Under the pieces are notes generated by a model. It had not been told where the DNA came from, made no database searches, and worked only from the letters and a program-made list of their open reading frames with translations. Positions 1 to 38,598 of a stretch of 38,598 nucleotides of DNA are shown one piece after another. This DNA comes from a virus, in the IMG/VR virus record IMGVR_UViG_3300033146_000614, positions 1-38,598 of that record. The stretch is one strand, 5' to 3'. Positions within the stretch are counted from its first letter, which is position 1. The number at the start of each line of letters is the position of its first letter. Made by a program: the position numbers and the translations under genes.

Positions 1-764
1 GGGGTGAGATTCCCCATCTTATATTCTCTGGACCCCCTGGGGTTGGGAAGACTACAACAGCTAGGATACTCTTGAGGAATCTTGATTGTGATAGGTTAAT
101 CCTAAACGGGTCCGACCAGACGAGTATTGATAATGTTCGTGAGGATATCGTTAATTTTATAAGTACTGTAAGTTTCAAACCCTTTAAGGTTGTATTTTAT
201 GATGAAGGTGAGAAGTTATCTCGTCAGGCTTGGGATGCGTTGAAGGGTGTTTTGGAGAAGTATAGTAAGTACGCTAGGTTTATATTCACAACTAACACTT
301 TACATAAGATCCCGTCTGCGATACGTTCGAGGTGTCAGAAGTTTGAGTTTCCTAAGTTAGGTAAGGAAGATAACATCGTTTATTATGAGAAGATACTGAA
401 GAATGAGGGTATTTCATATACAGCTAAGGATTTAGAGACTGTATATAAGTATAATAATGGGGATTTGCGTAGTGCTATTAATTATTTGGATAGTCATACG
501 ATAGGGGGTAAATTAACTATTGAGCATACTGTATATTATCAGATTGCTAAGTTAGTCGCTGCTGGTGATGTATTAGGATTGAAGAAATTCTTTGCTGCTA
601 ATGCTGTTGAGTGGGAGGGTTTATACAGATTCTTTTATGAGCGTATAGATGATTTAGATAAGTTATTGGTAATAGCTAAGTATATGCAATTTCATACTAG
701 TGTGATTGACCCGGAGATTAATTTTGTTGGTATGGTGATAGCAATGTTGGAGTTGAAGAAATGA
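1..764 (+). CDS. 44: Sliding-clamp loader large subunit (gp44-like), 5' truncated by window edge
   Basis: AAA+ ATPase that loads the sliding clamp onto primer-template DNA. The reading frame is open from base 3, so the true start is upstream of the window. Walker A (GPPGVGKT) is encoded at 30-53. A Walker B-like FYDEGEKLS follows, then the sensor-1 stretch FIFTTN and the arginine-finger SRC motif (IRSRCQKF), in the order expected for the gp44/RFC family. The C-terminal part is helical with no recognisable motif, as in the family's collar domain. The stop overlaps the next gene's ATG by 4 bases (ATGA), so the two are probably translationally coupled. A candidate small clamp-loader subunit lies at 1828-2127, supporting a replication cluster. 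Confidence 0.9.
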   Translation, partial: GEIPHLIFSGPPGVGKTTTARILLRNLDCDRLILNGSDQTSIDNVREDIVNFISTVSFKPFKVVFYDEGEKLSRQAWDALKGVLEKYSKYARFIFTTNTLHKIPSAIRSRCQKFEFPKLGKEDNIVYYEKILKNEGISYTAKDLETVYKYNNGDLRSAINYLDSHTIGGKLTIEHTVYYQIAKLVAAGDVLGLKKFFAANAVEWEGLYRFFYERIDDLDKLLVIAKYMQFHTSVIDPEINFVGMVIAMLELKK

Positions 765-1165
765 AAAATGTGAAACGTATATTAAAAGAGTTACATGATT
801 ATTTTGGAGTTAGACCAGCAGGTTCGTATTTATTATTGGATGCTGGGATTGTTGATTCTATTGATGATGTTGATATATTGGTCAATAAAAAGGATTGGGA
901 GCAAGTTAAATCATATTTCGTTAATAATGGGTATGGGCATGAACTAGATAATAATAAAGACATATATGGAACTATTAGCAATATTCATGATGTGTTGACT
1001 GTAAAAACTGCTGCTGGGTATTCATTTGATTTGATAAAAGTTAAAGCTGTTGAACAGTGGGAATTAATCGAAGTTATGAAGTATAAATTAGATAGGTTAA
1101 CAGGTAGAGATGAAAAACATATATTAGATTATATTAAATGGAGGAAGAAGAATGACAATAAGTGA
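761..1165 (+). CDS. Nucleotidyltransferase-fold protein
   Basis: A 134-residue protein with the minimal nucleotidyltransferase signature: G21-S22 in the first strand/turn and D36-V-D38 in the next strand (GSYLLLDAG...SIDDVDIL). A later acidic strand, YSFDLIKV, could supply the third carboxylate. This matches the MNT/Pol-beta-type fold found in antitoxins and DUF4269-like proteins, but the substrate cannot be told from sequence. It starts on the gp44 stop (ATGA overlap) and overlaps the next gene by 14 bases, so it belongs to the replication operon. A second, larger nucleotidyltransferase-like gene is at 25674-26549. Fold call fairly sure; biological role unknown. Confidence 0.65.
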   Translation: MKNVKRILKELHDYFGVRPAGSYLLLDAGIVDSIDDVDILVNKKDWEQVKSYFVNNGYGHELDNNKDIYGTISNIHDVLTVKTAAGYSFDLIKVKAVEQWELIEVMKYKLDRLTGRDEKHILDYIKWRKKNDNK

Positions 1166-1448
1166 AGCGTTAAGTTTAAGTAAAATGGTTAGGGAAAGAC
1201 TTGGTGATTTGAAAAGTTTGAGATCTGAAGTATCTATATCAACTACACAGTATTACGGTGGTGATGATAGGAAGATTGTTGAACCTAAGTTTTCTGTTGA
1301 GGTTGTAGACGCTAGAATCTCAGAATTGCAGTTATGGTTAACTAGTATTGACATTGCAATTAAGACTGCTAATCAATCTACTATATTAAGTGAACCACTA
1401 GTTAATGGTGTAGTATTAACAAGTATTGATTTATTAAGACCGTTATAA
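1152..1448 (+). CDS. Hypothetical protein, 98 aa
   Basis: The gene begins after a strong ribosome site (GGAGG, about 7 bases upstream) inside the end of the nucleotidyltransferase gene. The protein is mostly helical: an N-terminal helix (about residues 3-25), a polar stretch, then a long helix ending in VVLTSIDLLRPL. No catalytic or metal-binding motif is visible and I do not recognise the family. Translation is probably coupled to the upstream gene. The 200 bases after its stop hold no gene but contain a candidate structured RNA. Confidence 0.6.
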   Translation: MTISEALSLSKMVRERLGDLKSLRSEVSISTTQYYGGDDRKIVEPKFSVEVVDARISELQLWLTSIDIAIKTANQSTILSEPLVNGVVLTSIDLLRPL

Positions 1449-1456
1449 AATAAAAA

Positions 1457-1628
1457 GGGGTTGTTGTTTGATAAAAGAATAATATAGGTGGTCACAACTT
1501 AATGTGAAAGAGGTAATTGAACGAATTCGATTTTATTATTATTAAGTTCAATACTCACTTTTATTGTTATTTGTTATTAACCTTATTATAAAACTTTAAC
1601 TTATATATTTTTTTATCGGCACAACCCC
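1457..1628 (+). ncRNA. Candidate structured RNA in the gp44-gp62 interval
   Basis: Closing helix GGGGTTGT (1457-1464) pairs with ACAACCCC (1621-1628). A nested helix GATAAAA (1470-1476) pairs with TTTTATC (1611-1617). Inside are a hairpin TCACA/TGTGA (1492-1496, 1503-1507), a hairpin TTGAAC/GTTCAA (1517-1522, 1546-1551), and a possible AGGTAAT/ATTAACCT helix enclosing the latter. No open frame or ribosome site lies in the interval. Several nested helices in AT-rich DNA, one of them GC-rich, suggest a folded transcript, but AT-rich DNA pairs easily and I recognise no known RNA class. It could also be a long-range 5' structure of the next gene. Confidence 0.35.
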
Positions 1629-1632
1629 GATT

Positions 1633-1641
1633 TAATAAGTA
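1633..1641 (+). promoter_or_regulatory. Late-promoter-like box (TAATAAGTA variant)
   Basis: TAATAAGTA differs by one base from the TAATAAATA motif that precedes many head-region genes. The ATG of the next gene begins exactly 5 bases after it, the same spacing as at 8567, 15205 and 25674, which predicts a leaderless late transcript. Confidence 0.5.
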
Positions 1642-1646
1642 CTTAT

Positions 1647-1871
1647 ATGGAATTTAGAATTATCGAGTTTACTGGTACTGGTGTAGCATTTGAGGCTGGT
1701 GAAGGTGATCCTGTTGGTGAAGGTAATCAAACAACTGTCGGTAAGATTAGAATGTCACCAAACCGTAAAAAGAAGACTACCATAGCAAGAAGACCTGAAG
1801 ATGAAATAATGAAGAGAAAAAGGAAGAATGATGAAGAAAAAAACGACTGTAAAAGAAGAGAGTGCAACTAA
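1647..1871 (+). CDS. Small basic protein with capsid-targeting-like leader
   Basis: A 74-residue protein that opens MEFRIIEF, the M-x-F-x-[IV]-[IL]-E leader shared with five other genes here (8567, 20819, 21013, 21737, 25674). The IIE tripeptide fits the [I/L]-x-E cleavage rule of T4-type prohead proteases. The remainder is Gly-rich, then strongly Lys/Arg-rich, which suits an internal head protein contacting DNA. There is no ribosome site; a late-type box ends 5 bases before ATG. Its 3' end overlaps the next gene by 44 bases in another frame, so its C-terminal Lys/Arg tract may be partly shaped by that overlap. Function is inferred only. Confidence 0.55.
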   Translation: MEFRIIEFTGTGVAFEAGEGDPVGEGNQTTVGKIRMSPNRKKKTTIARRPEDEIMKRKRKNDEEKNDCKRRECN

Positions 1872-2127
1872 CAGACCATTTGAATTTGTAACATTTATAA
1901 AAAATAATGTTGATTTAAAAGGTGATGAATTAAAGAATTTTAACCCCGTTTTGATCAATAAACTTTACTATTTTTCTGGTAAGGAAGTTGAATCTAATTT
2001 CATGAATTTCTATTGGGATATACCTATAGATTTAAAATATAAAATATACAGGAAATTATATTCAGGTGTTCGAAATGTTAATTGGATTAAGAATACAAAA
2101 AAGAAGAAAAAGAACACTAAAGTGTGA
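1828..2127 (+). CDS. 62: Probable clamp-loader small subunit (gp62-like)
   Basis: A 99-residue protein. The core RPFEFVTFIKNNVDLKGDEL followed by a [FY]-x-P-x-L-I-N-x-x-[YL] segment, then a stretch ending IYRKLYSG...VNWIK, resembles the short gp62-type clamp-loader small subunits of T4-like marine phages (pattern NPFDF..I...K......YxPF..N..LS......KxRFxKW). The gp44-like gene lies just upstream, which supports the pairing. AGGA lies just before tandem ATGs at 1828 and 1831; 1831 has the better spacing. The C-terminus is a Lys run. It is shorter than T4 gp62 (187 aa), so the assignment is by motif and context. Confidence 0.55.
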   Translation: MMKKKTTVKEESATNRPFEFVTFIKNNVDLKGDELKNFNPVLINKLYYFSGKEVESNFMNFYWDIPIDLKYKIYRKLYSGVRNVNWIKNTKKKKKNTKV

Positions 2128-2133
2128 TATAAT
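2114..2133 (+). promoter_or_regulatory. Early-type promoter with palindrome
   Basis: Palindrome ACACTAAAGTGT (2114-2125), then GA, then TATAAT (2128-2133). The same palindrome-to-box geometry occurs at 29472, 31850, 32745 and 33806, with variants at 27319 and 37484. It overlaps the end of the gp62-like gene and precedes the gene at 2152, which has a strong GGAGGTGA ribosome site. Confidence 0.75.
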
Positions 2134-2151
2134 ATGTACGGAGGTGAAAGA

Positions 2152-2292
2152 ATGATTAGTATGAGATTGAGAATAGAAAATGAAGACAACCCAGAATATG
2201 CCCAACATATAGTAGTTGAAAAATATACAGACAGATCTAATATGTTAGTTAGATTTTTCAATGCATTAAAAGTCTTTGTATTTGGTGAATGA
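2152..2292 (+). CDS. Small hypothetical protein, 46 aa
   Basis: ATG follows GGAGGTGA by a good spacing and an early-type promoter lies about 20 bases upstream, so this short frame is very probably translated. The sequence (MISMRLRIENED...FNALKVFVFGE) has no recognisable motif. It overlaps the start of the next gene. Confidence 0.65.
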   Translation: MISMRLRIENEDNPEYAQHIVVEKYTDRSNMLVRFFNALKVFVFGE

Positions 2293-2914
2293 ATTGGAAG
2301 TTAAATTAACTAAAGATGGATTATTAGTAGATGGTAAACTTACATCTGAATATCCGAAAAATGTAAATGTATTACACTGTTATGATTGTACAATAGAAAA
2401 GGGTACAAGATTGATAGACATTTTCGAATACCTTAATAAGGATATAAGTAAATGGGAAGCATTATTGGGTAATTGGAGTGGTGAGTTTATAAAAAATGGT
2501 GTTGATAACAAGAAAATAGACAAGGGTTCTGAGGTCGATTATTTAGAAATGTATTGGTATATAATGAAAGATGAATCAGGTGATATTGAAATTCAAAATT
2601 TCATGTCATTTCATGGATTATCAAATACTGACAACACAATGTATAGCCTGTCATTATCACCAATAGAAGAATTAATGTTTTATGAGATAAAAGTTAATGA
2701 TAATGTAGTAGGTTATGAAAATGGTGAATACGTAACAATGTTCCAAAGGAAACCAACACTATTCAATATATTGTTCGGTCTGTTTTGGGAGATATCATTC
2801 TATGGGGATACAAAAAATAAAGTCGAAGTTGTTAAGGATTTGAATAGTATAGATATGGACAACTTAGAGACTGTTTCTATAGATGAGTTGATAGATGAAA
2901 TGGAGAATGAATGA
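2285..2914 (+). CDS. Hypothetical protein, about 209 aa
   Basis: The frame is open from TTG 2276. I place the start at GTG 2285 (MNELEVKLTKDG), overlapping the upstream stop by 8 bases; TTG 2294 is the alternative, and no in-frame ATG or clear ribosome site exists, so coupling is likely. The first third contains LxVDGKLTSEYPKNVNVLHCYDC, a small beta-rich segment with a Cys pair. The middle has EEL.FYEIKVN and a hydrophobic stretch (TLFNILFGLFWEISFYG), and the C-terminus is acidic. I do not recognise the family. Its stop overlaps the polymerase ATG by 4 bases. Confidence 0.65.
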   Translation: MNELEVKLTKDGLLVDGKLTSEYPKNVNVLHCYDCTIEKGTRLIDIFEYLNKDISKWEALLGNWSGEFIKNGVDNKKIDKGSEVDYLEMYWYIMKDESGDIEIQNFMSFHGLSNTDNTMYSLSLSPIEELMFYEIKVNDNVVGYENGEYVTMFQRKPTLFNILFGLFWEISFYGDTKNKVEVVKDLNSIDMDNLETVSIDELIDEMENE

Positions 2915-4764
2915 TACACATAACGTTCATAAGTACAAAAGATGAATATTATAAGAATCAGGAGTTATTAGATTCTAATAGATTGATTAAGTTTAATCCA
3001 AATATATTCGAACACTTGGAAGTCGGTTCAAAAATAAAAGATTCCAACTTAATAATATTTTTTGAAAAGGCATTAATAGAAACCTACCCAGATCGAACCC
3101 GTTTTGGATTCTTCGGAACTAATGGTGGTGAAAGTTTAAATTTCTCAATTAGAGACTATTCATTTTATGACACATACTCGAAGAATGAACAGAATGAAGA
3201 TTTTAAGTATATAACAGATAAGATTGATAAGTTTTTGAAGAGGTATGCAATTGTTAAGGTAACTAATTCATTGATATATTATAATGATATTAACTTCAAT
3301 ACTAATTCATATAAGAATAAACATAAATCAAATGTCAAGTATGTCGAACACCCCTCAGGTGAGTTTGATTCATATGATGGTAAGAAGCTCATGCCTATTA
3401 ACAGAGATGTAGTTACCTCAAAAAAAACATATGACGGGCACTTATCAGCTTCACAACTATTTCATTATGATAATTTTCCAGGTTTGAGATATACAAAAGT
3501 CTATAACTATATAACATATGATATTGAGAATAACATGAGTCTTAATTTGGACACAACTCCAGAACCTGTGATATCGTTGGTGTGTTATTCTAATGTGTTG
3601 GATACAACGTTCTCTTGGTTGTTAAAACATAAACCTGAGCAAGAATTTGACGCTAGTAAATTCGATTCTAAAGTTTTTGTTTTCGTTAATGAAGTTGAAA
3701 TGTTGAAACACTTTCTATTGTTTGTGAGAAAGTTGGGTGTTAGTCTAATACAAGGTTGGAACTCTGATGGATTCGATAATGTATATCTTTTGAATAGATG
3801 TAAAGCTATAGGTGTGAACGTATCAGAAACTTTTAAAGGGTTAAGACTGAATACGAATAAAGAGGGTCGTAGATACTACAGAGCTAATAATATGATATTC
3901 TTCGATTTAATGACATATTATAAGATGGCAACGATTAAGAATAAACCTAAAGATTTCAAATTGAACACTGTAGCTGAGCACGTTTTCAAAGAAAATAAGG
4001 TTGAGCACGAAGGTATAGATGTTATGTGGATAAATGATCCACATAAGCTTATAGAATACAATATACAGGACGTCTATCTAACAGAACGTATATCAGTTGA
4101 GGTTAGACTATTATCATCTGCTATGGCTCTACAATCGATTTGCCCACAAGATTTTGATAATATATATTATAACTCGAAAACTATCGAAAATCTCATACAT
4201 ATGCACTTCAAACATTTAAAGTTCCCAACTAAAGTTAACAACGTTAAACGTGGTAAATTTAAAGGTGCATTAGTCGTTGAACCAAAACCTGGTTTATATA
4301 ATGATGTTGCTGTATTAGATTATGCTAGTCTATATCCGAGTATAATTATTACAATGAACTTGTCACCAGAGACAATAATAACGGGGCAAGAATTTGATGT
4401 AAATACAATGGCTAAGATAGATGATGTAATATTCGACCAAGAAGTTGAAGGTATTATACCACAAATAACAAAATATTTATTGAGTAAGAGAGATGAGATA
4501 AAGAATGAAAAGAGTAAATATCCTGGGAATAGTGACATATTCGCATTACTTAATAATAAAGAACAAAGTTTTAAGAGACTTGTTAATAGTGCATATGGAG
4601 TTTTAGGTTATGAAGGGTTCTTTTTATATGATGAAAGAGTTGCAAGAAGTATAACATTCATAGATAGAGAGATATTGAAATGGACTATAAAAACTGGAGA
4701 AGACAACGGATATAACAACCTTTTTTCAGATACTGATAGTGTATTCTTCGAACTAGGTGAATAA
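2911..4764 (+). CDS. 43A: DNA polymerase family B, N-terminal and palm part (split gp43)
   Basis: A 617-residue replicative polymerase fragment containing the proofreading exonuclease and most of the palm. Exo I is YDIEN (D204), Exo II is WNSDGFD (F288 region) and Exo III is YNIQD (D387). Pol motif A is DYASLYPS (from residue 470), motif B is KRLVNSAYG (from 555) and motif C is SDTDS (D607). All catalytic residues are therefore here. The chain ends ten residues after motif C (VFFELGE then stop), where RB69/T4 polymerase continues into the C-terminal palm and thumb. That missing part is the separate gene at 6023-6766. ATGA overlap with the upstream gene suggests coupling. A functional enzyme would need the two chains to associate. 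Confidence 0.95.
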   Translation: MIHITFISTKDEYYKNQELLDSNRLIKFNPNIFEHLEVGSKIKDSNLIIFFEKALIETYPDRTRFGFFGTNGGESLNFSIRDYSFYDTYSKNEQNEDFKYITDKIDKFLKRYAIVKVTNSLIYYNDINFNTNSYKNKHKSNVKYVEHPSGEFDSYDGKKLMPINRDVVTSKKTYDGHLSASQLFHYDNFPGLRYTKVYNYITYDIENNMSLNLDTTPEPVISLVCYSNVLDTTFSWLLKHKPEQEFDASKFDSKVFVFVNEVEMLKHFLLFVRKLGVSLIQGWNSDGFDNVYLLNRCKAIGVNVSETFKGLRLNTNKEGRRYYRANNMIFFDLMTYYKMATIKNKPKDFKLNTVAEHVFKENKVEHEGIDVMWINDPHKLIEYNIQDVYLTERISVEVRLLSSAMALQSICPQDFDNIYYNSKTIENLIHMHFKHLKFPTKVNNVKRGKFKGALVVEPKPGLYNDVAVLDYASLYPSIIITMNLSPETIITGQEFDVNTMAKIDDVIFDQEVEGIIPQITKYLLSKRDEIKNEKSKYPGNSDIFALLNNKEQSFKRLVNSAYGVLGYEGFFLYDERVARSITFIDREILKWTIKTGEDNGYNNLFSDTDSVFFELGE

Positions 4765-4766
4765 CA

Positions 4767-5102
4767 ATGGGAATGGGATTATTCAGTAGTAGTTCATATA
4801 CACAAAAATGTGAAGAGGTTGTGTTTAGACCTAGTCCAAAAAGACATAACTATAAGATACTAAAACATATTAACCTTAATAATAATCTAGTAATCTTAAT
4901 TAGATATAAAGACGTAGATAATTATGAGGGGAAGAAGATTCTAGTATATGAAAATACAAATATGAATATATTGAATTTACAAGGTGACATTGACCCACAC
5001 TTCTCGGAAAGTTCTAAGCTCTTGTCTCCTGTAGCAAGGTTCGAACCCACTGAGAGAGGTTGGAATTGGGCATGTAGATTTATGATGGAAATAGGAGAAT
5101 AA
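4767..5102 (+). CDS. Hypothetical protein between polymerase halves, 111 aa
   Basis: Starts 2 bases after the polymerase N-part stop; a GAACTAGGTGA stretch just upstream is a weak ribosome site. The protein is mixed alpha/beta with strands such as LVILIRYKDVDN and KKILVYENTN, and an aromatic C-terminus (RGWNWACRFMMEIGE). No endonuclease motif (GIY-YIG, HNH, LAGLIDADG) is visible, so it is not an obvious homing agent for the split. Confidence 0.6.
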   Translation: MGMGLFSSSSYTQKCEEVVFRPSPKRHNYKILKHINLNNNLVILIRYKDVDNYEGKKILVYENTNMNILNLQGDIDPHFSESSKLLSPVARFEPTERGWNWACRFMMEIGE

Positions 5103-5103
5103 A

Positions 5104-5334
5104 ATGAAAGCTGATATGGTAAACAACCCATCACATTATAATTCAGGGAAAATAGAAACTCTTGATTATATTGATGACGCATTAACACACGAAGAATACA
5201 GAGGTATGCTCAGAGGTAATATATTGAAGTATATATCCAGGGCAGGTAAAAAACATAATTTACTGGAAGATTTAAAGAAGGCTGAATTCTATTTAAAAAG
5301 ATGGATTAAGCACGAAGGTGTGGAAAATGATTAG
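5104..5334 (+). CDS. DUF3310 family protein
   Basis: A 76-residue protein with the family's hallmark features: N-terminal VNNPSHYNSGKIETLDYID, then RGNILKYISRAGKK, then EDLKKAEFYLKRWI. This matches the DUF3310/SaV-like small phage protein family common in tailed phages and usually near nucleotide-metabolism or replication genes; the biochemical function is not settled. It starts one base after the previous stop, with GGAGAAT upstream, and overlaps the next small gene. Confidence 0.9.
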   Translation: MKADMVNNPSHYNSGKIETLDYIDDALTHEEYRGMLRGNILKYISRAGKKHNLLEDLKKAEFYLKRWIKHEGVEND

Positions 5335-5461
5335 GGTAGTACTTGTTTTAGTCGGATTTTGTGTTATTGTATACTATACATTTTCGATAATTTCTAGTGT
5401 TGTAAACATTATAAAACTAGGAATTGAATCATATAGGGAGAAATACAATGGTAAGAAATAA
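5327..5461 (+). CDS. Small membrane protein, 44 aa
   Basis: ATG overlaps the end of the DUF3310 gene. The chain begins MIRVVLVLVGFCVIVYYTFSII, a single hydrophobic segment of about 20 residues, followed by a short basic tail (YREKYNGKK). This suggests a one-span inner-membrane protein. The GAAGGTG stretch upstream may serve as ribosome site. Its 3' end overlaps the next gene's start by 14 bases. Confidence 0.55.
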   Translation: MIRVVLVLVGFCVIVYYTFSIISSVVNIIKLGIESYREKYNGKK

Positions 5462-6026
5462 GAAAGAACATACTAAATGTTATAAATGTAAGAAGAATAT
5501 AAATTTTAATAATTCTATATATTATTATGATAATGTACCGTATCATTATGAATGTATATATGATAAATTAATGGAGATAGTTGGTAAGAAATACTTTGAT
5601 AATATATTTAATTCATTGCGGAAAGTTAGAGAAGATGATAAATATAGGTCGTCATATGATTTAGTCATTGTAAACTCTAAAGAATATCACGATATACAAA
5701 TGAAATCCATATTTTCGAAGATGAGAGATAAGATAATCACAGAATCTATAGCAATGCAGAATTTGAAAACATTATCACAACGGGAAGATTTCAAACCAAA
5801 TAAATTCAACACAAAATTTGTGACTTCTGTATTGGAAATGTATGATAGAAAACATCACATGAGCAATAAACAACGTGAAATGGTCTATAATATATTAAAC
5901 GATTCTGGTATAGAACTAATAATACCAAAAGAACTTAATATAAAACATCAATTAGTGTTGAAGATAAGAGAGAAGAATTATTATAGATGGTATAAAGAAG
6001 TTAATAAATACGAGGATTGCGAATGA
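5448..6026 (+). CDS. Zinc-ribbon-like hypothetical protein
   Basis: Start ATG 5448 follows AGGGAG at good spacing; an upstream in-frame start at 5424 lacks one. The 192-residue product opens with CYKCKKNINFNNSIYYYDNV then YHYEC, a CxxC...HxxC arrangement typical of a LIM/zinc-ribbon-like knuckle. The remaining 150 residues are highly basic and helical, ending NYYRWYKEVNKYEDCE. The combination could bind nucleic acid. It sits between the polymerase halves and overlaps the C-terminal half by 4 bases. It is not a recognised homing nuclease. Confidence 0.6.
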   Translation: MVRNKKEHTKCYKCKKNINFNNSIYYYDNVPYHYECIYDKLMEIVGKKYFDNIFNSLRKVREDDKYRSSYDLVIVNSKEYHDIQMKSIFSKMRDKIITESIAMQNLKTLSQREDFKPNKFNTKFVTSVLEMYDRKHHMSNKQREMVYNILNDSGIELIIPKELNIKHQLVLKIREKNYYRWYKEVNKYEDCE

Positions 6027-6766
6027 ATATAGATAGAGCAATAGAAAGGGGTAAAAACATAGAAGCAATTATAAATAAATCTATGCCGGACTTCATAAGA
6101 ACTTTCACACATTCAAAAAATGCAATAAATAGGAACCTATACGATATAGAATTCGAAAAATTATATGATAAACTGTTTCTAACACACGCAAAAAAGAAAC
6201 AAGTCGGATGGTTATCGTACTACAAAGGCAAAAAATTGGACCCGTTTAAATTCGATGTAACTGGGTTTGAAAGTATAAAGGGTGATACACCAACAATGTT
6301 CCAGGATGCATTGAATGGTTTGTATAAGGAGATACTAGCTAATTACCATAATGTTGAGAAGATTAGAAATTATGTAACTTCTGTTATAAATAAATTAAGA
6401 GATGCAACGATAGACGATCTAATCATAAGGAAGAGAATGGCTAAGGAAGTAGAAGAATATGATACTATACCACAACATATAAGAGCTGTAAATAATTCAG
6501 ACACTGTATTACATAGAGGTGATATAGTTAATATGGTATTCGTAGACGGTCCGATGGAGGTGATACATTACGACCCAACTAAACCATTTAACCATAGAAT
6601 AAATAAGAAACATTACTTTATAAAATTTTTTAGAAGTAAGATAGAAACAATGGATGAAGGTTTATTTTATAGATTATTTGAAGAGAAGACAAAACTTGTG
6701 GAGATACATAAGTCAGCATTGAAACGTACAATAAGACGTTCAATAAAGACTAAGAAGTTAATATAA
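6023..6766 (+). CDS. 43B: DNA polymerase family B, C-terminal palm/thumb part (split gp43)
   Basis: A 247-residue product whose middle matches the end of family B polymerases: KKKQVGWLSYYKGKKLD, then FDVTGFESIKGDTPTMFQ (family pattern GLE..RSDTP), a helix, then DLIIRKRMAKEVEEY and IPQHIRAVN (family pattern DLII.KRL...L.EY....PH.RA). Its N-terminus picks up where the 2911-4764 product stops, so the two together (about 864 aa) cover a whole gp43. Start ATG 6023 overlaps the previous stop and has GAGG 7 bases upstream. Its stop is followed after one base by the tmRNA-like gene. Confidence 0.88.
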   Translation: MNIDRAIERGKNIEAIINKSMPDFIRTFTHSKNAINRNLYDIEFEKLYDKLFLTHAKKKQVGWLSYYKGKKLDPFKFDVTGFESIKGDTPTMFQDALNGLYKEILANYHNVEKIRNYVTSVINKLRDATIDDLIIRKRMAKEVEEYDTIPQHIRAVNNSDTVLHRGDIVNMVFVDGPMEVIHYDPTKPFNHRINKKHYFIKFFRSKIETMDEGLFYRLFEEKTKLVEIHKSALKRTIRRSIKTKKLI

Positions 6767-6767
6767 T

Positions 6768-6896
6768 GGGGGCGCGTAGGTTCGACTATTGTTGAGAACG
6801 TAGAGATACGGATTTCCCGCAATTAAATGCACTTGTCTAATAGGGAGATTTGATTGACAATAGGACTCGGCGGGCGGCTCGCCGACGCCTCCACCA
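6768..6896 (+). ncRNA. ssrA: Compact tmRNA (ssrA-like) gene, 129 nt
   Basis: Acceptor stem GGGGGCG (6768-6774) pairs with CGCCTCC (6886-6892), followed by A and an encoded CCA (6894-6896). TAGGTTCGAC (6777-6786) matches the conserved tmRNA 5' D-loop region (GG-UUCGAC). Helix 2 is CTATTGTTGA (6786-6795) with TTGACAATAG (6854-6863). GGAC precedes a T-arm-like hairpin TCGGCG/CGCCGA (6867-6885). A tag frame reads DTDFPQLNALV from 6805 and ends in tandem stops TAA-TAG (6838-6843). A stem ATTTCCC/GGGAGAT (6812-6818, 6843-6849) encloses the tag end like helix 5. Odd points: no room for pseudoknots, and the T-loop (GGCGGCT) lacks the usual TTC. The resume codon is not certain. tmRNA rescues stalled ribosomes and tags their products. 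Confidence 0.82.
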
Positions 6897-6914
6897 TAAA
6901 AAAGGATAAAATAA

Positions 6915-7163
6915 ATGGATAAAAGAAAAATGGTAGCTAAATACAACGAAGAAGCATTAATACCAGATGGGTTCGAATCGGCAATAATTGGAGTATCTTT
7001 CAATTTCGGGAAAGAACCAGTTGCTGCGATATCATACTCGAAATGTATAGATATCTTAATGTCTAGAGATAATATGACACAAGAGGAAGCTGTAGAATTT
7101 TTTGAATTTAATGTCTTGGGTTACGGTGGTGGGGATACACCTTCATTTGTATTTGAATTCTAA
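6915..7163 (+). CDS. Conserved phage hypothetical protein, 82 aa
   Basis: Follows the tmRNA by 18 bases with an AAGGA ribosome site. The sequence (LIPDGFESAIIGVSFNFGKEPVAAISYSKCIDILMSRDNMTQEEAVEFFEFNV...GGDTPSFVF) matches a small family widespread in tailed phages, with the pattern [A/D]GFDxAIIG, then MTxEEAxEFFxFNVxGxYxGxxTPxF. No catalytic role is known to me. It is the last gene before the late-type promoters begin. Confidence 0.8.
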   Translation: MDKRKMVAKYNEEALIPDGFESAIIGVSFNFGKEPVAAISYSKCIDILMSRDNMTQEEAVEFFEFNVLGYGGGDTPSFVFEF

Positions 7164-7170
7164 TGTCATT

Positions 7171-7179
7171 TAATAAATA
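7171..7179 (+). promoter_or_regulatory. Late-type promoter box TAATAAATA
   Basis: First clear copy of the nine-base motif; T4 late promoters use TATAAATA at -10. It is followed by TTATATTAGGAGAAATTATA, carrying the AGGAG ribosome site of the 7200 gene. Confidence 0.7.
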
Positions 7180-7199
7180 TTATATTAGGAGAAATTATA

Positions 7200-7571
7200 A
7201 TGAAATTAACTAAAGATGATATAAAGAAGTATGGTACTTTGAAAGAGCAGACACATTTAAATGAATCTGATGGCTTAGAAGCTCAAAAATTTTTGGATGA
7301 TAGTGAACAAGATAGATTAAATTATAAAAATAATTTAAATAAAAATGTTGAAGAGTTGAGTAGAATAATCAGATCTGGTGATTTTGGATTAAGTAATTAT
7401 ATTACTGATATAACATTAGACACAGAACGCATAAAAGATGACGTCATGAGCAATCATAAAATATCAGATACTATGTATAAAACAGAAATTGAAGATGTTA
7501 TAGATGGTGTTAAAACATTAGTTCTTGATGATATTAAACAATGGATTGATAACAAACCACCAGTATTTTAA
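7200..7571 (+). CDS. Hypothetical late protein with MKLTKDD leader
   Basis: A 123-residue protein starting MKLTKDDIKKYGTLKEQ, which is nearly identical to the start of the next gene (7669). The TLKE segment fits an L-x-E prohead-protease site, so this could be a cleavable leader. The rest is acidic and helical (SEQDRLNYKNNLNKNVEEL...DDIKQWIDNKPPVF) and unlike the next gene's body. A strong AGGAG ribosome site and a late-type box precede it. I infer a head-interior or core-associated protein; the family is not recognised. Confidence 0.65.
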   Translation: MKLTKDDIKKYGTLKEQTHLNESDGLEAQKFLDDSEQDRLNYKNNLNKNVEELSRIIRSGDFGLSNYITDITLDTERIKDDVMSNHKISDTMYKTEIEDVIDGVKTLVLDDIKQWIDNKPPVF

Positions 7572-7582
7572 ATAACCCCAAA

Positions 7583-7650
7583 CGGGTTCAAGACGTTCAA
7601 GACGTTCGAACCCGTTCGAAACCAACATTAAATCTCAAATAATAAATACT
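7583..7650 (+). repeat. Duplicated promoter/leader unit, copy 1
   Basis: GGTTCAAGACGTTCAAGACG, then TTCGAACCCGTTCGAAACCA and CATTAAATCTCAAATAATAAATA, recur with small changes at 8508-8563. The next about 70 bases (late box, ribosome site and first 16 codons of the gene at 7669) duplicate 7171-7245. The short TTCAAGACG and CCGTTCGAA units are themselves repeated. Confidence 0.75.
7640..7648 (+). promoter_or_regulatory. Late-type promoter box TAATAAATA
   Basis: TAATAAATA followed by CTATATTAGGAG, as at 7171; precedes the 7669 gene. Confidence 0.7.
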
Positions 7651-7668
7651 ATATTAGGAGAAAATATA

Positions 7669-8499
7669 ATGAAATTAACTAAAGATGATATAAAGAAGTA
7701 TGGTACGTTAAGAGAACAGAGTGTGTTAAGAGAACAAGATGAAATTGAACAAAGTCCAATAATAGAAATAGAGAGTTATATACCTGTGTTCCCTGGATTT
7801 TATAATACTTATTTCGACCCATCACATAAAGATATGGCTGGTGAGGTTGATAATTTCGTAGATAATTATTTATTTAAAATACCCAAAGTTGCCGAACAGA
7901 TAGAACGTATTATAGGGGAGAATTCGATATTAGATGATTCTGAGAAAGAGCGTCAACTTAATAATTTCACAGATGAATTAATATCTAAAATTGATATAGT
8001 TGGTTTTGTAAATGATAATGTAGATAATGCACAGTATGAAAAGGATGTGTGTGAATCAGTAGTAGATGTAATAGAATCACAACTGAAAAGTAATGGTTTA
8101 GTAACTTCTATTGAAATGCAAGATATTGTAAGTCCTAAAGAATATAATTATAACAATGATTCAATTAATTGTAAATATTCATTATCTAAAGATAATATTA
8201 ATAACATTAACGAAATATTAAATGATAATTCAGATAAGTTCGCATCATTCATTAATGATAGATATACATCAGTAGATGGGTTTATTTCTGGACACTCTAA
8301 TAATGTTGGAGATTGGGATATACAAAAAGTTATACATGATGATCCTACTCATAAGTTTGGAGCAATTCTTGAATTCATATTAGAATATGTTTTCAATTAT
8401 AATGACGAAAGTCTGTATTATGATACAAATGTATATATAGATGTGAACATGGATAAAGTATTAGAACAAGTGTCCGACTTCATAGATACAGAATTTTAA
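7669..8499 (+). CDS. Hypothetical late protein with MKLTKDD leader, 276 aa
   Basis: Begins MKLTKDDIKKYGTLREQSVLREQDEI, sharing its first 14 residues with the 7200 product and containing two L-R-E candidate protease sites in a row. The body is acidic and of low complexity, with a repeated look (FVDNYLFKIPKVAEQIERI, VDNAQYEKDVCESVVDVIE, DTNVYIDVNMDKVLEQVSDFID). No enzyme motif is seen. Late box and AGGAG upstream. The shared leader on different bodies points to a targeting signal for the prohead; this is inference. Confidence 0.65.
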   Translation: MKLTKDDIKKYGTLREQSVLREQDEIEQSPIIEIESYIPVFPGFYNTYFDPSHKDMAGEVDNFVDNYLFKIPKVAEQIERIIGENSILDDSEKERQLNNFTDELISKIDIVGFVNDNVDNAQYEKDVCESVVDVIESQLKSNGLVTSIEMQDIVSPKEYNYNNDSINCKYSLSKDNINNINEILNDNSDKFASFINDRYTSVDGFISGHSNNVGDWDIQKVIHDDPTHKFGAILEFILEYVFNYNDESLYYDTNVYIDVNMDKVLEQVSDFIDTEF

Positions 8500-8507
8500 A
8501 CTTGTAG

Positions 8508-8563
8508 GTTCAAGACGTTTAAACCCGTTGGAAACCAGCATTAAATCTCAGATAATAAATAAC
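8508..8563 (+). repeat. Duplicated promoter/leader unit, copy 2
   Basis: GGTTCAAGACGTTTAAACCC, then GTTGGAAACCAGCATTAAATCTCAGATAATAAATA, is the diverged second copy of 7583-7650. It carries the late box of the next gene. Confidence 0.75.
8553..8561 (+). promoter_or_regulatory. Late-type promoter box, leaderless spacing
   Basis: TAATAAATA with the ATG of the next gene exactly 5 bases downstream (ACTAC between) and no ribosome site. Confidence 0.65.
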
Positions 8564-8566
8564 TAC

Positions 8567-8737
8567 ATGAGATTTAAAATATTAGAAGATGACAGAGAGA
8601 ACAAGAAACCAGAGGGTTTAGTGAAATCTGATGCTACAGATGAATACGCTGAGGAATTAGTTAATTCGTTCATGTATGTTGGTGAACCCTTCGGTAAACA
8701 TAAAGGTGCTGAAAAACCGAATTTGAAAACAATTTAA
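8567..8737 (+). CDS. Small late protein with capsid-targeting-like leader
   Basis: A 56-residue protein starting MRFKILEDD, one of six with the M-x-F-x-[IV]-[IL]-[EK] leader; cleavage after ILE would leave a 49-residue acidic/polar peptide. The ATG lies 5 bases after a late box and has no ribosome site, so the start is chosen on the shared leader. Upstream in-frame codons run through the repeat and look non-coding. Confidence 0.6.
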   Translation: MRFKILEDDRENKKPEGLVKSDATDEYAEELVNSFMYVGEPFGKHKGAEKPNLKTI

Positions 8738-8755
8738 AATAAAAGGAGATTTAAA

Positions 8756-9004
8756 ATGAGCGAAGAAACAAAGACAGATCAAGAGTTACAGAAACAATTA
8801 TCAATGGATATTCACAAACTAGTGGTAGATGGCCATTATCCACTACCAGTAATAGTATCAGTGTTTGAGATGTTAAAAGTAGAATTCATGTTACAATCTT
8901 ATATGAATCACATGAGTAAGATTGCAAATGACAATTTGGAGAATATTAAGACTAATATGGACCCAAATTTCATAGAAAAAATTAAAAACAGTAAGACCAG
9001 ATAA
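8756..9004 (+). CDS. Hypothetical late protein, 82 aa
   Basis: Strong ribosome site AAAAGGAG before ATG. Helical protein (DQELQKQLSMDIHKLVV...VSVFEMLKVEFMLQSYMNHMSKIANDNLENI) with an amphipathic central helix. No known motif. Its stop TAA overlaps the next late box. Confidence 0.6.
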   Translation: MSEETKTDQELQKQLSMDIHKLVVDGHYPLPVIVSVFEMLKVEFMLQSYMNHMSKIANDNLENIKTNMDPNFIEKIKNSKTR

Positions 9005-9010
9005 TAAATA
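9002..9010 (+). promoter_or_regulatory. Late-type promoter box TAATAAATA
   Basis: TAATAAATA overlapping the stop of the preceding gene, followed by a GGAGG ribosome site for the 9030 gene. Confidence 0.68.
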
Positions 9011-9029
9011 GTATATTACGGAGGTATTT

Positions 9030-10151
9030 ATGAATACAAGGGTTAGTTTACAAGGGCAGCAGCCTAAAGATGATATATTTTTGAATGATGAAGAGTTGAA
9101 GATAGAAGGTGTGAAACAATTAGATAGTGAATTAGAGCCATTGGATGATAATGTTGAGCCTGGTGATACAGAGAAAATGAATGGTGAAGATTACCAATAT
9201 ATGTTAGAGCTTAGAGATAAGGAAGAGGTGTCTGATGGTGAAGAAATTAATCCCGACATATTTACATTAACTAAAGTTAATACTGGAAATGATGAAGAAT
9301 TAATTGAACCTATGGGTGATGAAGATTTAGAAGAATTAGACGAAGTTGATGAACCTGTGAACCAAGATAGTCCGGCAGAAGAATTAGGACTTAATATTAA
9401 TCCACAAAAAGAAAGTAAAGAAACTAGAGGTGGGTCAATCAAAGAAATGTTCGATGATGAAGGTATACCTGAAGAAGAAGGTTTAGAAGAATTAATAGAT
9501 GAACCAATAGAAAATAACCCAGAAGATGAACTGGTTGAACTAGAAGACGCCGGAGAAACTGAATGGACAAAAGACGAAATTATAGAGTTCGTTAATTCAC
9601 AAGACTTTGAAACTATACTAAATATCGACGATGAGACTGAATTTAATATCGAAGAAGCATTAGATTATCTGAAATTATACCCAGAGAATAAAATCTATGT
9701 TACTGTAGAAGATGAAGCTAAATTTGATGAAAATATGGACAAATTTTTCAACAAAAAAGACGTAGAAAATGAAGAAATTGAGAATGAGGAAGAAACAATT
9801 ACAGTAGATACTGAAAATATGGAACTACCTAACGAAGATGGAAGTGGTAAGAACGATAATAAAGATGAGATTAAGATGGAATCGTTCTCAATTTTTAATC
9901 TTAAAGGTAAAAAAAATGTTCCTGATGGAATATATGTAGGTTCTTTGAAAGAAGAGAAAATGTATGGTAATTTTTCAGATGTAAAAATTACATCGACTAT
10001 ACTTATGATTAACGAATCTAAATTTAAAATAGGTAAACATAATCTAAAAGAATCTAAAAATAAAGAAGTATTAGACTTCAGAATGTCAAATACTGAAGAT
10101 TTTTATAAATTTCTGAAAGACAATTCAGATATTTCTATTAAATTGAAATAA
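9030..10151 (+). CDS. Large acidic late protein, 373 aa
   Basis: Residues 1 to about 280 are extremely Glu/Asp-rich and of low complexity (for example EDLEELDEVDEP, EEEGLEELIDEP). A short C-terminal domain follows, with KKNVPDGIYVGSLKEEKMYGNF...ITSTILMINESKFKIGKHNLKE. Acidity of this kind is typical of prohead core proteins in T4-like phages (gp67/gp68/gp22), and L-x-E sites are plentiful. Late box and GGAGG precede it. The C-terminal domain could be a folded beta module; family unknown. Confidence 0.65.
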   Translation: MNTRVSLQGQQPKDDIFLNDEELKIEGVKQLDSELEPLDDNVEPGDTEKMNGEDYQYMLELRDKEEVSDGEEINPDIFTLTKVNTGNDEELIEPMGDEDLEELDEVDEPVNQDSPAEELGLNINPQKESKETRGGSIKEMFDDEGIPEEEGLEELIDEPIENNPEDELVELEDAGETEWTKDEIIEFVNSQDFETILNIDDETEFNIEEALDYLKLYPENKIYVTVEDEAKFDENMDKFFNKKDVENEEIENEEETITVDTENMELPNEDGSGKNDNKDEIKMESFSIFNLKGKKNVPDGIYVGSLKEEKMYGNFSDVKITSTILMINESKFKIGKHNLKESKNKEVLDFRMSNTEDFYKFLKDNSDISIKLK

Positions 10152-10157
10152 TTGGTA

Positions 10158-10181
10158 GATAGCTGGGTGGCCCCAGCTATC
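10158..10181 (+). promoter_or_regulatory. Perfect 10-bp hairpin just upstream of the gp4-like gene
   Basis: GATAGCTGGG (10158-10167) and CCCAGCTATC (10172-10181) close a 4-base loop. It ends 7 bases before the ATG of the next gene, which has no ribosome site. No T-run follows, so it is not a standard terminator. Possible roles: transcript end processing, or bringing an upstream site near the start, as described for some T4 genes. Confidence 0.6.
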
Positions 10182-10188
10182 AAAATAA

Positions 10189-10659
10189 ATGGCTAAATTT
10201 ACTAGAACTAAAGTTAAAAATAATTTCAAGAAAAACACAACAAATACGTACCTAACATTCCGATCAAAATGGGAAATCGACTTTGCCATGTATCTAGAAA
10301 ATCACAAAAATATCAAAAATTGGAAATTTGACTACCCATTTAAATATCTAGATAGATTCGTAACAAAAAAAAATACAATATATTATGTAGACTTCTTAGT
10401 AGAATTCGTAAATGGGAATAAAGCGTTCTTCGAAGTTAAACCCGTCTCTACACTAAAAGAAAGAGTAAATACAAAGAGTGTTAAATATAAAAAAATACAC
10501 AAACATAACTATCTGAAAAATTTATCAAAATTCGATTCGATCACAGGTTATTGTAGAAAAACTGGAATGAAATTCTACCTGGTTGACAAATCTAAGAAAC
10601 GATTTAAGTTTTATACATGGGACCCATTAGGACATAAACCCGTTTTGATCATGGAATAA
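10189..10659 (+). CDS. 4: Head-completion nuclease (gp4-like)
   Basis: A 156-residue basic protein matching the T4 gp4 head-completion family, which has a TnsA-like nuclease fold. It shows FRSKWEIDFAMYL (E29), then YYVDFLVEF (D68), then FFEVKP (E82, K84), the E...D...ExK arrangement of PD-(D/E)XK enzymes. The C-terminal part (YCRKTGMKFYLVDK) fits the family's last strand. T4 gp4 is 150 aa. It likely acts at the packaged head, trimming or protecting DNA ends before the neck joins. There is no ribosome site, only a strong hairpin upstream. Confidence 0.8.
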   Translation: MAKFTRTKVKNNFKKNTTNTYLTFRSKWEIDFAMYLENHKNIKNWKFDYPFKYLDRFVTKKNTIYYVDFLVEFVNGNKAFFEVKPVSTLKERVNTKSVKYKKIHKHNYLKNLSKFDSITGYCRKTGMKFYLVDKSKKRFKFYTWDPLGHKPVLIME

Positions 10660-10661
10660 TG

Positions 10662-10676
10662 GATAAATAATAAATA
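10662..10676 (+). promoter_or_regulatory. Late-type promoter box, overlapping double copy
   Basis: GATAAATA and TAATAAATA overlap here (TAATAAATA at 10668-10676), followed by TATACAGATATAACATATTC and AGGAGG for the 10708 gene. Confidence 0.65.
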
Positions 10677-10707
10677 TATACAGATATAACATATTCAGGA
10701 GGATTTA

Positions 10708-10917
10708 ATGGGAATAGAAATAAAAATGTCAGATATTCTTGAACACGCGACTGTTGAAGAATTAGAGTTTTTAAATGAAATGGTTAATGATATTGAAAAA
10801 GCCGATGATGAAATAGAAAAAGCTGAAAGTGAAGTCATTGACGCTAAAAAGGATAAGAACTCAGCTGAAAAAAAAGAATTGGATGATGAAGAAGCTGAGT
10901 TAAAACAGGTGGATTAA
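10708..10917 (+). CDS. Small acidic prohead-core-type protein, 69 aa
   Basis: The N-terminal half has ILEHATVEELEFLNEMV; the ATxEExxxL segment recurs in the 11840 and 18589 products and contains an L-N-E candidate protease site. The C-terminal half is a charged coiled-coil-like helix (IEKAESEVIDAKKDKNSAEKKELDDEEAELK). Small, acidic and located just before the scaffold and capsid genes, it resembles T4 gp67 in position and character. AGGAGG lies before ATG. Confidence 0.6.
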   Translation: MGIEIKMSDILEHATVEELEFLNEMVNDIEKADDEIEKAESEVIDAKKDKNSAEKKELDDEEAELKQVD

Positions 10918-10918
10918 T

Positions 10919-11275
10919 ATGAAACAAAATTTAAATGAAATGAATGTTAATAAACCTTCAAATGATGCTAAAAAAATAGCACTAAATTTATATTTTAAAA
11001 TGTTTACAGATTTACAGACTATAAAACTTAGAGCTCTTGAGTTACCGAAAGAATTTCTAGATAGGGAATTATTTGGTGATGTTAATAATAAAGACGAGGG
11101 TTTGGTTGATCAACTATGGAATAAACTTTTAAAAATTATAAATGTTAAACCTGATGTTACACACGATGCACCCATATCACCAGGGCAAGACCTAGAAGTT
11201 GTTGATGAAGAAGAAGATGTTTCTGAATTGTATAACATAGAAGATTCATCAGGTGAAGATTTAAGGGAGATTTAA
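10919..11275 (+). CDS. Hypothetical late protein, 118 aa
   Basis: Starts one base after the previous stop and opens MKQNLNEMNVN, with an L-N-E candidate prohead-protease site at residues 5-7. A helical middle (IALNLYFKMFTDLQTIKLRALELPKEFL) is followed by an acidic tail. The family is not recognised; a prohead or virion role is inferred from location. Confidence 0.6.
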   Translation: MKQNLNEMNVNKPSNDAKKIALNLYFKMFTDLQTIKLRALELPKEFLDRELFGDVNNKDEGLVDQLWNKLLKIINVKPDVTHDAPISPGQDLEVVDEEEDVSELYNIEDSSGEDLREI

Positions 11276-11276
11276 G

Positions 11277-11840
11277 ATGTCCTTCGGTGATAAATTATCT
11301 AGATTCATCGAGAGTGATGGTGAACTTTTACCTATAGATATCGATAAAATTAATGATAATCCAGAAGGTAAATTTGAAGATAATAATTCTAAAATTGATG
11401 TTGATAACGAGATATTAGACGATTTCATTATTAAGGTAAATCCAATAATCGGTGAGATTAAGGACGAATCAATTATTGATTACAATGTTAAGTTTTCAGA
11501 GAGGAATAAAGATTTATTAATATTGAAATCAAAAAAGAATGAGAAGAAACCATTTTATGCAGTTGATAGGGATGAATTTTCTACGTATATAGTTGGTAAA
11601 TTCGGAGATATCGATAATATCGATGAAGATGACAAGAAAGAATTTAATAAATTTAAAGGGTTATTTGATTATGTGTATGTAATGTCTGGTGATTCAGAAA
11701 TAGATATATCAGATTACTTAGAGATGGCAGTTAAGAATGTAGTATCCATAACTGCGAATATACATGATACTTTAGAAGGACAATCGAAAGATGTACCTTC
11801 AATACATAATAAACTAGATGATAGTGAGGAGAAAAAATAA
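11277..11840 (+). CDS. Acidic hypothetical late protein, 187 aa
   Basis: Acidic, Asp/Ile/Lys-rich protein (IDIDKINDNPEGKFEDNNSK...) with a mixed alpha/beta middle (NKDLLILKSKKNEKKPFYAVDRDEFSTYIV). No motif recognised. GGGAG lies before the ATG. The stop overlaps the next gene's ATG by one base (TAATG). It lies in the core/scaffold operon upstream of gp22. Confidence 0.6.
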   Translation: MSFGDKLSRFIESDGELLPIDIDKINDNPEGKFEDNNSKIDVDNEILDDFIIKVNPIIGEIKDESIIDYNVKFSERNKDLLILKSKKNEKKPFYAVDRDEFSTYIVGKFGDIDNIDEDDKKEFNKFKGLFDYVYVMSGDSEIDISDYLEMAVKNVVSITANIHDTLEGQSKDVPSIHNKLDDSEEKK

Positions 11841-12592
11841 TGGATTTTGATAGAGAAATGGAAGAGGTAGATAAATATAAGGATTCCGAAACTGATAAGA
11901 GTTTCAAAGATTTTAAGAAGGAAGAGAAGATATTGGACGATTTAAGTGCAGCGGCAGACGAGTTAGACCCCGGAAACGTAAATGAATTGAGAAAATTAGC
12001 CAATAGTTTAGGTATACCAATGGGTAAACTATTAGCGGAACTAATAAACGATGCTAAAAAAAAATCATCATCAGATCATGATATTAGAAAGAAAGCAAGA
12101 CTTTCAGCTGATAAAATAGATGGTAAATTTGATATAGATCAAGAATTTGATATTGATGATAAAGATAAAGAATTTTATGAATCTTTAGAATATGCAACAC
12201 CTGAAGAAGCTAATTATCTTTTAGAGATGGAGTTTGGTTGGGATCCTAATAAATACGCTCCTAAATCGAGTCAATTGATAAAAGGGCCAGATTCATCAAG
12301 TAGTGTTGAGACTTCACCGACTGTTGATAAAATATTGGATAATAGTGTTGAACCAGATATGGGTGGATTAGAAACTGGGGAATTTGGGACAGATAATGAT
12401 GGTATTGAGGTACAGGCTGTTACAGATGTTGATGAAACTGGTGATACGTCTGGTGAAGGTGTTGATGTTGAGAAATTAGACGCAGGTTTCGAAATTGATG
12501 ATAATGACAGTAATGTAGATTCTGATTTAGATGACGCTAATTCATTTGATGATAAAGGGTCTGATGAAATATTTGTTATAAAATTTGACTGA
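11840..12592 (+). CDS. Acidic prohead-core-type protein, 250 aa
   Basis: Highly acidic with a helical N-terminus (YKDSETDKSFKDFKKEEKIL; LDPGNVNELRKLANSLGI). A segment YATPEEANYLLEMEFGWDP recalls the ATxEE motif of the 10708 and 18589 products and holds an L-L-E site. The last 90 residues are nearly all Asp, Glu, Gly, Ser and Val. This fits a scaffold/core protein degraded by the prohead protease. GTGAGGAG lies upstream. Confidence 0.6.
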   Translation: MDFDREMEEVDKYKDSETDKSFKDFKKEEKILDDLSAAADELDPGNVNELRKLANSLGIPMGKLLAELINDAKKKSSSDHDIRKKARLSADKIDGKFDIDQEFDIDDKDKEFYESLEYATPEEANYLLEMEFGWDPNKYAPKSSQLIKGPDSSSSVETSPTVDKILDNSVEPDMGGLETGEFGTDNDGIEVQAVTDVDETGDTSGEGVDVEKLDAGFEIDDNDSNVDSDLDDANSFDDKGSDEIFVIKFD

Positions 12593-12594
12593 AT

Positions 12595-12603
12595 TAATAA
12601 ATA
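12595..12603 (+). promoter_or_regulatory. Late-type promoter box TAATAAATA
   Basis: TAATAAATA followed by TTAATATGGAG, serving the scaffold gene at 12623 and probably the capsid gene behind it. Confidence 0.7.
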
Positions 12604-12622
12604 TTAATATGGAGATTTATAA

Positions 12623-13528
12623 ATGAATAAGAAAAATAAAGTTGACAATCTAAAAAAATTGTTTGAGAGCTCTAATATAAAACTGGAAGAAAAGAAAATT
12701 GAGGGGTTTTTAAAAACTTTTGAATTAATGATTAATGAAAAAGTTTCCAAAGAAGTTAAACCTTTAAATGAAAAAGTTTCTGATTATCAGAAAAGGAATC
12801 ATGAATTGAAATCTAAACTTGATGAGGCGCACAAATATAATGTGGATATAAAAGAAGCTTCTGATAAATTTAATAAAGCATTAACTGAAAAAGTTGAAGC
12901 TATAAATAATATAGTAATTCCAAAATCTGATAACATTAATAAGATCATAGAAAAGAAAATGATGGCTATAAAGAAAACATTTACTGGTGAGTTGAATAAA
13001 TTAAGTTCAGCAGTCTCTAAATTAGAAGAGAATATCAACAACACTAAAGATATTACTATATCTGAAGATGTTAGTAAAATAGGTAAAGTATTTACTAATT
13101 ATAAAGAAGATTTCGTCAATTTGATAACTGAGAAGGAATCTAAAGAGATAAAAAGTTTAACAGAATCTAATAATAAATTATTAGAAAGAGTAAATGAACA
13201 AGAAAAAGAAATAGAGAGACTAAGTGATAGTTTAGAGGCAGAGAGAGAAATATCAGAGATCACTTTAATGGTTGAAGGTACACATTTAAGTGGTGATGAG
13301 AAGGAATATTTAATGTCTCTATACGAGAGTATGGATTTTGAGAAGTCGAAGAATGCAATTGCCAAGTATATCCAGATGAATGAATTAAAGAATGTTAAAA
13401 GGGTGAATAGTAATACAATAATGAATGAAGGTACAAAGATAACGAAAAAGAGAGATATGGGTATTATAAAAGAAAAAAGGTCAGATTACAAGTCTGCAAT
13501 GGATACTTGGGTGGATTTAGCATTATAA
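12623..13528 (+). CDS. 22: Prohead core scaffold protein (gp22-like)
   Basis: A 301-residue, highly helical coiled-coil protein directly upstream of the major capsid gene, as gp22 is in T4. Features: LKKLFESSNIKLEEKKIEGF at the N-terminus (L-F-E site), long heptad-like stretches, and a C-terminal part reading EITLMVEGTHLSGDEKEYLMSLYESMDFEKSKNAIAKY then TWVDLAL. The last matches the gp22 pattern (AL.ESVKDLTESQKEKV..LVEGMDY). It forms the internal scaffold of the prohead and is expected to be cut up by gp21 at L-x-E sites. T4 gp22 is 269 aa. Confidence 0.8.
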   Translation: MNKKNKVDNLKKLFESSNIKLEEKKIEGFLKTFELMINEKVSKEVKPLNEKVSDYQKRNHELKSKLDEAHKYNVDIKEASDKFNKALTEKVEAINNIVIPKSDNINKIIEKKMMAIKKTFTGELNKLSSAVSKLEENINNTKDITISEDVSKIGKVFTNYKEDFVNLITEKESKEIKSLTESNNKLLERVNEQEKEIERLSDSLEAEREISEITLMVEGTHLSGDEKEYLMSLYESMDFEKSKNAIAKYIQMNELKNVKRVNSNTIMNEGTKITKKRDMGIIKEKRSDYKSAMDTWVDLAL

Positions 13529-13546
13529 AATAATAGGAGAAATATT

Positions 13547-14842
13547 ATGGAAATAGGTAACAAAAAAGCTACCGCATTAAAAAATAAGTGGTCCCCACTT
13601 TTAAAAGGGATTGATGGTGATAAAGCTCATCAAACAGCAGTCGTTCTTGAGAATCAAGAAATGTTTCTTAGAGAAGCAGGATTATTAAACGAAGCAACAT
13701 CAACAGGGTCAGGATTCCCAGGATCATCTGGTTCAATTGATAAGTTCCCTAAATTAGTTATCCCAATGGTAAGGCGTATTATGCCTCAGCTCATTGCTAA
13801 CGAAATTTTTGGAGTACAGCCAATGGAAGGACCTGTTGGAATGGCATTTTCAATGAGATGGGTTTATGATTCAGATAAAACATGGACAGATCCAAGTGGA
13901 AGAACATTTACAACAGCAGCTGGAGACGAAGCATATGTTCCTGGAATTGGTTCTGAGATCAATCCAACATATTCAGGTGATGCAACAGCAACAAATGCAA
14001 GTGGTTATGATGCAGATAATGGTGAAATTCTTTCTGATATTGAATTTGATCCAGCAACTGGAGCGTCTTCAACGGCAACCAACGCTTATACTGAAGGTTC
14101 ATTAAAGATCGTTAACGTTCTTATTGAAGCTAAAACCAGAAAGTTAAAAGCTAACTGGAGTCAGGAAGCAGTTGATGATATCAAAAAGGTACACAGTTTA
14201 AATCTTGAACAAGAAATCGTTGATTTCCTTTCATATCAGATTCAGGCTGAAATCGATAGAGAACTCATTTCTGTTGCATATAGATTAGGAACAACTAATG
14301 GTCTATTTACTTGGGACATCGCGTCTACTGATGGCAGATGGCAGGAAGAAAAATATAAGACACTTTATCACGCAATTGTTAAAACTCTTAACTATGTTGG
14401 TCATACAACAAGACGTGGAAGAGCTAATTGGATGATAGTATCATCTGAAGTTGCTTCAATGTTGTCAGCTATTAAAGCTTTTGATTTTGGTCTTAATCAA
14501 CCAGTTAAAGGTTTTGATCCGTATGAACACGGTGAAGGTGTTGTATTATTAGGAACTATCGAAAACGGTAAAGTAAAAGTTTATCTTGATCTTTATTGGG
14601 CAGCTCCAACACCAAATACAAACAAAGAAATTGGTTATATTCTTGTTGGTTATAAAGGTAAGAAGTCATATGACTCTGGATTAATTTATGCACCATATAT
14701 TCCAGTTATGTTGATGAAAACTATTAACCCTCACGATTTCCACCCAATTTTATCTCTCGGTACGAGATATTCGGTCGTGGATGATCTTCTAGATACAAAT
14801 AAATATTATGCTATTATCTCTGTAAGAGATTCTAGTTTATAG
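13547..14842 (+). CDS. 23: Major capsid protein (gp23-like)
   Basis: A 431-residue HK97-fold capsid protein of the T4 gp23 family. Matches include LKNKWSPLLKG near the start, ENQEMFLREAGLLNEATSTG with a candidate cleavage after L47-N-E49, MVRRIMPQLIANEIFGVQPMEGPVG, the central IEAKTRKLKANWSQEAVDDIKKVH, and the C-terminal KVYLDLYWA, YILVGYKGKKSYDSGLIYAPYIPV and GTRYSVVDD. T4 gp23 is 521 aa, so this is a short version. Base and codon use differ from the neighbours (more GCA, CTT, GTT, ATC; fewer TTA), as expected for a very highly expressed gene. AGGAG lies upstream and an intrinsic terminator lies downstream. Confidence 0.95.
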   Translation: MEIGNKKATALKNKWSPLLKGIDGDKAHQTAVVLENQEMFLREAGLLNEATSTGSGFPGSSGSIDKFPKLVIPMVRRIMPQLIANEIFGVQPMEGPVGMAFSMRWVYDSDKTWTDPSGRTFTTAAGDEAYVPGIGSEINPTYSGDATATNASGYDADNGEILSDIEFDPATGASSTATNAYTEGSLKIVNVLIEAKTRKLKANWSQEAVDDIKKVHSLNLEQEIVDFLSYQIQAEIDRELISVAYRLGTTNGLFTWDIASTDGRWQEEKYKTLYHAIVKTLNYVGHTTRRGRANWMIVSSEVASMLSAIKAFDFGLNQPVKGFDPYEHGEGVVLLGTIENGKVKVYLDLYWAAPTPNTNKEIGYILVGYKGKKSYDSGLIYAPYIPVMLMKTINPHDFHPILSLGTRYSVVDDLLDTNKYYAIISVRDSSL

Positions 14843-14862
14843 TATTTAAATTTAGTTAATTA

Positions 14863-14895
14863 AAGGGTCTTCAGTCTTGAAGGCCCTTTTTTTTT
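14863..14895 (+). terminator. Intrinsic terminator after the capsid gene
   Basis: AAGGGTCTTCA (14863-14873), loop GTCT, TGAAGGCCCTT (14878-14888), giving an 11-bp stem with one G-U pair, then a run of T to 14895. It closes the scaffold-capsid transcript. Confidence 0.92.
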
Positions 14896-14960
14896 ATATA
14901 CAAATACTTAAAATAATCTCTATTTTATAAATTAACGTCATTTTTAACATTATTCTATGT

Positions 14961-14966
14961 TATAAT
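14961..14966 (+). promoter_or_regulatory. TATAAT box with leaderless spacing
   Basis: TATAAT preceded by ATGT, with ATG exactly 6 bases downstream and no ribosome site. No good -35 hexamer is visible. Same box-to-ATG geometry as at 26717, 28473, 29486 and (minus strand) 37216-37211. Confidence 0.6.
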
Positions 14967-14972
14967 ATAGAC

Positions 14973-15176
14973 ATGGATAAAATAGAGATAAAAGAATTTT
15001 TAAAAAAGAAGTTAGAGTCATATAGAAGTGACCACATAACAAGACATCTTAAAGCTAGACATCATGATATATGTAATAATATTATAGAGTATACAAATTA
15101 CTTAGCAGATTCGGTAACATTCACTGAGAGAATATGGAAGGGAAGCGGAAGATTAATTGGACAGTTTAGAAGTTGA
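14973..15176 (+). CDS. Small hypothetical protein with its own early-type promoter
   Basis: A 67-residue basic, His-rich helical protein (KKLESYRSDHITRHLKARHHDICNNIIEYTNYLADS). Lies between the capsid terminator and the next late promoter, with its own TATAAT box 6 bases before ATG, so it seems to be an independent early/middle gene inserted in the late region and translated leaderless. No known family. Confidence 0.6.
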   Translation: MDKIEIKEFLKKKLESYRSDHITRHLKARHHDICNNIIEYTNYLADSVTFTERIWKGSGRLIGQFRS

Positions 15177-15190
15177 TTAAAAGAGGTTAA

Positions 15191-15199
15191 CAATAAATA
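15191..15199 (+). promoter_or_regulatory. Late-type box (CAATAAATA), leaderless spacing
   Basis: CAATAAATA, one base from the consensus, with ATG exactly 5 bases after it (ACTAT between). Confidence 0.6.
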
Positions 15200-15204
15200 A
15201 CTAT

Positions 15205-16179
15205 ATGGCAGATTCAGATATAAAGACCCCCGTTAGTGAAGTAGATGAAGCAATTAAAAAAGCTGATGAATTAAGAGAAGAAAAGGAAAGGGAAGAAGAA
15301 TTACAACGTAAAATAGATGAAGCTGAACAACAGAAATTAGATGAGTTAATAGATGAAGCCGAAGAAGAAAAACTAGAAGAGAAAATAGATGAGGCTGAAG
15401 AAGAAAAACTAGAAGAGAAAATAGATGAAGTTGAAGAAGATAGTTTAGATGATAAATCTGAGTATGACAGAGAAGATGAGTATAATGTAGTTCCTGGTGT
15501 TAATAAGTTAGAGGGTGAAAAACTAAAGAGAAATATAGAGACAGCTAGAAAACTAACAGAGGAACAAAAACAAAAAACAGAGGCAAAGAATACTAAGAAA
15601 AAAAAGAAGGGAGTTCGTAAGATATTGAGATACTATGATAGTAGTATGTTAATACCTGTAACCCGTTCTAATTTAATCCCTGGGAATTATTATGTTTTTA
15701 AATATTCGAACTATGACCACGTTCCTACCCCGTTGATATTATATATAGGTAGTAATCATAAGTATAAAACTATGGATGGTATATCGTTACAATATTTTGG
15801 AGTTGGTACTAGATTTGACATAGAGAAGAAGTTAGGTGATATGAATTTACATAATGAACGTGCTCAGAAAGCTGGTAAACAGATAAAGAATTTATTAAAT
15901 GAGGAACAACACATATTTAGGAGTTCGTATACAAGTAATTCTATATACTCTTTCATAAAAAGGGTTATGAAAGGTAATTTTTATTACAGGAGATTCAAAT
16001 TTTGGAAAATATCTGGTAGAATATATGTAGTCCCTATGGAACAGATTAAAAATGTACTAGCTATAAATACAGTCGTATACAAAGGTTGGGAAAAGACGAA
16101 AAAAGTTAAGACTGATAAGAAGAAATTTGATACATTTTTAGATAAAGCTAAGAGATTCCTTTCTGGGAAGAAGCGATAA
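15205..16179 (+). CDS. Coiled-coil virion-type protein of unknown function, 324 aa
   Basis: Residues 1 to about 115 are a charged coiled coil containing three near-identical units of the type KIDEAEEEKLEE. A basic Lys stretch follows, then a folded domain from about residue 140: ILRYYDSSMLIPV, PGNYYVFKYSNYDHVPTPLILYIG and GISLQYFGVGTRF. The segment with a tyrosine-rich strand followed by P-L-I-L-Y-I and G-I-x-L-Q-Y-F recalls an uncharacterised domain I associate with structural genes of T4-like marine phages; I cannot name it firmly. It sits directly upstream of the portal gene and starts at a late box without ribosome site. Confidence 0.6.
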   Translation: MADSDIKTPVSEVDEAIKKADELREEKEREEELQRKIDEAEQQKLDELIDEAEEEKLEEKIDEAEEEKLEEKIDEVEEDSLDDKSEYDREDEYNVVPGVNKLEGEKLKRNIETARKLTEEQKQKTEAKNTKKKKKGVRKILRYYDSSMLIPVTRSNLIPGNYYVFKYSNYDHVPTPLILYIGSNHKYKTMDGISLQYFGVGTRFDIEKKLGDMNLHNERAQKAGKQIKNLLNEEQHIFRSSYTSNSIYSFIKRVMKGNFYYRRFKFWKISGRIYVVPMEQIKNVLAINTVVYKGWEKTKKVKTDKKKFDTFLDKAKRFLSGKKR

Positions 16180-16188
16180 GTGTTGAAT

Positions 16189-16197
16189 GAATAAATA
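16189..16197 (+). promoter_or_regulatory. Late-type box (GAATAAATA)
   Basis: GAATAAATA followed by ACTACAGAGGATAATA and the portal ATG at 16214; the spacing leaves room for the AGAGGA ribosome site. Confidence 0.6.
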
Positions 16198-16213
16198 ACT
16201 ACAGAGGATAATA

Positions 16214-17896
16214 ATGGAAAAAAATATTGAAAGTTTGAAAGATCGTAAGAGTGCATTTACTAAGATATTTGGACTATTTGGAAAACAAAAGGATGCTAGG
16301 GATTTAATATCAGCTGAAGACCCTATTAAAAAATCGTTTTTAAATTCTAAATATCAACAGGGTCAATCAGAGGCAGGTTTATCGAAAGCTTATAATGATC
16401 ATATATATGGTACATATTTAACAAAGATGTCTAGTAAGGCTAGAGTATCTGAGTATCATACAATGAGTTATGATCCTGAGTTAAATTATTGTTTAACAGA
16501 GATAGCCGATGAGATAGTTGCTGAGAATCATGAAGGTAAATTATTTGGTATTAAATTTGGTGCAGGTGTTGAAAATGAAGTTAAATCTATAATAATGGAA
16601 GAATTTAAGGATTTAATGGTTAATAAGTTGAAATTGAATAATTATAATATAATCTGGGATTGGGTATATAAATGGTTAGTTCAAGGTATATTGGTATTTA
16701 AGGTATTATTCGATAAAGATAAGAATACTGGTGTTACTGGTTTAGAAGAAATAAATCCTTGGTCAGTATTCGATTATAAAGAAGGTGATGGCGATAGACC
16801 TTATTATGTTATAAAAGAGTTTGAAGATGATGATGAAGGTCTTAAACATGATATATTAGAAGTTTTAAAAATAGACAGTGGATTCTTCCAAGATGGTGAA
16901 TATTTCAGTATATTGGAATTCGCTAAGAGGGATTGGAGGAGATTAAACTTAATGGAAGACGCTATAGTCATTTATAAGTTATCAAGGTCTCCATTACGTA
17001 GAATATTTAAGGTTTATGTTGGTAAGATGGCTCCAAAAGATGTTGAATCATATTTGAATGATTTTAAATTGAGAATGAAAGAAGATATCAGTTATGATTC
17101 GACAAAGGGTGAAGTCGTTGGTTTAAACCCAATAACAATACTTGATGATTACTTTTTTCCTGTATTCGAAGGTGGTACAGCTGGTGTAGAAATGGAAACG
17201 GCTGAAGAGAAAACCATGGGTTGGGAAGCTCAAGATGAAATCAGATATTTTCTTGGTAAAGTATATAGGAGTTTAAAAATACCGGCTAGTAGAATGAATG
17301 TCCCTAGAGAGGGTGATGATTCTACGGCTTGGGCTGGAAGTAAACAGGGTGAGATAACAAGAGATGAAATAAAATTTAGTAAATTTGTACGTAGATTAAG
17401 GACTAGATTTGTTGAATCATTTATACAAGAGTTATTCTATAGACATTTATTCTATAGGAATCTTATAGATACATTGAAAATACAGAAATCTGATTTTGAT
17501 ATAAAATTTTTATATGATTCACCATATGAAGAGTTAAAAGAACAAGAGTTGATTGAAACGAGGATTGGGAATTTTTCTGAAATATTGGGGAATGAAAATA
17601 TTTCGTGGAGGTATGCAGCTAAAAAATATTTGAAATGGACACATGAAGATTTCTTTGAGAACGATAAGGCTTGGAAACAAGACGCTGATACTATAAATAT
17701 ATTTAGTGGTGAGGATGATGAACATGGAGGTCCTGGTGGCTCTGGTGGTCCTGGAGGTCCTGGTGGGGATTCTGATTACAATCCTGCTGATGACATAGGT
17801 ATGAATGATTTGGGACCTGAGGATTTTGGAGCTGATGAAGATATGGATATTGGTTTAAGTGAAGAAGTTCCGGATGATGTAGAGATAGATATTTAG
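16214..17896 (+). CDS. 20: Portal vertex protein (gp20-like)
   Basis: A 560-residue homolog of the T4 portal protein, which forms the dodecameric ring at the packaging vertex. Typical features: EYHTMSYDPELNYCLTEIADEIVAEN (family: YR.M..DPEV..A...I.DEIV), IINPWSVFDYKE-like middle, LSRSPLRRIFKVYVGKM, DSTKGEVVGLNP, and the conserved SRMNVPREGDDSTAWAGSK followed by ITRDEIKFSKFVRRLRTRF. The last about 65 residues carry a GGPGGSGGPGGPGG tract and an acidic tail, unlike T4 gp20 (524 aa). AGAGGA precedes the ATG. Confidence 0.92.
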   Translation: MEKNIESLKDRKSAFTKIFGLFGKQKDARDLISAEDPIKKSFLNSKYQQGQSEAGLSKAYNDHIYGTYLTKMSSKARVSEYHTMSYDPELNYCLTEIADEIVAENHEGKLFGIKFGAGVENEVKSIIMEEFKDLMVNKLKLNNYNIIWDWVYKWLVQGILVFKVLFDKDKNTGVTGLEEINPWSVFDYKEGDGDRPYYVIKEFEDDDEGLKHDILEVLKIDSGFFQDGEYFSILEFAKRDWRRLNLMEDAIVIYKLSRSPLRRIFKVYVGKMAPKDVESYLNDFKLRMKEDISYDSTKGEVVGLNPITILDDYFFPVFEGGTAGVEMETAEEKTMGWEAQDEIRYFLGKVYRSLKIPASRMNVPREGDDSTAWAGSKQGEITRDEIKFSKFVRRLRTRFVESFIQELFYRHLFYRNLIDTLKIQKSDFDIKFLYDSPYEELKEQELIETRIGNFSEILGNENISWRYAAKKYLKWTHEDFFENDKAWKQDADTINIFSGEDDEHGGPGGSGGPGGPGGDSDYNPADDIGMNDLGPEDFGADEDMDIGLSEEVPDDVEIDI

Positions 17897-17904
17897 GAGA
17901 TATT

Positions 17905-18564
17905 ATGGGAAAATATGACGCATTAGCTAGTAAATTTATAAAGTCGTTGGGTAAAGAATATAACCATATAACAGAACAGTTGACTGCTATATTCATTAAA
18001 ACATTAGAAAATTCTGTATCTGAAGATGTGGAGTTAACGTCAGAGTCTGTACTTTTAGGGTTAGATAAAGTCAAATTATTTGAGATTGCAGTTGATAATG
18101 GACAATCACCTGAAGAAAATAAGGAAGATGTAGAAAATGATGAAGAGATAGAAAATTATGATAATGAAGTAGACGAAGCTGAAGATGAATTAGAAGATGT
18201 TGAGGATGAGAAAGATAAAGAACTTATTGATGGTGATAATAAAAAATCTATTAATATAAATGAGATAACAAAGGCATTTATGGTAACAGATGGTGGTGGT
18301 GGAGTAGGTAAATTGATTGATGGTCAACCAATAGAACAGGTTGAAGATATAACATTGAAATTTAAAATTTTTTTTATGACATTAGCACAGGTACAGAAGA
18401 AAGTTGAAGATGGTGAGAGTGAGCCGGATGATGTTAATGGGCAAACTGAAGAAGAACCAGAAGAACAGACTAAAGAAGAACCAACTAATGATAATGGGCA
18501 AACGAATGAAGATGAACCAACTAATGAGAGTGTTAAGAGTAAATACAAAAATATATTCGAGTAG
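17905..18564 (+). CDS. Acidic prohead-associated hypothetical protein, 219 aa
   Basis: The N-terminal 70 residues are a helical domain (LASKFIKSLGKEYNHITEQLTAIFIKTLENSVSEDVELTSESVLLGLDKVKLFEIAV). The rest alternates acidic low complexity with a hydrophobic segment (ITLKFKIFFMTLAQVQKKV) and QTEEEPEEQTKEEPTND repeats. It lies between portal and protease, where T4 has core genes 67/68; the position and acidity suggest a core role. AGGAG lies upstream. Confidence 0.6.
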   Translation: MGKYDALASKFIKSLGKEYNHITEQLTAIFIKTLENSVSEDVELTSESVLLGLDKVKLFEIAVDNGQSPEENKEDVENDEEIENYDNEVDEAEDELEDVEDEKDKELIDGDNKKSININEITKAFMVTDGGGGVGKLIDGQPIEQVEDITLKFKIFFMTLAQVQKKVEDGESEPDDVNGQTEEEPEEQTKEEPTNDNGQTNEDEPTNESVKSKYKNIFE

Positions 18565-18565
18565 A

Positions 18566-18574
18566 TAATAAATA
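18566..18574 (+). promoter_or_regulatory. Late-type promoter box TAATAAATA
   Basis: TAATAAATA just after the preceding stop, followed by GTAGTAGGTGG (ribosome site) for the 18589 gene. Confidence 0.68.
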
Positions 18575-18588
18575 GTAGTAGGTGGAAA

Positions 18589-19137
18589 ATGAGCAAAACA
18601 ATTAAAGGTAGTGACGTACATAAAGACAATGGAACATTCTCTGGTAGTAAGGTTGGGTTAACACCAAACGGGTTAACAACCAATAAAAAAAATTTAAGTT
18701 CTAGAAATAAGAATGTTAAAGATTCACCAAAGGGTACACAGAAACCAAAGAAAGCACCGACAAGAGGTCCGGCAAAAACTTCTATTAAAGGTTCAAGGAA
18801 TAAAAGCTTACCAGGTATGTCGAATATAAAGGTTGAACGTGAAGATATATTGAAGTATGCCACATTTGAAGAGTTGGAATTATTGGGTGAATCTAGGAAT
18901 ATGGGAACATTGTCATATTTAAGTGGTAAATATATAACTGAGAGTGATGACCTCAAAGAAGAAGAAGATGATTATTCTATCATATTAGATGATATAGAAA
19001 ATAAACATGAGTTCAAAATTCCAACACACATAAAAGTAGCTATAATAATGGTATTCAATGATATTAGATATGAATCATATAAGAGAGGGTATAATGAAGG
19101 ATATGATAATGCGGAAGAAACATTAAGGGGTAGATAG
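18589..19137 (+). CDS. Hypothetical prohead/virion protein, 182 aa
   Basis: The N-terminal 75 residues are basic and Ser/Thr/Pro-rich (KGTQKPKKAPTRGPAKTSIKG). Then comes ILKYATFEELELLGESRNMG, containing the ATxEExxxL motif shared with 10708 and 11840 and an L-G-E candidate cleavage site. A helical C-terminus ends SYKRGYNEGYDNAEETLRGR. Cleavage would release the basic N-part. Its stop is directly followed by the protease ATG. Confidence 0.6.
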   Translation: MSKTIKGSDVHKDNGTFSGSKVGLTPNGLTTNKKNLSSRNKNVKDSPKGTQKPKKAPTRGPAKTSIKGSRNKSLPGMSNIKVEREDILKYATFEELELLGESRNMGTLSYLSGKYITESDDLKEEEDDYSIILDDIENKHEFKIPTHIKVAIIMVFNDIRYESYKRGYNEGYDNAEETLRGR

Positions 19138-20814
19138 ATGAGACAAAGGTTATTAGAAAATTCAGGAAGTACAATAAAAACAACAATAGAGAAAGATGGT
19201 GACATTTATTTTGAAGGTGTTTTTGCATTATATGATAAGAAGAATCTAAATGATAGAGTATACCCCAAAAGTGTTATGGAGATAGCTATAAAGGAATATA
19301 ATGAGAATTATGTTGCTACAAATAGAGCACTAGGAGAACTTGAACATCAAGAATGCGTTCGTGATACAGCTGAAATATTAACATCTGAAGGTTGGAAATT
19401 CATAAATGATATAAGTGAAGATGAAACTGTGTTGACAATTAATACAAAGACATCTAATTATGAATATCAACAGATAGATAAATATATAACATCGGATTTA
19501 GACGGTCATCTAATAGGGTTTAAAGGTAGGAACATAAATACAGCAGTAACCCCAGAACATAAATTTTTAACTGTTGATAGAAAAGGTAAATATAAATTTA
19601 TAAATGCTCTTGAATTACTAACTAAAAATTATCCACACAATCATATACCTAAAACTGGGATATGGGATAGTGATGACCCTGAATATTTTATAATACCTGG
19701 GGTTAAAGATGAAGATTTACCATACAATATGAACCATGAATTAAGGGGTAGATATACTAAACCATTAAAAATGAAACTTGATAATTTTATGCAATTTATG
19801 GGTATATTCTTATCGGATGGTAATACAGTTGAATCTTCGAATGTTGTAGTAATAAATCAAAATAAAGGTAAAAAATATGATAAGATAGTTAGATTGACAA
19901 AACGATTATCAGATGACCTTAAATGGGGATATCACCGTAAATCAATGAGTTGTTCAGACGCTAGATTATCTAATTATTTAAAACCACTTGGTAATTGTTA
20001 TGAAAAATACATTCCGGAAGAACTCAAGTCTTTCTCACCACCAATGTTGTCTTATTTATTGAATTGGTATTCGATAGGTGATGGTAGGGATTTCAAGAAA
20101 TATAAAAAGGTTGAAAATCGTAAGAATATATTTACTGTATCCAGAAAGTTAATAAATGATTTACAGGAAATACTCATTAAATCTGGTGGTTCTGGTAACA
20201 TAAGAACTATAATGACAAAAAAGGATTACATATTCGCTGATGTATTAATTAAAAATGCCAATAAGAAACCATTATACCAGTTAGAATTTTCATCAACTAA
20301 GGGTATATATTTAGATAAACGTTTTATCAGTATAGAGAAAATCCCATATAAAGGGAAAGTATATAGTGTCTCTGTACCAAATAAAACAATAATATTGAGA
20401 GAAAATGATAAGATGTTTATATCTGGAAACTCAAGAAACGACGTAGTCTTAGATAGAAGTGCATTTGTCATAAAAGAACCACTCGTAATGAAAGAGAATG
20501 GTGAAATTTGGGGCAAAGCTAAGATATTAAAATCAACCCCAATGGGTTCGATTGCGTACAATCTCATCAAGGAAGGTATAAGCATTGGAGTTAGTTCAAG
20601 AGGGTTAGGAGATGTTGAGGAGAGGATAACTGAATCTGAGTCTGTGTTCGAGGTAGTTGATTACACTTTAAATTGTTTTGATTTAGTATCTCAGCCTTCG
20701 ATTGGTAGATTTGTTGAGGATTCGACTAAGCCTTCAACTGGTAAGGTTGCTGAGTCTGTGAAAGAGTCTAAGGATTTGAATTTGTCAGAGTTGGCGGATA
20801 TATTAATAGGGTAG
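19138..20814 (+). CDS. 21: Prohead protease (gp21-like) interrupted by an intein
   Basis: Encodes a 558-residue precursor: N-extein (1-72), intein (73-431) and C-extein (432-558). Spliced, the protein is 199 aa, close to T4 gp21 (212 aa). The N-extein has DIYFEGVFALYDKKNLNDRVYP and LGELEH (catalytic His70). The C-extein has KAKILKSTPMGSIAYNLIKEG and GVSSRG with the catalytic Ser, as in S78/U35-type prohead serine proteases. It cuts scaffold, capsid and internal proteins at L-x-E/I-x-E. The N-terminus RQRLLENSG holds an L-L-E site consistent with self-processing. It starts immediately at the previous stop. Confidence 0.9.
   Translation: MRQRLLENSGSTIKTTIEKDGDIYFEGVFALYDKKNLNDRVYPKSVMEIAIKEYNENYVATNRALGELEHQECVRDTAEILTSEGWKFINDISEDETVLTINTKTSNYEYQQIDKYITSDLDGHLIGFKGRNINTAVTPEHKFLTVDRKGKYKFINALELLTKNYPHNHIPKTGIWDSDDPEYFIIPGVKDEDLPYNMNHELRGRYTKPLKMKLDNFMQFMGIFLSDGNTVESSNVVVINQNKGKKYDKIVRLTKRLSDDLKWGYHRKSMSCSDARLSNYLKPLGNCYEKYIPEELKSFSPPMLSYLLNWYSIGDGRDFKKYKKVENRKNIFTVSRKLINDLQEILIKSGGSGNIRTIMTKKDYIFADVLIKNANKKPLYQLEFSSTKGIYLDKRFISIEKIPYKGKVYSVSVPNKTIILRENDKMFISGNSRNDVVLDRSAFVIKEPLVMKENGEIWGKAKILKSTPMGSIAYNLIKEGISIGVSSRGLGDVEERITESESVFEVVDYTLNCFDLVSQPSIGRFVEDSTKPSTGKVAESVKESKDLNLSELADILIG
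19354..20430 (+). mobile_element. LAGLIDADG intein in the prohead protease
   Basis: In-frame insert of 359 codons. It begins with Cys1 (CVRDTAEILTSEGWKFINDI, block A), has the block B-like AVTPEHKFL, then LAGLIDADG-like helices FMQFMGIFLSDGN and LSYLLNWYSIGDG (homing endonuclease). It ends with VYSVSVPNKTIILRENDKMF then ISGN followed by Ser as +1 residue. The penultimate residue is Gly rather than the usual His, a variation known in some inteins. It sits two residues after the catalytic His of the protease, so unspliced precursor should be inactive. Both splicing and endonuclease blocks look intact. Confidence 0.9.
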
Positions 20815-20818
20815 TGAT

Positions 20819-21016
20819 ATGGAATTTAAAGTATTAAAAGAGGGGAGTAACAAACGAAAATGGGATGTAACATTTGAGGTTAATGGTGGTGAATATCATT
20901 CAACAGTATTTATAGAGGCAGATACACTAGAATATCTACGAGATGAAACTGAGATTTGTTACAGTGTACTTGCTGATGGTGTCAAAATAACGTTTGATGA
21001 GAGGATAGTCGGATGA
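20819..21016 (+). CDS. Small late protein with leader-type N-terminus
   Basis: A 65-residue protein starting MEFKVLKEGS, a variant of the shared leader with L-K-E as the possible protease site. The rest looks like a small beta-rich domain (KWDVTFEVNGGEYHSTVFIEADT...VLADGVKITFDERIVG). It begins 4 bases after the protease stop, with weak ribosome pairing (GGGTAGTGAT). The stop overlaps the next ATG by 4 bases. Confidence 0.6.
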   Translation: MEFKVLKEGSNKRKWDVTFEVNGGEYHSTVFIEADTLEYLRDETEICYSVLADGVKITFDERIVG

Positions 21017-21432
21017 AATTTATAATATTAGAAAGTGAACGATTATTAACTGAGATGTACATAGGTGCATTAAACCGTATACTCAAGAATAAAGATTTGT
21101 TAATGGGTACTGATTTATTAGATAGAATGAAGAGTATTCCTAGAAGGCAAAATGATCAGACCGATTGGTCAAAACTCCCATATAGTAATACCAAGCAACT
21201 AATAGATAGTATAGAAACACACGGTCCAGAAGGGATAATGAGGATGTGGGCTGGTATGGGTAAATTAAGTAGCTTAGGTAAAATTGCACCATGGACAAAG
21301 GAAAATAGAGACGCATTGAATAGTATATTAAACGAATTATTGCGAAATGAAGAGTTAGAAGCTAAAGATAAAAAATATAGAGAAGAGGATGCAAAGAAAA
21401 TGTTTGGTAAAGGTGGTACTTCTACTTTTTAA
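21013..21432 (+). CDS. Late protein with capsid-targeting-like leader, 139 aa
   Basis: Starts MKFIILESERLLTEM: the leader with I-L-E at residues 5-7, then a second L-T-E. The body is helical and basic (LNRILKNKDLLMGTDLLDRMKSIPRRQND; ALNSILNELLRNEELEAKDKKYREEDAKKMFGKGG). I infer an internal head protein; no enzymatic motif is seen. Its 3' end is overlapped by 11 bases by a gene on the opposite strand. Confidence 0.6.
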   Translation: MKFIILESERLLTEMYIGALNRILKNKDLLMGTDLLDRMKSIPRRQNDQTDWSKLPYSNTKQLIDSIETHGPEGIMRMWAGMGKLSSLGKIAPWTKENRDALNSILNELLRNEELEAKDKKYREEDAKKMFGKGGTSTF

Positions 21433-21637
21433 TCATTTCCCTATGTTTATGTAATTTCATTATTATATTAGAACGGAATGATATAAATATTTTATAGTAC
21501 AATCTATTTTTGTAGAAAGGGAATTCTTCTGTACTACCATGGAACATATACCACACATGAGATATAATACTTTCTGTATAATCCAATACTTTATCGATTA
21601 CATACAACAAAATTGGATATGTTAACATTATATACAT
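21422..21637 (-). CDS. Antisense small membrane-type protein with early-type promoter
   Basis: One of only two supported minus-strand genes. On the minus strand, TATAAT (21659-21654) preceded by ATACTAAAATATGT resembles the early promoters, and GGAGG (21647-21643) lies 5 bases before ATG 21637. The 71-residue product starts MYIMLTYPILLYVIDKVLDY, a hydrophobic segment, and ends basic (IIMKLHKHREMIKK). It is an early-type gene inserted in the late region, facing the late transcripts. Confidence 0.65.
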   Translation of the reverse strand: MYIMLTYPILLYVIDKVLDYTESIISHVWYMFHGSTEEFPFYKNRLYYKIFISFRSNIIMKLHKHREMIKK

Positions 21638-21653
21638 CATTACCTCCATATAT

Positions 21654-21673
21654 ATTATAACATATTTTAGTAT
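21654..21673 (-). promoter_or_regulatory. Early-type promoter on the minus strand
   Basis: Minus strand reads ATACTAAAATATGTTATAAT, that is the early palindrome with one changed base, two bases, then TATAAT. Compare ATACTAAAGTATGTTATAAT at 27319-27338. Confidence 0.65.
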
Positions 21674-21708
21674 TATTTATCTCAAAACCATTACTAATTG
21701 GGTTTATT

Positions 21709-21717
21709 TAATAAATA
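21709..21717 (+). promoter_or_regulatory. Late-type promoter box TAATAAATA
   Basis: TAATAAATA followed by AGAGTATAGGAG, the ribosome site of the 21737 gene. It restarts late transcription after the antisense early gene. Confidence 0.68.
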
Positions 21718-21736
21718 AGAGTATAGGAGATTAGAT

Positions 21737-22015
21737 ATGCTTTTTAAAATATTAGAAAATAGTGCTTATGACCAAGGTTATGCTGATCGCAAGAATCCAA
21801 GAGTGAGGAAAAAGAAAAAGAGAAGTGGTGACGATCAACTTAAATATGATAGTGGTTGGGTTAAAGCAACTAAAGATATAAAGGACGCAAGATTGAAAAG
21901 AAAAGCAGATAATGAAGCCAAAGCTAAAGAAATAGAAGACGCAAAAAAAGTAGCAAAAAAAGCTAATATTGCTGCTAATAAAGCTAAAGATAAAGTTAAA
22001 GATTTAAAAAAATAG
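21737..22015 (+). CDS. Lys-rich protein with capsid-targeting-like leader
   Basis: A 92-residue protein starting MLFKILENSAYDQGYADRK; cleavage after ILE (residue 7) would leave an 85-residue, very basic helical protein (RKKKKRSGD; ARLKRKADNEAKAKEIEDAKKVAKKANIAANKAKDKVKDLKK). This profile, a short leader ending in a gp21-type site plus a DNA-binding-like basic body, is just what T4 internal proteins show. Late box and AGGAG upstream. Best single candidate here for an injected internal protein. Confidence 0.65.
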   Translation: MLFKILENSAYDQGYADRKNPRVRKKKKRSGDDQLKYDSGWVKATKDIKDARLKRKADNEAKAKEIEDAKKVAKKANIAANKAKDKVKDLKK

Positions 22016-22029
22016 AAGGAGAATGAAAT

Positions 22030-22419
22030 ATGGCATTTTATAGAAACATCACAACAAGGCCAATAACTGTATTCTTAAACAATGTAATTCCTGTAAAGTT
22101 TCAACCAAATGAAACTATAGAGATTGATACAGTTGGTTTGGCGGAGAGATATTCTAAATTTTTAGTAGAAGTACCTTATGAAGTAATAAAAAGGGAAAGA
22201 ATTAAAAATATAAAGGAAGAAGAGTATAAGGAACCAGTTGAAAAATCAAATGAAAAAGAAAAAATAATCGAAATCAAACAACCAACACCTAACACTGATT
22301 TAATAACTGAACCTGTACAAGAAAAGGTCGGTAAAAGAGGAAAAAAGAAGAAATTAAAGAAATTAAATGAAGAATACGGCCTATCAAAAAAAGAATATAC
22401 AGTAGCAACATCAAAATAG
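22030..22419 (+). CDS. Hypothetical late protein, 129 aa
   Basis: The N-terminal 55 residues look like a small beta domain (YRNITTRPITVFLNNVIPVKFQPNETIEIDTVGLAERYSKFLVEVP). The remainder is charged low complexity with KRGKKKKLKKLNEEYGLSKKEY at the end. It precedes the neck-like gene by 3 bases, with AGAAGGAG upstream. I suspect a small virion protein; family not recognised. Confidence 0.6.
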   Translation: MAFYRNITTRPITVFLNNVIPVKFQPNETIEIDTVGLAERYSKFLVEVPYEVIKRERIKNIKEEEYKEPVEKSNEKEKIIEIKQPTPNTDLITEPVQEKVGKRGKKKKLKKLNEEYGLSKKEYTVATSK

Positions 22420-22422
22420 ATA

Positions 22423-23148
22423 ATGTTTGAGAAAATAAAAACCCTAGAAGAATTCGTAGCTTATATACGAACTAAACTAGGTGAACCCAAAACAAGAGTA
22501 GAGCTGTCGGATTCACAGATACACACAAATCTACACGACGCTGTTCAACTATATAGGGAATACTCATCAGAAAATGGAAATTGGAGATCATTTCTAGTGT
22601 TAGATACTACAAGAGGTCAACAGAAGTATACATTACCTGAAGAAGTAATGAGTGTAATATCATCAAAACGTTCAAGAAATACAAGCGCATGGGTGTTAGC
22701 ACAATTATCAGGTGCTGCCGCAAGTGATGTATTAAACTTGAAACAATTTGATATGGTTAGCTTTGTAATGCTTAACCATTGGTTGAGATATTTGAGAATA
22801 ATAACACCAAGCCCATATAGATTTTTTTATAATAATAACATCAGAGAATTAACAATAATGCCTACACCTTCGAAAGATGAAAAAATATTCTTAGAAGTTA
22901 TTAACATGGCAACACTCGATGAATTATATGACGAGAGGTGGATAAAGGATTATACTTTATCTCTATGTCAAATATTATTAGGTGACGTAAGATCAAAAAT
23001 GGGATCACTTCCAGGATTTGGTGGACAAATAACCCTTAACGGAGGGGATTTAGTACAAAGAGGTGAAGATGATAAGAAGAGATTGGAAGATGAACTTATT
23101 CTAAGCTTTAAATTTTCAAGACCACCATTTCCAGTATTCCATATTTAA
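22423..23148 (+). CDS. 13: Neck protein (gp13-like)
   Basis: A 241-residue protein resembling the T4-type neck protein gp13 of phage structural modules. It starts FEKIKTLEEFVAYIRTKLG, has LSDSQIHTNLHDAVQLYREYS and YTLPEEVMSVIS near the front, and the characteristic end YTLSLCQILLGDVRSKMGSL, then GFGGQITLNGGDLVQRGEDDKKRLEDEL. The pattern RSKxxxxPLPGGxxLNGxxLxxExxxExExLxxEL is what I recall for this family. It would sit under the portal in the head-tail connector. No strong ribosome site is seen before the ATG. Confidence 0.65.
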   Translation: MFEKIKTLEEFVAYIRTKLGEPKTRVELSDSQIHTNLHDAVQLYREYSSENGNWRSFLVLDTTRGQQKYTLPEEVMSVISSKRSRNTSAWVLAQLSGAAASDVLNLKQFDMVSFVMLNHWLRYLRIITPSPYRFFYNNNIRELTIMPTPSKDEKIFLEVINMATLDELYDERWIKDYTLSLCQILLGDVRSKMGSLPGFGGQITLNGGDLVQRGEDDKKRLEDELILSFKFSRPPFPVFHI

Positions 23149-23167
23149 TTATAAGGAGAAATTATAA

Positions 23168-23881
23168 ATGATAATGAAAAGAAAAACATTTGGAGGATTA
23201 AGGAATAAGGTTAGGGGGCATACATATAGAGTAGCACCAGGAGCAAAGGAAATTAATCTTAACAAAGTAGTTAAAAGTAAGTCTGTTATAGAACCAATAT
23301 ATAAAGACGGTGAGGGTTTAATAACAATTAGAGCATTAAGAGATCTTGAATTTTGTGAAACATTTAATGACTTAAAGAATTCCAAGTCATTTGCTGAGAA
23401 TGTTAAATATATTAGAGATACAAAAATTCAAAATGGTACGATATATTACACATTTGATGGTAATAAATGGGTTCCACAAGTAGATATAGCAACACTATAT
23501 TACCCAGCATTCACATTAAAACCACTATGGGAAAAATACAAAGAATATAATAAACATTGGAAAATTAAGATCAGAGATGAAGAATTCGCGAGGGTTAAAG
23601 CTGAAAAAGCTGAAAGAATAGCAAAAAATCACGAAGTTATTAAACAACGTGAAATTCGAAAAGCTGAAGAAGCTAAACTCATTAATGAACCCGTTGAAGA
23701 ATCTAAACCCGTTGAAGAATCTAAACCCGTTAAAGAATCTAAACCCGTTGAAGAATCTAAACCCGTTGAAGAATCTAAACCCGTTGAAGAATCTAAACCC
23801 GTTGAAGAATCTAAACCCGTTGAAGAATCTAAACCCGTTGAAGAATCAAACAAAGAAAGAACAAAACAAAAAAATAAATAA
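23168..23881 (+). CDS. Virion-type protein with VEESKP repeat tail, 237 aa
   Basis: The N-terminal 150 residues form a distinct domain (KTFGGLRNKVRGHTYRVAPGAKEINLN; IRALRDLEFCETFNDLKNSK; GTIYYTFDGNKWVPQVDIATLYYPAF). A charged helix follows, then about nine copies of the hexapeptide VEESKP encoded by an 18-bp tandem repeat. The repeat unit contains AAACCCGTT, the octamer dispersed elsewhere in the window. AAGGAG precedes tandem start ATGs (23168, 23174). Located after the neck-like gene, so probably structural; family unknown. Confidence 0.6.
   Translation: MIMKRKTFGGLRNKVRGHTYRVAPGAKEINLNKVVKSKSVIEPIYKDGEGLITIRALRDLEFCETFNDLKNSKSFAENVKYIRDTKIQNGTIYYTFDGNKWVPQVDIATLYYPAFTLKPLWEKYKEYNKHWKIKIRDEEFARVKAEKAERIAKNHEVIKQREIRKAEEAKLINEPVEESKPVEESKPVKESKPVEESKPVEESKPVEESKPVEESKPVEESKPVEESNKERTKQKNK
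23692..23848 (+). repeat. 18-bp tandem repeats inside a coding region
   Basis: About nine head-to-tail copies of GTTGAAGAATCTAAACCC, nearly identical at the DNA level (one copy has GTTAAAG). The near-identity of synonymous positions suggests recent expansion by slippage. There are no spacers, so this is not a CRISPR array. Confidence 0.95.
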
Positions 23882-23884
23882 ATA

Positions 23885-23919
23885 AATAATCAACCCATTC
23901 CAATTGGGTTGGTTATTTT
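23885..23919 (+). terminator. Probable terminator hairpin
   Basis: AATAATCAACCCA (23885-23897) pairs with TGGGTTGGTTATT (23905-23917), a 13-bp stem with one G-U pair and a 7-base loop, followed by only a short T stretch. It may act in both directions. It separates the repeat-tailed gene from the HNH gene. Confidence 0.7.
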
Positions 23920-23938
23920 AATGATAATTGGAGTTTAA

Positions 23939-24457
23939 ATGATAGAACGATTCAAGGTTTGTGCTAAATGTAAGAGCGTTAAGGAAGTATATAACTTCTC
24001 AAAGGATAAGAGTAGTAAAGATGGGTTACAATCTATATGTAAAAAATGCGTTAAAAAATATAAACATTCCTATTATAGAAAGAATAAAGATGCTATTTCT
24101 AAAAAGAAGAAGGATTTTTATGCCAAACATAAACATACACCGGTTGAATCCAAAAAGCGATATATTGTGAATATAAAGAATAAACGGGATATGTTGATAG
24201 GTTTAGCAGGTGACAAATGTTGTAAATGTGGATTTTCTGATAAGATATGTTTGGAATTTCACCATGTAAACCCCAAGACTAAAAAATTCGGTCTTCATGG
24301 TTACAATTTGATAAATCCTAATAATGATATATTAGGTGAATTTGAGAAATGTATTTTGTTATGTTCTAACTGTCATAAAATAGAACATCACATGATATCA
24401 GAGGTAAACAGTATGGGAATCGGTTTAATGGAAAAAAAAAGCAACAAAATGTCTTAG
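23939..24457 (+). CDS. HNH homing endonuclease
   Basis: A 172-residue free-standing endonuclease. The N-terminus has a four-Cys zinc knuckle (CAKCKSVKEVYNFSKDK, then CKKC), common in phage HNH enzymes. The catalytic part has CCKCGFSDKICLEFHHVNP (His-His of the HNH core) and CILLCSNCHKIEHH. It is placed between structural genes after a terminator and looks like a mobile insertion. GGAG lies upstream of the ATG. No sign of damage. Confidence 0.9.
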   Translation: MIERFKVCAKCKSVKEVYNFSKDKSSKDGLQSICKKCVKKYKHSYYRKNKDAISKKKKDFYAKHKHTPVESKKRYIVNIKNKRDMLIGLAGDKCCKCGFSDKICLEFHHVNPKTKKFGLHGYNLINPNNDILGEFEKCILLCSNCHKIEHHMISEVNSMGIGLMEKKSNKMS

Positions 24458-24459
24458 AA

Positions 24460-24468
24460 TAATAAATA
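24460..24468 (+). promoter_or_regulatory. Late-type promoter box TAATAAATA
   Basis: TAATAAATA followed by CTTATGTAAG; drives the 24507 gene, which has a TTAGGAG ribosome site. Confidence 0.68.
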
Positions 24469-24506
24469 CTTATGTAAGATAAAATAAATTAAATTAGGAG
24501 AATAAT

Positions 24507-25058
24507 ATGAGATTTGGTTATCAAACAGATACAATGAGTGAAGTAGGGGTCAATAGCGTAATGCTAGCAGCAGCTACACCTACAGAATTAAAAGCTTTTG
24601 AAGCAGCTGGTAGTTATACCGATGCTAGTTATTCAGATGTTACAAGAGAATTAGTACTTAATACCGTAGTTGGAAATTTGGCTGAAGTTGGTCAGATTAC
24701 TATTACAGACAGTGCAGCAGGAAAACATGTAATTTCTTATAATGGTGTTTCAATGGTCGGAAATACGGCAACACTAAGTGAAGTTAGAATAGATAGTGGA
24801 GACATGTCAGTTGTTGAAGCTAATACACCATCAACATTTACACATACTAAAGTGTTAGCAGATAGAGAAGGTGTAACAGTAATCAATAACTCAGGTGCTG
24901 ATATCGTGGTCGGGTTTAACGCTAATATTGCAACAGCAACACCTTTAGGTATTTTAATTGGAGACGGTGCAGAAAGAGATTTCGCAATAGTCTCAGGAAT
25001 TAAAATATATGCAGAATCAACTGGTGGTGGATTAGTTAACGTTATTGAATGGAAGTAG
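24507..25058 (+). CDS. Putative highly expressed virion protein, 183 aa
   Basis: Ala/Thr/Val-rich beta-type protein (MRFGYQTDTMSEVGVNSVMLAAATPTELKAFEAAGSY; VTVINNSGADIVVGFNANIATATPLGILIGDG) with almost no Lys, unlike its neighbours. Codon use resembles that of the capsid gene. It ends in a small trimeric-looking beta domain. I infer an abundant capsid decoration or fibre-type protein; no family is recognised. It has its own late promoter and shares a terminator (25621-25653) with the next gene. Confidence 0.6.
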   Translation: MRFGYQTDTMSEVGVNSVMLAAATPTELKAFEAAGSYTDASYSDVTRELVLNTVVGNLAEVGQITITDSAAGKHVISYNGVSMVGNTATLSEVRIDSGDMSVVEANTPSTFTHTKVLADREGVTVINNSGADIVVGFNANIATATPLGILIGDGAERDFAIVSGIKIYAESTGGGLVNVIEWK

Positions 25059-25067
25059 GAGGATATT

Positions 25068-25601
25068 ATGTCTGACGAAAAAAGATTAACAACAGAGGAT
25101 TTTTTAGATTCATATAATACTATTCTAGAATCTGAACTATCACAAAAACGTGAAGTTCTGAGAGAACAAGAATTAGCTAATGAAAAAGATGATAAATTAA
25201 GAATTGCAGAAGCTATTAAAGCTAAATTAATCGAAAGAAAAAAAATCAATAAAGCAGCTAAGATTGTAGAAAACAAACAGAAAAAATTAAGAGATGCCGA
25301 AATTAAAAAACAGAAAAAATTAAAAGAAGCTAAAAAGCAAGATATTCTTAGAAAAATTGCAGAAAGGAAGAAGCAAGATATTCTTAAAAAAATTGCAGAA
25401 AGGAAAAATAAAGCGGAAATTAAAAAAAGTAAACCGATGACAGAAAATAAACAATCCGTTAGGGTTGGAATGCTTTTAGAATCTGAGAATAAAAAGAAAT
25501 TACAAGTTTATAAAGAGTCTATGACTCATTTCTATATGAAAGAGCTTGGAACAGAAAAAAAATTCAGAATTGCAAAAGAAAAAGTAGAAGCTACTTATTA
25601 A
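25068..25601 (+). CDS. Lys-rich helical protein with two internal protease sites
   Basis: A 177-residue protein. Residues 20-135 are a Lys/Glu/Ala/Ile-rich helix including two near-identical units KKQDILRKIAER/KKQDILKKIAER (about 89-112). The helix is flanked by two L-E-S-E contexts, NTILE-SE (residue 21) and GMLLE-SE (residue 138), both fitting prohead-protease cleavage. A basic central fragment could thus be freed inside the head, like T4 internal proteins. Expression is probably high (own late promoter shared with 24507, AGGAG site, terminator after it). Confidence 0.62.
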   Translation: MSDEKRLTTEDFLDSYNTILESELSQKREVLREQELANEKDDKLRIAEAIKAKLIERKKINKAAKIVENKQKKLRDAEIKKQKKLKEAKKQDILRKIAERKKQDILKKIAERKNKAEIKKSKPMTENKQSVRVGMLLESENKKKLQVYKESMTHFYMKELGTEKKFRIAKEKVEATY

Positions 25602-25620
25602 CATAGTAGTTAATTAGATG

Positions 25621-25653
25621 AAGGGATTGACGTTTGTCAGTCCCTTTTTTTTT
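25621..25653 (+). terminator. Intrinsic terminator
   Basis: AAGGGATTGAC (25621-25631), loop GTTT, GTCAGTCCCTT (25636-25646), an 11-bp stem with one G-U pair, then T to 25653. Similar in build to the capsid terminator. Confidence 0.92.
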
Positions 25654-25659
25654 ATTCGA

Positions 25660-25668
25660 TAATAAATA
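25660..25668 (+). promoter_or_regulatory. Late-type promoter box, leaderless spacing
   Basis: TAATAAATA with ATG exactly 5 bases downstream (ATTAT between) and no ribosome site. Confidence 0.68.
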
Positions 25669-25673
25669 ATTAT

Positions 25674-26549
25674 ATGGAATTTAGAATAATTGAGAGTTAT
25701 ATAGATTCACAACGCGAGTCATTGAGTCCTTATGTTTGGACTAATCGTGAATTAAATAGTGATATAAGAGAAGATATATTATCACTAATATCTAATGTCC
25801 ACAATATATTAGATATATACATATCTGGAAGTATAACAACAGAATATTGGGTTGATGACACAGATGTAGATATTACAGTGTTTGTTAAACCTGGGTCTGA
25901 TATGGAGATATATAGGGATATATCTAGGAAATTAAATGGTAGTTATGTAATAGGTAAACATCCAGTAAACTTTTTTTTTAGGGATGACAATATTGGGGAG
26001 ACATTCACAGATGGTTTATATAGTTTAATCAAAGATGAATGGATAAAAGAACCAACACAAATCAACGATTTATTTAACTACTTAGATGAACCATATAAAT
26101 TAGCTAAAAATATATCTAATAAATTAGACATTGATTTATTAGAGATTGAAGAAAGTATTTATAGTATAATAGATGTTATAACTGATAATAAGAGATGGAG
26201 ATGGAATCTGGCTAGTGTAAATAATGACATAAGTGATTTCAATTTAAGGGGAGTAAATAAAGAGATTATCAAATTAGAGAATGAAATTGAAGAATATATA
26301 TCTGATTTCTCTGTGATAAAAAACAAAAGATTAGACGCGTTTTCCAGAGCCTTGGATGGTGGTGACCTTGACATAGTGAATAAGTATAAAACTAGGAATC
26401 TATTACCGGACGCATTGATTTATAAATATATAACTAAATGGTTATATTCATCGTGGTATAACTTATTTATGGATGTTATGAAAGATGGGATAATTGAAGT
26501 TGGTGAAATAAATGTTATATGGAAAAAATTTATAAATTTTTTCGAATAG
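25674..26549 (+). CDS. Nucleotidyltransferase-fold protein with capsid-targeting-like leader
   Basis: A 291-residue protein. Residues 1-7 are MEFRIIE, the shared leader with an I-I-E site. The nucleotidyltransferase motif follows: ISGSITTEYWVDDTDVDITVFV, with G52-S53 and D64-x-D66, and HPVNFFF as the strand expected to bear or neighbour the third carboxylate. The C-terminal two thirds are helical (KAP/OAS-like helical part, around KRWRWNL and LPDALIYKYITKWLYSSWYN). If the leader works as in T4, this enzyme would be packaged and injected with the DNA. Transcription begins 5 bases before ATG from a late box. Substrate unknown. Confidence 0.65.
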   Translation: MEFRIIESYIDSQRESLSPYVWTNRELNSDIREDILSLISNVHNILDIYISGSITTEYWVDDTDVDITVFVKPGSDMEIYRDISRKLNGSYVIGKHPVNFFFRDDNIGETFTDGLYSLIKDEWIKEPTQINDLFNYLDEPYKLAKNISNKLDIDLLEIEESIYSIIDVITDNKRWRWNLASVNNDISDFNLRGVNKEIIKLENEIEEYISDFSVIKNKRLDAFSRALDGGDLDIVNKYKTRNLLPDALIYKYITKWLYSSWYNLFMDVMKDGIIEVGEINVIWKKFINFFE

Positions 26550-26558
26550 GTGGTTAAT

Positions 26559-26705
26559 ATGTCAGTATTATTAAATTGTGATGAATGTAATAAACAAGTT
26601 GAAGACGCTTATACACAGGATAACGGGAATAGACTATGTATAAGATGTCTAGAGTTGAAATTGAAGGATAAATTTAGTAATAAATTAGATTCTAAAAAAA
26701 AGTAA
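26559..26705 (+). CDS. Small zinc-ribbon protein, 48 aa
   Basis: ATG follows AGGTGG by 5 bases. The sequence MSVLLNCDECNKQVEDAY then RLCIRCLELKLK has two CxxC pairs 20 residues apart, a compact zinc ribbon, followed by a Lys-rich tail. Possible nucleic-acid or RNA-polymerase binding; no family named. Confidence 0.6.
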   Translation: MSVLLNCDECNKQVEDAYTQDNGNRLCIRCLELKLKDKFSNKLDSKKK

Positions 26706-26716
26706 CCATTATGTGG

Positions 26717-26722
26717 TATAAT
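26717..26722 (+). promoter_or_regulatory. Extended -10 box with leaderless spacing
   Basis: TGTGGTATAAT (TG-n-TATAAT) with ATG 6 bases after the box. No convincing -35 and no palindrome. Confidence 0.65.
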
Positions 26723-26728
26723 AATATT

Positions 26729-26836
26729 ATGAGAAAATTTATTAATTGGTTAATATTCCGAGATGGTTTAGAACTAGTATTATATGTATTGTTAACTATA
26801 CTAACTATAATAATGGTTCTTTTAGGTGGTGGATAA
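26729..26836 (+). CDS. Tiny membrane protein, 35 aa
   Basis: MRKFINWLIFRDGLELVLYV then a continuous hydrophobic stretch LLTILTIIMVLLGGG: one membrane span with basic residues first. Starts 6 bases after a TATAAT box without ribosome site; its stop abuts the next ATG. Confidence 0.5.
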   Translation: MRKFINWLIFRDGLELVLYVLLTILTIIMVLLGGG

Positions 26837-27046
26837 ATGGAAGATTTTAAGGAAGTAAAGGTCTATAAAAGTAATGACAATATATCAATACCATATATAA
26901 GAATATCTGAAGTCGATGTTAAAATAAAAGATGATCTTAGAAAATGGTTGATCGGTCAAACAATACCATGGATTGCTGATATTAAACCTATGGACGCAGT
27001 ATATGAATGGGATTACAACAGATTTATTAAAACATTAATTTCGTAA
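26837..27046 (+). CDS. Hypothetical early protein, 69 aa
   Basis: GGTGG lies just before the ATG. The product (DFKEVKVYKSNDNISIPYIRISEVDVKIKDDLRKWLIGQTIPWI...DAVYEWDYNRFIKTLIS) looks like a small folded domain with strands then helices; no motif known. Several tailed phages carry short proteins with a similar LRxWLxGQTxPxI...DAVYxxDYxRF pattern. Confidence 0.6.
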   Translation: MEDFKEVKVYKSNDNISIPYIRISEVDVKIKDDLRKWLIGQTIPWIADIKPMDAVYEWDYNRFIKTLIS

Positions 27047-27047
27047 T

Positions 27048-27314
27048 GTGGGATTAATAGATAACGATAAGTTTGTATTTGGTAAAGAATTAAAAGATAA
27101 AATAAAGGTTTTACATAAGTTAGATCGAGATAATACAGTATGTACAAACTGTACAAACTGTTTTATATATGGAAAGATTTGGAATTGTAAAATTTACCCA
27201 AGAGCTAACATATCAATATCAACAATAGGTTTAGAAAAAATACCTGAAGAAATAACTATAACATATAATGGAAGTGTGATATGTTGTAATAATTTCGAAC
27301 GGGTTAAAGGTTAA
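27048..27314 (+). CDS. Cys-rich small protein, family member
   Basis: Start GTG 27048 just after the previous stop; the overlapping ATG at 27045 runs into a stop. The product has DKIKVLHKLDRDNTVCTNCTNCFIYGKIWNCK and ends GSVICCNNFERVKG. This matches the layout of the paralogous family described under 28485: a basic lead-in, CxxC, variable middle, then C-C/D-x-[WF]. Eight Cys in 88 residues (including CxxCxxC) point to metal binding. Confidence 0.6.
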   Translation: MGLIDNDKFVFGKELKDKIKVLHKLDRDNTVCTNCTNCFIYGKIWNCKIYPRANISISTIGLEKIPEEITITYNGSVICCNNFERVKG

Positions 27315-27318
27315 AAAT

Positions 27319-27338
27319 ATACTAAAGTATGTTATAAT
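27319..27338 (+). promoter_or_regulatory. Early-type promoter with palindrome variant
   Basis: Palindrome ATACTAAAGTAT (27319-27330), GT, TATAAT (27333-27338). The arms keep their pairing although both differ from ACACT/AGTGT, a compensatory change that supports a real two-fold site. Confidence 0.75.
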
Positions 27339-27354
27339 ATTGATGGAGGATAAA

Positions 27355-27564
27355 ATGAATATAAAAATTGATAATAAGGGTCATCTACATTATGAGAGAT
27401 GTGGTTCATTCAAACCTGTTATGTGTCCACATAACATACATACTAATTGTGGTGATTGGTGTTCATTATTTGGACAGGTTAAAAAGGCATTACTAACTGT
27501 TAAAGTTGAATTATGTACTAAAACTCTAAAGATATCTAAAGGTATTTTCAATGACGAAAGATAA
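27355..27564 (+). CDS. Cys/His-rich small protein, 69 aa
   Basis: ATG 27355 has GGAGGA at good spacing. The product MNIKIDNKGHLHYERCGSFK then VMCPHNIHTNCGDWCSLFG has C...C-P-H...C..WC, a likely metal site, then a beta/Lys-rich C-terminus. Resembles short phage proteins with a C-P-x(5-9)-C-x2-W-C-P-x-F pattern. Function unknown. Confidence 0.6.
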   Translation: MNIKIDNKGHLHYERCGSFKPVMCPHNIHTNCGDWCSLFGQVKKALLTVKVELCTKTLKISKGIFNDER

Positions 27565-27676
27565 ATGTAAATACTGTGGTAGTGTAATTAATGTTTACGA
27601 ACTACAAGTTTCAGTTGGTAAGAGTAGATTACATTTAAGGTGTATGAAACCATATGAGGAGTTGTATGGTGGATAA
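27551..27676 (+). CDS. Small zinc-ribbon protein, 41 aa
   Basis: Overlaps the previous gene by 14 bases. MTKDKCKYCGSVINVYELQV...RLHLRCMKPYEELYGG has CxxCG near the start and H-L-R-C later, a CCHC-type knuckle. Translation is presumably coupled, since only a weak GGT-type site precedes the ATG. Confidence 0.5.
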   Translation: MTKDKCKYCGSVINVYELQVSVGKSRLHLRCMKPYEELYGG

Positions 27677-27821
27677 AGAGACTATAATAAAAGAATTAAA
27701 AGGTCTAGTAGGTGTCACCGTACATTTAAAGAAGATAATAAATGATATAGAGATTAAGACTAGAATAATATATGAGAAAATACAGGATGGAGATGATAAT
27801 GATAAGGAATATAATAAGTAG
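27666..27821 (+). CDS. Small helical hypothetical protein, 51 aa
   Basis: ATG lies within the end of the previous gene after GAGGAG. Product MVDKETIIKELKGLVGVTVHLKKIINDIEI...YEKIQDGDDND: helical, no motif. Overlaps the next gene's start by 23 bases. Confidence 0.45.
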   Translation: MVDKETIIKELKGLVGVTVHLKKIINDIEIKTRIIYEKIQDGDDNDKEYNK

Positions 27822-28290
27822 GATTTTCAGTGTATTAAAAGCATTCGCTAACAGCAAGACGTCTGAGGAGCGGTTTATACTTGATAATGAATGGATGATG
27901 ATAATATTCTCAAAACTGTGGAACTCTAAACGTGTTATGAATGGGTTAACCGGATATGAACTGGGTAGTTGGTTATATGACACAAGGGGTGATGTACCTT
28001 TACATTGGTGGGTGTCTGAGAAAAAGAATGAATGTTCTCCTGTATTTATACCAGATCAATCAGTGTTAACTGGTTCTGTTCATATACACCCGATAGGTAA
28101 GTCCAGATATGCATCAATGCCTAAAGATACTGATTTTGCTAAGAAATACCATCCAGATAAACCAATGTATATAATATCGAGATACGGAATATATAAATAT
28201 ACAAGTAGTTTAGGTGATGAGAAGGTTATGAGTATTAAGACATTTAGAAACTGGTATATTAACAATGACAGTAAATGGAACAATGATTAG
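27799..28290 (+). CDS. JAMM/MPN-like metalloprotease-type protein
   Basis: Start ATG 27799 has GGAG about 6 bases upstream; earlier ATGs (27772, 27787, 27793) lack one. The 163-residue product has GYELGSWLYD (E54, candidate catalytic Glu), then GSVHIHPIGKSRYASMPKDTDF: H95-x-H97-P with S106 and D110 downstream. JAMM proteins use E, H-x-H-P-x7-S-x2-D; here the Ser-Asp gap is one residue longer, so activity is uncertain. The following strand pair PMYIISRYGIYKYTS fits the fold. Such proteins cleave isopeptide or peptide bonds; the target is unknown. Confidence 0.5.
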   Translation: MIRNIISRIFSVLKAFANSKTSEERFILDNEWMMIIFSKLWNSKRVMNGLTGYELGSWLYDTRGDVPLHWWVSEKKNECSPVFIPDQSVLTGSVHIHPIGKSRYASMPKDTDFAKKYHPDKPMYIISRYGIYKYTSSLGDEKVMSIKTFRNWYINNDSKWNND

Positions 28291-28459
28291 ATTCAATGAT
28301 AATGAAGAAGAATATTATGATATAGTTAGTCAGCGAACCGCTATATCAAGGCAGATAAGAAATGATGAACTAAGATTGGCATTAAGGGTATTGAAACGTT
28401 ATAGTAATGATTATAATATATCAGAATTAATTAAACGAATAGAAAATGACTTAAAATAA
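28265..28459 (+). CDS. Small helical hypothetical protein, 64 aa
   Basis: Overlaps the preceding gene by 26 bases; an alternative in-frame start is ATG 28283. The product (YYDIVSQRTAISRQIRNDELRLALRVLKRYSNDYNISELIKRIENDL) is an all-helical charged protein without known motif. No ribosome site, so coupling is assumed. Confidence 0.45.
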   Translation: MTVNGTMIRFNDNEEEYYDIVSQRTAISRQIRNDELRLALRVLKRYSNDYNISELIKRIENDLK

Positions 28460-28478
28460 CACTAATATGTGTTATAAT
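28459..28478 (+). promoter_or_regulatory. Early-type promoter with palindrome variant, leaderless spacing
   Basis: ACAC-TAATAT-GTGT (28459-28472) directly before TATAAT (28473-28478); ATG 28485 begins 6 bases after the box. Confidence 0.7.
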
Positions 28479-28484
28479 ATAGTC

Positions 28485-28889
28485 ATGAGAAGAGTAGGTA
28501 AAAGATATAAAGAGTTCTTATTGAAACATAAGATAAAGGGTGTTGTGTCAACATGTAAAAACTGTCAGCTATGTCACCATGTCAGAAATCCTGCCCCGTT
28601 AGAACGGGGTAAGATACCAATGTGTGTGACATATGATATGTTCCAGGACAGATTCTTTAAACGTTTAAGGATTGGGTGGAATTCCGATGGTTTTAGGGGG
28701 TTCACAAAACAGGTGAAATATGGTTTTAAATATTTACCTCATTATATTAAGAAGTTCATTATTAACCTAATAATGAAAGATTTCTATGGTTACTATTTAA
28801 GATATAGAAGTGGTGAAAGACTCCCGGTTTGCGACAGGTATTTAGAGTATATACCAGGGCAGATGCCAAAGAGGTGGTATATCAAATGA
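28485..28889 (+). CDS. Cys-rich family protein, long member, 134 aa
   Basis: Leaderless start 6 bases after TATAAT. It begins MRRVGKRYKEFLLKHKIKG then VVSTCKNCQLC and ends its family region with PVCDRYLEYI. This is the pattern of at least nine proteins here: basic [KR]-x-F-x-L-K-x-K-x-x-G, about 5 residues, CxxC, variable loop, C-[DEP]-x-[WFY]. This copy has an insert of about 70 residues between the two halves (FKRLRIGWNSDGF...FIINLIMKDFYGYYLRYRSGE). It likely binds a metal through four Cys. Function unknown. Confidence 0.65.
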   Translation: MRRVGKRYKEFLLKHKIKGVVSTCKNCQLCHHVRNPAPLERGKIPMCVTYDMFQDRFFKRLRIGWNSDGFRGFTKQVKYGFKYLPHYIKKFIINLIMKDFYGYYLRYRSGERLPVCDRYLEYIPGQMPKRWYIK

Positions 28890-29110
28890 GAGAGACTGTA
28901 ATCTGGGAAGATAAATCCACCGGGTTAAAACGGGTTAAAATTATTCCAGATTATAAATTACTAGTAGAACGAGGTTTAAATAATAAGAACTCTGAGAATT
29001 GTGATACTTGTAGGAACGAAGAATGTAAATACACAGGATATAAACCATTAGTTTGTGGTAAAGAAGGTAAGTTATTCAATTGGTGTGAGGATTATGAAGC
29101 GGGAATATGA
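28886..29110 (+). CDS. Cys-rich family protein, 74 aa
   Basis: ATG overlaps the previous stop (ATGA), with GAGGTGG upstream. Product has RVKIIPDYKLLVERG, then NCDTCRNEECKYTGYKPLVC and NWCEDYEAG: CxxC...C...C...C-E-D-Y. A divergent member of the family seen at 28485, with a different N-terminus (MRETVIWEDKSTGLKR). Confidence 0.6.
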   Translation: MRETVIWEDKSTGLKRVKIIPDYKLLVERGLNNKNSENCDTCRNEECKYTGYKPLVCGKEGKLFNWCEDYEAGI

Positions 29111-29291
29111 GTTCAAACTTAAATATAAACTGACCGGAGTTATATCTTCATGTTACACGTGTAAACATTTTGACACATTTCACAGATATGAAAATAAGAT
29201 ATGTCGTGGGATGAGTATAATATCATATAATTATAAGTTTAACGTATGTGATAATTGGGAGATGTCTAATGGCGTTAATAGACAAAATTAG
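29094..29291 (+). CDS. Cys-rich family protein, 65 aa
   Basis: ATG within the end of the previous gene after GAGG. MKREYEFKLKYKLTGVISSC, YTCKHFDTF, then VCDNWEMS: a textbook member (basic lead, CxxC-x-x-F, C-D-x-W). One further Cys in KICRGMS. Confidence 0.65.
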   Translation: MKREYEFKLKYKLTGVISSCYTCKHFDTFHRYENKICRGMSIISYNYKFNVCDNWEMSNGVNRQN

Positions 29292-29472
29292 ATTAAACCA
29301 AAAACTCAGGAATGTTGTCATGGTTTGTGGTAATTGTGAACGTATATATTCATCAGAGTCTTCACTGGGTTGCCCCAATAGAATGGGTAATATAGAAGAC
29401 ATACATGTAGTAGAATATGATGGTAAAGAATACCACACTTGTGAGAATTGGAAATTAGATGAGGCTTTTTAA
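29269..29472 (+). CDS. Cys-rich family protein, 67 aa
   Basis: GGGAG about 8 bases before ATG. MALIDKIRLNQKLRNVVMVC, GNCERIY, then HTCENWKLDEAF. Same layout as the 29094 product; overlaps it by 23 bases. The stop TAA overlaps the next early-promoter palindrome. Confidence 0.65.
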   Translation: MALIDKIRLNQKLRNVVMVCGNCERIYSSESSLGCPNRMGNIEDIHVVEYDGKEYHTCENWKLDEAF

Positions 29473-29491
29473 CACTAAAGTGTGGTATAAT
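29472..29491 (+). promoter_or_regulatory. Early-type promoter with palindrome, leaderless spacing
   Basis: ACACTAAAGTGT (29472-29483), GG, TATAAT (29486-29491), ATG 6 bases on. The TGTGG before the box also makes an extended -10. Confidence 0.8.
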
Positions 29492-29497
29492 AATATC

Positions 29498-29695
29498 ATG
29501 AGATATAAAGGAAATGAAAAGAAGTTTTTATTGAAGTTTAAACTGACTGGCTTTATGGTTATGTGTAAGAACTGTGAAGATTGGGATTTGTTTTGTGGAA
29601 GCTCTGATAAAATGTATACTATAAAATATGATGATAAGAAGTCTGCTTTTTTGGTATGTCCTGAGTGGAAACGTAATAAATCAGATGATAGCTGA
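29498..29695 (+). CDS. Cys-rich family protein, 65 aa
   Basis: Leaderless start 6 bases after TATAAT. MRYKGNEKKFLLKFKLTGFM, VMCKNCEDWDLFC, then LVCPEWKRNKS. Clear member of the family, sharing LLKFKLTG and CKNC with the 28485 product. Confidence 0.68.
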   Translation: MRYKGNEKKFLLKFKLTGFMVMCKNCEDWDLFCGSSDKMYTIKYDDKKSAFLVCPEWKRNKSDDS

Positions 29696-29966
29696 ACGGG
29701 TCAAAGAGTTTAAACTCAAACTTAAGGGTCAGGGAGCAATAATGAATGGTTACGGTGAGACTACAGCATGTTGGATGTCTATTTTCACAGGGTTTAAAGG
29801 TTATGGTGTTGGTGAATTAAATCAATATGGCGTCAGTGGTCGTGGGTACAGTAGCACCTATAGAGACAATGGTTATGGTCATGGTTTCAATAATGATGTC
29901 AATAAGAATATGGCAGATATTGATAATTGGGAGTATATAAAGGAGGGTAAAAATGGAAGAACTTAG
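29685..29966 (+). CDS. Hybrid: Cys-family-type leader fused to a Gly/Tyr-rich body
   Basis: ATG lies 10 bases inside the previous gene. The N-terminus IAERVKEFKLKLKGQGAIM copies the family lead-in, but instead of CxxC it runs into a Gly/Tyr-rich segment (NGYGETTACWMS; FKGYGVGELNQYGVSGRGYSS; DNGYGHGFNND). The Gly-rich part recalls the proteins encoded at 37593-38300. Possibly a recombinant between two paralogous groups; the product may also be poorly conserved filler. No strong ribosome site. Confidence 0.5.
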   Translation: MIAERVKEFKLKLKGQGAIMNGYGETTACWMSIFTGFKGYGVGELNQYGVSGRGYSSTYRDNGYGHGFNNDVNKNMADIDNWEYIKEGKNGRT

Positions 29967-31005
29967 ATTTGTAAAGATGGGTAAGATTAGTAAGTTTGAG
30001 AGTTGTGTTCATAATGTAAAACACAACACTAGATATATTGGTCTAGATGAGAAAGGAGAGCCGATGTATAATGATAATGAGTTACCTAGGATCAAATTTA
30101 TAGGGACTGTGAAAATGCATGGAACCCAAGCAGGAGTGGTTCAGAACGGGGCAAGAATACATTCACAGAGTAACAGAAAAATATTAGGTATTGAAGGGGA
30201 TAATGCAGGTTTCAATTCATTTGTTAAGAAACACATTGCTGAATTCGAAGAGATGTTTAAACAAGTTAGAATGCATCATCAGGTACTGAAGAATGAAATC
30301 ATTACTATATATGGAGAATGGTGCGGTCCAGGTATCCAAAGTGGAATGGGTATTAATAAGATGGAAGATAAGTTTATGGTGATCTTCGGGATAAAGATAT
30401 CAACAATAGATGAAGAAGGTAATGCAGTTGGTAAGATGTTAGAACCTAATACATTTAACTATATACAGAACCCAAAGATTAGAGTATATAACATATATGA
30501 TTTCCAAACATATGAGATTGAAATAGATTTTAATAATCTTGAACCTTATGTTGAACAGATTGAGAATTGGGTCAATGCTGTGGCTAAAGAGTGTCCAGTA
30601 GCTAAGAAACTTGGAAACATATCTGGTAATGGTGAAGGTATCGTATTCATAGGTAAATTCGATGGAAACAGATATATATTCAAAAGTAAAATAGATGTTG
30701 ACGCTATAGCTAAAGATAAAATTAGAAAGGTTAAAGTTAAAATATCCCCGGAAAAGTTGGATAGTATAAAATCATTTGTAGAGTACGCATGTAATGAAGA
30801 TAGATTATCACAGATGTTTAAACAGATAAAAACTGTACCAAAGAGTATGACTGATTTAGGTGGTTTCTTAAAATCAGTATCAAGGGATATAATAGACGAA
30901 GAAATTTTAACACTAGAAAAATCAAATTTAGAGTGGGATGATGTTAAGAAACAAATACCCAAATATGCTAGAGATTGGTTCATTAAAAATATAATGGAAG
31001 TTTAA
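29953..31005 (+). CDS. RNA ligase (T4 Rnl2-like)
   Basis: A 350-residue ATP-dependent RNA ligase that seals nicked RNA; phages use it to repair host-cleaved tRNAs and other RNAs. Nucleotidyltransferase motif I is KMHGTQAG with K54 as the adenylated lysine. Later motifs: ITIYGEWCG (motif III-like), FMVIFGIKI (IIIa), GEGIVFIG (IV) and YIFKSKI (V). The C-terminal helical domain (from about 260) fits the Rnl2 type; T4 Rnl2 is 334 aa. GGAGG precedes the ATG and the gene overlaps the previous one by 14 bases. Confidence 0.88.
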   Translation: MEELRFVKMGKISKFESCVHNVKHNTRYIGLDEKGEPMYNDNELPRIKFIGTVKMHGTQAGVVQNGARIHSQSNRKILGIEGDNAGFNSFVKKHIAEFEEMFKQVRMHHQVLKNEIITIYGEWCGPGIQSGMGINKMEDKFMVIFGIKISTIDEEGNAVGKMLEPNTFNYIQNPKIRVYNIYDFQTYEIEIDFNNLEPYVEQIENWVNAVAKECPVAKKLGNISGNGEGIVFIGKFDGNRYIFKSKIDVDAIAKDKIRKVKVKISPEKLDSIKSFVEYACNEDRLSQMFKQIKTVPKSMTDLGGFLKSVSRDIIDEEILTLEKSNLEWDDVKKQIPKYARDWFIKNIMEV

Positions 31006-31006
31006 A

Positions 31007-31402
31007 ATGATATTCATAATAACAATTGTAGTTTTAATTATAATAGCTGGATTTATAGGTTATAAACTTACAGACGAATATACGAGAGGTTTTGGCATAA
31101 CGATTGGTGTAATAGTAGCAATCATGGTATCGATAATATTAATGCTGGTCGATACAGAAGTATTCACACAATCAACAGTAGTTGATAAAAAATCATGTAT
31201 AAATACTGTAGTGTTGTCTGATAAAAACTACGTTGACTTATATAAAAGAGGCACAACTATTAGAATAATTGCACATTCAGACGGTGTGAGGATGTATAAA
31301 GAGACTGGAACTAAAAAGGGTTTCATATTCGAAAAGTCATACAGTAAAGATATTATAGAAATACCATTGAATCTGTTGGAGTATTTACATGAGAGGAAAT
31401 AG
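31007..31402 (+). CDS. Two-span membrane protein, 131 aa
   Basis: Residues 2-19 (IFIITIVVLIIIAGFIGY) and 31-49 (ITIGVIVAIMVSIILMLV) are hydrophobic spans; the remainder is a soluble beta-type domain (CINTVVLSDKNYVDLY; TIRIIAHSDGVRMYKETGTKKGFIFEK). Starts one base after the ligase stop with no strong ribosome site. A superinfection or membrane role is possible but unproven. Confidence 0.6.
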   Translation: MIFIITIVVLIIIAGFIGYKLTDEYTRGFGITIGVIVAIMVSIILMLVDTEVFTQSTVVDKKSCINTVVLSDKNYVDLYKRGTTIRIIAHSDGVRMYKETGTKKGFIFEKSYSKDIIEIPLNLLEYLHERK

Positions 31403-31811
31403 TTATATTGATTATAAACTCCTTAGTGAAGGATATGATATAAAAGGGTTTAAAATATTCAATCTATTCAAAGCAGAGAAATGGTATTTCAATAAATATG
31501 ACACTTATGAGAGCACTCGGTTTGAACCAGAAGATAATACAGTTATTATTGAAGGTGATACAAATGCATGTGGGTGTTGTGATAATACAACATCCATAGA
31601 GATTTCACCTAGATTTATAGACTTACCATTAACTGTGACACATAGATACTTGAAACAAGCAAACTATAGAGAACTACAACGGGTAATTAAAGAAGATGAG
31701 GAAGAAAAAATAAAAGAAAAGGAAATGGAAGAGGAAGAAAAATTATATAGGATAGAGCAAGAGAAAAAAACATTAAAAGAACTCATGAAGAAATATCCTA
31801 CGCAAAAATAA
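31389..31811 (+). CDS. Hypothetical early protein, 140 aa
   Basis: Overlaps the previous gene by 14 bases. Central CGCC in an acidic context (EGDTNACGCCDNTTSIEIS) and a highly charged coiled-coil end (EEKIKEKEMEEEEKLYRIEQEKKTLKEL). No family recognised. Confidence 0.6.
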   Translation: MRGNSYIDYKLLSEGYDIKGFKIFNLFKAEKWYFNKYDTYESTRFEPEDNTVIIEGDTNACGCCDNTTSIEISPRFIDLPLTVTHRYLKQANYRELQRVIKEDEEEKIKEKEMEEEEKLYRIEQEKKTLKELMKKYPTQK

Positions 31812-31849
31812 GGAGATAATCACAGTAAAAAGTTCTTAACCCGTTTTGA

Positions 31850-31869
31850 ACACTAAAGTGTGGTATAAT
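31850..31869 (+). promoter_or_regulatory. Early-type promoter with palindrome
   Basis: ACACTAAAGTGT (31850-31861), GG, TATAAT (31864-31869), preceded by AACCCGTTTTGA, one of the dispersed AACCCGTT elements; the same combination stands at 33790-33825. Confidence 0.8.
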
Positions 31870-31897
31870 ATGAATATGGAAATTAAAAGGAGGAATG

Positions 31898-32110
31898 ATG
31901 AATAAATTAATGAATCTATTAGGGTATGTAAAGGGTAAAAGTTTCAAAGAAATGTTGAAAAATGAGGAGTTTTATAACACTACAGCAGAGAACATTGCAG
32001 AAAACTTTAAAACTGAGTACAACGGGTTAAAAAAGAAATACAAAAGTAAGAAAGATATCGAAATAGTATCAATCAATGCAGCAAAAGGTTTCTTAAATTC
32101 AATAAAATGA
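31898..32110 (+). CDS. Hypothetical early protein, 70 aa
   Basis: AAGGAGG (31887-31893) fits ATG 31898 better than ATG 31895. Basic helical product (MNKLMNLLGYVKGKSFKEML...FKTEYNGLKKKYKSKKDIEIVSINAAKGFLNSIK). Function unknown. Overlaps the next ATG by 4 bases. Confidence 0.6.
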   Translation: MNKLMNLLGYVKGKSFKEMLKNEEFYNTTAENIAENFKTEYNGLKKKYKSKKDIEIVSINAAKGFLNSIK

Positions 32111-32379
32111 GAATAGGAACATTGACAATAGTAATTACTATATTACTAGTATTATTACTATTAACAGGTGCTGGAATCGTTAATATGGAACATAAGAAGT
32201 CTTATATCGAAAATGCAACTTCAGAATTAACAGATTATAAAGAACAATATCTGAGAGCTAATGATTATGGTAAGATGATTATAAAAGAATCAATCAAATC
32301 AAAATTCAAATCTCTAGATGTAAACAAAATTAAAAAATCAAAAATTAGAAGTTTCTTAATAGAAACTAGGGGGTATTAA
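32107..32379 (+). CDS. Single-span membrane protein, 90 aa
   Basis: Residues 5-25 (LTIVITILLVLLLLTGAGIV) form one membrane segment at the N-terminus, followed by a charged helical domain (SELTDYKEQYLRANDYGKMIIKESIKSKF). Topology suggests an anchored soluble domain. ATGA overlap with the upstream gene. Confidence 0.6.
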   Translation: MRIGTLTIVITILLVLLLLTGAGIVNMEHKKSYIENATSELTDYKEQYLRANDYGKMIIKESIKSKFKSLDVNKIKKSKIRSFLIETRGY

Positions 32380-32381
32380 AA

Positions 32382-32723
32382 ATGAAAATCAAGTATTTAC
32401 TATTTAACGAAGGACCAATCGTATATTTTAGCGTATTAGAGATGGATGAAAGATTTAGAAATGATTTCTGTTATGAACACAAAAATGGTATTAACGTGGC
32501 ATCAAAGATGTTCCCAGAAATACAAAAAGACACAGTATATCTAAGAGGTTTAGATATGTCTACAGACAACAATCTAGAAACATTAGAATTATGTAACACA
32601 GAAAATGCTGAAGAATACGTGGAACTCGTAAATGAAGCTATAGAAGGTTGGGCAAAGAATTGGGAAGGTTTTAACCAAGAAGAAAAAGAGATAAGTCACT
32701 TACGATTTGTATACGAATTATAA
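32382..32723 (+). CDS. Hypothetical early protein, 113 aa
   Basis: AGGGGG precedes the ATG. Alpha/beta product (MKIKYLLFNEGPIVYFSVLEMDERFRNDF; TVYLRGLDMSTDNNLETLEL; YVELVNEAIEGWAKNWEGF). The family is unknown to me, though short EWAxNWxGF endings occur in phage proteins. Followed by an early promoter. Confidence 0.6.
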   Translation: MKIKYLLFNEGPIVYFSVLEMDERFRNDFCYEHKNGINVASKMFPEIQKDTVYLRGLDMSTDNNLETLELCNTENAEEYVELVNEAIEGWAKNWEGFNQEEKEISHLRFVYEL

Positions 32724-32744
32724 ACTTTGAACCCGTTAGAAACT

Positions 32745-32764
32745 ACACTAAAGTGTTGTATAAT
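32745..32764 (+). promoter_or_regulatory. Early-type promoter with palindrome
   Basis: ACACTAAAGTGT (32745-32756), TG, TATAAT (32759-32764); AACCCGTT lies just upstream. Serves the 32837 gene and the remnant at 32766. Confidence 0.78.
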
Positions 32765-32765
32765 T

Positions 32766-32822
32766 ATGAAAAGGTTGAATGAATCCAAACTGACTGGGAT
32801 GAGTATATTAAATTGTGCCTAA
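32766..32822 (+). pseudogene. Remnant of a Cys-rich family gene
   Basis: An 18-codon frame MKRLNESKLTGMSILNCA then stop. SKLTGMSILNC copies the lead-in of the family (KLTGxxxxC) and breaks off right after the first Cys, directly behind an early promoter where leaderless family members normally sit. Confidence 0.5.
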
Positions 32823-32836
32823 TATAGGAGAATAGA

Positions 32837-33283
32837 ATGAAAGAAAAATTACAACAAAAACTATATAAAAAATATCCAAAGTTATTCGAAAATGAAATAG
32901 CGTTCGAATTTAACGATGGATGGTATTGGCTCATAGACAATGCATTAGGTACTATACAAGCACATTGTAATAACATCAACAGATATAGTGAAGATGAAGA
33001 ATTTCAAGTCACAGTAATGCAACTGAAAGAAAAATTAGGGACTCTAAGACTATATCTAAACAGTGAAGACGAAGAAATATCAGGGATTATATATCTAGCT
33101 GAAAATATGTCTGAATCTATATGTGAAACATGTGGTAGCACAACTGCAAAGATAAGAGGTAAATATTGGTTATATACGGCATGTGATAAATGTGAAAAAA
33201 AAATGAACAGAAAAAAAATACGCAGAAATATAGAATATAAAATCAGAGTGTTTATAGATAAAATTAAACGACTGGGGGAATAA
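32837..33283 (+). CDS. Conserved phage protein with zinc-ribbon end, 148 aa
   Basis: AGGAG precedes the ATG. The product has FEFNDGWYWLIDNALGTIQAH, then VMQLKEKLGTLRLYL, then ISGIIYLAENMSESICETCG and ACDKCEKK. This is a conserved architecture in phages and some bacteria: GWxxLLxxL...QVKEKFGTLRFY...IxxAExxSxxxCExCG. The four Cys form a zinc ribbon. Function is not known to me. Confidence 0.75.
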   Translation: MKEKLQQKLYKKYPKLFENEIAFEFNDGWYWLIDNALGTIQAHCNNINRYSEDEEFQVTVMQLKEKLGTLRLYLNSEDEEISGIIYLAENMSESICETCGSTTAKIRGKYWLYTACDKCEKKMNRKKIRRNIEYKIRVFIDKIKRLGE

Positions 33284-33480
33284 TGAAATGGAAAGTTGAC
33301 CAAAATTACATGATAGATGCACCATATGTATCAGTAGTAGACCTAAAGGTGTTAATAGAAGTAAATAATGATGAATATGACCTAATATTCGACCCTATAC
33401 TAGGAGATGTAGTATCTTGTAAAAATAAACCTGAAGACTCAATAGTAAGTAGTGTTCTGTGGGTTGAGGTGCAAAAATGA
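33283..33480 (+). CDS. Small hypothetical early protein, 65 aa
   Basis: Overlaps the previous stop by one base (TAATG) with GGGGG upstream. Beta-type product (VDQNYMIDAPYVSVVDLKVLIEVNNDEYDLIFDPILGDVVSCK). No family known. Confidence 0.55.
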   Translation: MKWKVDQNYMIDAPYVSVVDLKVLIEVNNDEYDLIFDPILGDVVSCKNKPEDSIVSSVLWVEVQK

Positions 33481-33519
33481 ATGATGGGAATTATCAAATA
33501 AATTACAACGGTTAAGAAC

Positions 33520-33768
33520 ATGATAGAAAAAAAATATAGACTGATATCAAAACTCAAAAATGTAGAATATTTCGAAGAACTACCATGCTATGACTGTAAC
33601 ATATCAAAATGTTATCAAATAGACAACATTACAAACTGTGACAAAATAAATGAATTTTTATACAAAACTAATTTTTTCGGGTTAACAAGATGGCATAGAG
33701 AAAAACAATTAATAGTAAAAGGTATTCACGTTAAACTCCTGAGGATCACAGGAATGACCATTAAATGA
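33520..33768 (+). CDS. Cys-rich family-like protein, 82 aa
   Basis: Product IEKKYRLISKLKNVEYFEEL, then PCYDCNISKCYQIDNITNCDKINEF. The basic lead, CxxC and later NCDK resemble the family at 28485-29695 although more diverged. A C-terminal extension RWHREKQLIVKGIHVKLLRI is basic. Weak ribosome site (GGTTAAG). Confidence 0.5.
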   Translation: MIEKKYRLISKLKNVEYFEELPCYDCNISKCYQIDNITNCDKINEFLYKTNFFGLTRWHREKQLIVKGIHVKLLRITGMTIK

Positions 33769-33805
33769 AGAGTTTAACAAAATTGCACACTCGAACCCGT
33801 TTTGA

Positions 33806-33825
33806 ACACTAAAGTGTGATATAAT
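33806..33825 (+). promoter_or_regulatory. Early-type promoter with palindrome
   Basis: ACACTAAAGTGT (33806-33817), GA, TATAAT (33820-33825), with AACCCGTTTTGA immediately upstream. Begins the 33844-35901 operon; AGGGGG site before the first ATG. Confidence 0.8.
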
Positions 33826-33843
33826 AGATAATAGGGGGAAATA

Positions 33844-34287
33844 ATGAAATGTCAAAAATGTAGAATCAAAGTTAAGAGAACTAGTATAAAGAACGCAACA
33901 AAAGAACAATTAGCACAAAATACTAATCAACATATCATGGACGTCAACAGAGGGTTAGCATACATAACAAAACTAATCAGAAAAGCTGGAAATTTACACG
34001 ATAATACTAAGTTCGTCAAAATGAACGAATTCTATGATAGCCTGATACTAAGAAAAGATAACGGTTGGTTCGAACAACATATAAAAACAGAAAGACACCA
34101 CCTAGAACAACACACACCAGATGACGTAAACCTAGTAGACATACTAGAATACCTAGTAGATGGAATAATGGCAGGACTAAGCAGATCAGGAACTTATAAC
34201 AAAAGAGAACTACCAGAAGGACTCCTAAAAAAAGCATTCGATAACACAGTAGACCTGATGATGGAAAATATAGACGTGGAAGAATAA
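33844..34287 (+). CDS. DUF5662-like (HD-type) protein, 147 aa
   Basis: After a short N-terminal CxxC (MKCQKCRIK), the product has THQHI-like NTNQHIMDVNRGL, then GNLHDNTKFVKMNEF, then HIKTERHHLEQHTPDDVNLVDILEYLVDGIMAGLSRSG. Regularly placed His/Asp residues (H...HD..KF...E...H...HH.E.....D) match the phage DUF5662 family, which looks like a small HD-type metal-dependent domain. Catalysis is not demonstrated. Confidence 0.7.
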   Translation: MKCQKCRIKVKRTSIKNATKEQLAQNTNQHIMDVNRGLAYITKLIRKAGNLHDNTKFVKMNEFYDSLILRKDNGWFEQHIKTERHHLEQHTPDDVNLVDILEYLVDGIMAGLSRSGTYNKRELPEGLLKKAFDNTVDLMMENIDVEE

Positions 34288-34288
34288 C

Positions 34289-34417
34289 ATGTGGACACTA
34301 TTAGCATTACTATTCACAGCAGCCTGGGTATATGCAGTATACTTGACATACACCAAAGGTGGGAAATACATAAACGACATTATTAATAAATTAAAGAGGA
34401 AAGACAATGGAAAATAA
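34289..34417 (+). CDS. Small membrane protein, 42 aa
   Basis: MWTLLALLFTAAWVYAVYLTY: one span, then a basic tail (NKLKRKDNGK). Starts one base after the previous stop and overlaps the next frame by 11 bases. GTGGAAG-type weak ribosome site. Confidence 0.5.
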   Translation: MWTLLALLFTAAWVYAVYLTYTKGGKYINDIINKLKRKDNGK

Positions 34418-34532
34418 TGAGGACTCAATAGGAGCACTGATATTCGTAATAATAGCAATATCAATAATGTACCACCTACTAGATACTGACGGTATACTAT
34501 TCTGCATAGCTCTAGGGATATGGATGGATTAA
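34407..34532 (+). CDS. Small membrane protein, 41 aa
   Basis: AGAGGAAAG before the ATG. MENNEDSIGALIFVIIAISIMYHLLDTDGILFCIALGIWMD: two short hydrophobic segments separated by LLDTDG, acidic N-terminus. Confidence 0.5.
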   Translation: MENNEDSIGALIFVIIAISIMYHLLDTDGILFCIALGIWMD

Positions 34533-34534
34533 AC

Positions 34535-35014
34535 ATGAAAACAATGATGACTATAGACAATCTTAAATCAATGGAATGTAAACTGAAACCCAATAAAACG
34601 TTCACAGTAGAAGTAACAGAGTCTTACGGAAGATATGAGTACAAATATACACTCGAAATAAAAGAACTAGAAATCTACGCATTCACAAACGATGTACAAC
34701 TAGGTATAAATGAACTTAGATTAGATATTGTAGACTTATATAACCATTATAAAGACCTTAAATCTAATAAAATGGGTAAAACCGTTAACATGTGGAAAGA
34801 TATACTAGTCGATAAAATAGAACCAGTGGTATCAATAGAACAGAATACACTGATAAGGGTATGGGGTGAAGACTATAACGATAACAACATCATAAAGTTC
34901 GAGAGATTCGATTGCTCAAGAGGGGTCAGAAGAGTAGTAACATCTTCAGGTAGATACTGGGACAACTACGAACTTATAGATAATAACGAGATTAACCCAA
35001 ATGTGAGGAAATAA
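34535..35014 (+). CDS. Hypothetical early protein, 159 aa
   Basis: Start placed at ATG 34535, just after the previous stop; an in-frame ATG at 34520 is possible. Product is alpha/beta (MTIDNLKSMECKLKPNKTFTVEVTESYGRYEYKYTLEIKELEIYAF; NTLIRVWGEDYNDNNIIKFERFDCSRGVRRVV). No recognised motif. Confidence 0.55.
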   Translation: MKTMMTIDNLKSMECKLKPNKTFTVEVTESYGRYEYKYTLEIKELEIYAFTNDVQLGINELRLDIVDLYNHYKDLKSNKMGKTVNMWKDILVDKIEPVVSIEQNTLIRVWGEDYNDNNIIKFERFDCSRGVRRVVTSSGRYWDNYELIDNNEINPNVRK

Positions 35015-35178
35015 TGAAAAAATTCAACCTATTAGAAAAAATAGCAATTATATTCAATACCACTGCACTGATATTAAACTTTCTAACACTAGCGACAGAA
35101 TCAGGCGGAGTTAAGAATATATTATTCATACTAATGCACGCTAGCCTGTTATATGTAATATATACAGGGAGGGAATAA
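35014..35178 (+). CDS. Small two-span membrane protein, 54 aa
   Basis: TAATG overlap with the previous stop, GTGAGGA upstream. MKKFNLLEKIAIIFNTTALILNFLTLATESGG then ILFILMHASLLYVIYTGRE: two hydrophobic segments. Confidence 0.55.
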   Translation: MKKFNLLEKIAIIFNTTALILNFLTLATESGGVKNILFILMHASLLYVIYTGRE

Positions 35179-35345
35179 TGAGCAATTTCAAATGTGAAAT
35201 CTGCGGTACTGATATATGTGAAGATAGAAACACAGGAAAATATATAACAGAATGTGAACACTACCCAATCGAAGACGAAATAATAGAAATTAAACCATCA
35301 GAACCAATAAGGGTGGAAAATGAAAATATTAAAGGAGATATATAA
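35178..35345 (+). CDS. Small Cys-rich protein, 55 aa
   Basis: TAATG overlap; GGGAGGGAATAATG gives a strong site. MSNFKCEICGTDICEDRNTGKYITECEHYPIEDEIIEIKP: CxxC...C...C, a likely metal knuckle with an acidic tail. Not a clear member of the main Cys family. Confidence 0.55.
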   Translation: MSNFKCEICGTDICEDRNTGKYITECEHYPIEDEIIEIKPSEPIRVENENIKGDI

Positions 35346-35437
35346 TGAAAAAAACAATATTCACTATCACAGCGGTTACAATAATAGTAGCAATAACTGT
35401 AGTAAATTATAGAATAAACAACTTAAAGGTATTATGA
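35345..35437 (+). CDS. Tiny membrane protein, 30 aa
   Basis: TAATG overlap with AAAGGAGA upstream. MKKTIFTITAVTIIVAITVVNYRINNLKVL: one hydrophobic segment. Real translation is suggested by the ribosome site and overlap pattern. Confidence 0.45.
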   Translation: MKKTIFTITAVTIIVAITVVNYRINNLKVL

Positions 35438-35544
35438 AAAATACTATAGAGAGACTAGAAGAACTAGTAAAAGATCACTATATACAAATAACTGAACTTC
35501 TGGAAATTATTAACATATTAAAAAGGAGGAAAGATGATGGCTAG
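35434..35544 (+). CDS. Tiny helical protein, 36 aa
   Basis: ATGA overlap. MKNTIERLEELVKDHYIQITELLEIINILKRRKDDG: one amphipathic coiled-coil-type helix, then basic. Its end encodes the AGGAGG ribosome site of the next gene. Confidence 0.45.
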   Translation: MKNTIERLEELVKDHYIQITELLEIINILKRRKDDG

Positions 35545-35725
35545 TAACAACAATAACTCAGGTATAGGGGTACTAACTGCACTAACCCTAATATTCATAA
35601 CACTAAAACTAACAAATAATATAGACTGGTCATGGGTATGGGTACTAACTCCATTATGGATATCAATAATAATTCAGATAATACTAATAACAATAATATT
35701 GATTATTAGGAGTTTAGATAGATGA
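35534..35725 (+). CDS. Two-span membrane protein, 63 aa
   Basis: AGGAGG precedes tandem ATGs. Asn/Ser-rich start (MMASNNNNSGIG), then VLTALTLIFITLKL and a long span (SWVWVLTPLWISIIIQIILITIILII). Stop overlaps the next ATG by 4 bases. Confidence 0.55.
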   Translation: MMASNNNNSGIGVLTALTLIFITLKLTNNIDWSWVWVLTPLWISIIIQIILITIILIIRSLDR

Positions 35726-35901
35726 AACGATATAAAGAATTCCAACTGAAGTTTAAAATAACAGGATGTAAACCAGAATGTAATACATGTCACTATAAAA
35801 TGAAAAATTGCAAAAAGAAACAACTTATAATAAAATATAAACAAGATGGTAGGTACTTTAAATCATATATATGTGATAAATGGATGCAAAAAGAAGATTG
35901 A
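35722..35901 (+). CDS. Cys-rich family protein, 59 aa
   Basis: MKRYKEFQLKFKITGCKPEC, NTCHYKMKNC, then YICDKWMQKED: the canonical family layout, closest to 28485 in its start (RYKEF.LK.KI.G). Last gene of the early operon, immediately before the tandem repeats. Confidence 0.65.
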   Translation: MKRYKEFQLKFKITGCKPECNTCHYKMKNCKKKQLIIKYKQDGRYFKSYICDKWMQKED

Positions 35902-35903
35902 TA

Positions 35904-36060
35904 CCTCGACCCCACAACCTCGACCCCACAACCTCGACCTCACAACCTCGACCTTCCAACCTCGACCTTACAACCTCGACCCCACAACCTCGACCTTACA
36001 ACCTCGACCTTACAACCTCGACCTTACAACCCACAACCTCGACCTTCGACCTTCCAACTC
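35904..36060 (+). repeat. 14-bp tandem repeats CTCGACC(C/T)(C/T)ACAAC
   Basis: About ten head-to-tail copies of CTCGACCCCACAAC/CTCGACCTTACAAC, degenerating at the end. The 14-bp unit is not a multiple of three, so frames through it are not proteins. The plus strand is almost free of G here except in TCGA. A short inverted copy (AAGGTCGA) lies at about 36070. No spacers, so not CRISPR. Confidence 0.95.
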
Positions 36061-36109
36061 GCAAGCTACAAGGTCGAACATATCTCAGCTTTTTGATATT
36101 TCAACGGGT

Positions 36110-36500
36110 TCGAACACATTAAATGATTTTTTAACCCGATAAAACCCGTTTGGACCTTCACAATTAGCAAAACATTTATTTTCTGATAATTACAATTTAA
36201 TCTTAACTTATTTCTAATAAGTCGAATATGTCTTCGGTTTTTCGAACCCGTTTGGAAAAAGGCCAAAAAGGCGTCCGAAAATACCAGAAAAAATAGAATC
36301 CAAACGGGTTCGAAATTGCACATTTTTTTTTAACCAATACATCCTATATTTCTATGTATTCTCAATTCGCAGAAATTTGCGAGTGGTGTTTTTGTGACCC
36401 GTTCGAGCCCGTTTTGATTTATTTCCAACGGGTTCGAATTATTTTGGAGCCTTTTTGCTCCTCATTTGGAGCCTTTTTGCTCCTTCGTCCAGTTTGAACC
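36110..36500 (+). other. Non-coding stretch rich in AACGGGTT/AACCCGTT elements and hairpins
   Basis: No credible gene. It holds at least eight copies of the octamer AACCCGTT/AACGGGTT or close variants, often extended to TTCGAA; a small hairpin CGCA/TGCG near 36368-36381; and two tandem copies of the palindrome GGAGCCTTTTTGCTCC (36446-36461 and 36468-36483). Confidence 0.7.
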
Positions 36501-36716
36501 CGTTAAAAGTTTAACGATATTCGGATTATGCGTTAAAAGTTTAACGTTAAAAGTTTAACGACTTTTTGCTCTTTTGTTAAATTTTAACGTTAAAAGTTTA
36601 ACAATTTCGCCGTTAAAAGTTTAACGTTAAACTCTTAACAATATTATACCACAGAATAGTTAAATTTTAACGTTAAATTTTTAACAAAAAGAATTTTTAT
36701 CGTTAAAAGTTTAACG
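36501..36716 (+). repeat. Iteron-like array of GTTAAAAGTTTAAC
   Basis: About ten copies in 216 bases. CGTTAAAAGTTTAACG is at 36501, 36531, 36545, 36588, 36611 and 36701; variants GTTAAATTTTAAC, GTTAAACTCTTAAC and GTTAAATTTTTAAC lie between. Each is nearly palindromic (GTTAAA/TTTAAC), so it could bind a dimer. Copies are partly back-to-back. A minus-strand TATAAT-type box lies inside the array near 36642-36655. Confidence 0.9.
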
Positions 36717-36745
36717 ACTTTTTTGAGACAGACCTCTGCATAAGT

Positions 36746-36774
36746 ATTATACCACAGGTTATAGATGATTGCAA
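36746..36774 (-). promoter_or_regulatory. Sigma70-type promoter, minus strand
   Basis: Minus strand: TTGCAA, 17 bases, TATAAT, with TGTGG before the box. Transcription would run left across the iteron array, where no gene is found. Confidence 0.75.
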
Positions 36775-36808
36775 GGGTTTTTATAATAAAAGATTATTTT
36801 TATTTTAC

Positions 36809-36836
36809 TTGACTTCTATAACAGATATGTTATAAT
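36809..36836 (+). promoter_or_regulatory. Sigma70-type promoter, plus strand
   Basis: TTGACT, 16 bases, TATAAT. Its TTGACTTCTATAAC start and TATAATACTTATGCA end match the minus-strand promoters at 36746 and 36983. No clear gene follows directly. Confidence 0.75.
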
Positions 36837-36982
36837 ACTTATGCAGGAGTGGGTTCGTTTATAACGGGTTCGAACGGGTTTAAACTTCTGCCCCTATAAT
36901 ATACCATATTTGATAGATGATGTCAACCCGTTTGAACCCGTTAAGATTTAACGATATTTTTGAAACAGACCTATGCATAAGT

Positions 36983-37011
36983 ATTATACCACAGGTTATA
37001 GAAGAAGTCAA
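36983..37011 (-). promoter_or_regulatory. Sigma70-type promoter, minus strand
   Basis: Minus strand: TTGACT, 17 bases, TGTGG-TATAAT. The about 38 bases 36964-37001 repeat 36727-36764 with one change, so the whole promoter unit is duplicated. Confidence 0.78.
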
Positions 37012-37015
37012 GGTT

Positions 37016-37204
37016 TTAATATGTTCGTTTTTCGAACATATCACAGACTATATGATTATCTATATATGTATCCATCTCGTATGCTATTCTATAAGAAACC
37101 TTGTTGCAGGGTATTAAATCTGTACTTCTCCAGTGCTTACAGGTATTACAAGAACTCTTGTAATTAGTCATCTTATATATCAGTTTAAATTTCTCCTTTT
37201 TCAT
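37016..37204 (-). CDS. Cys-rich family protein on the minus strand, 62 aa
   Basis: Minus-strand ATG 37204 lies exactly 6 bases after the TATAAT box of a strong promoter. MKKEKFKLIYKMTNYKSSCN, TCKHWRST, then IVCDMFEKRTY: basic lead, CxxC-x-x-W, C-D-x-F. Clearly homologous to the plus-strand family at 28485-29695 and 35722, so a copy was moved or inverted into the control region. Confidence 0.7.
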   Translation of the reverse strand: MKKEKFKLIYKMTNYKSSCNTCKHWRSTDLIPCNKVSYRIAYEMDTYIDNHIVCDMFEKRTY

Positions 37205-37210
37205 AGTCAT

Positions 37211-37238
37211 ATTATACCACATTATGATATTAAGTCAA
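37211..37238 (-). promoter_or_regulatory. Sigma70-type promoter, minus strand, leaderless spacing
   Basis: Minus strand: TTGACT (37238-37233), 16 bases, TATAAT (37216-37211) with TGTGG before it. The gene's ATG is 6 bases downstream. Confidence 0.8.
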
Positions 37239-37250
37239 GTGTTTATATTC

Positions 37251-37307
37251 TACGTGGGAGGAAATTACCTAAATATGTTGTATAGTGCCTATATCATTGG
37301 ATAAAAT
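37251..37307 (+). repeat. TACGTGGGAGGAAATTACCT repeat, copy 1
   Basis: TACGTGGGAGGAAATTACCT followed by a TGCCTATATCATTGGATAAAA segment; the second copy is at 37399-37443 and lacks about 12 bases in the middle. GGTAATTTCC/GGAAATTACC makes a partial palindrome. No gene in 37240-37520. Confidence 0.85.
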
Positions 37308-37398
37308 TTTTAGGTGTATTTTTAAAAAGTGGCTCAAAACGGGTTCAAAAAGTGAGAATGGTGATATATCTTGTTATACAGATTTTGGAATTATACTT

Positions 37399-37443
37399 TA
37401 CGTGGGAGGAAATTACCTATAATGCCTATATTATTGGATAAAA
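37399..37443 (+). repeat. TACGTGGGAGGAAATTACCT repeat, copy 2
   Basis: Second copy of the 37251 element, with ATGCCTATATTATTGGATAA after the core. Lies 40 bases before the early-type promoter at 37484. Confidence 0.85.
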
Positions 37444-37483
37444 AAAATAGTGGTTAAAATGGTATGTTACCCCGTTGGAGTTG

Positions 37484-37503
37484 ACATTAAAGTGTGTTAT
37501 AAT
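37484..37503 (+). promoter_or_regulatory. Early-type promoter with palindrome variant
   Basis: ACATTAAAGTGT (37484-37495), GT, TATAAT (37498-37503). It is followed by a GAGGTG site and a 6-codon frame (ATG 37523) that looks like a remnant of the Gly-rich gene start (MNG). Confidence 0.7.
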
Positions 37504-37548
37504 ATGTAATAGAGGTGTTTTAATGAATGGGGTTAAATTATGAAATCC

Positions 37549-37577
37549 TTGACAAGAGTAATAGAGTATGGTAAAAT
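37549..37577 (+). promoter_or_regulatory. Promoter of Gly-rich unit 1
   Basis: TTGACA, 17 bases, TAAAAT. The stretch TTGACAAGAGTAATA is shared with the next three promoters. Confidence 0.8.
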
Positions 37578-37592
37578 GGGGTTGAGGTAATT

Positions 37593-37820
37593 ATGAATGG
37601 TATTGGTTATGGAAGTGGTATTGGTATTGGTCGTGGAAATGGTTATGGTGATGGTGCTGGATATATTGAGGGTGGTGGTTACGGTGGAGGTTTGATTTGT
37701 TGTTATGGTAGTTACGGTGGTTGTGGTCAAAGTGAGGTTTATACAAGTGATATAAAGGAAGATAATTTTAAGGTGCTTGACAAGAGTAATATAAAGAATG
37801 ATATAATAAGGTTGAGGTAA
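37593..37820 (+). CDS. Gly-rich repeat protein 1, 75 aa
   Basis: GAGG lies about 6 bases before ATG. MNGIGYGSGIGIGRGNGYGD, then GGGYGGGLICCYGSYGGCGQ, then SDIKEDNFKVLDKSNIKND. Gly/Tyr/Asn repeats with three Cys and a short charged tail (NFKVLDK) shared by its neighbours. Similar Gly-Tyr-rich proteins are seen in many tailed phages without known function. The tail codons carry the -35 box of the next unit. Confidence 0.6.
   Translation: MNGIGYGSGIGIGRGNGYGDGAGYIEGGGYGGGLICCYGSYGGCGQSEVYTSDIKEDNFKVLDKSNIKNDIIRLR
37777..37807 (+). promoter_or_regulatory. Promoter of Gly-rich unit 2
   Basis: TTGACA, 19 bases, TATAAT; located inside the 3' end of the unit 1 gene. Confidence 0.7.
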
Positions 37821-37822
37821 TT

Positions 37823-38170
37823 ATGAATGGTATTGGTTATGGAAGTGGTATTGGTATTGGTTATGGAAGTGGTCGTGGTTATGGTCGTGGAAATGGTCGT
37901 GGAAATGGAAGTGGTTATGGTCGTGGTCGTGGTTATGGTCGTGGAAATGGAAATGGAAATGGTCGTGGAATTGGAAATGGAAATGGTCGTGGAATTGGAA
38001 ATGGTTATGATAGTGGTCGTAGAATTGGAAATGGTTATGGTAAAAACTTTAAAATCCTTGACAAGAAATCCTTGACAAGAGTAATAAAGTATGATATAAT
38101 AAGGTTGAGGTGGTTATATGGGTGGTTATGGAATGGGTTGTGGAATGGGTTGTGGAAATGCTTATGGTAG
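37823..38170 (+). CDS. Gly-rich repeat protein 2 with read-through tail, 115 aa
   Basis: Same start as unit 1 (MNGIGYGSGIGIGYGSGRGY), then GRGNGNGNGRGIGNGNGRG repeats and GYGKNFKILDK. A duplicated block (ATCCTTGACAAG at about 38055 and 38069) shifts the frame after the NFKILDK tail, so the stop used by unit 1 is missed and translation runs on into the next unit in another frame (ending LWNGLWKCLW). The natural product probably ended near residue 80; the last about 30 residues look accidental. Confidence 0.55.
   Translation: MNGIGYGSGIGIGYGSGRGYGRGNGRGNGSGYGRGRGYGRGNGNGNGRGIGNGNGRGIGNGYDSGRRIGNGYGKNFKILDKKSLTRVIKYDIIRLRWLYGWLWNGLWNGLWKCLW
38072..38100 (+). promoter_or_regulatory. Promoter of Gly-rich unit 3
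   Basis: TTGACA, 17 bases, TATAAT: full consensus hexamers and spacing. A second TTGACA stands 14 bases upstream (38058-38063), part of the local duplication. Confidence 0.85.
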
Positions 38171-38300
38171 TGGAGTTTGCTTCTCATTCTATAATAATGG
38201 AGAGGGTTATGGTTATGATTGTGGTGGTAGTGGAGCTTATTTAGAAGAAGATGGTGATGGATATATATATGATTATAATTTTAAGGTGTTGATTGATTAA
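38118..38300 (+). CDS. Gly-rich repeat protein 3, 60 aa
   Basis: GAGGTGG before ATG. MGGYGMGCGMGCGNAYGSGV, then CFSFYNNGEGYGYDCGGSGAYLEEDGDGYIYDYNFKVLID. Gly/Tyr/Cys-rich with the same NFKVL tail as unit 1. Four Cys. Function unknown. Confidence 0.58.
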   Translation: MGGYGMGCGMGCGNAYGSGVCFSFYNNGEGYGYDCGGSGAYLEEDGDGYIYDYNFKVLID

Positions 38301-38301
38301 T

Positions 38302-38358
38302 GGTAAAGGTTTTGGTGATGGTTATAGTTGTGTGATATTCGATAATTTCAAGGTTTGA
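38302..38358 (+). pseudogene. Remnant of a fourth Gly-rich unit
   Basis: Without a start codon, the frame reads GKGFGDGYSCVIFDNFKV then stop: a short Gly-rich piece ending in the NFKV tail, just before the fourth TTGACAAGAGTAATA promoter. Confidence 0.55.
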
Positions 38359-38383
38359 CAAGAGTAATAAAGAATGATATAAT
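38355..38383 (+). promoter_or_regulatory. Consensus promoter before the final gene
   Basis: TTGACA, 17 bases, TATAAT, sharing TTGACAAGAGTAATA with the Gly-rich units. It drives the 38413 gene. Confidence 0.85.
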
Positions 38384-38412
38384 AAGGGTGAAGTTGACAA
38401 AGGAGGTCAAAT

Positions 38413-38598
38413 ATGAATGAATATGTAATAGTTAGGAGTAAGTCAGCAAGTCCGTTTGCAGGGTTCTTAGAAGTGCAAGATAATAACACTGTAATACTTA
38501 AAGATGCTCGTAGGCTATGGGAGTGGGACGGTGCAGCGACTTTATCTCAAATGGCAGTTGACGGTGTTTCTAAGCCTGAAAACTGTAAGTTTCCAACA
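38413..38598 (+). CDS. Conserved phage protein (DUF6948-like), 3' truncated by window edge
   Basis: AGGAGGTCAA precedes ATG. The visible 62 residues (MNEYVIVRSKSASPFAGFLE; DARRLWEWDGAATLSQMAVDGVSKPENCKFP) match a small family frequent in tailed phages: YVIVRtxsAGVFaG...aRRlWyWdGAaSLSqLAxdGtskPxxCKFp. Function not established. No stop is reached within the window. Confidence 0.8.
   Translation, partial: MNEYVIVRSKSASPFAGFLEVQDNNTVILKDARRLWEWDGAATLSQMAVDGVSKPENCKFPT

Follow-up and report, generated by a model that had tools for sequence, protein, structure and literature searches.

A usual tmRNA is 300–400 nt long, pseudoknots are typical of it without being universal, and the ribosome rescue that it serves is essential in some bacteria. 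Standard tmRNAs (RF00023), including those of phage records L071, L152, L299 and L300, measure about 390–450 nt, and the tmRNA of the cluster C phages Alice and LinStu (about 435 nt) carries a 25-residue tag that ARAGORN gives as ATDTDATVTDAEIEAFFAEEAAALV followed by a stop, in agreement with the ALV ending that the first-pass annotation gave for a cluster C tag. Alphaproteobacterial tmRNAs (RF01849) and their phage copies are permuted, two-piece molecules with tags of about 10–15 aa. At the other extreme stands mycobacteriophage DS6A, whose tmRNA is termed 'TLD only' (Hudson 2014, PMC4131195, citing Mao 2009): a phage-encoded tRNA-like domain with no pseudoknots, reported to have little beyond that domain and no CDS. 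Tagging is reported to be retained when pseudoknot 1 is cut down to a hairpin or single strand, the ORF and pseudoknots accept extensive change, and AUAG/AUAA is preferred upstream of the resume codon (PMC4236655), while 2-aa tags and CDS-less forms are also known (PMC11915505).

The RNA described here lies in a 38,598-base virus record (hereafter, the window, meaning the whole stretch analysed) and is almost certainly a genuine mini tmRNA whose tRNA-like domain is intact, occupying positions 6768–6896. Compared by description to the DS6A molecule, it adds two hairpins, a resume context, a 3-codon frame and tandem stops, and is intermediate between TLD-only and full tmRNA forms. It shares the acceptor, D-region, start of helix 2, GGAC and CCA with standard tmRNA (and a 6-bp T-stem with a GGCRGNU loop with the four phage examples), whereas it is only 129 nt long, has a helix 2 of only 10 bp, no pseudoknots and a putative 3-codon tag, and falls below Rfam detection. 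The GGCGG in its T-loop, CGCCUCCACCA and UAAAU directly before GCA are shared with the RF01849 type, which differs in its permuted order, 5-bp T-stem and GGCGGUA loop from the one-piece, standard-order RNA of the window.

Anatomy and genomic setting of the 129-nt RNA

The features of the locus are as follows.

6017–6766, + strand: C-terminal part of DNA polymerase B, upstream neighbour (phrog_262, PF00136)
6768–6774, + strand: 5' strand of the acceptor stem, GGGGGCG, with G3 of G3-U70 at 6770; 7/7 pairs with 6886–6892
6775–6785, + strand: D-region analogue, CGUAGGUUCGA
6786–6795 / 6854–6863, + strand: helix 2 (P2), 10 bp, from the fold and pair counts
6799–6810, + strand: hairpin 1, CGUA-GAGA-UACG, with a GNRA tetraloop, at the place of pseudoknot 1 (MFE and centroid folds)
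6811–6850, + strand: hairpin 2, GAUUUCCC/GGGAGAUU, whose 24-nt loop contains the putative tag (folds)
6824–6828, + strand: UAAAU, preceding the putative resume codon and fitting the consensus UA[AG]NU of phage/alpha tmRNAs
6829–6837, + strand: putative tag GCA CUU GUC, Ala-Leu-Val; ALV before a stop is also the cluster C tag end
6838–6843, + strand: tandem stops UAA UAG
6863–6866, + strand: GGAC before the T-arm
6867–6885, + strand: T-arm UCGGCG-GGCGGCU-CGCCGA, 6-bp stem, loop GGCGGCU; same type in L071, L108, L152 and L299
6886–6896, + strand: 3' strand of the acceptor, CGCCUCC (U70 at 6890), discriminator A (A73) and encoded CCA (6894–6896)
6915–7163, + strand: 82-aa protein, downstream neighbour (phrog_13182, function unassigned)

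The tRNA-like ends agree in every element with the first-pass description, including the 7-bp acceptor, the encoded CCA, GGAC, a 10-bp helix 2 and the tmRNA signature GUAGGUUCGAC, which lies at 6776–6786; CGUAGGUUCGAC is also present among the features of this domain. The D-region is equal in length to, and near-identical with, that of the full-length phage tmRNAs L071 and L299 (CGTAGTTTCGAC) and L300 (CGTAGATTCGAC), and the 5' end GGGGGCGCGUAG.UUCGAC is common to the window RNA and L071. Between the helix-2 strands, the insert is 58 nt long with a putative 3-codon CDS. As had been proposed for a phage tmRNA of this size, there is no space for pseudoknots, and the RNA folds as two simple hairpins. 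The suggested folding of the locus bore this out, with an MFE structure that contains the two inner hairpins as well as the acceptor and helix 2 (z −2.5), and helix 2 with its insert alone gave z −2.56 (3/200 shuffles folded equally well). Hairpins at both positions also occur in the short forms L172, L214, L178, L187 and L237.

A descriptor composed of the acceptor, TCGAC, GGAC, the T-stem and ACCA matched once in the real window and in 0/150 simulated windows, which puts the complete tRNA-like domain far beyond chance. The proposed Rfam and ARAGORN scan did not recover it: neither ARAGORN nor Rfam at the gathering threshold matched 6768–6896, and the top sub-threshold tmRNA match was alpha_tmRNA over the T-arm and acceptor (E 0.09), a miss that we attribute to the odd T-arm. 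An attachment-site fragment of a host ssrA gene was considered and rejected, since the RNA retains both ends as well as helix 2 and a bacterial match was not found.

The 5' end begins 1 nt past the polymerase stop (TAA, 6764–6766), so that the RNA adjoins this gene as first noticed, and 18 nt separate the 3' end from the start codon that follows. The family B DNA polymerase itself is split into two ORFs (2911–4764, 6017–6766) that are separated by 1.25 kb containing three further ORFs (phrog_13501, DUF3310 and one lacking a confident match), and no close relatives of the polymerase parts were found in viral contigs. The window carries T4-type head genes (portal phrog_213; major head protein phrog_138) whose best matches, at 29–35% identity, are to Pelagibacter phage Mosig and Synechococcus phages, and the record probably covers only part of the genome of a divergent T4-like myovirus. 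Its prohead protease (PF03420; 19138–20814) contains an apparent intein (weak Intein_splicing match, residues 81–416), and an RNA ligase (29953–31005; phrog_548, PF09414) possibly acts in RNA repair.

T-arm types and the class of short phage forms

The T-arm of tmRNA usually has a 5-bp stem and a UUCRANN loop. The window T-arm, with its 6-bp stem, is unlike this form, and its loop GGCGGCU lacks TTC, as had been pointed out. Alpha-type acceptors in IMG/VR, of which 119 loci were counted and 107 had the motif of a 5' part downstream, belong mostly to permuted genes whose T-stem is 5 bp long and whose T-loop is GGCGGUA. A second T-arm type combines a 6-bp stem with a GGCRGNU loop and is seen in the full-length one-piece tmRNAs L071, L152, L275, L284, L299, L300 and others, in the permuted L108, L277 and others, and in the minis of the window, L178 and L293. 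Rfam assigns the six named one-piece forms to tmRNA and L108 to permuted tmRNA, and judged from these sequences the second type appears to be a natural phage form. The GGCGGCT T-arm pattern gave 0 matches in a scan of one bacterial genome collection. T-arm look-alikes from cultured phages were set aside: some were tRNAs, others tmRNAs of full-length or permuted type, and others resembled attachment-site fragments close to integrases.

The window RNA is not the lone curiosity that it had seemed, as it is one of 24 distinct mini tmRNAs (82–142 nt) in viral contigs, collected by two IMG/VR pattern scans filtered on structure and one later T-arm scan. RF00023 scores most of the short forms above gathering (53–75 bits), but not the window RNA; matches were obtained in 20/26 records searched, a count that includes two full-length forms. 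Because MAFFT puts the acceptor one column off, the pairs of the acceptor, T-stem and helix 2 were counted in a frame fixed at 40 columns. Across the 24 minis, 94.2% of the cells were paired, falling to about 51% when partners were slid by one column, and double-sided changes numbered 141 compared to 43 in shuffles. The minis had been selected for their acceptor, T-stem and a portion of helix 2, so this covariation demonstrates coherence of the class and is not an unbiased test.

An unbiased addition came from blastn with two of the minis: the isolated Streptomyces phages pSt2308 (L323), LuckySocke (L324), BRock (L325) and GiJojo (L326) each proved to have an 81-nt form. These forms score 57–64.5 bits with RF00023 and are unannotated or lie beneath a hypothetical gene. 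Their acceptors differ while G3-U70 is kept, and they share GAAAGCCGCACGCGGA, are tag-less and have no encoded CCA. The pattern that collected the other 23 minis required GGAC, yet this motif is present in these blastn-found phage forms as well. The same search against phages with the window locus and L178 as queries gave nothing useful, and the pattern GGTTCGAC..GCCTCCACCA had 32 matches in viral contigs, none of them a mini tmRNA. A strict mini descriptor with a 5-bp T-stem yielded no credible mini in a species-level bacterial genome collection; its three matches were rejected, one from Streptomyces as probably due to chance and two from one Croceicoccus locus with a permuted-type acceptor 5' part downstream. 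As far as the openly readable literature extends, no description exists of the intermediate two-hairpin class or of a 129-nt form bearing a plausible tag.

The putative tag and competing readings

The first-pass annotation had placed a short tag frame in this RNA. Its ALV ending and the tandem stops within a hairpin loop were retained, whereas the tag PQLNALV was replaced by ALV, read from the likely resume codon GCA at 6829. The hairpin loop reads UAAAU, then GCA CUU GUC UAA UAG, in other words the phage resume context, an Ala codon, ALV and two stops. Among 78 phage/alpha tmRNAs, this context is UA[AG]NU before GCA, located 32–80 nt from UCGAC in nearly all, and the window site, at 47 nt, is inside the usual range. 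In shuffled inserts, the exact site with an in-frame stop arose in 0.15% of cases and a relaxed version in 0.8%, in a test framed after the sequence had been seen. Because the cluster C tag has the same end, ALV is a phage tag end in use. The full-length phage tmRNAs that resemble the window RNA in T-arm and D-region likewise carry tags, a point in favour of tagging. Two other frames were set aside: PQLNALV has no resume context, and AUAC/GGA.. has its stop inside helix 2.

In the other short forms, the tag is far less evident. An AAA(N)GC motif is present in the inserts of all eight minis of 112–142 nt, against an expectation of 2.1, and in several it sits in a hairpin loop. Only in the window (ALV and two stops) and L178 (AH and a stop) is it followed by an in-frame stop before helix 2 closes. 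Within this size range, UA[AG] at −5 to −3 combined with GCN and such a stop is confined to the window; among the 82–94-nt minis, the combination of UA[AG], a GCN resume codon and a stop ahead of helix-2 closure does not occur. Most minis therefore lack a usable tag, including L172 and L214, which have the two-hairpin layout of the window. A loose parallel to the window frame exists in L237 (UUAAAG before CCC ACU GUU UAA; PTV and a stop).

Further short frames were noted. L178 (9399–9540) and L187 (11474–11613), which differ in their T-arms, both contain AATACGGC[AG]GGG, which in one frame reads NTAG[IL].. plus a stop in both and may represent either a tag or a structural element. In the 139-nt mini L184 (4715–4853), AUAAAG before GCA GCU CUC GUC would read AALV with no stop after it, and by eye its hairpin loop CAGUAC could pair with a downstream GUACUG as a pseudoknot.

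That the window RNA is a minimal tmRNA that appends AALV is the favoured reading, to which, on the sequence evidence, we give even odds. If so, the mini tmRNA would be excised from a polycistronic transcript and charged by host AlaRS with alanine via G3-U70, A73 and CCA; host SmpB would bind it through the tRNA-like domain, and it would enter ribosomes stalled without a stop codon, where its alanine would take the nascent chain. The message would then switch to GCA at 6829, Ala-Leu-Val would be read, and the tandem stops would free a protein ending in -AALV. Hairpin 1 would replace pseudoknot 1, and hairpin 2 would carry the tag and stops like helix 5 of ordinary tmRNA. What the sequence analysis establishes is the anatomy, the resume context, the class and the conservation of the tRNA-like domain; processing, expression, charging, SmpB binding, ribosome entry and tagging are all modelled here on established tmRNA biology. 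With slightly more reserve, we suggest that this could be the smallest tag-bearing tmRNA described: one-piece, 129 nt, pseudoknot-free, with a 3-codon tag leaving -AALV, from a phage-borne mini class (82–142 nt) that gave no credible match in one pattern scan of species-level bacterial genomes. Tagging is left in doubt because most other minis lack a usable tag and because DS6A provides a TLD-only precedent of a type reported to inhibit tmRNA. It also counts against tagging that no close relative displays a conserved ALV frame, that L172 and L214 have the layout without the tag, that the RNA falls below Rfam gathering and ARAGORN, and that no SmpB gene is in the record; indeed, SmpB is absent from all 26 records searched.

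Several of these points would suit a decoy, a tRNA-like-domain RNA that titrates SmpB, perhaps along with AlaRS or EF-Tu, and blocks trans-translation in the host, with the ALV frame as a remnant or chance product. We regard this as a serious but somewhat less probable explanation. A molecule similar to the DS6A 'TLD only' form, chargeable or not, is reported to have strongly inhibited tmRNA, perhaps via SmpB titration (PMC4131195; PMC11915505). Most of the minis lack a usable tag, the four Streptomyces phages carry tag-less 81-nt RNAs, and SmpB is encoded in 0/26 records searched. However, a pure decoy would have no need of a resume context, Ala codon and tandem stops, all of which are in the window at the usual spacing, and the insert is ~45 nt longer than the 82-nt minis need. 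The closeness of the T-arm and D-region to those of L071, L299 and L300 could alternatively mark a full-length phage tmRNA that shrank through deletion and lost its function, an improbable history given that all helices are intact (including T-stem pairs that differ from the relatives), CCA is encoded, and minis with covarying helices recur across many unrelated phages. Least probable is a bait or repair substrate against tRNA-cutting defence enzymes, outside ribosome rescue; RNA-triggered Cas12a3 is reported to cleave tRNA tails (PMC12851939), and the window encodes the RNA ligase described above, but this gene is 23 kb from the mini tmRNA with nothing connecting them, and the tmRNA-specific GGUUCGAC, GGAC and resume context would be superfluous.

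If the tagging reading holds, the RNA would define the minimum needed for trans-translation, with pseudoknots dispensable in nature; if it is instead a decoy, RNA inhibitors of ribosome rescue would have evolved repeatedly in phages. Either way, the unannotated 81-nt members in the four isolated Streptomyces phages make the class accessible to testing.

Phage tmRNAs in other records

Phage tmRNAs proved to be more widespread than the first-pass annotation had assumed in calling them rare, with >100 IMG/VR contigs carrying permuted alpha-type forms and unannotated examples in phiCbK, its relatives and cyanophages. In the phiCbK group of Caulobacter phages, phiCbK (L309), CcrColossus (L310), CcrBL9 (L311), CcrBL10 (L321) and CcrSC (L322) have an unannotated permuted tmRNA near tRNA genes (RF04321, 71–84 bits), and in phiCbK a GOLLD RNA is close to it. 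The cyanophages S-CAM1 (L313), S-SSM7 (L314) and S-CAM3 (L319) carry a permuted, cyano-type tmRNA (RF01851, 109–128 bits) that is not annotated as such, and two of these are overlaid by 'hypothetical protein' genes. Unannotated tmRNAs were also found in other isolated phages: a full-length form in Gordonia phage GodonK (L315) and permuted forms in Bordetella phage PHB04 (L329) and Achromobacter phage JWDelta (L330).
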